Source: Bacillota bacterium
GTDB taxonomy: Bacteria > Bacillota > Dethiobacteria > DTU022
DNA: 43,771 nucleotides
NCBI GenBank assembly: GCA_016874655.1
Contig: VGTO01000004.1
Coordinates: 1-43,771 of the forward strand
Reading direction: 5' to 3'
Shown piece after piece: positions 1-43,771 of the stretch. Both the position numbers and the translations under genes were made by a program. Numbering within the stretch: position 1 is the stretch's first letter; every line of letters begins with the position of its first letter. The notes under the pieces are model-generated. The model had not been told where the DNA came from, ran no database searches, and was given only the letters and a program-made list of their open reading frames with translations.

Positions 1-113
1 AGGGCGAAACCATAGCTGAACTTGAAGAAAACATTAAAGATGCTTATATAATGATGACCTTGGAAGATGTACCGGTAGAACACGAAATTAAAGAACTGGA
101 TATGACAATTTAA
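1..113 (+). CDS. HicB-like antitoxin, C-terminal fragment (cut by window edge)
   Basis: Only the last 36 codons are visible, in the frame starting at base 3 and ending in TAA at 111-113. The peptide contains GETIAELEENIKDAYIMM, which resembles the helix that follows the small beta-sheet fold of HicB/UPF0150 antitoxins. HicB proteins neutralise the HicA mRNA interferase and often repress their own operon. Neither the toxin nor the DNA-binding part of this protein is in the window, so the call rests on one short motif. A perfect hairpin terminator follows. Confidence 0.5.
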   Translation, partial: GETIAELEENIKDAYIMMTLEDVPVEHEIKELDMTI

Positions 114-142
114 AATACAATGCTATTCATACTGATCCGATT

Positions 143-168
143 AAAAGGACGCCCGAAGGCGTCCTTTT
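143..168 (+). terminator. Intrinsic terminator between hicB-like gene and fhs
   Basis: Perfect 11-bp stem AAAAGGACGCC / GGCGTCCTTTT with a CGAA tetraloop. The stem ends in T residues on both strands, so it can serve both convergent genes. Confidence 0.85.
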
Positions 169-205
169 GTAATAAACATTTGTTTTAAGCAGAACAGTGT
201 AGGGT

Positions 206-1969
206 TTAGAAAAGACCCTGCACTTTGCCGGTTTCCACATCAACATCAACCCGACGATAAGCAGGATTGGCTGCGGTGCCAGGCATTAGTGAAATTGCCC
301 CGGCAACGGGAACAACGAACCCGGCGCCACCGTAGGTGAGAATATCGCGGATATGCAGCTTCCAGCCTTTAGGAACACCTTTAAGAACAGGGTTATCGGT
401 AAGGCTGAGGTGGGTTTTAACCATGCAGGTCCCCATCTTCTGAATCTCGGGATCTGCTTCCATCCGCTTGGCCTTCTCGAGTGCCTCGGCGGAGTATTCA
501 ACGCCGTCTGCCCCGTATACTTCCTTGGCAATCAGCTCAATACGCTGACGCAGTGGGGTTTCGAGTTCATAGAGGAATTTGAAGTCGTTCGGCTCGTTGC
601 AGGCTTCAACAACTGCATCGGCGAATTCGACTGCGCCTTCACCACCGTACTGCCAGTGCTTCGAAAGGGCAACCCGGGCGCCGGCTTCTTCCGCCAGGCG
701 ACGAACAGCCTTTACTTCGTTGTCGGTGTCAGTATAGAAGTGGTTGATACAGACAACAGGATTGATTCCGGCTTTTTTAACGGTCTTGATATGGTGAATC
801 AGGTTTTCGCAACCCTTTTCAACCCAGCCGACATTCTCCTGGCTGTATGCAGGATCAAGCGGCTGACCCGGAAGGGGAATCGGAGCACCACCATGACATT
901 TAAGGGCCCTGATTGTGGCCACGATAACCGCACAGTTTGGAACCAGACCGGACATCCGGCACTTTAAGTTCCAGAATTTTTCGAAACCGATATCAGCAGC
1001 AAACCCGGACTCGGTAATCACATAATCGCCCAATTTAAGGGCAACGCGGTCGGCAATAATTGAAGATTGGCCGATAGCAATGTTGGCAAAAGGACCAGCA
1101 TGAACAAAGACTGGCTGTCCTTCAAGGGTCTGCAACAGGTTCGGGTTGATCGCCTCAACCATCCAGGCGGTCATCGCTCCGGCAACATCAAGATCGCCGG
1201 TAGTAACAGGTTTGCCTTTTTTATCATAGGCGACCACTATTTTAGCCATCCGCTCCCGCATATCTTTCAGGTCCTTAGCCACAGCTAAAATGGCCATAAC
1301 CTCAGAAGAAACAGCGATGGCAAAGTTAGAGTTCATCATGAAACCATCTTTTCGGCCGCCGAGACCGATGATAATATTGCGCAAAGCTTGAGCACAGAAG
1401 TCAATAATCCATTTCATTTCCACATTGCGCGGGTCGATATTCAGCCTTTTCAGACCGCTACGCTCCAGAAAAGCATCGGTAGAGTTAAATTCATGCTGAA
1501 TCCGGGAAGTAAGCGCAACCATGGCCAGGTTATGGGCGTTCATAATCGCGTTGATATCTCCGGTAAGACCAAGCGAAAAGGGAGTCAAGGGAATACACTG
1601 CGCCAGACCACCGCCGGCTGCAGAGCCCTTAACATTCATGGTCGGACCACCGGAAGGCTGGCGAATGGTAGCGATAACATTCTTGCCACGCTTGCCCATT
1701 CCCTCGGTAAGTCCCATAGTCGAGGTCGATTTACCCTCGCCCAGTGGAGTGGGGGTGATTGCCGTAACGTCAATATACTTGCCGTCCGGCTTGTCTTTCA
1801 GTCTTTCAAGCACTTTCTTGTAATCAACTTTTGCCACATAGTGGCCGTGGGGCAGGAGCTCCTCCTTATCAAGGCCGAGCTCATCCGCTAACTGGTAAAC
1901 TTGCTTCATATTTGCTTCAGAATCTTCGGCAATTTCCCAGTCAGCATGTTTGGTAGGATCCAACGGCAT
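206..1969 (-). CDS. fhs: Formate-tetrahydrofolate ligase (long form)
   Basis: Catalyses ATP-dependent activation of formate onto tetrahydrofolate, the entry step of the methyl branch of the Wood-Ljungdahl pathway and a source of one-carbon units in the cytoplasm. The P-loop region reads [16 protein letters not shown], a variant of the common TPAGEGKTTT. The [17 protein letters not shown] and GGAGFVVP segments are family hallmarks. At 587 residues it is about 30 longer than the usual 556-560 aa enzymes, with an insert near [14 protein letters not shown]. Start is ATG behind AAGGAGG with 8-nt spacing. It is monocistronic here. The sequence is clearly diverged from the Moorella-type enzyme as I remember it and may belong to a separate long-form clade; that is an inference. 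Confidence 0.95.
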
Positions 1970-2092
1970 TAAAACAACCTCCTTATAATATAAATATCTT
2001 TCCTAACACAACCACCTACAGATTTAAGCAGACAAATTAACTATTTCAACAAAACCTTCATAATTCCTGCCGCAATGTTAAACTATTCACAT

Positions 2093-3046
2093 CTATTTAA
2101 TATGCAGGTCCGAAAGCGCAGGAACCCCTCCTAAAGATTTAGCAGTGTGCGCTGAGCGCCTGACAGCCTCGGCTACAGCTTCTGCAGCCATCAGGCTAAC
2201 CAGGTTGAGGTCAGCGGCAATGGCACCTTTAGATACTGCAAAGATTGTATCGCCATCCCACATCGTGTGAACCGGCCAGATTGATCGGGCAAGACCGTCA
2301 TGGCCCATGCGGCAGATTTTTTCGAGTGCGGCTCCTTCAAAATTGGCATTCGTAGCAACTACGCCTAAGGTTGTATTACCTGGAAAGCCCTGTGCTTCCT
2401 GGTCCAGCATCAACTCAATCGTTTTTTCCATCCTTCCACTTTGCGGGTTGCGCGGGCCGGCTAAAAGCGTACCATCCGTATTGTAAATATCGCCAAAAGC
2501 ATTAACTACCACCAGTGCGGCAACGATCAGATCGCCTTTGCGGCGGACCGCTGAACCCTGGCCGGTCTTAATCGCCCCGGCTGTGCCGTAAAGCTTGCCT
2601 ACGGTCGCACCGGTGCCAGCCCCCACCGAACCCTCAGGTACCGGTCCATTGCCGGCAGCCAGGCAAGCCTGGTAACCCATTTCTGCATCCGGCCTGATCG
2701 CACCGTCACCAATAAAAAGATCAAATAGGACTGCTGAAGACACGATTGGCACACAATAAGGAGCAACCGCAAAGCCGCAGTTTTGTTCTTCCAGATACCT
2801 GACGACTCCCGATGCGGCATCCAAGCCAAAAGCGCTTCCCCCAGCCAGAACCAGGGCCTGTATTTCGCTCACCAGCTGCCCTGGCTTCAAGAGGTCCGTT
2901 TCCCTGGTGCCCGGAGCAGAACCACGCACTTCCACTGCTGCCCGCATGCCATCTTCAGCGAGGATTACCGTAACCCCGGTTGCCGCTTCAGGGTTTGAAG
3001 CAACACCTACCTTAATGCCTTTTACTGCCGTTAACCCGGAACTCAT
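2093..3046 (-). CDS. P1 family (S58, DmpA/NylC-like) peptidase
   Basis: Member of the N-terminal-nucleophile L-aminopeptidase/D-esterase family, whose precursors self-cleave to expose a catalytic Ser or Thr. The sequence has LVLAGGSAFGLDAASGV near residue 65, GAGTGATVGKL near 142, and PGNTTLGVVATNANF near 222. By analogy with NylC, autocleavage would fall between Asn224 and Thr225, giving alpha and beta chains. The HTMWDGDTIFA segment near 260 is also conserved. Length is 317 aa, normal for the bacterial family. ATG start follows GGGAGG at 11 nt. The substrate cannot be told from sequence; members act on small peptides, beta-peptides or amide oligomers. It is divergent from the amidohydrolase gene across a short region with an inverted repeat. 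Confidence 0.85.
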   Translation of the reverse strand: MSSGLTAVKGIKVGVASNPEAATGVTVILAEDGMRAAVEVRGSAPGTRETDLLKPGQLVSEIQALVLAGGSAFGLDAASGVVRYLEEQNCGFAVAPYCVPIVSSAVLFDLFIGDGAIRPDAEMGYQACLAAGNGPVPEGSVGAGTGATVGKLYGTAGAIKTGQGSAVRRKGDLIVAALVVVNAFGDIYNTDGTLLAGPRNPQSGRMEKTIELMLDQEAQGFPGNTTLGVVATNANFEGAALEKICRMGHDGLARSIWPVHTMWDGDTIFAVSKGAIAADLNLVSLMAAEAVAEAVRRSAHTAKSLGGVPALSDLHIK

Positions 3047-3064
3047 AGCACAAAAAACCTCCCG

Positions 3065-3084
3065 CTGGTATAATTGTTTACCAG
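3065..3084. promoter_or_regulatory. Operator-like inverted repeat between divergent genes
   Basis: CTGGTA-N8-TACCAG is a perfect 6-bp inverted repeat in the roughly 70-bp gap between the P1 peptidase and the amidohydrolase, directly upstream of the peptidase ribosome binding site. Geometry suits a dimeric repressor. No regulator gene is adjacent, so the assignment is speculative. Confidence 0.35.
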
Positions 3085-3117
3085 GTAGATATTATTCATG
3101 AAAAGCGGTGAACAGAG

Positions 3118-3939
3118 ATCTTCAGGTTAATCGACAGTCATGCCCACCTTTTCCCAGAAAAAATGATGAAAGCTATTTACACTTTTTTCTGGAAACAATA
3201 TGGTTGGAAAATAGATTTTCCGACCGCTCCAGATCAGCTTCTTGATCTGCTGAAGGAAGGAGGCGTGGAAAAATGTATGGCCCTGGCCTATACACACAAG
3301 CCCGGGCTGAGCCGTCCCCTGAACAGTTGGCTTCATGAATTCAGCCGTAAAAACAAAGCTGTCATTCCCTTTGGCGCCGTTCATCCGGCTGACAGCGATC
3401 TGGAGCAGACTGTTATTGAGTGCTTTGATCGTTATGGTTTCGCCGGCATTAAGATTCACTGCCTCGTTCAGCAGTGCCGTCCTGACGACGAGCGGCTATT
3501 CCCCCTGTTTGAAGCAGTGGTTGAAAGATCCAAGGCGCTGGTCATGCACGCCGGTAGTTTTCCCCAACCGGCAGAAAACTTAAAAGTCAGTTACGTAGCC
3601 AACCTGTTGCGCCGCTTTCCCACTTTAAAACTGATCATTGCGCATCTCGGCTTAAATGATATTTCGGCCTATACCGATCTGCTGGCAGCTCACAGCGGTT
3701 TATATCTCGATACAGCTTTTGTTTTTCAAAATAAAACGGTAAAAACACCACTCGCTGATATTCTTGAGGTAATCAGGCTCTTCCCTGAACGCATTCTTTA
3801 CGGCAGCGATTTCCCCTTTATTTTAGAGCCGCCACAAAACGGCATGGCCAGAATTGCAGCCCTCGATCTGCCTCAGGAGACCCTGCAGCTGCTATTTCAC
3901 CAGAACGCAGAGAATTTTCTGGCCGCTTTAGGTCAATAA
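3118..3939 (+). CDS. Amidohydrolase (Amidohydro_2 type), apparent AUC start
   Basis: TIM-barrel metal-dependent hydrolase or decarboxylase of the amidohydrolase-2 family. In the frame of the listed ORF, the codons before its ATG (3163) encode IDSHAHLFPEK, whose HxH is the first metal-binding motif, so translation must begin upstream. The in-frame upstream stop is TGA at 3109, and no ATG, GTG or TTG lies between. An ATC at 3118, six nt after GGTGA (part of the anti-SD complement), gives a 273-aa product starting FRLIDSHAH. Further motifs are GIKIHCLVQ, VMHAGSF, LIIAHLGLN and ILYGSDFPF with the late Asp. A 5' frameshift is the alternative, since GTG and ATG starts exist in other frames just upstream. 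Substrate unknown. Confidence 0.75.
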   Translation: MFRLIDSHAHLFPEKMMKAIYTFFWKQYGWKIDFPTAPDQLLDLLKEGGVEKCMALAYTHKPGLSRPLNSWLHEFSRKNKAVIPFGAVHPADSDLEQTVIECFDRYGFAGIKIHCLVQQCRPDDERLFPLFEAVVERSKALVMHAGSFPQPAENLKVSYVANLLRRFPTLKLIIAHLGLNDISAYTDLLAAHSGLYLDTAFVFQNKTVKTPLADILEVIRLFPERILYGSDFPFILEPPQNGMARIAALDLPQETLQLLFHQNAENFLAALGQ

Positions 3940-3943
3940 AATA

Positions 3944-3973
3944 ATGGAGCCATAAAGGCTCCATCTGTTTTTT
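3944..3973 (+). terminator. Intrinsic terminator of the amidohydrolase gene
   Basis: Stem ATGGAGCC / GGCTCCAT with ATAAA loop followed by CTGTTTTTT. It overlaps the stop codon of convergent ftsH. Confidence 0.8.
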
Positions 3974-5978
3974 AATCAGGTTTTTCCTTTGTTTTGTCGC
4001 GCCTGGTAAATGAGGCGCGGCGATCAGGCTTTTTGCTGATCACTTTGATCTTTTCCTCTTTTAAGTCGCCGTTTAGAGCACTGTCCTGCTCTTCCGGACT
4101 TGCATTCCCCGTTGCTTCATCGGTCTGGTTTGCACCGGACTGATCCACTTGATCTTCAGTTTCTTCTAGCGGGCTAACTATTTTTACCGGTAGTGGTTTA
4201 CCTTCCACCAGGGCTTTGATTTCCGCTGCGTCCAGAGTTTCCTTTTCAAGCAGAGTCTGGGCCAGGTTTTCCAGCTTGTCACGCTCTTTCTCCAGGATCT
4301 CCTGCGCCTTCTGGTAACAGTTATCGATTGTTTTTCTGATCTCCTGATCGATTGCCTTGGCAATTTCCTCACTGTAGTTGCGATCGCGGGCCAGGTCGCG
4401 CCCCAGAAAGACCTGGTCATGTTTTCTGCCCAGGGTAATCGGGCCCAAACTCTCGCTCATCCCATACTCCATGATCATCTGGCGAACAATTGAAGTGGCT
4501 CTTTCCAAGTCGTTTTGAGCGCCGGTGCTGATGTCGTTTAGCACCAGTTTCTCGGCCACCCGGCCCCCCAGCAGGGTGCTGACCCGATCAAGCAGCTCTG
4601 ACCTGGTCATGTAATAGCGATCTTCTTCCGGGAACATCAGGGTATAGCCGCCCGCCCGCCCGCGGGGAATAATCGAAACCTTGTGGACCGGGTCGGTGTG
4701 CGGCAGAAGATAGCCGACCAGGGCATGTCCGGCTTCATGATACGCAACAATCTTCTTTTCAAAGGGGCTGATCACCCGGCTCGTTTTTTGGGTTCCGGCT
4801 ACGACCCGCTCAACCGATTCCTCCAAATGCTGCATGCCAATCCGTTTCAATGATTTACGGGCGGCCAAAAGCGCCGCTTCATTAACAACATTTTCCAAGT
4901 CGGCTCCGGTAAAACCGGGTGTGCCACGGGCTACTATTTTCAAATCTACCGCTTCCGAAAGCTTTTTATTCCTGGTGTGAACTTTTAGAATCGCTTCCCG
5001 CCCGTTGACATCTGGCAGACCGACAGTGATTTCACGGTCAAAGCGACCCGGCCTGAGCAACGCCGGATCGAGAATATCCGGGCGGTTGGTGGCCGCGATA
5101 ATAATGATTCCTTCATTTACATCGAACCCGTCCATCTCAACCAGCAACTGGTTCAGCGTCTGCTCCCGTTCATCATGACCGCCACCTAAACCGGCTCCAC
5201 GCTGACGACCGACAGCATCGATTTCATCAATAAATACTATACAGGGTGAATTTTTCTTGGCGTTTTCAAACATATCACGGACCCGGGAAGCGCCGACTCC
5301 AACAAACATTTCAACGAAATCAGAACCACTGATGCTGAAAAAAGGCACCCCGGCCTCACCGGCCACAGCCCTGGCCAGCAAGGTTTTACCCGTACCCGGA
5401 GGGCCAACCAGCAGCACTCCCTTAGGGATCCTGGCCCCGATTTCAATATATTTACGGGGATCCTTTAAGAAATCGACAATCTCTGAGAGCTCGGCTCGCT
5501 CTTCATCGGCTCCGGCAACGTCCTGGAAAGTAACTTTCTTTTTTTCACCTTCCTGCAAGCGAGCACGGCTCTTGCCGAAATTCATTACCTTGTTGCCTCC
5601 ACCCTGAGTCTGCTGCATGAAGAAAAAGAAAATTCCGATCAACAGCAGAAAGGGGATCAGATAGGTCAGGGCACTTTGCCACCATTTTGGTCCCCGGGGC
5701 AGATATGTTTCCAAAGTTACTTTGTTAGCAAGAAGCAACTCGGTCAGGTTATGATCGTCCGGCCTGATCGTTTTTACCACTGTGCCATCTTTTAGTGTCG
5801 CCTCAACCTCACTACCGTAAAGGGCAACGCTTGCAACCTCGCCCTTTTCAACCCTCTGGATCAGCTGATCGTAAGAGATCTCCTCCGGTGGGGTAGTATT
5901 ATTAAAGGATGAAAGTAAAATAAACACTACCAGGGCAATGACCAGGTAGAATGTTATTTGTCTTAAAAATGGGCTCAA
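3972..5978 (-). CDS. ftsH: ATP-dependent zinc metalloprotease FtsH
   Basis: Membrane-anchored AAA+ protease that degrades misfolded membrane proteins and regulatory substrates as a hexamer. Two N-terminal membrane segments (about residues 8-25 and 108-122) flank an extracytoplasmic domain. Walker A GPPGTGKT, Walker B IVFIDEID, the SRH region [20 protein letters not shown] and the zinc site HEAGH are all present. Length is 668 aa, with a charged C-terminal tail ([16 protein letters not shown]...) longer than in many homologues. Start is TTG behind AGGAGGG. In B. subtilis ftsH directly follows hprT; here about 8.5 kb of accessory genes separate them. A good sigma-A promoter lies upstream. Confidence 0.97.
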
Positions 5979-6021
5979 ACAGAACCCTCCTTTCCTGCAA
6001 CCGCCTAAAAGCCTGAACTAA

Positions 6022-6050
6022 ATTCTAACATAGAGCATAAGCAGAAGCAA
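6022..6050 (-). promoter_or_regulatory. Sigma-A promoter of ftsH
   Basis: On the minus strand TTGCTT, 17-nt spacer, TAGAAT, giving a leader of about 35-40 nt before the ftsH start. The rest of the AT-rich 5979-6256 gap shows no gene. Confidence 0.65.
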
Positions 6051-6256
6051 CGAACTCCAGAAATATTAGTGTACAACAAATTATTATTTATTCCTAAAGC
6101 TAAACGGGAATGCTCCAGGGAAAAATCAAATGCTGTTAGATTAATCATTTTACATTAATTTAATAATCTTTTTACTTAATCTTTCTCTATTATAACCAAA
6201 ATGGTACAAAGCAATTCTTAAGCAATATGTTATTATATTTTAAAGGAGGCCATAAC

Positions 6257-7030
6257 ATGGATCAATCTATTGAAATTATATCTGTTGATGCTGATAACTT
6301 AGATCAGCATGGCTTTTTCTGCTACATGAGCAAACGCAAAGCACCCGGTTATAAACAAAAACGGGACTGGTTGGAGGCAAGATTTACTGAGGGCTTAAAA
6401 ATCAAAATGATTCACGAGATCGGCGGCCGCACAGTTGGTTTTATAGAGTATATTCCCGGGGAATTTGCCTGGCGGACGGTTAACGCCCCGGGATACTTAG
6501 TTATTCACTGCCTATGGGTCGTGGGAAAAGGTAAGAGAAAGGGCTACGGATCTCACCTGCTCAGGCTATGTCTTGATGATGCCCGTGCTCAGAATAAGAA
6601 CGGTGTAGTCATGGTGGCCAGCGATGGGGTATGGCTGGCTAAAAAAGATCTGTTTGTTAAGCAGGGCTTTAAGGAAGTAGGACAGGCTCCGCCAGCGTTT
6701 ACCCTGCTGGCATATCGCTTTTCTGATGATGCGCCGCTACCTGCTTTTCCTGCAGACTGGGAAGAGCGACAGAACCGTTTTGGCGATGGATTGACGGTGA
6801 TCCGCACCCCGCAATGTCCGTATATTGAAGATGCTACAAATTTAGCCCTGGATTATGCAGCCGAACAAAAAATTGCTGTACGGGTAGTAACTTTTCAAAC
6901 TGCTGAGGATCTACAGAAAAATTCCCCGAGCCCCTACGGCGTTTTCGGTCTGGTCCTCAACGGCAGACTGCTAGCCTACCATTACCTTCTGCACAAGGAT
7001 TTTGATAAGCTTATAAACCCTTTACTCTAA
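6257..7030 (+). CDS. GNAT acetyltransferase with C-terminal YoaP domain
   Basis: Two-domain protein of 257 aa. Residues about 1-155 are a GNAT fold with the acetyl-CoA loop region GKGKRKGYGSHLLRLC. Residues about 175-250 match the YoaP-like C-terminal domain, thioredoxin-like, with TPQCPYIEDA at its start. B. subtilis YoaP has the same architecture. The substrate is unknown. Start is the ATG at 6257 behind AAGGAGG, which removes 10 residues from the listed ORF. It stands alone in the accessory region after ftsH. The following 258 bp contain no convincing gene; an 84-codon minus ORF there is treated as chance. Confidence 0.8.
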   Translation: MDQSIEIISVDADNLDQHGFFCYMSKRKAPGYKQKRDWLEARFTEGLKIKMIHEIGGRTVGFIEYIPGEFAWRTVNAPGYLVIHCLWVVGKGKRKGYGSHLLRLCLDDARAQNKNGVVMVASDGVWLAKKDLFVKQGFKEVGQAPPAFTLLAYRFSDDAPLPAFPADWEERQNRFGDGLTVIRTPQCPYIEDATNLALDYAAEQKIAVRVVTFQTAEDLQKNSPSPYGVFGLVLNGRLLAYHYLLHKDFDKLINPLL

Positions 7031-7288
7031 TTTCTTTAAACAATAAAGAGAAAATCTTGTAAAATAACTTTTGATTGAAGTCTTGATCAACAAATCTGAG
7101 GAACTGGATAATAATTATCTTTTTGCCATGTGCACCTGCACTAATTAATAATAAATCATCCTTAAGTCTGATCAGTACTCCTACTCTTGATCGGTGACTG
7201 AGTAATTTTGGTAGAATATAATTGTGCCAGCCCCACTTGGGAATGCGAATCAATGGGGTATGCAATAAAGATTTAAGGAGATGTGATT

Positions 7289-8791
7289 ATGAATAAAAAG
7301 TCGATCATCATCATTGGCGGAGGGCTGACCGGGCTATCCGCTGGTTGTTATGGGCTTATGAACGGTTACCGGACATCAATCTTTGAGCTGCACAGTATAG
7401 CCGGAGGGGTCTGTACAGCCTGGAAGCGCAAAGGCTATACCATAGATGGAGCCGTTAACTGGGTCATGGGAACCAGGCCGGGTACCGAGTTTTACCGCTT
7501 CTGGGAAGAGCTTGGAGCAGCACCGGGCTGGAAAATCCATAACCATGATCTCTACCTGGTCAATGAAAGCCGGGATGGTAAACCTTTTTTTGTCTACTGC
7601 GATGCTGATCGCTTTGAAGAATACCTGCTGGAAGTATCGGCGGAGGACGAAGGGGTCATAAAAGAGCTCACCGGGGCCATTCGTAAAGCATCAACTTTAT
7701 CAATGCCGGTGGATAAGCCACAGGAAAACTACAGTATGCTGGACAAAGTCAAAATGATCAAAATGATCACGCAGGTCGGTTTTTTCAAAAAGTGGGGTAA
7801 CACCAGCATCGGCGATTTTGCCGCACGGTTCAAAAACTCCTTCCTGAGAGAAATGCTCAGTGAAAGCTTTGGCCCTGAAAACCCAATGATTATGGCCTTA
7901 TTCGTGCTCGGGTTTCAGCATAGCAAATCTGCCGGTTATATTATCGGTGGAGCGCTCTCGCTGGTCGGCTCGATTGAAAAACGTTACCTGGATTTGGGAG
8001 GAGAAATAAACTATAACTCCCGGGTGGTTAAGATCCTGGTCGAAAATGACCGGGCGGTTGGTATCCGCCTGGCCGATGGCAGCGAACACCGGGCTGACTG
8101 GGTAATATCTGCCGCCGATGGCCGCACCACGATCTTCGATATGCTGGATGGAGTCTATTTGGATGAAAAGGTTAAACGCAAATATAACAATCCCAATCTC
8201 TTTGAGCCGCTGGTTTACGTCGGGTTAGGGGTAGCATGTCAGCTCGAAGATTTACCTGCTTCGATCGGGGGATTAAGCTACCCCCTATCAAAACCGATCG
8301 TAATCGCCGGTGAAGAGAAGAAGAGCATCAACGTCCGCTCATACTGTTTTGACCCCACCATGGCGGAGCAGGGAAAGAACACCCTCGTTGTGCAATTTAC
8401 AACCAACTATGATTACTGGCACAAGCTGAAGCAGGAACCGGAACAGTATCGCGCCGAGAAAACCGCTATCGTGCAGGCTGTCATTGCCGGTCTGGAAGAG
8501 CGCTTTCCGGGTATTACCGGGCAGGTGGAAATGACCGATCTGGCCACACCGATTACCTGGGAAAGGTATACCGGCAACTGGAGAGGCTCTTATGAAGGCT
8601 GGATGTTCGACAGCGATTTCTCACCGCTTTCTTCCATGCGCAAAACCCTGCCCGGCCTAAAGAACTTTTACATGGCGGGGCAGTGGGTTAATCCCGGCGG
8701 CGGCATACCAACTGCGGTTATGTCCGGCAACCATACCATCCAGATGATCTGCAGGGAAGATCATAAAAGTTTTACCAGCAGCAAACCTTAA
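7289..8791 (+). CDS. FAD-dependent oxidoreductase, phytoene desaturase/CrtI-like
   Basis: Flavoprotein with an N-terminal Rossmann motif IIIGGGLTGLSAGCYGLMNG (ADP-binding, residues about 6-25) and the C-terminal FAD signature YMAGQWVNPGGGIPTAV near residue 465. Overall layout matches the bacterial NAD(P)/FAD-dependent oxidoreductases annotated as phytoene desaturase or retinol saturase-like. There is no carotenoid gene nearby, so a carotenoid role is not supported. Length 500 aa from the ATG at 7289 behind AAGGAG (8-nt spacing). A DUF3788 gene follows 15 bp downstream and probably shares its transcript. Confidence 0.8.
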   Translation: MNKKSIIIIGGGLTGLSAGCYGLMNGYRTSIFELHSIAGGVCTAWKRKGYTIDGAVNWVMGTRPGTEFYRFWEELGAAPGWKIHNHDLYLVNESRDGKPFFVYCDADRFEEYLLEVSAEDEGVIKELTGAIRKASTLSMPVDKPQENYSMLDKVKMIKMITQVGFFKKWGNTSIGDFAARFKNSFLREMLSESFGPENPMIMALFVLGFQHSKSAGYIIGGALSLVGSIEKRYLDLGGEINYNSRVVKILVENDRAVGIRLADGSEHRADWVISAADGRTTIFDMLDGVYLDEKVKRKYNNPNLFEPLVYVGLGVACQLEDLPASIGGLSYPLSKPIVIAGEEKKSINVRSYCFDPTMAEQGKNTLVVQFTTNYDYWHKLKQEPEQYRAEKTAIVQAVIAGLEERFPGITGQVEMTDLATPITWERYTGNWRGSYEGWMFDSDFSPLSSMRKTLPGLKNFYMAGQWVNPGGGIPTAVMSGNHTIQMICREDHKSFTSSKP

Positions 8792-8806
8792 ACTTGAGGT
8801 GAAAGC

Positions 8807-9232
8807 GTGGAAACTATAAACAATATTGAGCTTAAAGATGAAAACATTTATCCTGACGAAACTGTATTACGGTCGGTTTTAGAAAAGGCCTACGACGCTT
8901 ATGCCAGGCTACTTGAATTCTTTGACCAAAATGAATTAGTTCATGAGTGGAGATATTACAATGATGGCAAAGCATGGCTCTGCAAAGTGCAAAAAAAGAA
9001 AAAAACCATAGTCTGGATGTCAGCATGGAAAGGTTATCTGCAGGCAGTCATCTATTTCCCTGAGAAATACTTGGATAAACTATACCAGTTAGATTTAACA
9101 GAGGGGATGAAAAATAATATAATGTCAACAAAGAATGTCGGGAAATCAAAGCCCTGTATCTTTGAAATAAGAGATGAAAAACTCTTCAGTGATTTTTCAA
9201 AGGTTGTTAATTTGAAGATTGCCTGCAAATAA
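8807..9232 (+). CDS. DUF3788 domain protein
   Basis: 141-aa protein with the aromatic-rich core EWRYYNDGKAWLCKVQKKKK followed by WMSAWKGYLQAVIYF, recognisable as the DUF3788 family. GTG start after GAGGTGA. The family has no established function; it is small, cytoplasmic and often found singly in Clostridia and Bacteroidetes. It follows the FAD oxidoreductase by 15 bp, so co-transcription is likely, but a functional link is unproven. Confidence 0.7.
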   Translation: METINNIELKDENIYPDETVLRSVLEKAYDAYARLLEFFDQNELVHEWRYYNDGKAWLCKVQKKKKTIVWMSAWKGYLQAVIYFPEKYLDKLYQLDLTEGMKNNIMSTKNVGKSKPCIFEIRDEKLFSDFSKVVNLKIACK

Positions 9233-9657
9233 GTATGCCCCCTGATCACGGCATCTCTTGCCTAATGTGTGGTTGATGAAGATCAAGCAAAGCTTAACTC
9301 TCAAAATAGTGTCTGTAAAGTGTGCAGGATAGGCGATGGGAGCTTGATTAGTAACCACCCCTACCGCTGCGTTCATATTATACATTAATCCTTCACGTTA
9401 TATTGGTCGTAGATTGTTTTTGCATCATAATCTACTAACTAACAATACTTCTTTTCCATCAAAAATTTGCAATCCAAGGCCCTTTTTTTTAACTCTTTAA
9501 TCACCTTGTATGCTCTCTGCTTCACCTCTAACGATGATAAATCAGTCCGGGAATCTGGTTTTTAGGCTCCGTTTAGATTGATCAGCAGCTTTATTGTGTG
9601 ATAGTATACTCTCGACAGAAAAGCAAATATATATCTTTGTTTCAGGAGGATAACTAC
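9233..9657. other. AT-rich gap without an intact gene
   Basis: About 425 bp with no convincing ORF. On the minus strand, 9543-9425 reads as weakly protein-like in two frames that meet at an eight-base A run (9489-9482): DLSSLEVKQRAYKVIKELKK, then GLGLQIFDGKEVLLVSRL ending in TGA. This could be a frameshifted gene relic. The transporter gene follows an AGGAGG site at 9644-9649. Confidence 0.3.
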
Positions 9658-10968
9658 ATGGCAGATACACTTAGAAAGAAAGCAATTTGGGCCTGGACAA
9701 TGTACGATTGGGGCAATTCAGCTTTTGCCACTACCGTTATGGCAGCTGTTCTACCAAACTATTTTCTGACCTACATTGCTACCAACAACGAGGCTTTAGC
9801 TTTATGGGGCTACACTGTTGCCATAGGTAGTCTATTTGCTGCCTTAATCAGCCCGGTACTGGGCGCGATAGCAGATTTCCGCGGCTCAAAAAAGACATTC
9901 ATGGCGTTCTTTATCGGGCTGGGCGTGCTTTCCACCGCATTAATGTTTTTTGTGCAACAGCCTGACGATTGGCTGCTGGGATGTATCCTCTATGTAACCG
10001 GCATAATCGGGTTTGCTGGTTCCCTTGTGTTCTATGATGCCCTGCTGCCACACGTTGCTAATAATGATGAGATCGACTACGTGTCTGCGCGCGGTTACGC
10101 GATGGGATACATCGGCGGTGGGCTGCTTTTGCTGATCAACGTTATAATGATTTTCTTCGGTCCCAACCTTGTTCCCGACATGCCCATTGAAGAAGCAACC
10201 GCCCTGATGATGCGTCTCAGCCTTGTTTCTGTGGCGGTCTGGTGGGCAGTATTTTCGATTCCGATCTTCCGTCATGTCAAAGAGCCACAACGCATGATCC
10301 AAAAGGGCGAGGAAACCTTGAATGTCATCACGGTGGGTTTCAAACGTTTCTTCCAGGCTCTGGATGAGATCAGTAATTTCCGCGACCTGTTCACCTTCCT
10401 ACTGGCTTTCCTGGTCTATTCCAACGGCATCGGCACCATCATCACCATGGCTGTCGCGCTCGGCACCGATATGGGTTTTGGCACACTCACCCTCATTGGC
10501 ACACTTCTGCTTGTCCAGTTTGTCGCTGCGCCGTTCGCCATCCTTTTTGGCAAACTGCCGAAAAAACTCGGCTTGCGCCAAACCATTAACTTAAGCTTGC
10601 TGATTTACATCATAATAGCTATCATCGGCTTTTTCATGACCAAGGAATGGCATTTTATCCTCCTCGGGCTGGCGGTGGCGACAGTGCAGGGCGGCAGCCA
10701 GGCGCTCAGCCGTTCCCTGATCGGGCAGCTGATGCCAAAAAGCAAAACAGCCGAATTCTACGGATTTTTCAGCGTTTCAGAAAAGTTCAATACCGTTCTC
10801 GGTCCGCTGGTCTTCGCAGTTGTTAAAACAATCACGGGCAACAGCCGGCTGGCAATCATCTCATTGGTTATCTTCTTCCTGGCCGGCATCGTAATTCTCG
10901 CGAAGGTAAATATTGAGCGCGGAATTGAGACCGCCAAAGCTGAAGATGCCAAGATGATTTCTGTCTAA
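9658..10968 (+). CDS. MFS transporter, UMF1/Atg22-like family
   Basis: 436-aa polytopic membrane protein with about 11-12 hydrophobic segments. The N-terminus WAWTMYDWGNSAFATTVM is the hallmark of the UMF1 family, related to vacuolar effluxer Atg22. Other family features are the DFRGSKKTF loop after the second helix and GGSQALSRSLIGQLMPKSK in the C-terminal half. The transported substrate is unknown for bacterial members. Start is ATG behind AGGAGG at 8 nt, 20 residues inside the listed ORF. The second half is rich in C-ending codons relative to its AT-rich flanks, and the gene is flanked by relics, so acquisition by transfer is plausible. A strong terminator follows. Confidence 0.85.
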   Translation: MADTLRKKAIWAWTMYDWGNSAFATTVMAAVLPNYFLTYIATNNEALALWGYTVAIGSLFAALISPVLGAIADFRGSKKTFMAFFIGLGVLSTALMFFVQQPDDWLLGCILYVTGIIGFAGSLVFYDALLPHVANNDEIDYVSARGYAMGYIGGGLLLLINVIMIFFGPNLVPDMPIEEATALMMRLSLVSVAVWWAVFSIPIFRHVKEPQRMIQKGEETLNVITVGFKRFFQALDEISNFRDLFTFLLAFLVYSNGIGTIITMAVALGTDMGFGTLTLIGTLLLVQFVAAPFAILFGKLPKKLGLRQTINLSLLIYIIIAIIGFFMTKEWHFILLGLAVATVQGGSQALSRSLIGQLMPKSKTAEFYGFFSVSEKFNTVLGPLVFAVVKTITGNSRLAIISLVIFFLAGIVILAKVNIERGIETAKAEDAKMISV

Positions 10969-10993
10969 TCTTTAGGATATCAAGTTCTGAAAT

Positions 10994-11020
10994 AAAGCGC
11001 CCAGTTTGTCTGGGCGCTTT
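10994..11020 (+). terminator. Intrinsic terminator of the UMF1 transporter gene
   Basis: Perfect 11-bp stem AAAGCGCCCAG / CTGGGCGCTTT, 26 nt after the stop codon. Confidence 0.85.
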
Positions 11021-11248
11021 GTATATACGATTCCATATCTCTTCTATCTTTTTCAAATGTATTCCCCTATTCAGTGACGGTACAGCGACTGAAAAGATTG
11101 GCGCCTCACGTTTGCGGGTATGCGATGTTTTTTCTGCTGCGAATAAGGCGCGCGAATCAAAGCACCGAGCACCGCACAAGGCCTTATATTCCGGGTCGCG
11201 TAGCGAAGAGCATCCCCGCTGATGTGTGATGTGCTTGGGGCTTCTTAA

Positions 11249-11383
11249 TTAACATATACTAACTACAATACTTCCTTTCTTGTGACCTTTTTCAACATAT
11301 CTGTGAGCTTCAACTATTTCTTCAAGCTTATAGACTTTATCGATAACAGGTTTAATGCGATGCAGAAAAATTTCCAAAATATA
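11249..11383 (-). pseudogene. C-terminal remnant of a medium-chain (zinc-type) dehydrogenase
   Basis: Minus-strand translation from 11383 gives [20 protein letters not shown] and then [15 protein letters not shown], ending in TAA. This is the characteristic C-terminus of quinone-oxidoreductase/zinc alcohol dehydrogenase proteins. An in-frame TAA lies immediately upstream and no Rossmann domain is present, so only about 44 of an expected 320-340 codons survive. It indicates gene decay in this accessory region. Confidence 0.75.
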
Positions 11384-11395
11384 ATTTTAGTTAAA

Positions 11396-11411
11396 CCGAT
11401 TATTTAATCGG
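11396..11411. promoter_or_regulatory. Perfect 16-bp palindrome upstream of phoH
   Basis: CCGATTA-TT-TAATCGG, about 60 bp before the phoH start. Could be an operator or simply decayed sequence; no regulator is adjacent. Confidence 0.3.
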
Positions 11412-11471
11412 ATCATAGTGTTATGATAGGTAGTAATTGTAATATATTTTGGGGATGGAGGGTGTTATTAT

Positions 11472-12800
11472 TTGAAAAAGATCTATGTTCTTGATACCAG
11501 TGTTTTACTCCAATCACCTAATGCTGTTCTCGGTTTTCAGGATAACCTGATAGTTCTTCCCGGCTGTGTATTGGAAGAGCTGGATAATATGAAAAAGGCT
11601 GCAGATTATGAAATCAGGGCCAATACCCGCTGGGTAGCCCGTTTTTTAGATCAGCTACGGGCCCAGGGTGAGCTAAACCAGGGGGTAGCCCTACCCAATG
11701 GCGGCGAACTTAGGGTTGAAATGAACTGCATAGATAACAACACCGATCTACCCTGCTCCTGGCCAGGTGACAAGCGAGATAACCGCATTCTGGCCGTTGC
11801 AAAAAACCTGCAAAAAACCAAACAACCGGTAATCATTGTTACCAGGGATGTGTTCTTAAGGATCAAGGCCGATGTCATCGGGGTTCCGGCCCAGGATTAT
11901 AGAAATGAGCAGGTAGAGTTTGATATTGACGAGCAGTACCGGGGATGGGAAGAACAGGATGTTCCTGAAGAGCTGATCGATCGCATTTACAGTCAAGGCC
12001 AGTTATCCTGGAACGGAAAACCTAACCCGATAAACAAATTCTTTCTACTTAAAGCCGAAGGCAGTGCCCAAAAAACAGCCTTAGCCCGTTATCGGGATGG
12101 TCGAATGGTGCTGCTCAAGGATACCCGGCCTGATTTTTTCGGTTTTAAGCTAAATCTGCTGCAAAAATATGCTCGCGAAGCGCTGCGTGATGACAGCATT
12201 CCCATGGTTACCCTGATGGGAGCTACCGGCAGTGGAAAAACTCTCCTTTCTTTAGGCGTTGGCCTGGAAAAAATTTTAGATGAAAGTGTTTACCGGCGCA
12301 TGTTGATCTGCCGCCCCAACGTGAGCATGGGCGAGGAGATCGGTTTTTTACCCGGGGATGAGAAAGAGAAGATTGCCCCATATATGCGACCAATATACGA
12401 CAATCTAGAACAACTGGTCGATTCGCACCCGGACCGTTATGACAATGAACATGAACTTGACGGCAAGGTTGCTTATCTTTTCGCAACCAGAAAAATAGTA
12501 ACAGAAGCCATAGCTTACCTGCAGGGCCGTTCAATCGTAGGTCAATATATCTTAATTGATGAAGCGCAAAACCTGACTCCGAAGCAGGCCAAGGGGATCA
12601 TTACCCGGGCCGGGGAGGGAACTAAGATCGTTTTGGTTGGCGATCCGGAGCAGATTAATAACCCCTTCCTTGATTCAAGAACAAACGGGCTTTCATGGGC
12701 TGTCGAGAAAATGAAAGGCAGCCCCCTGCATGCGCACATTACCCTGACCGAAACTAAACGTTCAAACCTGGCCATGGAAGCAGCGCGGTTGATGAAGTAA
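11472..12800 (+). CDS. PIN-PhoH family ATPase/RNase
   Basis: 442-aa protein fusing an N-terminal PIN domain (residues about 3-135, VLDTSVLL with the first catalytic Asp, later DNRILAVA and VTRDVFLRIKAD) to a C-terminal PhoH ATPase (Walker A GATGSGKT near residue 252, Walker B YILIDEAQN near 359, LVGDPEQI). PIN-PhoH proteins are proposed to act as RNA helicase-ribonucleases; the B. subtilis relative is YlaK. TTG start behind GGAGGG at 9 nt. It is convergent with the metallophosphoesterase gene. Its specific targets are unknown. Confidence 0.9.
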   Translation: MKKIYVLDTSVLLQSPNAVLGFQDNLIVLPGCVLEELDNMKKAADYEIRANTRWVARFLDQLRAQGELNQGVALPNGGELRVEMNCIDNNTDLPCSWPGDKRDNRILAVAKNLQKTKQPVIIVTRDVFLRIKADVIGVPAQDYRNEQVEFDIDEQYRGWEEQDVPEELIDRIYSQGQLSWNGKPNPINKFFLLKAEGSAQKTALARYRDGRMVLLKDTRPDFFGFKLNLLQKYAREALRDDSIPMVTLMGATGSGKTLLSLGVGLEKILDESVYRRMLICRPNVSMGEEIGFLPGDEKEKIAPYMRPIYDNLEQLVDSHPDRYDNEHELDGKVAYLFATRKIVTEAIAYLQGRSIVGQYILIDEAQNLTPKQAKGIITRAGEGTKIVLVGDPEQINNPFLDSRTNGLSWAVEKMKGSPLHAHITLTETKRSNLAMEAARLMK

Positions 12801-12938
12801 AGTAACTGAAATGTGGTTCATACCGGCTGCTCACAATAATTGTTTTAAACCGTATTTAACCTAAATTGAACACAACTGAAATATTGCTGTAACAATTTAG
12901 ATCAATAATAGGAACGACCCCCTCTTTTATGATAGATG

Positions 12939-12967
12939 TAGGCACAGCTGAGTAGCGGCTGTGCCTA
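12939..12967. terminator. Hairpin between convergent phoH-like and metallophosphoesterase genes
   Basis: Stem TAGGCACAGC / GCTGTGCCTA with a 9-nt loop. It lacks a clear T-run on either strand, so it may stop transcription weakly or protect 3' ends. Confidence 0.5.
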
Positions 12968-13000
12968 TGTACATTTCTTCAATACGAATAACATTAAGAA

Positions 13001-14296
13001 CTAATCTTTGCCCAAATTAAGAACAACATTCAAATCAGCCGGTCCCTCGTTATGCCATAAGGCATCCAGATATTTACTCAGACGCTTATAGACGAAACGT
13101 GCCCATAAGCCAAGATCATTTTCTTTAAGCACCGGGCGATTTTCAGATTTTTCATCTCCCAGTGAATGGGCAATAAATGCACTCGCTAAATGACGGCCGA
13201 TCAAAGCGGCATCTTGATCTGAAATACGGTATTTTTTTAGGGCTGAGATTATTTCGAGTTCAAAGGTCTTCTGCAAAAAAGTAAAAGCTACTTCAGCAAA
13301 TCCGCTTCCCGGCCGATAGCTTTCAAGAATTGTTTTTGATTCAATCTCAATTCTATTGTCCTTAATTTTACATAATCTCAACGGGCATGGTGGAGTGATC
13401 AGTGACCCTGTCTCAATATCATAAATAAAAGCGCCTTCTTCAAAATCGGCCCGGGCAATATCCTGCGCGTGATAATGGCCGGTAAAAACCAGTCGGACAC
13501 CGTATGAAGCCAAAAATCGGCTAAATTTCCGGTAATCTTCAACCAGGTAATCACTATGCAAGATGCTTTGCCCTATCCAGTGCTCAACAACTCCATGGTG
13601 AATCATTGCCATTACGGCTTTTCTTTCTTCAGCGGCCTTCTGTAGCATCCTGGCCAGCCAGTCAACCTGGTTTTGGCTGATTTTACTGCCTACATAATCA
13701 AAAGAAGATGTATTCCCTTTGTAACTGCAGGTATCGATACTGAAAAGCCAGAGGTTTTCTTTGAGCTCTGCCACATAACTTAATGAATGATCATCGCGCT
13801 CAATCGCCTGGTCATAACCGTAATTATGGTACAGATCTGCAAACTCAGAGGCAGCTAGTGTTTCAGCTGATTCGCTTCGGTCACCGACAAATTTCCGGGC
13901 TCCAAAATACATATTCAGATCGTGATTGCCGGGGATTACGTATACGTCTTTTCCTGCTGTTCGTAGCTTTTCAAGTAATTTCACTAATTCAAGATGGCCT
14001 ATCTTTTCTCCATCTTTTGTCAAATCACCCGGTATTAAAACAAACTCGGCTTCAGATTTTGCAATATGATTAACCGCCAGATCGATCAAATCCGCACTCT
14101 CTTTCAACAGCTTGCGATCCTGATGCAGATTCTTTTCAAATGCAGCCCCGCTGACGCCAAGCGAAAGGTTATAATAATGCAAATCACTGATAACTGCAAA
14201 CCTAACATCGGGAAATAAAGGATTTAAAATGCTGGAACTTTCTTGGTTTGGATAAACTAATTTATCTTTCTGCCTGATCCTGTTTAGCAATAACAT
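13001..14296 (-). CDS. Calcineurin-like metallophosphoesterase
   Basis: Binuclear metal phosphoesterase with the full motif set in order: VISDLHYYN (residues about 35), IPGDLTKDG (near 90), IPGNHDLN (near 120), MIHHGVVEH (near 212) and FTGHYHAQD (near 257). Length 431 aa, including a C-terminal helical region of about 120 residues. There is no signal peptide, suggesting a cytoplasmic location. Substrate unknown. The ATG at 14296 directly abuts GAGGG. The in-frame TTG two codons later (14290) has a better 6-nt spacing and may be the true start. The gene stands alone. Confidence 0.85.
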   Translation of the reverse strand: MLLLNRIRQKDKLVYPNQESSSILNPLFPDVRFAVISDLHYYNLSLGVSGAAFEKNLHQDRKLLKESADLIDLAVNHIAKSEAEFVLIPGDLTKDGEKIGHLELVKLLEKLRTAGKDVYVIPGNHDLNMYFGARKFVGDRSESAETLAASEFADLYHNYGYDQAIERDDHSLSYVAELKENLWLFSIDTCSYKGNTSSFDYVGSKISQNQVDWLARMLQKAAEERKAVMAMIHHGVVEHWIGQSILHSDYLVEDYRKFSRFLASYGVRLVFTGHYHAQDIARADFEEGAFIYDIETGSLITPPCPLRLCKIKDNRIEIESKTILESYRPGSGFAEVAFTFLQKTFELEIISALKKYRISDQDAALIGRHLASAFIAHSLGDEKSENRPVLKENDLGLWARFVYKRLSKYLDALWHNEGPADLNVVLNLGKD

Positions 14297-14393
14297 CCCT
14301 CGTTTATTAAAACTAATTATTACAGAGTGATTTTAACATAGCGAAGCGCCAATTCGATTTGCTTAACTTATTATTTACAATGATTTAACCTGA

Positions 14394-14552
14394 CCAAATC
14401 TTTTTCAACAGGTTACAATTATTATTACGCTGGGACTTTGGATCATTGGTCTGGATTTAATTTACGCTACTCCTCAGATCACCACATTTGTAAACCAAAC
14501 AATGGATCATGATTGGCAGGCTCAGAATGAATTTAATAATTCGTTATCTTAA
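14394..14552 (+). pseudogene. Possible membrane-protein relic
   Basis: After an in-frame TGA at 14391, a 52-codon open stretch without an ATG/GTG/TTG near its head reads VTIIITLGLWIIGLDLIYA, TPQITTFVNQTMDHDW and so on to TAA. One hydrophobic helix followed by a polar tail looks like the C-terminus of a membrane protein. It could also be chance in AT-rich sequence. The rest of the gap 14297-14590 shows nothing else. Confidence 0.3.
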
Positions 14553-14590
14553 ACCTCTGTATTGCCATATCAAAACTTAATTGACTGTCA

Positions 14591-15115
14591 TCATGGTTCA
14601 AGGACCCGCAAGTCGGCCAGGTGGCGGTAATCTTCATCAAAGTCTAACCCGTAGCCGATCACGAAACGATCAGGGATCTTAAAGCCGCAGTAGTCGGGAT
14701 TAAAGGAAACCTGGCGCCGATCGGGTTTATCCAAAAGGGTGACCACTTTCAGCGATTTTGGACCGCGCCTGAGCAAATTTTCGTAAAGATAAGTAAGGGT
14801 CAACCCGGTATCGATAATATCTTCAACGATCAGCACATCTTTATCAGTAATGCTCTGCTCAAGGTCTTTTAAGATCCGAACCACACCGGAGGAATTAGTA
14901 TCGGCGCCGTAACTTGATACAGCGATGAAATCGATCTCCACCGGTATTGTCAAATGGCGGACCAGATCGCTTAAAAAGATCACCGCCCCTTTTAAGACCC
15001 CGATAACGAGGATTTTCCTGCCCCTGTAGTCTTCGGAGATCTCTTCGGCCAACTCCTTAATACGCCCTTCGATCTGCTTGGCGGTTAGCATAACTTCCAT
15101 TTTTTCTTCAGCCAT
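14591..15115 (-). CDS. hpt: Hypoxanthine phosphoribosyltransferase
   Basis: Purine salvage enzyme converting hypoxanthine or guanine plus PRPP to IMP or GMP. The PRPP loop VLIVEDIIDTGLTLTYL lies near residue 95, VLKGAVIFLSDL near 42, and the C-terminal DRFVIGYGLDFDEDYRHL segment contacts the base. Length 174 aa from the ATG at 15115, preceded by AAAGGGTGG. The listed ORF adds three residues from an upstream GTG. As in B. subtilis it follows tilS (63-bp gap). The usual downstream neighbour ftsH has been displaced by the accessory region. Confidence 0.95.
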   Translation of the reverse strand: MAEEKMEVMLTAKQIEGRIKELAEEISEDYRGRKILVIGVLKGAVIFLSDLVRHLTIPVEIDFIAVSSYGADTNSSGVVRILKDLEQSITDKDVLIVEDIIDTGLTLTYLYENLLRRGPKSLKVVTLLDKPDRRQVSFNPDYCGFKIPDRFVIGYGLDFDEDYRHLADLRVLEP

Positions 15116-15177
15116 AGATGCCACCCTTTCTGTTATTATTAAATCTTCCCCGCAGTATGCACAGCGCTCCAGGCCTT

Positions 15178-16566
15178 TTAATCAAGATAATCAAGCCAGA
15201 GGACCTTCACCGTTTTATCCGTTACCCTGTAGGGGTGGGCGATTCTTAACCCGGCAACCCAGATTATTTCACTACCGACGGTTACTAGTGGTAAAGTGTC
15301 ACGAAATAATTGATCTACCTTTTGGTCAATCAGAAAACTTTTTAGCTTTTTACTGCCCGCTGCTCCCTGGGGATGGAAACGATCACCAGGCTTTCGGGAG
15401 CAGATCACAATCTTGCCGGGAGGGATTGTATCGTAATCGAGATAAGCGCTATTTTGCTCAGGCGGCCAGTTTAGAACATCTTTTTGTACCAGATGGGCGC
15501 TAATTGTTTTTCCGCCAGGCAGCGCAGTCAGACCGGGGATAATAAGTTCCTGTTCGCCGATCTTTTCCGGCATTTGATTATTCTTCCGGGATATTATTAG
15601 ATTTTTTTTTGCCCGGTATGCTCTCAATCCGCCTGGCAGGTTAAGGCGGGCACCAATTTTACCTTCCCCAGCCAGCTTTAACAGCTGGTTCAGATGCACC
15701 CGGCCCAGTTCCCGCCCAGCCCGGTAATGGCGCAATAACAGCCGTAAAACCCGGCTGCTAATCGCACGCGGCAGGGCATTCAGAGAAGACGAATCAACTA
15801 GAATATAGTTTCCTTTGTGCTCAGCTATCTGACAAGCTCTTTTTCGGGCCTGATGTTCAAAATAATGGCGGTCTTCGGCAGCAAGCTCAGCCAGGCCGGC
15901 TAAAGCTTCGCGAATACGGGGATTATAACGTTCCTCGAGGTGCGGGATTAGCTCCAGCCGTAGCTTATTGCGAGTATAGTCAGTCTCCAGATTACTGCTG
16001 TCAGTATAAGGCTGTAGGCCATGCTCAAGGCAATAAGCTTCGATTTCAGAGCGCCTGAAATCAAGCAGCGGTCTGATCAGCTTCACACCGTTAATGCTTC
16101 GTAACGGAAGCATCCCGGAAAGACCGTCAATACCGCTGCCCCTGAGCAAGTTTAACAGGACTGTTTCTGCCTGGTCGTCGCGATGATGGCCGAGCGCAAT
16201 CGATTCCGCCTGAAAGTTGCGGGCCACCTGGAGCAGAAAGCGGTAGCGCGCTCTCCGGCCCGCCGCCTCTTCTGATAACCCAAATTTTTTTTTATAACTC
16301 CTGATATTGACCCTCTTGGACATAAAGGGAAGGCTCATCTGATCGGCAAGAGCAGCTACACCTGCTTCTTCAAGAGCTGCTTCCGGACGCAAACCATGGT
16401 TTAAGTAGGCTACTATTAGCCTTAAGCTATATTCAGAGGCCAGACGACTGAAGAGGTGGAGCAGGCAAAGCGAGTCCGGTCCGCCGGAGACAGCCAGGAC
16501 AATCGTCTCGCCACTGAAGACCAGTTCTTTATTATTTACATATGCTTTGAAACGTTCAAATAGCAT
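15178..16566 (-). CDS. tilS: tRNA(Ile)-lysidine synthetase
   Basis: Modifies cytidine 34 of the CAU-anticodon tRNA-Ile to lysidine, allowing AUA decoding. The N-terminal PP-loop ATPase has the SGGPDS motif at about residues 29-34 and GHHRDDQAETVLLNLLRG near 126. The C-terminal lysidine-tRNA synthetase domain with KPGDRFHPQGAAGSKKLKSF near 388 is present, giving a full 462-aa bacterial architecture. ATG start with a weak upstream SD. The preceding S1-domain gene ends in a strong terminator, so tilS probably has its own promoter. Confidence 0.95.
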   Translation of the reverse strand: MLFERFKAYVNNKELVFSGETIVLAVSGGPDSLCLLHLFSRLASEYSLRLIVAYLNHGLRPEAALEEAGVAALADQMSLPFMSKRVNIRSYKKKFGLSEEAAGRRARYRFLLQVARNFQAESIALGHHRDDQAETVLLNLLRGSGIDGLSGMLPLRSINGVKLIRPLLDFRRSEIEAYCLEHGLQPYTDSSNLETDYTRNKLRLELIPHLEERYNPRIREALAGLAELAAEDRHYFEHQARKRACQIAEHKGNYILVDSSSLNALPRAISSRVLRLLLRHYRAGRELGRVHLNQLLKLAGEGKIGARLNLPGGLRAYRAKKNLIISRKNNQMPEKIGEQELIIPGLTALPGGKTISAHLVQKDVLNWPPEQNSAYLDYDTIPPGKIVICSRKPGDRFHPQGAAGSKKLKSFLIDQKVDQLFRDTLPLVTVGSEIIWVAGLRIAHPYRVTDKTVKVLWLDYLD

Positions 16567-16597
16567 CAGCGTGTAATTCCCGGCTCCGGGTAAAGAT

Positions 16598-16622
16598 AAA
16601 AAAACACCCTGAACCAGAGTGC
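16598..16622 (-). terminator. Intrinsic terminator after the S1-domain gene
   Basis: On the minus strand CACTCTG-GTT-CAGGGTG followed by seven T residues. This separates the S1-domain gene from tilS. Confidence 0.85.
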
Positions 16623-16653
16623 CTTTCTAAAAGATATCCCAAAGTAAGGTTGC

Positions 16654-17067
16654 TTAGAAAGCTTCCTTGAAGGAACCGCGACCGCCTCTTTTAGATTCAG
16701 TATTTCTTTTCAAATCAAGCAGTCGCTCATCACTTTCCTTAAGAAAACGGTTCATTTTATCTTCAAACGAGGCTTTATTGACCGGAGCAGGCCTGCTGCG
16801 TCCTTTACCATTCTGTGCCTTGTAACCTTCCGTCGCCTGCCGGATCGAGAGGCCAATTTTTCCATTGTTTTCGACATTTAAAACCTTGACCTTAACTTGA
16901 TCAGATTTTTTAAAGAACTCGTTGATATCCTTCACGTACTCGTCTGCCACTTCCGAAATGTGCACCAGACCGGTAACTCCACCGGGCAGCTCAACGAAAG
17001 CACCGAATTTCGTGATTCCCGTAATCACCCCTTCCATGATACTGCCGATTGCCAGATCTTTCTTGAT
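16654..17067 (-). CDS. S1 domain RNA-binding protein (YabR-like), apparent AUC start
   Basis: Small general RNA-binding protein of the YabR/GSP13 type. A single S1 domain (residues about 7-75) carries GVITGITKFGAFVELPGGV, TGLVHISEVADEYVKDI and KIGLSIRQA, followed by a basic tail ending RGGRGSFKEAF. The listed ATG at 17037 would remove the first strand of the S1 fold. Ten codons upstream, in frame, ATC at 17067 lies 9 nt after AGGAGG and gives KKDLAIGSIMEGVITG, which lines up with B. subtilis YabR. No ATG, GTG or TTG occurs in that interval, and the transcript predicted from the upstream promoter offers no other start. I infer AUC initiation, possibly for autoregulation. Product 137 aa. Confidence 0.85.
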   Translation of the reverse strand: MKKDLAIGSIMEGVITGITKFGAFVELPGGVTGLVHISEVADEYVKDINEFFKKSDQVKVKVLNVENNGKIGLSIRQATEGYKAQNGKGRSRPAPVNKASFEDKMNRFLKESDERLLDLKRNTESKRGGRGSFKEAF

Positions 17068-17109
17068 AAAAAAACGCCTCCTTGCTCAAAATTGATGCAG
17101 ACTAAGGCT

Positions 17110-17137
17110 ATTATAACTGCTATTGCTTTATTGTCAA
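17110..17137 (-). promoter_or_regulatory. Consensus sigma-A promoter of the S1-domain gene
   Basis: TTGACA, 16-nt spacer, TATAAT on the minus strand, with the -35 box overlapping the divIC stop codon. Predicted leader is only about 35-40 nt, containing AGGAGG. Confidence 0.85.
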
Positions 17138-17466
17138 TCCTCAAACTGGAAGATGACCTCATCCGGCCTGACCAACCCAAGCCGTTCGCGTGCCAGTACT
17201 TCGATATAGTCAAGATCCTGAAGCTTAAGAATCTCCTCTTCCAGGGTTGTTTGCTGCTCGCGCATTTCGCTGATTATCTTTTCCATCTCATCGAGAGCCT
17301 GACCGGCCTCCCGTTGCCTTAAATACTGGGCTCCGATAATGACCAACAAACCAATAACAATAAAACCGAGCACAATCACCAACAGCCTGTACATACTGTA
17401 ACGGTTTTCCCGGTGCCGGACGGGAAATCTTGAAACGGGGCTGCTTTTTTTTTGCCCTGACGGCAT
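17134..17466 (-). CDS. divIC: Septum formation initiator DivIC/FtsB family
   Basis: Bitopic cell-division protein linking FtsL and DivIB at the septum. It has a short basic cytoplasmic N-terminus, a membrane segment YRLLVIVLGFIVIGLLVIIG (residues about 26-45), then a coiled coil (LDEMEKIISEMREQQTTLEE) and the conserved ARERLGLVRPDEV tail. Length 110 aa. Same relative position as B. subtilis divIC, before the S1-domain gene, but the intervening yabP and yabQ normally upstream are absent. Confidence 0.9.
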   Translation of the reverse strand: MPSGQKKSSPVSRFPVRHRENRYSMYRLLVIVLGFIVIGLLVIIGAQYLRQREAGQALDEMEKIISEMREQQTTLEEEILKLQDLDYIEVLARERLGLVRPDEVIFQFED

Positions 17467-17508
17467 TTTGCCATCATCCCCAAACTAGTCGTTGTATAGC
17501 TTTAAGGT

Positions 17509-17542
17509 AAGACAAGTCCCCTTCAGAAAGGGGACTTGTCTT
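17509..17542. terminator. Perfect 15-bp hairpin between HU and divIC
   Basis: AAGACAAGTCCCCTT-CAGA-AAGGGGACTTGTCTT. Probably ends the HU transcript, although no T-run follows on the minus strand. The GGGGAC core resembles the hairpin at 27822-27851. Confidence 0.6.
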
Positions 17543-17585
17543 TATAAATCAGAAATTAATCATTGAAAGTCCTGTCTCTTGCTGA

Positions 17586-17858
17586 TTATTTGACTTTATC
17601 TTTTAGAGCTTTACCAGGCTTGAAAGCCGGGACTTTAAGGGCTTTAATCTTGATTTTCTCTCCTGTTGCCGGGTTACGCCCTTCACGTGCTTTACGGTGA
17701 CGTACTTCGAAAGTACCAAAACCAACTAACTGGACCTTCTCACCTTTAGCCAGGCTACCTGCAATGCCGTCCAAAATCGACTCTACCGCTTTCTTGCTAG
17801 TCTTTTTTGATAATCCGCCTTTCTCAGCAACCAAATCGACCAACTGTGTTTTATTCAC
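17586..17858 (-). CDS. hup: DNA-binding protein HU
   Basis: Nucleoid protein that bends DNA as a dimer. The full 90-aa HU fold is present: [19 protein letters not shown], the [20 protein letters not shown] beta-arm signature and the [12 protein letters not shown]-terminus. GTG start behind AAGGAGG. It sits between yabN and divIC, where many Clostridia encode HU and HslR; no S4-domain HslR/YabO gene is present here. Confidence 0.97.
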
Positions 17859-17943
17859 TTACAAAGCCCTCCTTAAATAAGTAATAGATACCTACATTAC
17901 ATGCCTTATTCGACGTCTTTTTTCGGACTCCTTCTTTTTTTGC

Positions 17944-19389
17944 CTATATTCCTGATTTTTTTGCATCATTCCACCAATTATCCAGTTGATCAAGAGTAAA
18001 ATCAGTAAATATGTTACCGCTTTTTTCCACTTGTTCCATTACATACCTGAAACGGGAGATAAATTTACCCGTAGTCTTTCCCAAAGCCAGTTCAGGATTA
18101 ACCTTTAAAAACCGGGCCAGGTTGACCAGGGTAAAGAGAAAATCACCGAGTTCTTCTTCAATCGCTTCTTGCCCGCCTCTTTTGCAGGCCTCTTCGAGTT
18201 CAGACAGCTCTTCTCTGGCTTTCTCCAGCGGACCCTCAATCGTCGGCCAATCAAAACCAACCTTTGCGGCCTTTTTCTGAATTTTATAGGCCCTGAGTAA
18301 CGCCGGCAGCGCTTCGTCAACTTCTAGATAAAAGCTATTCTGCTCCTCCTTGCGCTCGACTGATTTTATTTCTTCCCACAGCAACTTTACCGCGTCAGCG
18401 TCAACGGCATTGCGATTCCCGAAAACATGGGGGTGTCTGCGAATCAACTTTTTTTTAATAGCCTCCACCACAGCATTAAAATCAAAGCGGTTTTCTTCGC
18501 GGCCAATCTGACTGTGGAAGATTACCTGGAGCAGAAGATCACCAAGCTCATCAACTAGTTCCTGGTCGTCCCCCCGGTCAATAGCAGCCACAACTTCATA
18601 GGCTTCTTCGATCAAATACTGTCTGAGACTATGGTGATCCTGCTTTCTGTCCCAGGGGCAGCCATCAGCAGCCCTCAACCGGGCCATGATCTCAATCAGT
18701 TCCCCGATGCTTTCCCCTTTAAAAGGAGATAAGTAGAGGGTGGTGTAGTGATCAAAAACAGCATAATGGTCTAAAACACACAGCTTTATTTCTTGCGTTC
18801 CGGCCCGGGTCATACCCGCGGCATTTACAATCAAAACGGGATAATCTTCAGGGTAAAGCTCAAGCAGCTTCAGCTTAACCCGCGAAGCAATCGCCTGATT
18901 ACAAACCTGAGCCAGAACCAAGTGGTTGCGGACCGGATCCTTCAGTTTTTCAATCGAAAGCGCATCAAGCACTGTTAAACCGTCAAGCAGGTCAAGCTTC
19001 AGCTGGCTGAGCAGCGGTTCTAAAAAGGAGAGCCCGGCAACCAGTTCGATTTTTATTCCTAAGCGGGGAGCGATCTGCCTCAGCCTTTCAACGGTTGCTT
19101 CACCAACGTTTGGATGGCCGGGAACAGCATAGCAGATCAGATCGTGCAGCTGACACTGCTTGATCAGGGTGCGGGTAATGGCGCGATAAACTTCTTCAAA
19201 ACTGTTCCCCTGATCATAGAGGTGATCAAAGGATCGGGCCTGTTCGCGCCGCGCAGCAATGTAGCGGGCAACGGGGTGTTTCAGGGTTCGTAGGAAAATA
19301 GGGCTACCCGAGGCCAGGTAACTTCGTGCCTCGACAGTCAGGTGCCGCGGACTACCCGGCCCGAGCCCGATTACTACTATTTTACCCAG
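17944..19389 (-). CDS. mazG: YabN-type fusion: tetrapyrrole methylase-like plus MazG pyrophosphohydrolase
   Basis: The listed ORF (GTG at 18972) covers only part of the gene. The same frame stays open to 19389 and encodes GKIVVIGLGPGSPRHLTVEA, ICYAVPGHPNVGEATVERL and ELVAGLSFLEPLL, the SAM-dependent tetrapyrrole methylase domain of YabN. The two MazG repeats follow (EEAYEVV...DELGD and EELSELEEA...EELGD), which hydrolyse NTPs. No ATG, GTG or TTG exists between the in-frame TGA and 18972; the best start is CTG at 19389, 10 nt after GGAG. That gives 481 aa, close to the 489 of B. subtilis YabN. It follows the spoVB-like stop by 16 bp, so translational coupling is likely. Non-AUG initiation is inferred. 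Confidence 0.88.
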   Translation of the reverse strand: MGKIVVIGLGPGSPRHLTVEARSYLASGSPIFLRTLKHPVARYIAARREQARSFDHLYDQGNSFEEVYRAITRTLIKQCQLHDLICYAVPGHPNVGEATVERLRQIAPRLGIKIELVAGLSFLEPLLSQLKLDLLDGLTVLDALSIEKLKDPVRNHLVLAQVCNQAIASRVKLKLLELYPEDYPVLIVNAAGMTRAGTQEIKLCVLDHYAVFDHYTTLYLSPFKGESIGELIEIMARLRAADGCPWDRKQDHHSLRQYLIEEAYEVVAAIDRGDDQELVDELGDLLLQVIFHSQIGREENRFDFNAVVEAIKKKLIRRHPHVFGNRNAVDADAVKLLWEEIKSVERKEEQNSFYLEVDEALPALLRAYKIQKKAAKVGFDWPTIEGPLEKAREELSELEEACKRGGQEAIEEELGDFLFTLVNLARFLKVNPELALGKTTGKFISRFRYVMEQVEKSGNIFTDFTLDQLDNWWNDAKKSGI

Positions 19390-19405
19390 GAAAGATCAAC
19401 TCCAA

Positions 19406-21037
19406 TCAAGAGATCCGCAGTAATCCATGACGGGTTAAAAACTTCTCCAGCGTCTGCCCAATATAGGGAACCATTAATAATTCCTCTCGTTTTATACCAC
19501 CAAGCAACAGTAGAGAGATCCCGAAAACAGCAATCCCAAGCAGAATAGCAATTAGCACAGCAAGAGCGTTTAAACGGCTTGCTGAAATAAGATCCCCGCC
19601 AATGTGCATAATGCCGCCGTAGCTAAAATAGACTACCACCGACATCAGGGCAGTGGCGATCAGAGGCAGAAATGCAAACTCACTCCAGTTGACCCGCCAG
19701 CCGCTGTAGCGCCTGACATGGTTGAGGTTAAGGATAGCCGCAACAATAAGACCAATTACGGAAGCCAGGGCTGCTCCCCCGACATTCAGGGCAGGGATTG
19801 CTGTCAGGTACCAGGCAAAGACAGTTTTAACCAGACCACCGTAAAACATATTTATAGCAGGCAGGATTGGTTTACCAAGGCCCTGGATCAAACCGGTTGT
19901 CGTTACGTAAAGGCAAAGTGGGATGACTGACCAGGACATGTAAGCCAGTGAGAAACCGGCCTCGGCATTATTAAAGAGCAACAGCGTAACCGGCTCAGCC
20001 AGCAGGAAAAGCCCTAAGGCAGAGGGGAGGGAAAAGAGGGCGGTTAGTTTAATAGCAATAGCGCTCCGACTCTGAATCAAAGCCCTGTTCTGTAGAGCAA
20101 AAGCTTCCGAGATTGCCGGAACCAGACTAATGCTGAGAGCCAGTGCCACTACATTGGGAAAATATACTACCGATCCGGCCATCCCGGTCAGCTGGCCATA
20201 AAGGGCCCTGGCTCTTTCCAAATCGAAACCGGCAGCGAGCAGCTGCCGCGGAACTATCGCCAGATCGATCATCGTAATCAGGGGAATCACCAGGCCGCCA
20301 ATAGTGACGGGTATCGCGAGAGTAAGGATCCGGTTAATGATCCTCCTAACCGATTCCGGGTGATGTTCAGTTTGCTGCTTTCCTAAAACCTGCAAAGCAA
20401 CACGTTTATTAAAGTAGAAAACAGCGAGCAGCAGCAGCCCAGCCAAGCCTCCGGCTGCTGCGCCCGAGGTGGCTCCGGCCGCTGCATATTCAAGACCGGC
20501 AGGGATCAGAAGCAGCACCAAAGCGATAGAAAAACCGACCCGTACCAGCTGTTCAAGGAGTTGTGAAACTGCTGTCGGAACCATATTCTGCTGCCCCTGA
20601 AAAAACCCCCGCAGCGAAGCCATGATTGTAACAAAAAAGATTGCCGGCGATATAGCCATCAATGGATATAGTGCCTTGGCATCTCTGATCAGTGTCAGTG
20701 AAATATACTGAGCACCGAGCAGCATAACCAGGGTGATCACTAAGCCACTTAGGGCCAAGAGAAAAAAGGCAATCTTAAAAACCCGCTGCGCCTCAAGGTA
20801 GTCATTCAGGGCTATTTTTTCAGCCATGATTTTGGAAAGGGCAACGGGAATGCCAGCTGTTGACAAGACCAAGAGGGTGGAATAGATCGGGTATGCATAC
20901 TGATAAAGACCGATGCCCTCGTCGCCAAGAATTGCTGCCAGGACCACTCTGAAAACCGCCCCGATCACCCGGGCAGCAATCCCGGTTACAGCCAGAATTG
21001 CGGCGCCCCTGACAAAAATTCTGTTGCTGTTGGACAA
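19406..21037 (-). CDS. SpoVB/YabM-like lipid flippase (MVF/PST family)
   Basis: Polytopic protein of 543 aa with about 14 membrane segments, related to MurJ, SpoVB and Wzx flippases that move lipid-linked sugars across the membrane. Family features are the N-terminal FVRGAAILAVTGIAARVIGA, LRGFFQGQQNMVPTAVSQLL near residue 143 and the FNNAEAGFSLAYMS region. TTG start. Its position between mfd and yabN matches B. subtilis yabM, but the spoVT gene usually found between mfd and yabM is missing. Cell-wall precursor transport is as plausible as a spore role. Confidence 0.88.
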   Translation of the reverse strand: MSNSNRIFVRGAAILAVTGIAARVIGAVFRVVLAAILGDEGIGLYQYAYPIYSTLLVLSTAGIPVALSKIMAEKIALNDYLEAQRVFKIAFFLLALSGLVITLVMLLGAQYISLTLIRDAKALYPLMAISPAIFFVTIMASLRGFFQGQQNMVPTAVSQLLEQLVRVGFSIALVLLLIPAGLEYAAAGATSGAAAGGLAGLLLLAVFYFNKRVALQVLGKQQTEHHPESVRRIINRILTLAIPVTIGGLVIPLITMIDLAIVPRQLLAAGFDLERARALYGQLTGMAGSVVYFPNVVALALSISLVPAISEAFALQNRALIQSRSAIAIKLTALFSLPSALGLFLLAEPVTLLLFNNAEAGFSLAYMSWSVIPLCLYVTTTGLIQGLGKPILPAINMFYGGLVKTVFAWYLTAIPALNVGGAALASVIGLIVAAILNLNHVRRYSGWRVNWSEFAFLPLIATALMSVVVYFSYGGIMHIGGDLISASRLNALAVLIAILLGIAVFGISLLLLGGIKREELLMVPYIGQTLEKFLTRHGLLRIS

Positions 21038-21136
21038 AAAGTAAACCTGCCTTTGTTAGTCTTGTGTTGTATTATATCAGGTTCAAGGTGGCCAGTCAGC
21101 AAAAGGTCAGAGAGCCACCTGATCATCACCACTGGT

Positions 21137-24100
21137 TCAGGCCGGTCTTAAAGCCAGAATGCTTTCAATTTCGGCCAGCAGATTCTCGAGAAAAGCGGTT
21201 CCTTCCGGCAGCCCGGTAATTTTTACCTGAAGCGGTCTTAGTCCGGTTACGGTCATTCGCTTGGCCAGATGCGATGGGTGTAGTTCGAGCATGGATGGAT
21301 TCATGGTGGTGGCACTGCTAAATTCCAGCACAACACTGTTTTTTCGGCGGCTGATCAGCAAAATCTCGGCCTCAGCCGCTCTGACCCTGATCCGAGCCAC
21401 TTGAAGTAGCAATTTGCCCGGCTCAGGCGGCGAAGCGAAGCGATCAAGCAGCTCTTCTTCAATTTCGGACAATTCTTCAAGGCTGACCGCACTATAGATT
21501 TTCTGGTAGAAATCAATCTTCTGATCCTGGGCTGCGATATAAGAAGAGGGCAGGAAAGCGCTTATATTCAACTCCAGGCGCGGCTCAACCTTTGTTTCGA
21601 CTTTTACATTTTTCAAGAGCGCTACTGCCTGATCAAGCATTCGCACGTAGAGATCAAAACCGACAGCTGCGATAAAGCCATGTTGCTCAGAGCCGAGGAT
21701 ATTACCGGCGCCCCTGATTTCCAGATCACGCAGGGCAATCTTAAACCCGGAGCCCAGTTCGGTAAAATCCCTTATCGCTTTTAGTCTTTTGCGAGCCGCT
21801 TCGTTGATCAGTTTATCTTTACGGTAAGTGAGGTAGGCATAGGCGAGACGGCTGGAACGCCCAACCCGCCCCCGGATCTGGTAGAGCTGGGCCAGGCCAA
21901 AGCGGTCGGCATCAAAGACAATCAGAGTATTGACGTTGGGAATATCCAATCCCGATTCAATGATCGTTGAACTGACCAGGATCTGGTAGTGTCCTTCCTG
22001 AAAATCGACCATTACTTTTTCGAGTCTCGCTTCAGGCATCTGGCCATGCCCGACAGCGACTGCAGCTGAAGGGAAAAGCTGTGCTATACTCTCGGCGTAG
22101 GCATCAATCTGCTGTACCCGGTTGAATACTATAAAGACCTGGCCCTGCCGGCTTAATTCACGCTGGACTACTTCCCGAATCAGGGTTTCCGAGTATTCGA
22201 GCACATAGGTCTGCACCGGAAAGCGATCTTCGGGCGGGGTGTCGATAATACTTAAGTCCCGGGCACCGGCCAGGGATAGGTGGAGAGTGCGGGGAATCGG
22301 CGTTGCTGTCATAGCCAGGGTATCAACATCAAGGCGCATTTTCTTGATCTTCTCTTTCTGACGCACCCCAAAACGCTGCTCTTCATCAATAATCAGGAGT
22401 CCCAGATCATGAAAGCGTAAATCTTTAGCCAGCAGGCGATGGGTGCCGATGACCAGATCAATCTTGCCGGCAGCAATTTTAGCAAAAATCTCCTTTTGTC
22501 TGGCCGGTGGGACAAACCGGCTGAGCTGGGCAATTTGCACCGGAAAACCCTCAAAACGTTCCTGGAAAGTGCGATAGTGTTGCTGGGCCAGCACCGTGGT
22601 TGGCACCATAATCGCCACCTGCTTGCCTTCCAGGACCACTTTGAAAGCAGCCCGCATCGCCACCTCGGTTTTGCCATAACCCACATCTCCGCAGATCAGG
22701 CGATCCATGGGGTGCTCTTTTTCCAGGTCAGCCTTTACTTCATTAATTGCCTGCAGCTGATCCGGAGTCTCTTCAAAGGGAAAGCGAGCTTCAAACTCTT
22801 GCTGCCAGGGATGATCCGGGCCAAAGCTGTAGCCCTTTGCCGCGTGTCTGGCGGCATAGAGCTCCAGCAGCTCGCGAGCCAGATTTTCAACCGACTCGGT
22901 AACTTTGCTTTTTATCCGCTGCCACTCCGCTCCACCAAGACTATGAAGGTGCGGAGCCGGACTGTCGCCTCCGGAATACTTACGAATCAGACTAACCTGA
23001 TCAATGGGAATATAGAGTTTGTCTGTTCCCCGGTATTTTAGCAGTAAATAGTCCCGCTCGACCCCACTTACTGCCAGAGTCTGAATACCCTGAAATTGCC
23101 CTATGCCGTGCTGCTCGTGAACCACATAATCCCCTGTAGAAAGCTCTTTGTAGCTGCTAAGCAGGGTTCCCTCGCGCGTGCTGATCCTTCTCTTCTTCTT
23201 TCTTCCGGGCAGCAGGTTCTGTTCGGTAACGAGCGCCATCTGCAGGGCAGGGATGATAAAACCATCATCGGGAGCAGCACTCATCCTGATGCAATCAGGA
23301 GCACCCGGCAGTTGCTCTGTCAGCAAGCCGACCAGACGATTGACCCTCTCTTCGCTTGCGGCGGCCAGGTAAACCTGATACTGCTTTTGTTGCCAGTTTT
23401 GCAGATCTGTTTGGAACAGCTTCCACTGCCCGTGATAGTGGGCAGCGCTTATTAGATCAAGATTATATGATGCAGAAAATTTTATGATTGCTGAACTGTC
23501 AGCAATGGCATTTAAAGCGATGAGGTGACCGCTGTAGCGGGCCAATAACTGATCGAAACTCCAGAGCAGGTTTAAGTTTTCTCCAAACAGCATTCCTGCT
23601 GCATAAGAGTCACTAAAAAACTGTTTTAAATCTGCGCTCAGGGTCTTTTCTTTTTGCTGTAATAGCATTGTCTCTTCTAGGACCAACAAAGAAGACCCGG
23701 GTAAATAATCAAGCAGGGTGGCGCCTGCACCAAAAAAATAGGAGAAGTAACCGGTTAGCAGATCAAGCCCTTCCGGGGAAGCCAACCGCTCTAAGTCGCG
23801 ACCGACCTGCTGGTTTAGCCTGGCAGCAGTTTCTCTTTCACCACGCTTACGCAGCTTCGAGAGGGCTTGATCAAGATCGCTTTTAATCAGGGGCGCGACT
23901 TTTTGATAGTGATCTTCATTGAGCATCAGTTCGCGGGCCGGCGCGATCAAGACCGCATTAATTATTTCGATGGAGCGCTGGTTTTGGGGATCGTAAAATC
24001 GAATTGATTCCAGGTTATTGTCAAAGAGCTCCAGGCGTACCGGTCTGCCCAGGCCAGGCGAAAAGATGTCAACAATATTCCCGCGGGCGCTAAACTGCCC

Positions 24101-24622
24101 GGGCACCTCCGTCAACGAGCTTCTTTCATACCCCCTGGCGACCAGTCCGCCAATCAGATCTTCGCGATTTAAAAGATCACCACTTTTTATCTTAAGCGTC
24201 AGATTCAGCCAATCAGCGGGGGGCAAGTTTCTGCTTAAAAGGGCGGCCAGCGGCGCAACGTAAATCCCAGTGGCACCTCCAAGCAACCATTGCATAAACT
24301 TAAGCCTCTGATGTTGGATCTCTTCACTGCGTGACAAGATCGTGGGGCTGACAAAAAGCTCCCGAGCCGGAAGCAGCATTACCTGCCCGGGCAAAAAAGC
24401 CTCGAGGTTGGTAAAAGCCTTTTCAGCGCCTGCCTGGTCGGCTGTGACCAGCAGCAGAGGACGACCTGAATAGTGGCCCAGGGCAGAGAGAAAAAAATCA
24501 CCGGCACTGCCTTCAATGCCATGAAATTCAACCCGGTAACCGGTCTTTTTATTTAAGTGATCAAGCAGGAATGTAAACTGCTCATCTTTGAGCCAGAGGG
24601 CTAACAATTCTGTAAGCTGCAA
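21137..24622 (-). CDS. mfd: Transcription-repair coupling factor
   Basis: SF2 translocase that removes stalled RNA polymerase and recruits UvrA. N-terminal UvrB-like domain, RNAP-interaction domain near residue 470 (STGDYVVHEQHGIGQFQGIQ), Walker A GDVGYGKTEVAMRAAFK near 618, DEEQRFGV near 720, TRG region and a C-terminal domain are all in place. The listed ORF starts at 24706, but its first 28 residues do not resemble Mfd. TTG at 24622 lies 7 nt after AAGGAG and gives 1161 aa, close to the 1177 of B. subtilis. A perfect hairpin lies 40 bp upstream. Confidence 0.96.
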   Translation of the reverse strand: MQLTELLALWLKDEQFTFLLDHLNKKTGYRVEFHGIEGSAGDFFLSALGHYSGRPLLLVTADQAGAEKAFTNLEAFLPGQVMLLPARELFVSPTILSRSEEIQHQRLKFMQWLLGGATGIYVAPLAALLSRNLPPADWLNLTLKIKSGDLLNREDLIGGLVARGYERSSLTEVPGQFSARGNIVDIFSPGLGRPVRLELFDNNLESIRFYDPQNQRSIEIINAVLIAPARELMLNEDHYQKVAPLIKSDLDQALSKLRKRGERETAARLNQQVGRDLERLASPEGLDLLTGYFSYFFGAGATLLDYLPGSSLLVLEETMLLQQKEKTLSADLKQFFSDSYAAGMLFGENLNLLWSFDQLLARYSGHLIALNAIADSSAIIKFSASYNLDLISAAHYHGQWKLFQTDLQNWQQKQYQVYLAAASEERVNRLVGLLTEQLPGAPDCIRMSAAPDDGFIIPALQMALVTEQNLLPGRKKKRRISTREGTLLSSYKELSTGDYVVHEQHGIGQFQGIQTLAVSGVERDYLLLKYRGTDKLYIPIDQVSLIRKYSGGDSPAPHLHSLGGAEWQRIKSKVTESVENLARELLELYAARHAAKGYSFGPDHPWQQEFEARFPFEETPDQLQAINEVKADLEKEHPMDRLICGDVGYGKTEVAMRAAFKVVLEGKQVAIMVPTTVLAQQHYRTFQERFEGFPVQIAQLSRFVPPARQKEIFAKIAAGKIDLVIGTHRLLAKDLRFHDLGLLIIDEEQRFGVRQKEKIKKMRLDVDTLAMTATPIPRTLHLSLAGARDLSIIDTPPEDRFPVQTYVLEYSETLIREVVQRELSRQGQVFIVFNRVQQIDAYAESIAQLFPSAAVAVGHGQMPEARLEKVMVDFQEGHYQILVSSTIIESGLDIPNVNTLIVFDADRFGLAQLYQIRGRVGRSSRLAYAYLTYRKDKLINEAARKRLKAIRDFTELGSGFKIALRDLEIRGAGNILGSEQHGFIAAVGFDLYVRMLDQAVALLKNVKVETKVEPRLELNISAFLPSSYIAAQDQKIDFYQKIYSAVSLEELSEIEEELLDRFASPPEPGKLLLQVARIRVRAAEAEILLISRRKNSVVLEFSSATTMNPSMLELHPSHLAKRMTVTGLRPLQVKITGLPEGTAFLENLLAEIESILALRPA

Positions 24623-24664
24623 ACGGTTACTCCTTTCTGCGGTGGTAATGGCGTACAGCAGAAG

Positions 24665-24688
24665 AGGGGAAAATAATAATTTTCCCCT
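24665..24688. repeat. Perfect 10-bp hairpin in the mfd leader
   Basis: AGGGGAAAAT-AATA-ATTTTCCCCT, 43 bp upstream of the inferred mfd start. It may terminate or attenuate transcription entering mfd, or act as an operator. Confidence 0.5.
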
Positions 24689-24818
24689 GATCAGCTGTTG
24701 GAACAATTTTAACCAAGATCAGACCAAACCACTTCAACCGCAGTAAATACTTTAGTAAAAAGCAGTTTTCCCGGGTGGCGACCGTAAAATGTCTGACCCA
24801 GTTTAGAAATAAAAAAGC

Positions 24819-26000
24819 TTAGACTTCAACTGCTGCTGCCTGCTGGTTCATCTTTTTCTTCCTCACAATCAGGAAGTAAGTAAATACTCCGGCCAAGACA
24901 AGCAGCGCAATAGCCAGCAAGGGCCGATAAAAGATCCAGGCAATGGCGATGACCACAAAAGTCAGGATTATGGCGATCAACCCGGCGATTAAGCCAATCC
25001 CCGATGATAGCAAACGGCCGAGAAACGGCAAGACCACCCCAACAGTAGCTAAAGGCTTCAGTATTGTGTTGAGACCGATGAAAAAGAGGAAAAAGCCGAG
25101 GACTCTGAAGATCCAGGTCCGTAATACATTGGCCGCCTTGGCTGCTTCTATCATCTCTTCAGCAGAATGCATTCCCGGTCTTAAGATCTCGATCGTTGTA
25201 TTCTGTTCCGTTCGGAAAGGACCAATCTGTCCATTCATCACCCGGCCTAAGACCGATACCTGACCCGGTACCGCGTACTGGTGTGAAATTCTAACATCAC
25301 CGATCTGCGGAGTGCCGGGATTACCGATATAAATCTGGTTTTTGGAAATAGCTGCTTTTTCTAAGATGGGCTCGGGGATGTTCGCCAGGTCAGGATTGGT
25401 ATAATCAATAGGCTGGTTGGCCGAAATCTGACCGATCAGGCCTGGCGATAGAGTATAGGCGCCAATCATTACTAGTTGGACAGACCAGGACTGTCCCTGG
25501 TAAGGCATCTGGGCCGGATTGGCATTTCTGGTTCTGGCCTCGGGATCTTTAAAAGATGAAGACTGAATCAGCGATGAAGACCATACCGGCTCGTAGGTGT
25601 ATGTAGTGGTTGTTTCCTCGGTTCCGCCTACCTTTTCAACCGTTTCGGTGGTGGCGATCTCTTTCCACTGGTACATCTCAACCTGGCGGACAAGATGGAT
25701 CGCACCTATGCTGACTCCCAGTTCACTATCCACTAAAATTTCCGGGGTGGAGGTTTCACCGATGCCGTGAACAAACTGGCCTTCCATCTCCGGCGCCAGG
25801 CTATTCAGATCTGCCGCCACAACGCTGCCGGCACCCTCTTCCAAGCCTTTATAGACTCTTACAGCATAACCCTCATTAATCCATAACACCGGAAAAGCTG
25901 CAATAAAGAGGATTAATCCGATTAGGACTCCTTTAATCGAGCCCATCATCCGGTTACCGTAATTTTGTTTGGTAACCACCTTATATGGTTGATTAGCCAT
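24819..26000 (-). CDS. TMEM43-family membrane protein
   Basis: 393-aa protein matching the TMEM43 (LUMA, DUF1625) family, best known from an animal inner-nuclear-membrane protein and patchily present in bacteria. Architecture: N-terminal membrane helix GVLIGLILFIAAFPVLWINEG with the family's WINEG motif, a large extracytoplasmic domain of about 230 residues (including RQVEMYQWKE), then three or four C-terminal helices from about 305. ATG at 26000 behind GGGAGGGG removes seven residues from the listed ORF. Function in bacteria is unknown. It sits between mfd and the sigma-54 island, divergent from the latter. Confidence 0.8.
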   Translation of the reverse strand: MANQPYKVVTKQNYGNRMMGSIKGVLIGLILFIAAFPVLWINEGYAVRVYKGLEEGAGSVVAADLNSLAPEMEGQFVHGIGETSTPEILVDSELGVSIGAIHLVRQVEMYQWKEIATTETVEKVGGTEETTTTYTYEPVWSSSLIQSSSFKDPEARTRNANPAQMPYQGQSWSVQLVMIGAYTLSPGLIGQISANQPIDYTNPDLANIPEPILEKAAISKNQIYIGNPGTPQIGDVRISHQYAVPGQVSVLGRVMNGQIGPFRTEQNTTIEILRPGMHSAEEMIEAAKAANVLRTWIFRVLGFFLFFIGLNTILKPLATVGVVLPFLGRLLSSGIGLIAGLIAIILTFVVIAIAWIFYRPLLAIALLVLAGVFTYFLIVRKKKMNQQAAAVEV

Positions 26001-26149
26001 AGAAACCCCTCCCTTTATCAATAATTATTATAATGTAACAGGCCGCTAATCCTTGGACAACAAAGGAATCAGGGATTCTGATGACAAGATGATACCACGG
26101 CAGAAGAGCGCAAAGCAAGCTGAACTTATGCAAATTTGGGAAGTTACTG

Positions 26150-26194
26150 ACCTGTTTACCTGACAAACAAATGAAGGTAGCAAATGTTACCTGA
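26150..26194. promoter_or_regulatory. Candidate upstream activator sites for the sigma-54 promoter
   Basis: TTACCTGA occurs twice (26156-26163 and 26187-26194), 31 bp apart, near three helical turns. Overlapping symmetry elements are TGTTT-N7-AAACA and AGGTA-N8-TACCT (26175-26192). They lie about 150-190 bp upstream of the predicted start site, the usual distance for NtrC-type activators. Confidence 0.4.
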
Positions 26195-26320
26195 TTACGT
26201 CACATTAATACCGTATCCATTCTACAATCAGCAATAAGTTCAAGCATAACAGCATCGCCACAGTGAGCCAGGCCGAAGCAGGCCAGTGTTTACTAGTAAA
26301 TTTATTAAAGGATTGCTAGT

Positions 26321-26336
26321 TGGCACAAAGATTGCT
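26321..26336 (+). promoter_or_regulatory. Sigma-54 (RpoN) promoter of the FNT operon
   Basis: TGGCACAAAGATTGCT matches the -24/-12 consensus TGGCAC-N5-TTGCW exactly, with GG and GC separated by 10 nt. Predicted start near 26346, leader about 48 nt to the FNT ATG. The operon it drives ends in a sigma-54 activator gene. Confidence 0.88.
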
Positions 26337-26393
26337 TAAGTATGTTTCAGCAAGATTAATATGACGCAGCGAGAGAGAAAGGAGGCAATAACA

Positions 26394-27491
26394 ATGATCG
26401 ACAAGTGCGCATTCTGGAACGAATACGATTCAACAGCAGGGCATATCTGCTACTGTGAACTGGCCGCTTTTAACCGTCCGGTTAACCCTAATTTTCTGGA
26501 GGCCATCGGCTGCTCCAAAGAAAAACGGGTTGAATGCATGAAAACGATGGTGTATGCAACCGGAGCCGGGTTGGTCCCCGCAGAGCTGCCTGCACCAGTG
26601 TCTGCTCCCGCCACAGTTACCACACCGGTATTGTCCTGCGACCCGCCTGCAGAAATTGCCAAGACAGTGGTCGGAGTTGCTCAGAAAAAGGTTGCTACAG
26701 CAATTCCAGCCCTGATGATGTTGGCTATTCTCGCCGGTGCTTACATCGCCATGGGAGCAGTACTCTTTACCATTGTCACCAATGACTTAGCCTTATACAT
26801 TGGTGACGGCCTGAGCCGCCTGGTTGGGGGAGTTGCTTTTTCCCTGGGACTGATTCTGGTCGTATTGGGAGGAGCCGAATTATTCACCGGTAATAATTTG
26901 CTGGTCGCCGGCTATCTCGACAAAAAACTTAGCGGCAGACAGGTTCTTACCAACTGGTTCTGGGTTTATCTGTTCAACTTTGTTGGAGCCCTGGTGATCG
27001 TAGTGCTCTTTTACTACTCAGGGATCTGGAAAGCCAATGACGGAGGAGTAGTGACCAGAATCATTAACATCGCCGTGGCTAAGAGCAGCCTGACCTGGAG
27101 CGAGGCCCTGTTCAGGGGCATCCTCTGCAATTGGCTGGTCTGCCTGGCGGTCTGGCTTTCGCTGGCCGGCAAAGATGCAATCAGCAAGATTTTGGGAATC
27201 ATGATTCCGATCAGCGCTTTTGTCGCGGCCGGATTCGAACACTCGATTGCTAACATGTACTTCATTCCAATGGGTTTGATGCTGAAAAGCAGTGCTTTAG
27301 CCCAGGGACTTTTCACGCCGGCCGTGCTGCAGAGTTTGAGCTGGCAGGCTTTCTTCATCAACAACCTGGTACCGGTAACTATCGGCAACATTATCGGCGG
27401 AGTAGTCTTCGTGGCGATCGCCTACTGGACCTGCTATCTACGGCCACTGATGTCGAAAGAGATTGCCGTCAGTGCAAAGTTGCATATTTAA
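26394..27491 (+). CDS. Formate/nitrite transporter family channel with N-terminal Cys-rich domain
   Basis: Pentameric FNT-family anion channel for formate or related small anions. The membrane part (residues about 100-355) has the omega-loop GGAELFTGN (Thr165), LCNWLVCLAVW (near 244), the central-His motif GFEHSIANMYFIPMG (His283) and the C-terminal TIGNIIGG, close to FocA. Unusually, residues 1-65 form a hydrophilic extension with Cys5, Cys21, Cys40 and Cys48 (plus Cys19), followed by an Ala/Pro linker. FNT proteins normally start directly with a short amphipathic helix. The same domain is encoded alone by the next gene. ATG at 26394 follows AGGAGG at 8 nt; product 365 aa. Transcribed from a sigma-54 promoter. 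Formate rather than nitrite is an inference from FocA-like motifs and nearby fhs. Confidence 0.92.
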   Translation: MIDKCAFWNEYDSTAGHICYCELAAFNRPVNPNFLEAIGCSKEKRVECMKTMVYATGAGLVPAELPAPVSAPATVTTPVLSCDPPAEIAKTVVGVAQKKVATAIPALMMLAILAGAYIAMGAVLFTIVTNDLALYIGDGLSRLVGGVAFSLGLILVVLGGAELFTGNNLLVAGYLDKKLSGRQVLTNWFWVYLFNFVGALVIVVLFYYSGIWKANDGGVVTRIINIAVAKSSLTWSEALFRGILCNWLVCLAVWLSLAGKDAISKILGIMIPISAFVAAGFEHSIANMYFIPMGLMLKSSALAQGLFTPAVLQSLSWQAFFINNLVPVTIGNIIGGVVFVAIAYWTCYLRPLMSKEIAVSAKLHI

Positions 27492-27528
27492 GGTGGCGCC
27501 GGAAAAGATAATTTAGGGAGTGAGAATT

Positions 27529-27786
27529 ATGGAAAAAATGGTAAGTTGCCCGAACTGGAAAGAATACCAGAGCCTTAACGGATGGGTAATGTTTTGTGGG
27601 GCTGGCGCCTACGGCCGCAAACTGACGGCGCAGGAGGCACGCAGCTGCGGCTGCAATGAACTGCAAAGATCAAAATGCAAAAAAATCATGGAAAACAATG
27701 TCGGTTACGGCCTGGTTCCGGAAATCTGTGAAGAATCGTTTGCCGAGGAAGCAAGAACAAACCTGGAACCGGTAAAAATAGTTTAA
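27529..27786 (+). CDS. Small four-cysteine protein homologous to the FNT N-terminal domain
   Basis: 85-aa soluble protein that aligns without gaps to residues 3-62 of the preceding FNT channel: about 20 of 58 positions are identical, including all four cysteines (7, 23, 42, 50; spacing C-x15-C-x18-C-x7-C), the W-x-E-Y near the start and the closing GLVP. Extra Cys40 and Cys66 occur. The pattern suggests a small metal- or Fe-S-binding, or redox-active, module, but I do not recognise a named family. ATG at 27529 follows AGGGAG. It is 37 bp downstream of the FNT gene and surely co-transcribed. Likely origin is duplication of the channel's domain, or fusion in the other direction. Confidence 0.8.
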   Translation: MEKMVSCPNWKEYQSLNGWVMFCGAGAYGRKLTAQEARSCGCNELQRSKCKKIMENNVGYGLVPEICEESFAEEARTNLEPVKIV

Positions 27787-27821
27787 GGGGAAATCTGATC
27801 TTTTGCTCATACTGGAACATT

Positions 27822-27851
27822 AAAGGGGACACATTCTTTGGTGTCCCCTTT
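27822..27851 (+). terminator. GGGGAC hairpin between the Cys-rich gene and the ErcA-like gene
   Basis: AAAGGGGACAC-N8-GTGTCCCCTTT, perfect 11-bp stem with only three T residues at its 3' end. It may partially terminate or process the transcript so that channel genes are expressed above regulator genes. A REP-like origin is possible. Confidence 0.55.
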
Positions 27852-28004
27852 AAGATGCTTAACCACCTTAATGAGATTGATCAAGTTAGATTTTTATCAA
27901 GTGGGCATCATAAAATAATGGTTTTTCAGAAGAAGCAGGTATTACCACCGATTATATCGAAGGTTCATGCAGAAAAAGATCTGCTAAAGGAGGAGGGTCA
28001 TAGG

Positions 28005-29174
28005 GTGTATACCAGTAAATTCGTGACCCCGGAAATTATTTTTGGTACCGGATCACTGGACCAGATTGGCGAATGCTGCAGCCGACTGGGTTCAACGAAG
28101 GTTTTTCTGGTCGCCGACCAGGGCATCGAACGCTGCGGCTGGGTGGATAAGGCCCTGGTTTTCTTACGCGAAGCCAGTCTTGACCACTTTCTGTGGAGTG
28201 ACTTTTCTGCCAACCCCCGCGATTTTGAAGTAGAGGAAGGATGCAAGCGTTACTTAAAAGCAGGCTGTGACGCCGTTTTGGCGATTGGCGGCGGTAGCGC
28301 TGTCGACATTGCCAAGGCTGTAGCCACCTTGTCAACCAACCCTGGCCGGATCCACGATTACGAAGGTATCGATATGATCCAGGAACCACTCCCTCCGCTG
28401 ATTGTTGTTCCATCCACTGCCGGCTCCGGCGCCGAGGTATCACAGTTTGCCATAATCTCTGACAGTAAACGTAAAATAAAAATGACCATCATTTCAAAAT
28501 CTCTGGTCCCTGATATCGCGGTTTCCGACCCCCTTATACTTTCCACTGTCAACAGCAAACTGACTGCCAACACCGGCATGGAGGCGTTAAGCCATGCTGT
28601 GGAAGCTTACCTCTCCCTTGCAGCCACGGATATGACAGATATTCATGCCCTGCAAGCGATCAGGCTAATCGCAGCCAGCTTACGCTCATCGGTGGCCAGC
28701 CAGGTTGATGAAGCGGCCAAGATTGCCATGGGCCAGGCCAGCCTGCATGCCGGTATTGCTTTCTCTAACGCCGTACTGGGCCTGACTCACGCTATGACGC
28801 ACCAGATTGGCGGCCTCTTTGATCAACCGATCGGTTCGATTAGCGCCGTTTTGTTGCCATACGTGATGCGTTTTAACATGATTGCCTGTATTGACAAGTA
28901 TGCCGCCATTGCTGAAGCAATGGGCGCGCAGACCAAACATCTCACAAAGCGTGAAGCAGCAGAAATGGCGATCGAGATGGTCCGTGAGTTGGCCCGCGAT
29001 GTGGGGATACCGGCCGGTCTGGCCGAATTAGAGCTACCGGAGGAAGCTATTCCTGAACTAAGCCGCAACGCGATGAACGATGCCTGCTTTATTACCAACC
29101 CCCGTGATGCTGATGAGGATGATATCAGCAATATCTTTCGTGAAGTTTTAAAAACCAGGGGAGGTGAGCATTAA
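28005..29174 (+). CDS. Iron-type alcohol dehydrogenase homologue, ErcA-like, altered metal site
   Basis: 389-aa group III ADH fold. NAD-binding GGGSAVDIAKA (near residue 90) and PSTAGSGAEV (near 132) are intact. Compared from memory with E. coli FucO, the metal ligands Asp196, His200, His263 and His277 correspond here to Glu (GMEALSHAVEAY), His, His (GLTHAMTHQIGG) and Ile (DQPIGS instead of TPHGV). Two of four ligands are thus changed. Together with the adjacent kinase and activator genes this recalls ErcA, an ADH-like regulatory protein of the Pseudomonas ethanol-oxidation network. A sensory role is inferred; weak enzyme activity is not excluded. GTG at 28005 behind GGAGGG replaces the listed start 50 codons upstream. 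The stop overlaps the kinase ATG by one base. Confidence 0.82.
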   Translation: MYTSKFVTPEIIFGTGSLDQIGECCSRLGSTKVFLVADQGIERCGWVDKALVFLREASLDHFLWSDFSANPRDFEVEEGCKRYLKAGCDAVLAIGGGSAVDIAKAVATLSTNPGRIHDYEGIDMIQEPLPPLIVVPSTAGSGAEVSQFAIISDSKRKIKMTIISKSLVPDIAVSDPLILSTVNSKLTANTGMEALSHAVEAYLSLAATDMTDIHALQAIRLIAASLRSSVASQVDEAAKIAMGQASLHAGIAFSNAVLGLTHAMTHQIGGLFDQPIGSISAVLLPYVMRFNMIACIDKYAAIAEAMGAQTKHLTKREAAEMAIEMVRELARDVGIPAGLAELELPEEAIPELSRNAMNDACFITNPRDADEDDISNIFREVLKTRGGEH

Positions 29175-30355
29175 TGGTTATTAGGAGCAAAAAAATATTA
29201 ATCGAAAAACTTACCGGTGTACACAGTTCAAAAAAGTCATACTATGTTGCCCTGAAGAATAAAATCAACGAGCTACTGGAGATTAAACGCGACTGGGAGG
29301 TTACTTTTTCCGCTGTCACCGATCTTCTGGTCTTTATCAACCAGGATTATGAGATCCAGCGTGTAAATCAGGCGGCTACCGATTTTTTTACAATGCCCGA
29401 GGAAAAAGTGGTCGGCGCAAAGTGTTACCAGATTTTTTACGGCCGCGAAGCAAAATGCAATCCCTGCCTGGGAGATCAGGTGCTGCAATCCCAAAAAACG
29501 TCATACCAGCAATCGCGGACCCGTTATAACCGTGTGCTCGATATTTTTGCCTACCCTGCCTTCACCGAGCAGGACGAACCTTACGGCGTAACCTATTACG
29601 CTAAGGATGTTACCCGTTTTGTAGATTCGATCAAACTGGTTTCAATGGGTGAAATGTCAGCCGGAGTGGCCCACGAGTTAAACAGCCCGCTGACCGCTAT
29701 AGTTGGCAACGCCCAACTGCTGCTGAGGGAATCTGATCCTGATAATCCACAGCACCAGCTGATCAAAGACATACACAGCAGCGGAATTCGCTGCCAGCGG
29801 ATCATCAAAAACCTACTGACCTTCTCGCGGCAGGATGAGTTTTCTTTTGAGGATGTCAACCTAAACGATGTGGTTGACAGTGCTTTAGCCCTTGCTACTT
29901 ACCAGATCGAAAAAAGCAGAATTGAACTGCTTGTCAATAAACACCCGGATATTCCTAAGATTTCGGGCAGTGCGAACAGCCTGGAGCAAATTATCGTAAA
30001 CCTGCTGCTTAACGCCAGAGATGCTGTAGAAAGCAAGTTTCAGGCCGGAGGTAAAAATGGAACAATCGGCCAGATCACATTGGATACCAGACTTCACCCT
30101 GAGGGGGAACTTGCCCTGGTTGAAATCTCCGATAACGGCTGCGGTATTGAACAGGACGATATCCCCCAGATTTTTAATCCATTTTTCACTACCAAGCAAA
30201 GTGGTAAAGGCACCGGTCTTGGCCTCTCAGTCAGCCTGGGCATCGCCCAGGCCCATGGCGGGTTCATCGATGTGCAGACCGTAATTGGTCAGGGCAGCAC
30301 TTTTAGCCTGATTCTGCCGCTGAAGAAGGCTGACTGTGAAAGCGAAGAGAGCTGA
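29174..30355 (+). CDS. PAS-domain histidine kinase with Cys triad
   Basis: Soluble sensor kinase of 393 aa with no membrane segment. A PAS domain (about 42-150) contains Cys84, Cys95 and Cys98 in GAKCYQIFYGREAKCNPC, a pattern seen in PAS domains suspected of redox or metal sensing. The H-box is GVAHELNSPLTAI (His167). ATP-binding motifs are NLLLNARDAV (N), DNGCGI (G1), FNPFFTTK (F) and GKGTGLGLSVS (G2). ATG overlaps the ErcA-like stop (TAATG) with GGGAGGTGA upstream, so translation is coupled. The downstream sigma-54 activator is its likely partner. The signal is unknown. Confidence 0.92.
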   Translation: MVIRSKKILIEKLTGVHSSKKSYYVALKNKINELLEIKRDWEVTFSAVTDLLVFINQDYEIQRVNQAATDFFTMPEEKVVGAKCYQIFYGREAKCNPCLGDQVLQSQKTSYQQSRTRYNRVLDIFAYPAFTEQDEPYGVTYYAKDVTRFVDSIKLVSMGEMSAGVAHELNSPLTAIVGNAQLLLRESDPDNPQHQLIKDIHSSGIRCQRIIKNLLTFSRQDEFSFEDVNLNDVVDSALALATYQIEKSRIELLVNKHPDIPKISGSANSLEQIIVNLLLNARDAVESKFQAGGKNGTIGQITLDTRLHPEGELALVEISDNGCGIEQDDIPQIFNPFFTTKQSGKGTGLGLSVSLGIAQAHGGFIDVQTVIGQGSTFSLILPLKKADCESEES

Positions 30356-30449
30356 ATGTGTAAAATAAATCAGCTGATAAGCCACTGAGGGTTCTACCTT
30401 TCTGAATAGCCGGATCCCGATTTGCCCGGGTTTACACTGGAGGTTGAAT

Positions 30450-31961
30450 ATGTCAAGCAAAGCATCTTTTCTGATTGTTGATGACGAGCAGGAAGTCTGC
30501 AATTTTTTTAGCTACCTGCTCAAGCAAAAGGGGTACCGGGTGATTACCGCCAACTCCGGAACCGAGGCTATGGAAATAATTGCAGAAAATCACTTTAATA
30601 CAGCCCTGGTTGACCTAAAACTACCTGATGCCAACGGCCTTGATATCCTGAAAGCAATAAAAGGAAGGCAACCTGACTGCGAAGTAATCATTATTACCGG
30701 CTACTCAACTGTCAAGTCTGCGGTTGAGGCGATTCAGCTCGGCGCTTTAGATTACGTAGAAAAACCTTTTGTTGATATCAACGAGATGGAAGCACTGCTT
30801 GATAAATCTCTGACTGTCAGGCCGGTAAGTGAAGAACTCTCCAAAGCAATACAGGAACAGGGTTTTATAATCGGCCGCAGTCAGAAGATGCTGAATTTAA
30901 TATCAGCCGCACAGAAGATCGCTAAAAAAAATATCACCATCCTGATCCAGGGGGAGACTGGCACCGGCAAGGAAGTGCTGGCACGGTACATTCATTCTGT
31001 CAGTCATCGCAGCGATCGTCCTTTTCTCGCTTTTAACTGCGGAGCCTTCACTGAAACACTGCTGGAGAGCGAACTTTTCGGCCACGAAAAAGGCTCCTTT
31101 ACCGGGGCAACTCACCGCAAAAAGGGAATCTTTGAACTGGCCCACAAAGCGACTCTTTTTCTGGATGAAATCGACTCAGCAAGTCCGGCGATTCAGATTA
31201 AGCTGCTAAGGGTTCTGGAAACTGGTGAATTCTTAAGGGTCGGTGGTGAAGAGATGTGCAAGATTGATGTCCGAATTATCACCGCCACTAATGCCGACCT
31301 AGCTGGTAAAGTTGCTGAAAACAAGTTCCGGGAAGATCTTTTTTACCGCCTTGACGTAGCATCCCTAAATATTCCGCCTCTTCGCGAACGGCAAGAAGAC
31401 ATTGAGCTGTTTATAGAGTTTTTCCTGGGTAAAGAAGCGCAGGCCAAACAGATTTCCCTGAAGCAGTTTAGCCCTGAAGCACTGGAGTTGATCAAAAAGC
31501 ATGAGTGGCCCGGAAATATTCGTGAACTTTCCAACACTGTCGCCCAGGCGCTGCTACTGAGCAAGGGCAATCTAATTGAAGTCGAGGACCTACCAGAGCG
31601 AATCCGTCGGGAATTCAAAATAAATAATTTGGAGAGCCTTGAGCAGCAGATGACAGCTGCAGTAAGCAAATCTGCTTTTGCCTGTCTTCCTGAGACGGGA
31701 GAAAAACTAAACAGTCTGCTCAATCAGTTTGCAGACAATCTTTTTAACGCTATAACTTTTCGTGAAGGGTTTGATTTTGAACTTTTCAATACCGAAATTA
31801 GCAACTGGCGCGACGACTTGCTCGCCACTTTAATTGAAAAAGCACTGGATGACACTTACGGTAATCAGGTCAAGGCCGCTGAACTGCTGCAGGTAACCCC
31901 GCGTGCTTTACGGTACCACCTGCAAAAAGCACGTAAGAAAGATAATACAAACCAGAGCTAG
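30450..31961 (+). CDS. NtrC-family sigma-54 response regulator
   Basis: Three-domain activator, 503 aa. Receiver domain (1-120) with Asp11/Asp12, phospho-acceptor Asp55 in ALVDLKLP, and EKPF Lys. The AAA+ domain has Walker A GETGTGKE, the sigma-54-contacting loop GSFTGA (variant of GAFTGA), Walker B ATLFLDEID and PPLRERQEDI. The C-terminal Fis-type HTH reads NQVKAAELLQVTPRALRYHL. An extra stretch of about 90 residues lies between the AAA+ and HTH parts. ATG at 30450 behind GGAGG at 6-7 nt; the listed TTG start overlaps the SD and is rejected. Its stop codon TAG overlaps the pth stop in a shared CTAG. It most likely activates the sigma-54 promoter at 26321. Confidence 0.93.
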   Translation: MSSKASFLIVDDEQEVCNFFSYLLKQKGYRVITANSGTEAMEIIAENHFNTALVDLKLPDANGLDILKAIKGRQPDCEVIIITGYSTVKSAVEAIQLGALDYVEKPFVDINEMEALLDKSLTVRPVSEELSKAIQEQGFIIGRSQKMLNLISAAQKIAKKNITILIQGETGTGKEVLARYIHSVSHRSDRPFLAFNCGAFTETLLESELFGHEKGSFTGATHRKKGIFELAHKATLFLDEIDSASPAIQIKLLRVLETGEFLRVGGEEMCKIDVRIITATNADLAGKVAENKFREDLFYRLDVASLNIPPLRERQEDIELFIEFFLGKEAQAKQISLKQFSPEALELIKKHEWPGNIRELSNTVAQALLLSKGNLIEVEDLPERIRREFKINNLESLEQQMTAAVSKSAFACLPETGEKLNSLLNQFADNLFNAITFREGFDFELFNTEISNWRDDLLATLIEKALDDTYGNQVKAAELLQVTPRALRYHLQKARKKDNTNQS

Positions 31962-32563
31962 TCTTCATCGTTCGTTTCCCGAACGTCGGTTTTGTCCCCT
32001 CTAACCTGATTATAGCTGTTCATGACCGCCAGCGGACCCTCAACGACAAACAGAAGCGTGGCTTCAACCGCTCTGTCGATTGCTTCCGCAAGCAGTGAGC
32101 GATCCGGTTCATCCACCGAGCCGGTGACATACTCTGCTGAATCCAAGCCCTCGGGTGTTTTGCCAATGCCGATGCGCAGACGGGCAAACTGATCTGTGCC
32201 CAGATCATCAATGATTGACTGTAATCCACGGTGGCCGGCACTGCCGCCCCTTTCACGCAACCGGATCGCACCGGGAGGCAGATCGAGATCATCATAGATT
32301 ACCAATATTTTCTCCAGCTCGACCTGATAGCTGCAAACCAGCTCGTTAACCGCTTTACCGCTTAAGTTCATATAGGTCAGAGGCTGAACCAGTAGCAGCT
32401 GCCTGCCGTTATACTCTGTGGGAGCACAAAGCGAGCGGTGTTTTGCCTCTGGTCGGGAGCTGCTAAGCATTTGCGCCAGCGCTTCAACGACCCGGAAGCC
32501 AAGATTATGCCGGCTGCCGACATAAGCTTTCCCGGGATTACCGAGTCCTACGATTAAGTACAT
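31958..32563 (-). CDS. pth: Peptidyl-tRNA hydrolase
   Basis: Releases tRNA from peptidyl-tRNA drop-off products. Motifs: YLIVGLGNPGKAY at the N-terminus, catalytic His in SRHNLGF (near 20), YDDLDLPPG (near 92) and GSAGHRGLQSI (near 108). 201 aa from the ATG at 32563 with GGAAGTGAG upstream; the listed ORF adds 12 spurious residues. The B. subtilis neighbours ctc upstream and mfd downstream are conserved, except that the sigma-54 island and the TMEM43 gene have come in between pth and mfd. Confidence 0.96.
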   Translation of the reverse strand: MYLIVGLGNPGKAYVGSRHNLGFRVVEALAQMLSSSRPEAKHRSLCAPTEYNGRQLLLVQPLTYMNLSGKAVNELVCSYQVELEKILVIYDDLDLPPGAIRLRERGGSAGHRGLQSIIDDLGTDQFARLRIGIGKTPEGLDSAEYVTGSVDEPDRSLLAEAIDRAVEATLLFVVEGPLAVMNSYNQVRGDKTDVRETNDED

Positions 32564-32600
32564 ATACTCACTTCCAACATAGTGTTCTGCTATAAACAAT

Positions 32601-32621
32601 GCCCCTCCAGAGAAGGGGCAA
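32601..32621 (-). terminator. Terminator after rplY
   Basis: Minus-strand stem TGCCCCT / AGGGGCA with a 7-nt loop followed by TTGTTTATA. Confidence 0.65.
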
Positions 32622-32659
32622 TAAGTTTATGCCAAACAGGTTGAGTGTTGATCAGCCTC

Positions 32660-33328
32660 TTATTCTTCCCCTGCTGCCTCAGCTTCAGAAGTCTCTGCGG
32701 CTGCAACCGTTACTTCAGCGGCAGTTTCTTCGCCTTCTCCAACTTCCGGTTTCTCTTCAGCCATCGGTGCCAAAATCTGGGCTAAGAGAGTATCCGGAGG
32801 GGTTAACACTTCAAACTTCTGATCGATATCCAAAGCATCGGCGGCAAGACTGTCACCAATTTTTAAGGCTGAGATATCGACATCAAAATGCTCGGGAATA
32901 TCGCCTGGCAGACATTTGATCGCCACTTCTCGGGTAACCATGGAGAATACTCCGCCTTCAATAAGACCGGCCGCTTCACCGATGAAGTTTAGTGTTACAG
33001 CAACTTCAATTTTATCAGTCATCGAGATCCGAATAAAATCAACGTGGATAATTCGATCCTGATAAATAATATCTCTCTGAACATCTTTGAACATCACTGT
33101 TTCCTGGCGGTTTTTTTTGCCCTTGTCCTTAACAGCCAGATCAACGATAACGTTGCTGCCTCCGGTGATTAAACCCTGCCTCAGAATACGCCCGTCTACA
33201 GTCAAGGGTAACGTATCTTCGCCCCTGCCATAAATAACTGCCGGCACTTTTCCTTCACCGCGCAACTGTTTGCGCTGCCCTTTGGACATGGACGAACGCG
33301 TCTGTGCTTCCAAAACCATTCTTTCCAT
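32660..33328 (-). CDS. rplY: Ribosomal protein L25 / general stress protein Ctc
   Basis: 5S rRNA-binding L25 of the long TL5/CTC type. The N-terminal L25 domain (RKQLRGEGKVPAVIYGRGED) is followed by the Ctc C-terminal beta domain (VPVTL-like VAVTLNFIGEAAGLIEGGVF, CLPGDIPEHFDVDISALKIGDSL, split here across the domain) and an acidic Ala/Glu tail. Length 222 aa. ATG start behind AGGAGG at 9 nt. Located between prs and pth as in B. subtilis. Just upstream, tandem GTATAC units (33351-33363) might be a regulatory site. Confidence 0.95.
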   Translation of the reverse strand: MERMVLEAQTRSSMSKGQRKQLRGEGKVPAVIYGRGEDTLPLTVDGRILRQGLITGGSNVIVDLAVKDKGKKNRQETVMFKDVQRDIIYQDRIIHVDFIRISMTDKIEVAVTLNFIGEAAGLIEGGVFSMVTREVAIKCLPGDIPEHFDVDISALKIGDSLAADALDIDQKFEVLTPPDTLLAQILAPMAEEKPEVGEGEETAAEVTVAAAETSEAEAAGEE

Positions 33329-33388
33329 TACTTCCAGCCTCCTTCTGCAACAGTATACAGTATACAGCAGGTAGCAGACAAAATCAAC

Positions 33389-34342
33389 TTAATCAAAAAG
33401 TTCACTGACTGATACCCGATTCTGAATGCGCTGAATCGCCTCGGCGATCAGTGGGGCAACCGATAGTTGGCGGAAACAGTCCCGTAGTCCGGTCAATTGG
33501 CCCCTGTCTACCGGAATTGTGTTGGTATAGATAATTTCTTCCAGCGGTGACTTACTGAGTCGCTGAAGAGCGGAGCCTGAAAAAACGGGATGAGTGCAAC
33601 AGGCATATACTGCGCTTGCGCCCTCTCTGATCAGTGCTTCGGCGCCTAAAGTGATCGTTCCAGCAGTATCGATCATATCATCAATAAAGATAGCAGTTTT
33701 ACCTTGTACATCACCAATGATATGCATTATTTCAGCCTTGTTGGGCGCCGGTCTTTTCTTTTCAATGATCGCAATCTGCATCCCCAGCCGGTTTGCTAGA
33801 TCGCGGGACCGGGTCACTCCGCCAAGATCAGGCGAAACAACTACGCCGTTCTCGATCTTTTTCTGTTCTAAGTAATTGGATAGGATCGGGAGCGCAGTAA
33901 GGTGATCAAGGGGAATATTGAAAAAACCCTGGATCTGACCGGCATGCAAGTCCATCGCTACAACCCGGGTCGCACCGGCAGCGGTGATCAGGTCGGCCAG
34001 CAGTTTAGCAGTGATCGGATCGCGAGCTTTGGTTTTCCGATCCTGCCTGGCATAGGCATAATAGGGGATAACAGCATTTACTGTTTTTGCCGAGGCCCTC
34101 CGGAGGGCGTCGATAATGATTAACAACTCCATGATGCTTTCGTTGATCGGCGACACGAGTGGTTGAATCAGAAATGCGTTAGTGCGCCGCACACTTTCAC
34201 CAATACTGATCGATATTTCTCCATCACTGAAGCGGCTTACTTCACAGTTACCAAGACTGACCCCCAAGCATCCGGCTATTTCCTCCGCCAATCCGCGGTT
34301 AGCGCTGCCACAAAATATTTTCAGCTCTTCACCGTTTACCAA
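33389..34342 (-). CDS. prs: Ribose-phosphate pyrophosphokinase
   Basis: Makes PRPP from ribose 5-phosphate and ATP for nucleotide, His, Trp and NAD synthesis. Motifs: FCGSANRGLAEEIAGCLG at the N-terminus, VVAMDLHAGQIQGFFNIPLD (near 130), VVVSPDLGGVTRS and the PRPP loop AIFIDDMIDTAGTI (near 220). TTG at 34342, 6-7 nt after GGGAGGG, gives 317 aa, the exact length of the B. subtilis enzyme. The first 28 residues of the listed ORF are spurious. Probably co-transcribed with glmU from the promoter at 35487. Confidence 0.96.
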   Translation of the reverse strand: MVNGEELKIFCGSANRGLAEEIAGCLGVSLGNCEVSRFSDGEISISIGESVRRTNAFLIQPLVSPINESIMELLIIIDALRRASAKTVNAVIPYYAYARQDRKTKARDPITAKLLADLITAAGATRVVAMDLHAGQIQGFFNIPLDHLTALPILSNYLEQKKIENGVVVSPDLGGVTRSRDLANRLGMQIAIIEKKRPAPNKAEIMHIIGDVQGKTAIFIDDMIDTAGTITLGAEALIREGASAVYACCTHPVFSGSALQRLSKSPLEEIIYTNTIPVDRGQLTGLRDCFRQLSVAPLIAEAIQRIQNRVSVSELFD

Positions 34343-34449
34343 TTCGAACCCTCCCGCTGATAGTTGATATCTCTTTCCTTCGCCTACCAGATCGCCTTTT
34401 CCTGCTGCAAAAAGAAAACTCCTCATGCTGACGGCTAGACGAATAATTT

Positions 34450-35451
34450 TTAACAGACAGGAGTAATCACAGTGAAGGGTTTTAACTTTGCATCATCTTT
34501 AACGACACAGTCTTCAATAACTGAGTAGCTAACTGAAACCCGGTTGCCGACTACTGCCCGCTTCAGGTGTACGCCAGGTCCAATGCTGCAGGATGCGCCA
34601 ATGACCGTGCCGCTTTCAAAAATACAGTTCGGTCGAATGACAGTATCGTGGCCAATCTCAACTCCACTGTCGATCCAGGTTGAAGCAGGATCTTCTATCG
34701 TGACCCCATCCTGCATCAGCCTAAACATGATCTCACTTCTGATTAAAGCTGCAGCCTCTGCAAGCTGAATCCGATCATTAATGCCCAGCCCTTTACGATG
34801 ATCATCAATCACCAGGGCATTAACAGATAGCCCGTCAACACGCATCATCGCTACCAGGTCGGTCAGGTAATATTCGCGCTGAGCATTATTATTAGAGAGC
34901 AGGGGCAGATAGTGACGCAGCTGTTTTAAGTCAAAACTATAAGTGCCGCAGTTAATCTCACAGATCTCTTTTTCCGCAACCGTGGCATCCTTTTCTTCAA
35001 CGATCCGATCGATCAGACCGCATGAGTCACGAATAATCCTGCCATAACCTGCAGGATTGGTCACACTAGTGGTGGCAACAGTAGCAGCTGCCCGATCATC
35101 ATCAACGGCAGCAAGCTGTTTTAAGATCTGATGATCAATCAAAGGGGTATCTCCACAGAGAACCAGGAGGCGCCCATCCTGAGGCAAAAGCGGCATGGCC
35201 TGCAGTACAGCGTGACCGGTGCCGAGCTGCTCTTCCTGTAAAGCATAGCGCCACTGATTCCCAAGCTGCTCTTTAACCAATGATGCGCCATGCCCGACAA
35301 CAACAACGATATCTGCTGTCAGCGCAGCTGCACTTTGTAATATATAGTCGATTAGGGGTCGGCCACAGCAGGGGTGCAACACCTTGGGCAGTGCTGACTT
35401 CATTCTCTTCCCTTCGCCTGCAGCCAAAATTACAACTGAAGTGTTACTCAA
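34450..35451 (-). CDS. glmU: GlmU uridylyltransferase with truncated acetyltransferase domain
   Basis: N-terminal UDP-GlcNAc pyrophosphorylase domain is complete: LAAGEGKRMKSALPKVLH, the LCGDTPLID metal-binding Asp, ATVATTSVTNPAGYGRI and EINCGTYSF. The left-handed beta-helix begins near residue 250 (DPASTWIDSGVEIGHDTVIR) but stops after about four or five coils at residue 333, whereas bifunctional GlmU is about 456 aa. The acetyltransferase active site (around His363 in E. coli numbering) is therefore missing. prs starts only 108 bp downstream, so there is no room for a frameshifted remainder. TTG start behind AGGAGGG. It should make UDP-GlcNAc from GlcNAc-1-P; the acetylation step must be done elsewhere if this is not an assembly deletion. 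Confidence 0.9.
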   Translation of the reverse strand: MSNTSVVILAAGEGKRMKSALPKVLHPCCGRPLIDYILQSAAALTADIVVVVGHGASLVKEQLGNQWRYALQEEQLGTGHAVLQAMPLLPQDGRLLVLCGDTPLIDHQILKQLAAVDDDRAAATVATTSVTNPAGYGRIIRDSCGLIDRIVEEKDATVAEKEICEINCGTYSFDLKQLRHYLPLLSNNNAQREYYLTDLVAMMRVDGLSVNALVIDDHRKGLGINDRIQLAEAAALIRSEIMFRLMQDGVTIEDPASTWIDSGVEIGHDTVIRPNCIFESGTVIGASCSIGPGVHLKRAVVGNRVSVSYSVIEDCVVKDDAKLKPFTVITPVC

Positions 35452-35486
35452 CCGTTAACCCTCCTGCCGGATAATCTGTTGCAGCC

Positions 35487-35515
35487 ATTATACTAAAGCT
35501 GAAAGCAGGAGGCAA
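35487..35515 (-). promoter_or_regulatory. Sigma-A promoter of glmU-prs
   Basis: TTGCCT, 17-nt spacer, TATAAT on the minus strand, beginning just after the spoVG stop codon. Confidence 0.7.
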
Positions 35516-35522
35516 AATATGA

Positions 35523-35798
35523 TCAGGCCTGCAGCAGATGACCGGTCAGCTCAGCCTCATAAGCCTCAAGGACTGATTGTTGCAGGTGCCTGCGGGCCTC
35601 TGAGCTAATCGGGTGTGCGATATCCCTGAAACCACCGCCGAGTATTCTCCTACTAGGCATCGCCACAAAGAAACCATGAGGACCCTCGATAATCCTGATG
35701 TCGTGAATCACAAACTGATCGTTTAACGTTACAGAAACAATCGCTTTCATTTTTTCATCCCGGGTTATTTTCCTGATTCGGACATCTGTAACTTTCAT
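35523..35798 (-). CDS. spoVG: Regulatory protein SpoVG
   Basis: Small nucleic-acid-binding regulator (septation and global RNA-level control in Bacillota). The [12 protein letters not shown]-terminus, [20 protein letters not shown] and [11 protein letters not shown] motifs are typical. 91 aa from the ATG at 35798 behind AGGCGGGG; the first 24 residues of the listed ORF are spurious. SpoVG also occurs in non-spore-formers, so it does not prove sporulation. Adjacent to glmU as in B. subtilis. A TATAAT on the minus strand (35952-35947) could be its -10 box, but I see no good -35. Confidence 0.95.
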
Positions 35799-35993
35799 TA
35801 TACCCCGCCTCTGCTGTTGATTATCCTGCTGACAAAAACTCTGTCCATGATTGGCAAGGCTGCCAACCAAGTTGGGCCGGCTTTTCCATCAGATAAAAAG
35901 CTGTTACCTGAACAGTAAACAGCAAATTATTTGCAACGTTATGGCAATTATATAGTTTAATTCTAAATTTTCATATTAATTATTGTGCGTTTT

Positions 35994-36035
35994 TGCAAAG
36001 AAGAATATGCGAATTATCGCATATTCTTCTTTGCA
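35994..36035. repeat. Perfect 19-bp stem-loop upstream of spoVG
   Basis: Left arm GCAAAGAAGAATATGCGA, ATTA loop, exact complement on the right, with one extra T-A pair outside. It lies 31 bp after the nucleotidyltransferase stop. No T-run follows on the minus strand, so it may be a non-canonical terminator, an mRNA-stabilising element or a protein site. Confidence 0.75.
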
Positions 36036-36065
36036 TAGTTGCTTAACTGTTCTACTAGTTGGGGG

Positions 36066-36818
36066 TTAGAGCAGCTTTCTAACCTGCTCCAGATCGCTGA
36101 TCTTGTCAACATCAAGACCGATTTCGGCACACTGGCAGAGCACAGCATGTGCCTTCATTTCCAGCAGGTTGGATAAGCTCTTTTCCAAATCGGTCAGCGA
36201 AAGCTTTTTCAGGTAGTATTTTAATACCAGTGAGAGAGGTAAAATGCGTAGCAACTTTAGCGGTTTCTTACGATACGAGATAAAAAGTTCAAGACTGTCT
36301 TTTTTCTTGATGAACCAGGCAGGATTTACCAGCCCGATATTGCCACCGGTTACCGGGCCTTCTTTTAGGACCACATAAGTCCGTTTTGTATCGGGATAGC
36401 TTTTCTGGCAAGTCTCTTCGCTCAAAACCGGATAATAGAGATCTCCATCATAAGGAGCACAGAGATTAAGAAATTCCTCTAGAGCAGCCCTGCTGAGCAA
36501 GGGAATATCCCCGGTGACGACCAGGCAGAGACGACTCGGTTCAGCGTGCTTTATGGCATTGGAAACATTATTTAATAGAGTGTCACCCTCATTGGCAATC
36601 AAAAAATTATAGCCTTCCTGCCTCAGTGTTTCCAACTCCTTAGCAGGACCAACTACGATAATAGTACTGACCGCCGGGGTTGACGCCAGTGTGTCGAGGA
36701 TATAGGTAATCAGTGGCCTGCCCTTAATCGGAATAAAAGTCTTATTGTGAACTCCGGCATATTCAGTCAGAGGGTCGTTTACTTTACCGCTTCCAGCCAG
36801 GACTAGTGCATCAAACAT
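36066..36818 (-). CDS. MobA-like nucleotidyltransferase
   Basis: 250-aa NTP-transferase fold protein: MFDALVLAGSGKVNDPL at the N-terminus, FIPIKGRPLITYIL (near 29) and VVTGDIPLLSRAALEEF (near 100) with the metal-binding Asp. The glycine-rich loop is atypical (LAGSGKVND), so the transferred nucleotide is uncertain. ATG at 36818 has GGGAGTG upstream and overlaps the ispE stop by 8 bp, so translation is coupled. Similar genes occur next to ispE in Clostridia, where B. subtilis has purR. The listed start seven codons upstream is less likely. Confidence 0.8.
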   Translation of the reverse strand: MFDALVLAGSGKVNDPLTEYAGVHNKTFIPIKGRPLITYILDTLASTPAVSTIIVVGPAKELETLRQEGYNFLIANEGDTLLNNVSNAIKHAEPSRLCLVVTGDIPLLSRAALEEFLNLCAPYDGDLYYPVLSEETCQKSYPDTKRTYVVLKEGPVTGGNIGLVNPAWFIKKKDSLELFISYRKKPLKLLRILPLSLVLKYYLKKLSLTDLEKSLSNLLEMKAHAVLCQCAEIGLDVDKISDLEQVRKLL

Positions 36819-37704
36819 GGTGATCACTCCCGTTTGCATTTTCTGTCCAGCAGAGATAGGCTATGGCTCCCGCCTGCTCTACTGTCCGCGAGGCCAAGAC
36901 TGCTTCTGCCAGTGAATCAAAGAGCATAAAAAGGGTCGGCCCGCTCCCTGAGAGCTGTGGCCGCAAACCACAGGCGATTAGATCAGCTTTTAGTTTTTTG
37001 GAAGATCTTGTTTCCGGCAAGTCAGCGGTTGCCAGGGTGTTGGTCAGCTCTTCGCCCATCCACGCATGTATTTTCTTTCTGTCTCCGCTGTGTATTGCCC
37101 GAACTAGCTGCTCCTGGGATGGTTTGCCCCTTAATCTATGATCAAAACCGCCATACGCAGCAGCTGTGGAAACTTTTGCCCCCAAAGGTAAAGCTAAAAC
37201 CACCCAGAAAAAAGGGCTGGCCGGCAGCTTTTCCAATATTTCACCTCGGCCTCTGGCCAGTGCAGTCCCACCCTCGAGGCAGAACGGAATGTCGGAGCCG
37301 AGCTCCGCCCCGATTTCCAGTAGCGTCATTCTGGGCAGATTAAGTTTCCAGATAACATTCAACCCCATAAGAGCAGCAGCCGCATCGGCACTGCCACCAG
37401 CCAAACCTGCCTCAACCGGAATATTTTTATAAAGAACAATTTTTACGCCCGGCATTCTCTTTCCGACCAGGCTTATCAGCTTCTCTGCCACCTTCCAGAC
37501 CAGGTTGTTCGATCCGGCAAGAACAGGATCGGTGCAGTGAAAGAGAGTCTCACCGCCACCGGCATCCTCTAGGAGCAGGGTATCAGCCAGGGAAACCTGC
37601 TGCATGATTGACTCGATCTCGTGAAACCCATCAGACCTCTTTCCATGCACCGTGAGACCTAAGTTAATCTTTGCCTTGGCCCTGATGATGATCTTCTCCG
37701 TCAT
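36811..37704 (-). CDS. ispE: 4-diphosphocytidyl-2-C-methyl-D-erythritol kinase
   Basis: GHMP kinase of the MEP isoprenoid pathway. Motifs: RAKAKINLGLTVHGKRSDGFHE at the N-terminus (quoted in part), the ATP loop PVEAGLAGGSADAAAAL near residue 92 and the C-terminal GLRPQLSGSGPTLFML. 297 aa, normal length. The start codon follows the stop of the NAPRTase-like gene at a TGATCATG junction with little SD, implying coupled translation. The downstream nucleotidyltransferase overlaps its end. Confidence 0.95.
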   Translation of the reverse strand: MTEKIIIRAKAKINLGLTVHGKRSDGFHEIESIMQQVSLADTLLLEDAGGGETLFHCTDPVLAGSNNLVWKVAEKLISLVGKRMPGVKIVLYKNIPVEAGLAGGSADAAAALMGLNVIWKLNLPRMTLLEIGAELGSDIPFCLEGGTALARGRGEILEKLPASPFFWVVLALPLGAKVSTAAAYGGFDHRLRGKPSQEQLVRAIHSGDRKKIHAWMGEELTNTLATADLPETRSSKKLKADLIACGLRPQLSGSGPTLFMLFDSLAEAVLASRTVEQAGAIAYLCWTENANGSDHHV

Positions 37705-37706
37705 GA

Positions 37707-38267
37707 TCAGCTGATTTTCTGCAGGCGCTGATTTTCAATTATCCCCGGAATACGGCCTCTTTTAGCCAGCGGACTGCCTGCAACCTCTTTTAAGTCCATG
37801 GTCATATCAATGGCCGGCTCTCGTGAGATATAACTCCCGACACCAAATGAGTCTGCTTCCGCCTCCGCCAGCAAAGTGATTCTTTCCGGGGTTAACCCAC
37901 CGGAAACCACGATCTGAACCTGCTTAAACCCTGCCTGATTCAAGCGTGCTCTTGCTTCCCGGACCAACCCGGGGGTGACGCCACCGCGTTCTCCGGGTGT
38001 ATCGAGCCTCATGTCATTGAGTTTCATGCCCAGTGCTTCGGCAACTCGCAGAGCTTCTTCGATTTCATCTTTGAAGGTGTCAACAAGGATAATCCGCGGA
38101 GTCTTACTGTCGACAAAGCGATCAAATTCATTAGCCAGTTCAACAGTATCACCGACGATCAGAAAAGCGGCATGCGGCGAAGTACCAACCGGCTTACGGC
38201 CCATCAACAGTGCACCAAGCACACAACTGCAGGCATCGGCCCCACCTATGAATCTTTTTCTGCTCAT
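37707..38267 (-). CDS. Half-length nicotinate phosphoribosyltransferase-like protein
   Basis: 186 aa matching only the C-terminal part of archaeal-type NAPRTase: FIGGADACSCVLGALLMGRK, GTSPHAAFLIVGDT, ILVDTFKDEIEEALRVAEAL, RLDTPGERGG and VVSGGLTPERI. The usual N-terminal half (about 150-200 residues including the substrate-entry domain) is missing. The preceding 200 bp up to veg hold a terminator, not coding sequence. Yet the ATG has a strong GGAGGG SD, the frame is intact and it is coupled to ispE, so it appears to be expressed. It could be a repurposed barrel or a remnant kept for operon reasons. Confidence 0.78.
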   Translation of the reverse strand: MSRKRFIGGADACSCVLGALLMGRKPVGTSPHAAFLIVGDTVELANEFDRFVDSKTPRIILVDTFKDEIEEALRVAEALGMKLNDMRLDTPGERGGVTPGLVREARARLNQAGFKQVQIVVSGGLTPERITLLAEAEADSFGVGSYISREPAIDMTMDLKEVAGSPLAKRGRIPGIIENQRLQKIS

Positions 38268-38356
38268 CCGTTCCCTCCGGGTGACTTAAAACTTAATTGC
38301 AAGCTTTTTCTATACTCTTTTGCCGAATCCTGCCACGCCGATAAATCTTGGCGGAC

Positions 38357-38389
38357 AAAAAAAGAAAAACCGGATTCATGATCCGGTTT
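38357..38389 (-). terminator. Intrinsic terminator after veg
   Basis: Minus strand AAACCGGAT-CATGA-ATCCGGTTT followed by TTCTTTTTTT. It lies 83 bp after the veg stop. The intervening GC-rich stretch (38391-38430) may hold another RNA structure. Confidence 0.9.
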
Positions 38390-38471
38390 GCTGCTCCGTA
38401 AAAGGGAGCCGACCGGGCAGGCGCAGCATTTAAAACTTAAATAACTGCACATTCCGGTTATACTAAAGTAT

Positions 38472-38738
38472 TTAAAGACCGACAGTACGTCTTAAATCAC
38501 CTTCATCGAAACTAAGTTCGACTGTTTCGGTAAGAACGTCGGCGTAAGTGAAGGATAGACGCTGGAAATAGCTATTTTCGTCAACCCTGACAATGAAAAT
38601 CGAGGGGTAAGTGCTCTCCAGGATTCCTTCTTTCTCATAGGTTTTTCTTCTACCGCGATTCGCTTTCAGCTTAATCGTCTGACCTAAATGCGATTCAAGC
38701 TTTTTACGGATTTCAAATAGGACGTCTTTGGCCACCAT
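38472..38738 (-). CDS. veg: Veg protein
   Basis: 88-aa Veg family protein (DUF1021), small and basic at its N-terminus: GQTIKLKANRGRRKTYEKEG, then LESTYPSIFIVRV and the C-terminal YADVLTETVELSF. In B. subtilis Veg stimulates biofilm matrix expression by interfering with SinR and is also linked to spore germination. Position between ksgA and ispE is conserved. ATG start behind AAGGTGG. A good sigma-A promoter lies upstream and a terminator downstream. Confidence 0.95.
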   Translation of the reverse strand: MVAKDVLFEIRKKLESHLGQTIKLKANRGRRKTYEKEGILESTYPSIFIVRVDENSYFQRLSFTYADVLTETVELSFDEGDLRRTVGL

Positions 38739-38770
38739 TTAAAAACCACCTTATTTGTATTCTAATCGAG

Positions 38771-38800
38771 ATTATAACATAATAACGGCCTATTCGTCAA
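38771..38800 (-). promoter_or_regulatory. Sigma-A promoter of veg
   Basis: TTGACG, 18-nt spacer, TATAAT on the minus strand, about 33 bp before the veg start. The B. subtilis veg promoter is likewise strong. Confidence 0.75.
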
Positions 38801-38860
38801 GAAAATGGGCAAAATACGGCATTTAACGAGGCAGAAGGGAGAAAACAGAAATTTTTGGCC

Positions 38861-39337
38861 CTATTTCGTAAAACGATCAGCAACCGTGGTAGCTCCAAAT
38901 GAGTAGGGCTTAATTCGGGCTTCGTAACCGCTACCGATCACCATCCCGACTACTTCCTTTATAATATCGCGGGTTTCACCTTTTTCACCTACATCAAGAT
39001 GAATTTCCACGTTCAAGTGGCAATCACTGCTTTGGGCCAGCTGTTCAGTTAAGCGGGTAGCTACCTCCAGGCTGAGAAAAGTTTCGTAATAAATTCTCTG
39101 GCGCAGGCTTTCCATGTATCGGGTTTTTTGTTTATGATAGAAAAAACGCCCCCCTTTGCCGATCCTGTGGACCACAACCGCTGTAACAAAAATAACTGAT
39201 TCATTGAGAAAAGAATGCGAGTCGGTGCCAATAATCAGTTTATAGTTGTCGTCGGGATATTCATTGGTGTAAGCTACAAGGTTCTCGAAGAGTTCCTGGA
39301 ACGAAACCTGACCCATTGTTGGGCTGGTAAAATACAT
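38861..39337 (-). CDS. YkuK-like RNase H-fold protein (DUF458)
   Basis: 158-aa protein of the YkuK family, which adopts a ribonuclease H-like fold. Recognisable segments: YFTSPTMGQVSFQELF, YKLIIGTDSHSF (putative metal-binding Asp), VEIHLDVGEKGETRDIIKEV and the GYEARIKPYSFGATTVAD C-terminus. Enzymatic activity is not established for the family. ATG start with AAAGG at 11 nt. It lies 25 bp after ksgA and is probably co-transcribed; it takes the place of yabG of B. subtilis. Confidence 0.88.
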   Translation of the reverse strand: MYFTSPTMGQVSFQELFENLVAYTNEYPDDNYKLIIGTDSHSFLNESVIFVTAVVVHRIGKGGRFFYHKQKTRYMESLRQRIYYETFLSLEVATRLTEQLAQSSDCHLNVEIHLDVGEKGETRDIIKEVVGMVIGSGYEARIKPYSFGATTVADRFTK

Positions 39338-39362
39338 CTGGTCGGCGACCTTTCAGCGTAAT

Positions 39363-40235
39363 TTACTGATGATTATTATAGATTATCTGGCTTAGCTTTG
39401 CAAATTGCTCAACTTCGATCTCCTCGGGACGGGAAACAGGATCAATACCGGATTCCGTCAGGAGATCAGTTAATTGATCGCGCAGGGCCGGCAGCAACCG
39501 AACCATATTGTTGAATATTGTCTTACGGCGTTGCTGGAAAACTCCTTGCACGATGGTCCAAAAAAGCGGCTCCTCCCCCAAGGCCAGTAACCGCGAGCGG
39601 GGTTTCAGTAAAATCACCGCGGAGCCGACTTTCGGTTTTGGCCAGAAAACATTACTACTTACATCGAATAACACCTTACCTTGTGTGTAGTAACAACAGA
39701 GCACCGAAAGCGCTCCGTAGTCAGGGTCACCGGGGGCAGCAACCAGGCGGCGGGCTACTTCTTTCTGCAGCATTAAGACTGCCGCTTTAAACGGGAATTG
39801 CTCTTTCAGGATTGAAAAAAGAAAGGGACCCGATATTACATAAGGAAGATTAGAAACCAATTTAACCTCAAGATCTGAACCAAAATATTCCCGAATTAGT
39901 TCTCGCCAATTAACCTTTAAGGCATCAACTTGCTGAACTGTTACCTCCGCACGGCCGGCAAACAGGGTATTTAACAAATGCACCAGGCCGCGGTCAATCT
40001 CTAAAGCGAGAACCTGGTAGCCATCTTTGTAGAGGAGGAGTGTCAGGGCTCCTGCACCCGGCCCGATCTCAATCGCTGCCTTGCCCGGAACTGCTGCTAA
40101 AGCTGCCGCAATTTTATGGGCAACATTAGCATCCACTAAAAAATTTTGACCCCACTGGCGTCTGGGGCTTAGATGGTGTTCTTTAAAAAGTTCCCGCAAC
40201 ACTCGCGGAGAGGTTACATCCGGCAGTTCGCTCAC
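39363..40235 (-). CDS. ksgA: 16S rRNA dimethyladenosine transferase
   Basis: SAM-dependent enzyme dimethylating two adjacent adenosines near the 3' end of 16S rRNA. Motifs: RRQWGQNFLVDANVAHKIA, the SAM loop AIEIGPGAGALTLLL and catalytic KLVSNLPYVISGPF. C-terminal domain contains FQQRRKTIFNN. 290 aa, normal. GTG start with AAGGAG at about 7 nt. The B. subtilis upstream partner rnmV is absent. Confidence 0.97.
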   Translation of the reverse strand: MSELPDVTSPRVLRELFKEHHLSPRRQWGQNFLVDANVAHKIAAALAAVPGKAAIEIGPGAGALTLLLYKDGYQVLALEIDRGLVHLLNTLFAGRAEVTVQQVDALKVNWRELIREYFGSDLEVKLVSNLPYVISGPFLFSILKEQFPFKAAVLMLQKEVARRLVAAPGDPDYGALSVLCCYYTQGKVLFDVSSNVFWPKPKVGSAVILLKPRSRLLALGEEPLFWTIVQGVFQQRRKTIFNNMVRLLPALRDQLTDLLTESGIDPVSRPEEIEVEQFAKLSQIIYNNHQ

Positions 40236-40267
40236 AGGCCACTCCTTTCAGGCTTCGATCCAGCCTC

Positions 40268-40296
40268 ATTCTATCCCCCTGTGCCATTTCAGTCAA
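40268..40296 (-). promoter_or_regulatory. Sigma-A promoter of ksgA
   Basis: TTGACT, 17-nt spacer, TAGAAT on the minus strand, about 33 bp before the GTG start. Confidence 0.7.
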
Positions 40297-40330
40297 ACTT
40301 CAGAAAATTAAGGGGAGCTGTAAAAATATA

Positions 40331-40359
40331 ATGACAAACAGTTTCCTTTGTCATATAAT
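40331..40359 (+). promoter_or_regulatory. Promoter with embedded operator for the SCP2 gene
   Basis: ATGACA, 17-nt spacer, TATAAT. A perfect inverted repeat ATGACAAA-N8-TTTGTCAT (40331-40354) covers the -35 box and spacer and touches the -10 box, ideal for repression by steric block. The leader is about 120 nt and can form a GCAGCG / CGCTGC stem (40419-40461) before the SD. Confidence 0.7.
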
Positions 40360-40489
40360 ATATTTTACACCAGTAATATTTCACCTGGTTAAGCAAATTG
40401 AGAAGGAAAAGGAGGGAGCAGCGTCGAAATAGACACTTAAGGGTTTTGAATCGCTGCATTAATAATTTTTTAAGGAGGCGTATTATAGA

Positions 40490-40816
40490 ATGGCAGATTT
40501 CAAGACAGTTTTAGACAGCCTGAACAAGAAGATTGCGGCAGCAGATCCGGCAAAGATGAAAGGGGTCAGTGCGGTATACCAGTTTGAGCTTTCAGGAGAT
40601 GATGGTGGAGTATTTCATGCCGCAGTAGATGACGGCAAAGCGACCGTTGTTGAAGCAGCTCATGACAGCCCCAACATTACCATTACCATGACCGCCGAAG
40701 ACTTCGCTGCGATGCTCGAAGGTAAGCTGAACGCAACTTCAGCTTTCATGGCTGGAAAACTAAAAGTAAAAGGCGATATGTCACTGGCCATGAAACTGCA
40801 GAGCCTGCTCGGTTAA
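40490..40816 (+). CDS. SCP2 sterol-binding domain protein
   Basis: 108-aa single-domain SCP2 protein: N-terminal helix FKTVLDSLNKKIAA, the sheet region AVYQFELSGDDGG and VVEAAHDSPNITITMTAEDF, and the C-terminal KGDMSLAMKLQSLLG helix. SCP2 folds bind hydrophobic ligands such as fatty acyl chains. Clostridia and methanogens encode many such stand-alone proteins with unknown partners. ATG start with AAGGAGG at 11 nt. It is the only plus-strand gene in the ksgA-metG interval, with its own promoter and terminator. Confidence 0.88.
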   Translation: MADFKTVLDSLNKKIAAADPAKMKGVSAVYQFELSGDDGGVFHAAVDDGKATVVEAAHDSPNITITMTAEDFAAMLEGKLNATSAFMAGKLKVKGDMSLAMKLQSLLG

Positions 40817-40849
40817 AGAGCAGCTTTGCAGTAAACTAGTTTTAAAAGC

Positions 40850-40886
40850 AAAAAAGCGCTTTCAGAAAAGCTGAAAGCGCTTTTTT
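40850..40886. terminator. Bidirectional terminator between SCP2 gene and tatD
   Basis: Perfect 16-bp stem AAAAAAGCGCTTTCAG / CTGAAAGCGCTTTTTT, giving T-runs on both strands. Confidence 0.92.
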
Positions 40887-40902
40887 GATTGGTAGTCAGA
40901 CA

Positions 40903-41688
40903 CTACCGATCAACAAGACGGTCGGAAAAAAGACGGATGGCATTCAGATAGAGCTGTTTTGCCAACTGCTCCGGATCGCTATCAAGAGCCAGGGCAACCC
41001 GATCGTAGGTCAATTTAACGTAAGCCGGTTCGTTGCGCTCACTGCGAAAAGCCTGTGGTGAAAGGTAGGGGGCATCGGTCTCGAGCAGCAACCGATCCTC
41101 GGGAATAAAACGCAGCAGGTCGCGCAGGTCATGCGACCGGGGGTAGGTAACCGGACCGGCGATAGATATGTAAAAACCGAGCTCAAGACAGGCATCAAGC
41201 CAGCCGCGATCGCCGGAAAAACAGTGCATTACACCAACCGGTCCGGGCAACTCTTCCTCTTTTAAAATGCGCAATGTATCGGCATTGGCTTCACGACTGT
41301 GAATAATCAGCGGTTTGCCAACTTTGACCGCAAGACGAATTTGTTCCCGAAAAACCTGCTCCTGAGTTTCACGGGGAGAAAGATTACGGTAAAAATCAAG
41401 CCCCATTTCACCGATCGCCAGAACCGTCTCCTGCATAGCGAGTTTTTCTAGCTGCACCCGCCAATCCCCACTCACTTTGGCCGCGCCATGGGGGTGAACC
41501 CCGACTGAAGCACTGATAGCCGAATAGCAAATGCTTAGATCCACGGATCGCTGTGAGCTTCTTAGATCAGTGCCGGCATTGAGAACAGCAACTACCCCTG
41601 CTTCTTCCGCCCGGAAAAGAACCTGTTCTAGGTCTTTGCTGTATTGGGGAAAATCCAAATGGGCATGGGTATCAATTAGGATCTTCAA
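40903..41688 (-). CDS. tatD: TatD family metal-dependent DNase
   Basis: YabD/TatD hydrolase with the metal-site motifs LIDTHAHLDFP (N-terminus), AIGEMGLDFY (near 90), IIHSREA (near 127), GVMHCFSG and LLETDAPYLSP. TatD proteins are Mg-dependent 3'-5' exonucleases implicated in DNA repair. The listed ORF runs 36 residues too far upstream into metG. TTG at 41688, one base after the metG stop, gives 261 aa, the usual length. Coupled to metG as in B. subtilis. Confidence 0.94.
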   Translation of the reverse strand: MKILIDTHAHLDFPQYSKDLEQVLFRAEEAGVVAVLNAGTDLRSSQRSVDLSICYSAISASVGVHPHGAAKVSGDWRVQLEKLAMQETVLAIGEMGLDFYRNLSPRETQEQVFREQIRLAVKVGKPLIIHSREANADTLRILKEEELPGPVGVMHCFSGDRGWLDACLELGFYISIAGPVTYPRSHDLRDLLRFIPEDRLLLETDAPYLSPQAFRSERNEPAYVKLTYDRVALALDSDPEQLAKQLYLNAIRLFSDRLVDR

Positions 41689-41689
41689 A

Positions 41690-43642
41690 TTAGCTGATCC
41701 TGCTTCCCGGAGGCATATCGCGTTCCAACGCAGTAAGTGACAGGCTGCCATCCTGGGCCGTTGCGGCCAGGAGCATCCCCTGCGATTGAACGCCACGCAG
41801 CTTTACCGGTTTCAGGTTGGCAACGAAAATCACTTTTTTACCAATCAGGGCGGCCGGTTCATAGTGTTCGGCGATACCAGCTACCACCTGGCGCTTTTCT
41901 TCCTCACCGATCAGTACTGCAAGTTTTAAAAGCTTATCGGACTTAGGGATTCTTTCGGCTTCGACAATTTCGGCCACTCTTAAGTCAACCTGCTGGAACT
42001 GGTCGATACTGATTAAACCCTGCTGCTCTTCCTCGTTTGCAGTTTTTTCCTCTTTATCCTCACTGACTGCCTTTTCACCCTGCATTTCGCGGATTTCAGC
42101 CTGCAGGTTCAGGCGGGGGAAGAGATCATCGCCCCTCTGAATAATAGTTTCGGGACTGATCGCTCCCCAGTTACTGAGAGAGTCCCAGCTCTGAAGAGCG
42201 CTGTTGCCTTTTAAACCGATCTGTTCAAAGATGCTCATCGGGGTACGCGGCATAAAAGGCTTCAGTAACACCGCAATGATGCGGATGCTTTCGATTAGAT
42301 TGTAGATCACCGTGCCCAGGCGGGGTTGGTCTGCAGGATCTTTGGCCAATTCCCAGGGCAAATTTTCATCAATGTACTTATTGCTGCGCCGCACCAGCAG
42401 CCAGAGGTCGGCCAAAGCATCGCTCGTTTTCAGTTCACTCATTGCCTGCTCAACAGTGCCAGGTGTTCTTAAGGCCAGGTTACGTAACTCCTCGTCCCCG
42501 GGTCCGGCAACAGTGGATGCGGGTAGAATCCCTTCAAAATAGCGCTCGGCCATCGTCAGCGTTCTGCTGACCAGGTTACCCAAATCGTTAGCCAGATCAG
42601 TATTAATACGGGTAATAAAATTTTCAAGGCTGAAAATACCGTCCTGGCCAAAAGGTATCTCGCGCAGCAGAAAGTAGCGCAAGGCATCGGAGCTGTAACG
42701 GGCAGCCAAAACCCGCGGGTCGACAACATTTCCTTTTGATTTAGACATTTTGCCATCCTGCAACATCAGCCAGCCATGCCCGAAAACTGTTTTCGGCAAA
42801 GGAAGGTCAAGGGCCATCAGGAAGATCGGCCAGTAGATTGTATGAAAACGCAAGATATCTTTACCGATCAGCTGTACATCAGCAGGCCAGAACAGTTCAA
42901 AGTTGCTCTGCTCTTCACCGTAGCCGAGAGCTGTGATGTAGTTGCTGAGCGCGTCTAACCAAACATAAATTACATGCCCCTGATCGAAGGGTACCGGAAT
43001 GCCCCAGTCAAAGGATGTTCTGGAGACACAGAGATCTTCCAGACCGGGCTTCAGGAAGTTATTGACCATTTCATTTTTACGCGAAGGAGGCTGGATAAAC
43101 TCCGGATTATTTTCAATATGTTTCAGCAGGCGATCAGCATACTTGGACATCTTAAAAAAGTAGGCTTCCTCGGCAATTAATTCGACATCACGGCCGCAGT
43201 CGGGGCATTTGCCCTCAGCCAGCTGCCGCTCGGTCCAGTATGCTTCACAGGGCGTGCAATACCAGCCTTCGTATTTATCTTTATAGATATCCCCCTGTTC
43301 ATAGAAACGGGTGAATATTGCCGCAACCTTCTTCATATGTCGGTCTTCCGTAGTGCGGATGAAATCGTCGTAAGCAATGTCCAGCTCTTGCCAAAGTTCT
43401 TTGATCCAGGCAACTATTTCATCGACAAATTCAATCGGCTTCTTGCCGGCAGCCTCGGCCTGACGCTGAATCTTCTGCCCGTGTTCATCAGTACCAGTTA
43501 AAAACCAAACTTGATACCCGGTCAACCGCTTAAAGCGGGCCATGGCATCGGCTGCCACGGTTGTATATGAATTGCCAACGTGCAGTTTATCACTGGGATA
43601 ATAGATCGGGGTTGTAATGTAAAATGTGTTATTGCCTGCCAC
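41690..43642 (-). CDS. metG: Methionyl-tRNA synthetase
   Basis: Class I aminoacyl-tRNA synthetase of 650 aa. HIGH-type KLHVGNSYTTV at residue 19, zinc knuckle CTPCEAYW...CPDCG (about 128-150), KMSKS loop DGKMSKSKGNVVDP (near 300), anticodon-binding domain and a C-terminal EMAP-like tRNA-binding domain (about 545-650, FQQVDLRVAEIVEAERIP). The linker before it is very acidic (KAVSEDKEEKTANEEEQQ). GTG start (GTGGCAGG) after GAGGAGG. First gene of the metG-tatD transcript. Confidence 0.97.
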   Translation of the reverse strand: MAGNNTFYITTPIYYPSDKLHVGNSYTTVAADAMARFKRLTGYQVWFLTGTDEHGQKIQRQAEAAGKKPIEFVDEIVAWIKELWQELDIAYDDFIRTTEDRHMKKVAAIFTRFYEQGDIYKDKYEGWYCTPCEAYWTERQLAEGKCPDCGRDVELIAEEAYFFKMSKYADRLLKHIENNPEFIQPPSRKNEMVNNFLKPGLEDLCVSRTSFDWGIPVPFDQGHVIYVWLDALSNYITALGYGEEQSNFELFWPADVQLIGKDILRFHTIYWPIFLMALDLPLPKTVFGHGWLMLQDGKMSKSKGNVVDPRVLAARYSSDALRYFLLREIPFGQDGIFSLENFITRINTDLANDLGNLVSRTLTMAERYFEGILPASTVAGPGDEELRNLALRTPGTVEQAMSELKTSDALADLWLLVRRSNKYIDENLPWELAKDPADQPRLGTVIYNLIESIRIIAVLLKPFMPRTPMSIFEQIGLKGNSALQSWDSLSNWGAISPETIIQRGDDLFPRLNLQAEIREMQGEKAVSEDKEEKTANEEEQQGLISIDQFQQVDLRVAEIVEAERIPKSDKLLKLAVLIGEEEKRQVVAGIAEHYEPAALIGKKVIFVANLKPVKLRGVQSQGMLLAATAQDGSLSLTALERDMPPGSRIS

Positions 43643-43678
43643 GGGAAGGCCTCCTCAATGCTTCTAAAAGATGTGGTT

Positions 43679-43706
43679 ATTATATCAGAGCAGCCCTTAG
43701 TGTCAA
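43679..43706 (-). promoter_or_regulatory. Sigma-A promoter of metG
   Basis: TTGACA, 16-nt spacer, TATAAT on the minus strand. The predicted leader of about 30 nt is too short for a T-box. Confidence 0.85.
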
Positions 43707-43771
43707 GCAAGACGGGTTTTTTCGAGTTTTTACTGCTTATTTCCATGCCAATACAAATCCGTAAAAAGCTA

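Follow-up and report, generated by a model that had tools for sequence, protein, structure and literature searches.

An ErcA-like alcohol dehydrogenase homologue with two replaced metal ligands, encoded with a histidine kinase and a sigma-54 regulator beside an FNT-family channel: a probable signaling subunit

The gene module around the ErcA-like gene

The window analyzed here is a 43,771-nucleotide stretch of DNA from a Bacillota bacterium. It contains a module that encodes, in this order, a FocA-like channel of the FNT family, a small protein with four cysteines (the 4-Cys protein), an ErcA-like homologue of iron-containing alcohol dehydrogenases (Fe-ADH), a PAS-containing histidine kinase and a sigma-54-dependent response regulator (Table 1). 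This order was found in nearly all orthologous loci. The genes outside the block from the FNT gene to the regulator gene vary among the loci, several of which end at contig edges. The kinase and regulator genes adjoin the ErcA-like gene in nearly all members whatever the flanks, and the kinase gene is co-directional with it, as expected of ErcA. That a kinase gene and a sigma-54 activator gene lie next to the ErcA-like gene had been noted from the DNA by itself, and Pfam domain matches bore this out. In the window, the ErcA-like gene and the kinase gene overlap, the stop codon of the former with the start codon of the latter. One locus is an exception (L046), as the 1.1 kb of upstream sequence present on its contig carries a different gene and no FNT gene. 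Three loci have a second FNT gene between the 4-Cys gene and the ErcA-like gene (L039:2057-3133, L044:623-1807 and L059:3682-4743). Divergent from the FNT gene of the window is a gene for a bacterial TMEM43-family membrane protein (24819-26021).

The mechanical open reading frame (ORF) of the FNT gene begins at 26361, and a ribosome-binding site precedes 26394. The FNT protein scored 251 bits against TIGR00790, above the cut-off of 232, and 248 bits against the FocA equivalog TIGR04060, for which the cut-off is 290. Judging from its sequence, the substrate of this channel may be formate. The 4-Cys protein is similar to the N-terminus of the FNT protein (E 5e-8), and the pattern C..WKEY..LNGW.MFC...GC...C describes the four-cysteine domain in both. 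No Pfam family matched this domain at its cut-off, with DUF2769 giving a weak, sub-threshold match, and the model of the 4-Cys protein is of low confidence (pLDDT 67). A third copy of the domain stands alone in the same genome (G000:C42, L141:2906-3163). The 4-Cys protein at L042:7398-7847 and L043:3762-4214 has a C-terminal extension which, by eye, resembles an excisionase-type helix-turn-helix.

The ErcA-like gene likely begins with a GTG codon and encodes 389 amino acids. An ATG at 27855 was ruled out as its start because the GTG at 28005 follows a ribosome-binding site (GGAGGAGGG) and homology sets in only slightly upstream of this codon; the longer frame is a mechanical ORF only. Between the 4-Cys gene and the ErcA-like gene there is a perfect 13-bp inverted repeat, TTAAAGGGGACAC-N8-GTGTCCCCTTTAA (27820-27853), the left arm and loop of which occur once in the genome. 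This repeat may be a terminator or an attenuator that splits the module.

Table 1. Coordinates of the module and of its candidate regulatory elements in the window.
Feature	Position	Strand	Basis
Candidate upstream activator site ATGTTACCTGATTACGTCACAT, one mismatch to TGAC-N8-GTCA	26184..26205	+	Palindrome in orthologous loci
Sigma-54 -24/-12 promoter TGGCACAAAGATTGCT of FNT operon	26321..26336	+	Only consensus site in window
FNT-family channel, FocA-like, with N-terminal 4-Cys domain (26403-26585)	26394..27491	+	PF01226, 269 bits; FocA best PDB match
Small 4-Cys protein, paralogous to FNT N-terminal domain	27529..27786	+	Conserved in orthologous loci
ErcA-like group III Fe-ADH homologue, Glu/His/His/Ile metal site	28005..29174	+	FucO alignment, NCBIfam, tree, model
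Codon GAG, Glu at FucO Asp196 position (GMEALSHA)	28581..28583	+	FucO alignment
Codon ATC, Ile at FucO His277 position (DQPIGS)	28830..28832	+	FucO alignment
PAS-HisKA histidine kinase	29174..30355	+	Pfam HisKA, HATPase_c, PAS
Kinase N-terminal segment LTGVHSSKKSYYVALK, candidate docking site for ErcA-like protein	29210..29257	+	Common to ErcA-adjacent kinases
Sigma-54-dependent response regulator (receiver, AAA+, Fis-type HTH)	30444..31961	+	Pfam; adjacent in nearly all orthologous loci

Family assignment, metal ligands and NAD site of the ErcA-like protein

Matches to Pfam PF00465 (161 bits) and PF25137 (184 bits) place the ErcA-like protein in the group III iron-containing ADH family. Its AlphaFold2 model (pLDDT 87) has TM-scores of 0.91-0.94 with Bacillus methanol dehydrogenases, 1,3-propanediol oxidoreductase and E. 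coli FucO (about 0.92 for FucO, PDB 1rrm). The top NCBIfam model for the protein was ErcA (NF041833) with 459.8 bits, which is 113 bits more than the next model at 347. Since this score is under the equivalog cut-off of 550, we refer to the protein as ErcA-like instead of ErcA. The ErcA model ranked first for every kinase-linked member scanned, always with a score below the cut-off. The sequence-only reading had suggested a regulatory role like that of ErcA. The margin of the ErcA model and the conserved pairing with the kinase and regulator genes support this suggestion well, with the reservation of the sub-cut-off score. In the phylogenetic tree, the ErcA-type clade is split from the canonical ADHs with a support of 100/99. 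Two further matches, in Acinetobacter and Vibrio, look like canonical ADHs and have no kinase next to them. Searches of plasmids for ErcA yielded actinobacterial ErcA-like genes.

The metal ligands were examined using E. coli FucO as the reference for numbering, and the alignment is unambiguous around the sites. The FucO ligands Asp196, His200, His263 and His277 correspond to Glu, His, His and Ile in the window protein, so that the four-ligand site of the family is not present. Both replacements had been recognized before any alignment, and a proper alignment did not restore the four ligands. His200 (28593-28595), His263 (28788-28790) and the non-ligand His267 are retained. The three other family members in the same genome have intact Asp/His/His/His sites.

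Searches through 98 genomes of the class, 399 of the phylum and the GTDB contig collection found orthologues, 69-82% identical, in Syntrophomonadaceae-like metagenome-assembled genomes. Glu and Ile are present in 27/27 clade sequences that are readable at both positions, the window included. This agreement rules out chance, misalignment or sequencing error at the ligand sites, and the Glu/Ile replacement is a fixed trait of this lineage of anaerobes. One clade member additionally has His263 replaced by Gln (G021, L055). The Glu/Ile group is a single clade with a support of 100/100, nested in the ErcA-type clade. The question whether the ErcA family as a whole shares the substitutions was answered in the negative: all four ligands are found in 29 of 29 distant ErcA-type relatives, which are 49-59% identical and come from many Bacillota families, and also in the actinobacterial relatives read. 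The median pairwise dN/dS of the ErcA-like gene is 0.07 (107 unsaturated pairs), which indicates purifying selection and rules out a decaying gene. When 26 Glu/Ile sequences were compared with 29 Asp/His sequences, only 7 positions emerged at which the first set is fixed and most of the second set differs; two of these 7 are the metal ligands. Neither clade varies at the residues that contact NAD in FucO, which are Asp39, Asn71, Gly97, Gly98, Ser99, Asp102 and Lys162 in FucO numbering. The earlier impression that the NAD site is kept therefore holds, and the protein has the features expected for NAD(P) binding.

Four genomes contain another ErcA-like protein, in which Asp196 is replaced by His or Asn and His277 by Ala (loci L146-L149; L122, L156, L157 and L158). 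As in the Glu/Ile clade, Asp196 and His277 are both replaced, His200 and His263 are retained, and a kinase and a sigma-54 regulator are encoded alongside. Unlike in the Glu/Ile clade, the neighboring target genes form a molybdenum hydroxylase operon, which has a sigma-54 site to itself. The best tree separates the two lineages, and a single common origin is not rejected (p-AU 0.167).

The changed metal site should abolish the usual chemistry, and the residues present suggest a loss of both the metal and alcohol oxidation. Glu is able to coordinate metals, and Zn or Fe could still be bound by three ligands, Glu193, His197 and His262. Maleylacetate reductases, which belong to the same superfamily, are held to need no metal, and lost ligands are therefore no proof of lost catalysis. 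It is conceivable, but in our view unlikely, that the ErcA-like protein is still an enzyme that uses a Glu-His-His site or no metal to convert an unusual substrate with NAD(H), such that signaling depends on turnover as proposed for YiaY. The potential Glu ligand, the two retained His ligands, the NAD site, His267 and the strong purifying selection would all fit such an enzyme, as would the suggestion in the literature that alcohol sensing by YiaY may take place through oxidation of the alcohol (PMC10308882, PMC12997753). However, His277 is Ile in every member and one member is also without His263, and the FNT-type loci have no neighboring genes for alcohol or aldehyde catabolism. With two ligands lost, the NAD pocket kept and the gene encoded together with a kinase and an activator, the protein is probably part of a sensor rather than an enzyme.

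Candidate output promoter and kinase docking segment

In a weight-matrix scan for sigma-54 promoters, 15-20.2 of 20.2 bits were obtained at the place of the FNT promoter in nearly all FNT-type loci, and the scores were far lower in front of the other four genes of the module. Related loci amounting to about 0.76 Mb contain 53 consensus sigma-54 sites, of which 23 are before FNT genes, 14 before canonical Fe-ADH genes and several before aldehyde oxidoreductase genes. FNT-type loci have a strong site at the FNT gene, and intact-type loci have theirs at the neighboring Fe-ADH and aldehyde oxidoreductase genes. In these metal-intact relatives, the trio of ErcA-like, kinase and regulator genes is usually beside a canonical Fe-ADH gene and often beside aldehyde ferredoxin oxidoreductase genes. 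The canonical ADH that neighbors the trio in L049 has E. coli YiaY (PRK09860) as its best NCBIfam match.

In 18 of 21 FNT loci (shuffled mean 1.4) the promoter has a TGAC-N8-GTCA palindrome 76-200 bp ahead of it; this count is descriptive, since the loci counted are those in which the motif was first recognized. The palindrome is largely absent from ADH-type loci (1/15). The likely output of the module, which the sequence-only reading did not mention, consists of the FNT channel and the 4-Cys protein with the sigma-54 promoter and the site upstream of it. Alternatively, the regulator may not control the FNT operon, in which case another activator would use the promoter and the genes would be neighbors by common descent only. 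The way in which the palindrome was counted leaves room for this alternative, yet the block from the FNT gene to the regulator gene is kept while its outer flanks vary, the FNT promoter is the sole sigma-54 site in the window, and the intact-type trios also adjoin sigma-54-controlled genes. We consider it improbable, and control of the FNT operon by the regulator is the likelier reading.

The N-terminal segment LTGVHSSKKSYYVALK of the kinase is common to ErcA-adjacent kinases of two kinase classes and two phyla. It is kept even in kinases, such as that of the window, that lack the GAF domain found behind the segment in other members. Further carriers of the segment are HisKA_3-type kinases whose partners are short response regulators (L116, L121 and L124) and kinases encoded on actinobacterial plasmids directly after an ErcA-like gene. 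An intact-ligand ErcA-like gene and a kinase gene are found beside an NDMA-dependent methanol dehydrogenase gene in Tsukamurella (L133:4968-8130) and beside alkene/methane monooxygenase genes in Mycolicibacterium (L134:4899-7540). Among 2,992 ORFs, 46 matched a strict pattern of the segment and 56 a looser version, and every match was a kinase from an ErcA-containing locus; since the pattern was drawn from these very kinases, the informative part is its absence elsewhere. When a 43-residue segment of the window kinase was searched against the 98 class genomes, every match was either adjacent to an ErcA-like gene or at the end of a contig. We infer that the segment may be where the ErcA-like protein docks, which agrees with an AlphaFold3 model of Pseudomonas YiaY and its kinase in which the contact is predicted between the N-terminal domains (PMC12997753). 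The sequence-only reading had suggested binding to the PAS domain of the kinase. Because the N-terminus is conserved across kinase classes, a contact with the extreme N-terminus is predicted to be likelier.

The kinase PAS domain has a KCY...C..C segment, which is present in distant ErcA-partner kinases too and could bind a metal or a cofactor. A point against a sensory role of the ErcA-like protein is that the PAS domain could be the real sensor. The ErcA-like protein would then be only a structural scaffold for the kinase, a reading with which the conserved cysteines of the PAS domain are compatible and for which the N-terminal segment could be purely a docking site. We regard this as very unlikely, as none of the 26 sequences compared deviates at the NAD site and a scaffold has no need of such a site.

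Proposed signaling role and comparison with known systems

ErcA/YiaY of Pseudomonas and its kinase are required for the induction of alcohol oxidation (PMC12997753, PMC10308882, PMC7427536). Their signaling mechanism has been called unresolved, and the models are alcohol binding or alcohol oxidation (PMC12997753, PMC10308882). ErcA of P. aeruginosa and YiaY of P. putida, with the hybrid kinase ErcS/YiaZ, resemble the window system in that a group III ADH homologue is encoded beside a histidine kinase and NF041833 is the best model; they are needed for metabolic-gene induction, with an N-terminal contact predicted (PMC12997753). Compared through the family model and published descriptions, the window protein differs in its score under the equivalog cut-off and probably in its two replaced ligands, and its partner is a non-hybrid PAS kinase. 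The output is a sigma-54 response regulator in the window and the LuxR-type AgmR/ErbR in Pseudomonas, while the likely targets are the FNT channel operon and alcohol oxidation, respectively.

Also comparable are the intact-ligand trios of other Bacillota (L049, L099, L104 and others), which have the same three genes at 49-59% identity, the kinase N-terminal segment and sigma-54 promoters on neighboring genes. They differ in keeping Asp/His/His/His and in having canonical Fe-ADH and aldehyde ferredoxin oxidoreductases as neighbors. AdhR of Clostridium beijerinckii likewise exerts sigma-54 control over ADH genes (adhA) in Bacillota, but it is a one-component GAF-PAS activator with neither a dehydrogenase-like subunit nor a kinase (PMC7017808, PMC6615313). 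FucO, the lactaldehyde reductase of E. coli, shares the fold and the NAD-site residues; unlike the window protein, it is an enzyme of catabolism that retains all four metal ligands. No earlier description of a metal-site-less ErcA-type system was found in the mostly open-access literature searched, which covered pseudoenzyme sensors, H277A mutants and the pairing of group III ADHs with two-component systems, so that this result does not prove absence.

We propose as the probable explanation that the ErcA-like protein is a signaling subunit without the metal site and with the NAD(H) site kept, which sets the signal from the kinase to the sigma-54 promoter of the FNT operon, and that the system was retargeted from alcohol metabolism to a formate-type channel. 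The subunit would be derived from a group III iron alcohol dehydrogenase whose normal metal site is gone and whose NAD(H) site is complete. It would bind the LTGVHSSKKSYYVALK segment of the adjacent PAS kinase, and the activity of the kinase would be altered by the occupant of the NAD/substrate pocket. The NAD+/NADH state would be the first candidate for the signal; the second would be a small molecule, either a carboxylate, for instance formate, or an aldehyde. Sensing of NAD or of an aldehyde, put forward in the sequence-only reading, may thus be the function of the subunit. The kinase would phosphorylate the sigma-54 response regulator, which would bind the palindrome near 26184-26205 and drive the promoter at 26321-26336, leading to production of the FNT channel and the 4-Cys protein. 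In this scheme we infer the docking to the kinase, the ligand of the pocket and the direction of the signal.

A broader and considerably more tentative idea is that ErcA-type homologues serve histidine kinases of at least two phyla as a general plug-in sensor, recognized by the short N-terminal docking segment. Retargeting away from alcohol metabolism, to an FNT channel or a molybdenum hydroxylase, might then have been accompanied by loss of the metal site to give a metal-free sensor of NAD(H) or a carboxylate that informs a sigma-54 regulator of the redox or formate status.

The module, kept under strong selection with half of the metal ligands lost, amounts to a natural experiment on ErcA/YiaY signaling. 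This combination points to signaling by pocket occupancy rather than by alcohol oxidation. The short kinase segment is offered as a candidate docking site, along with a regulator site and a promoter. In syntrophic bacteria, formate carries electrons from one species to another. If the FNT protein carries formate, relatives of these bacteria would have in this system a candidate for a dedicated regulator of their formate flux.
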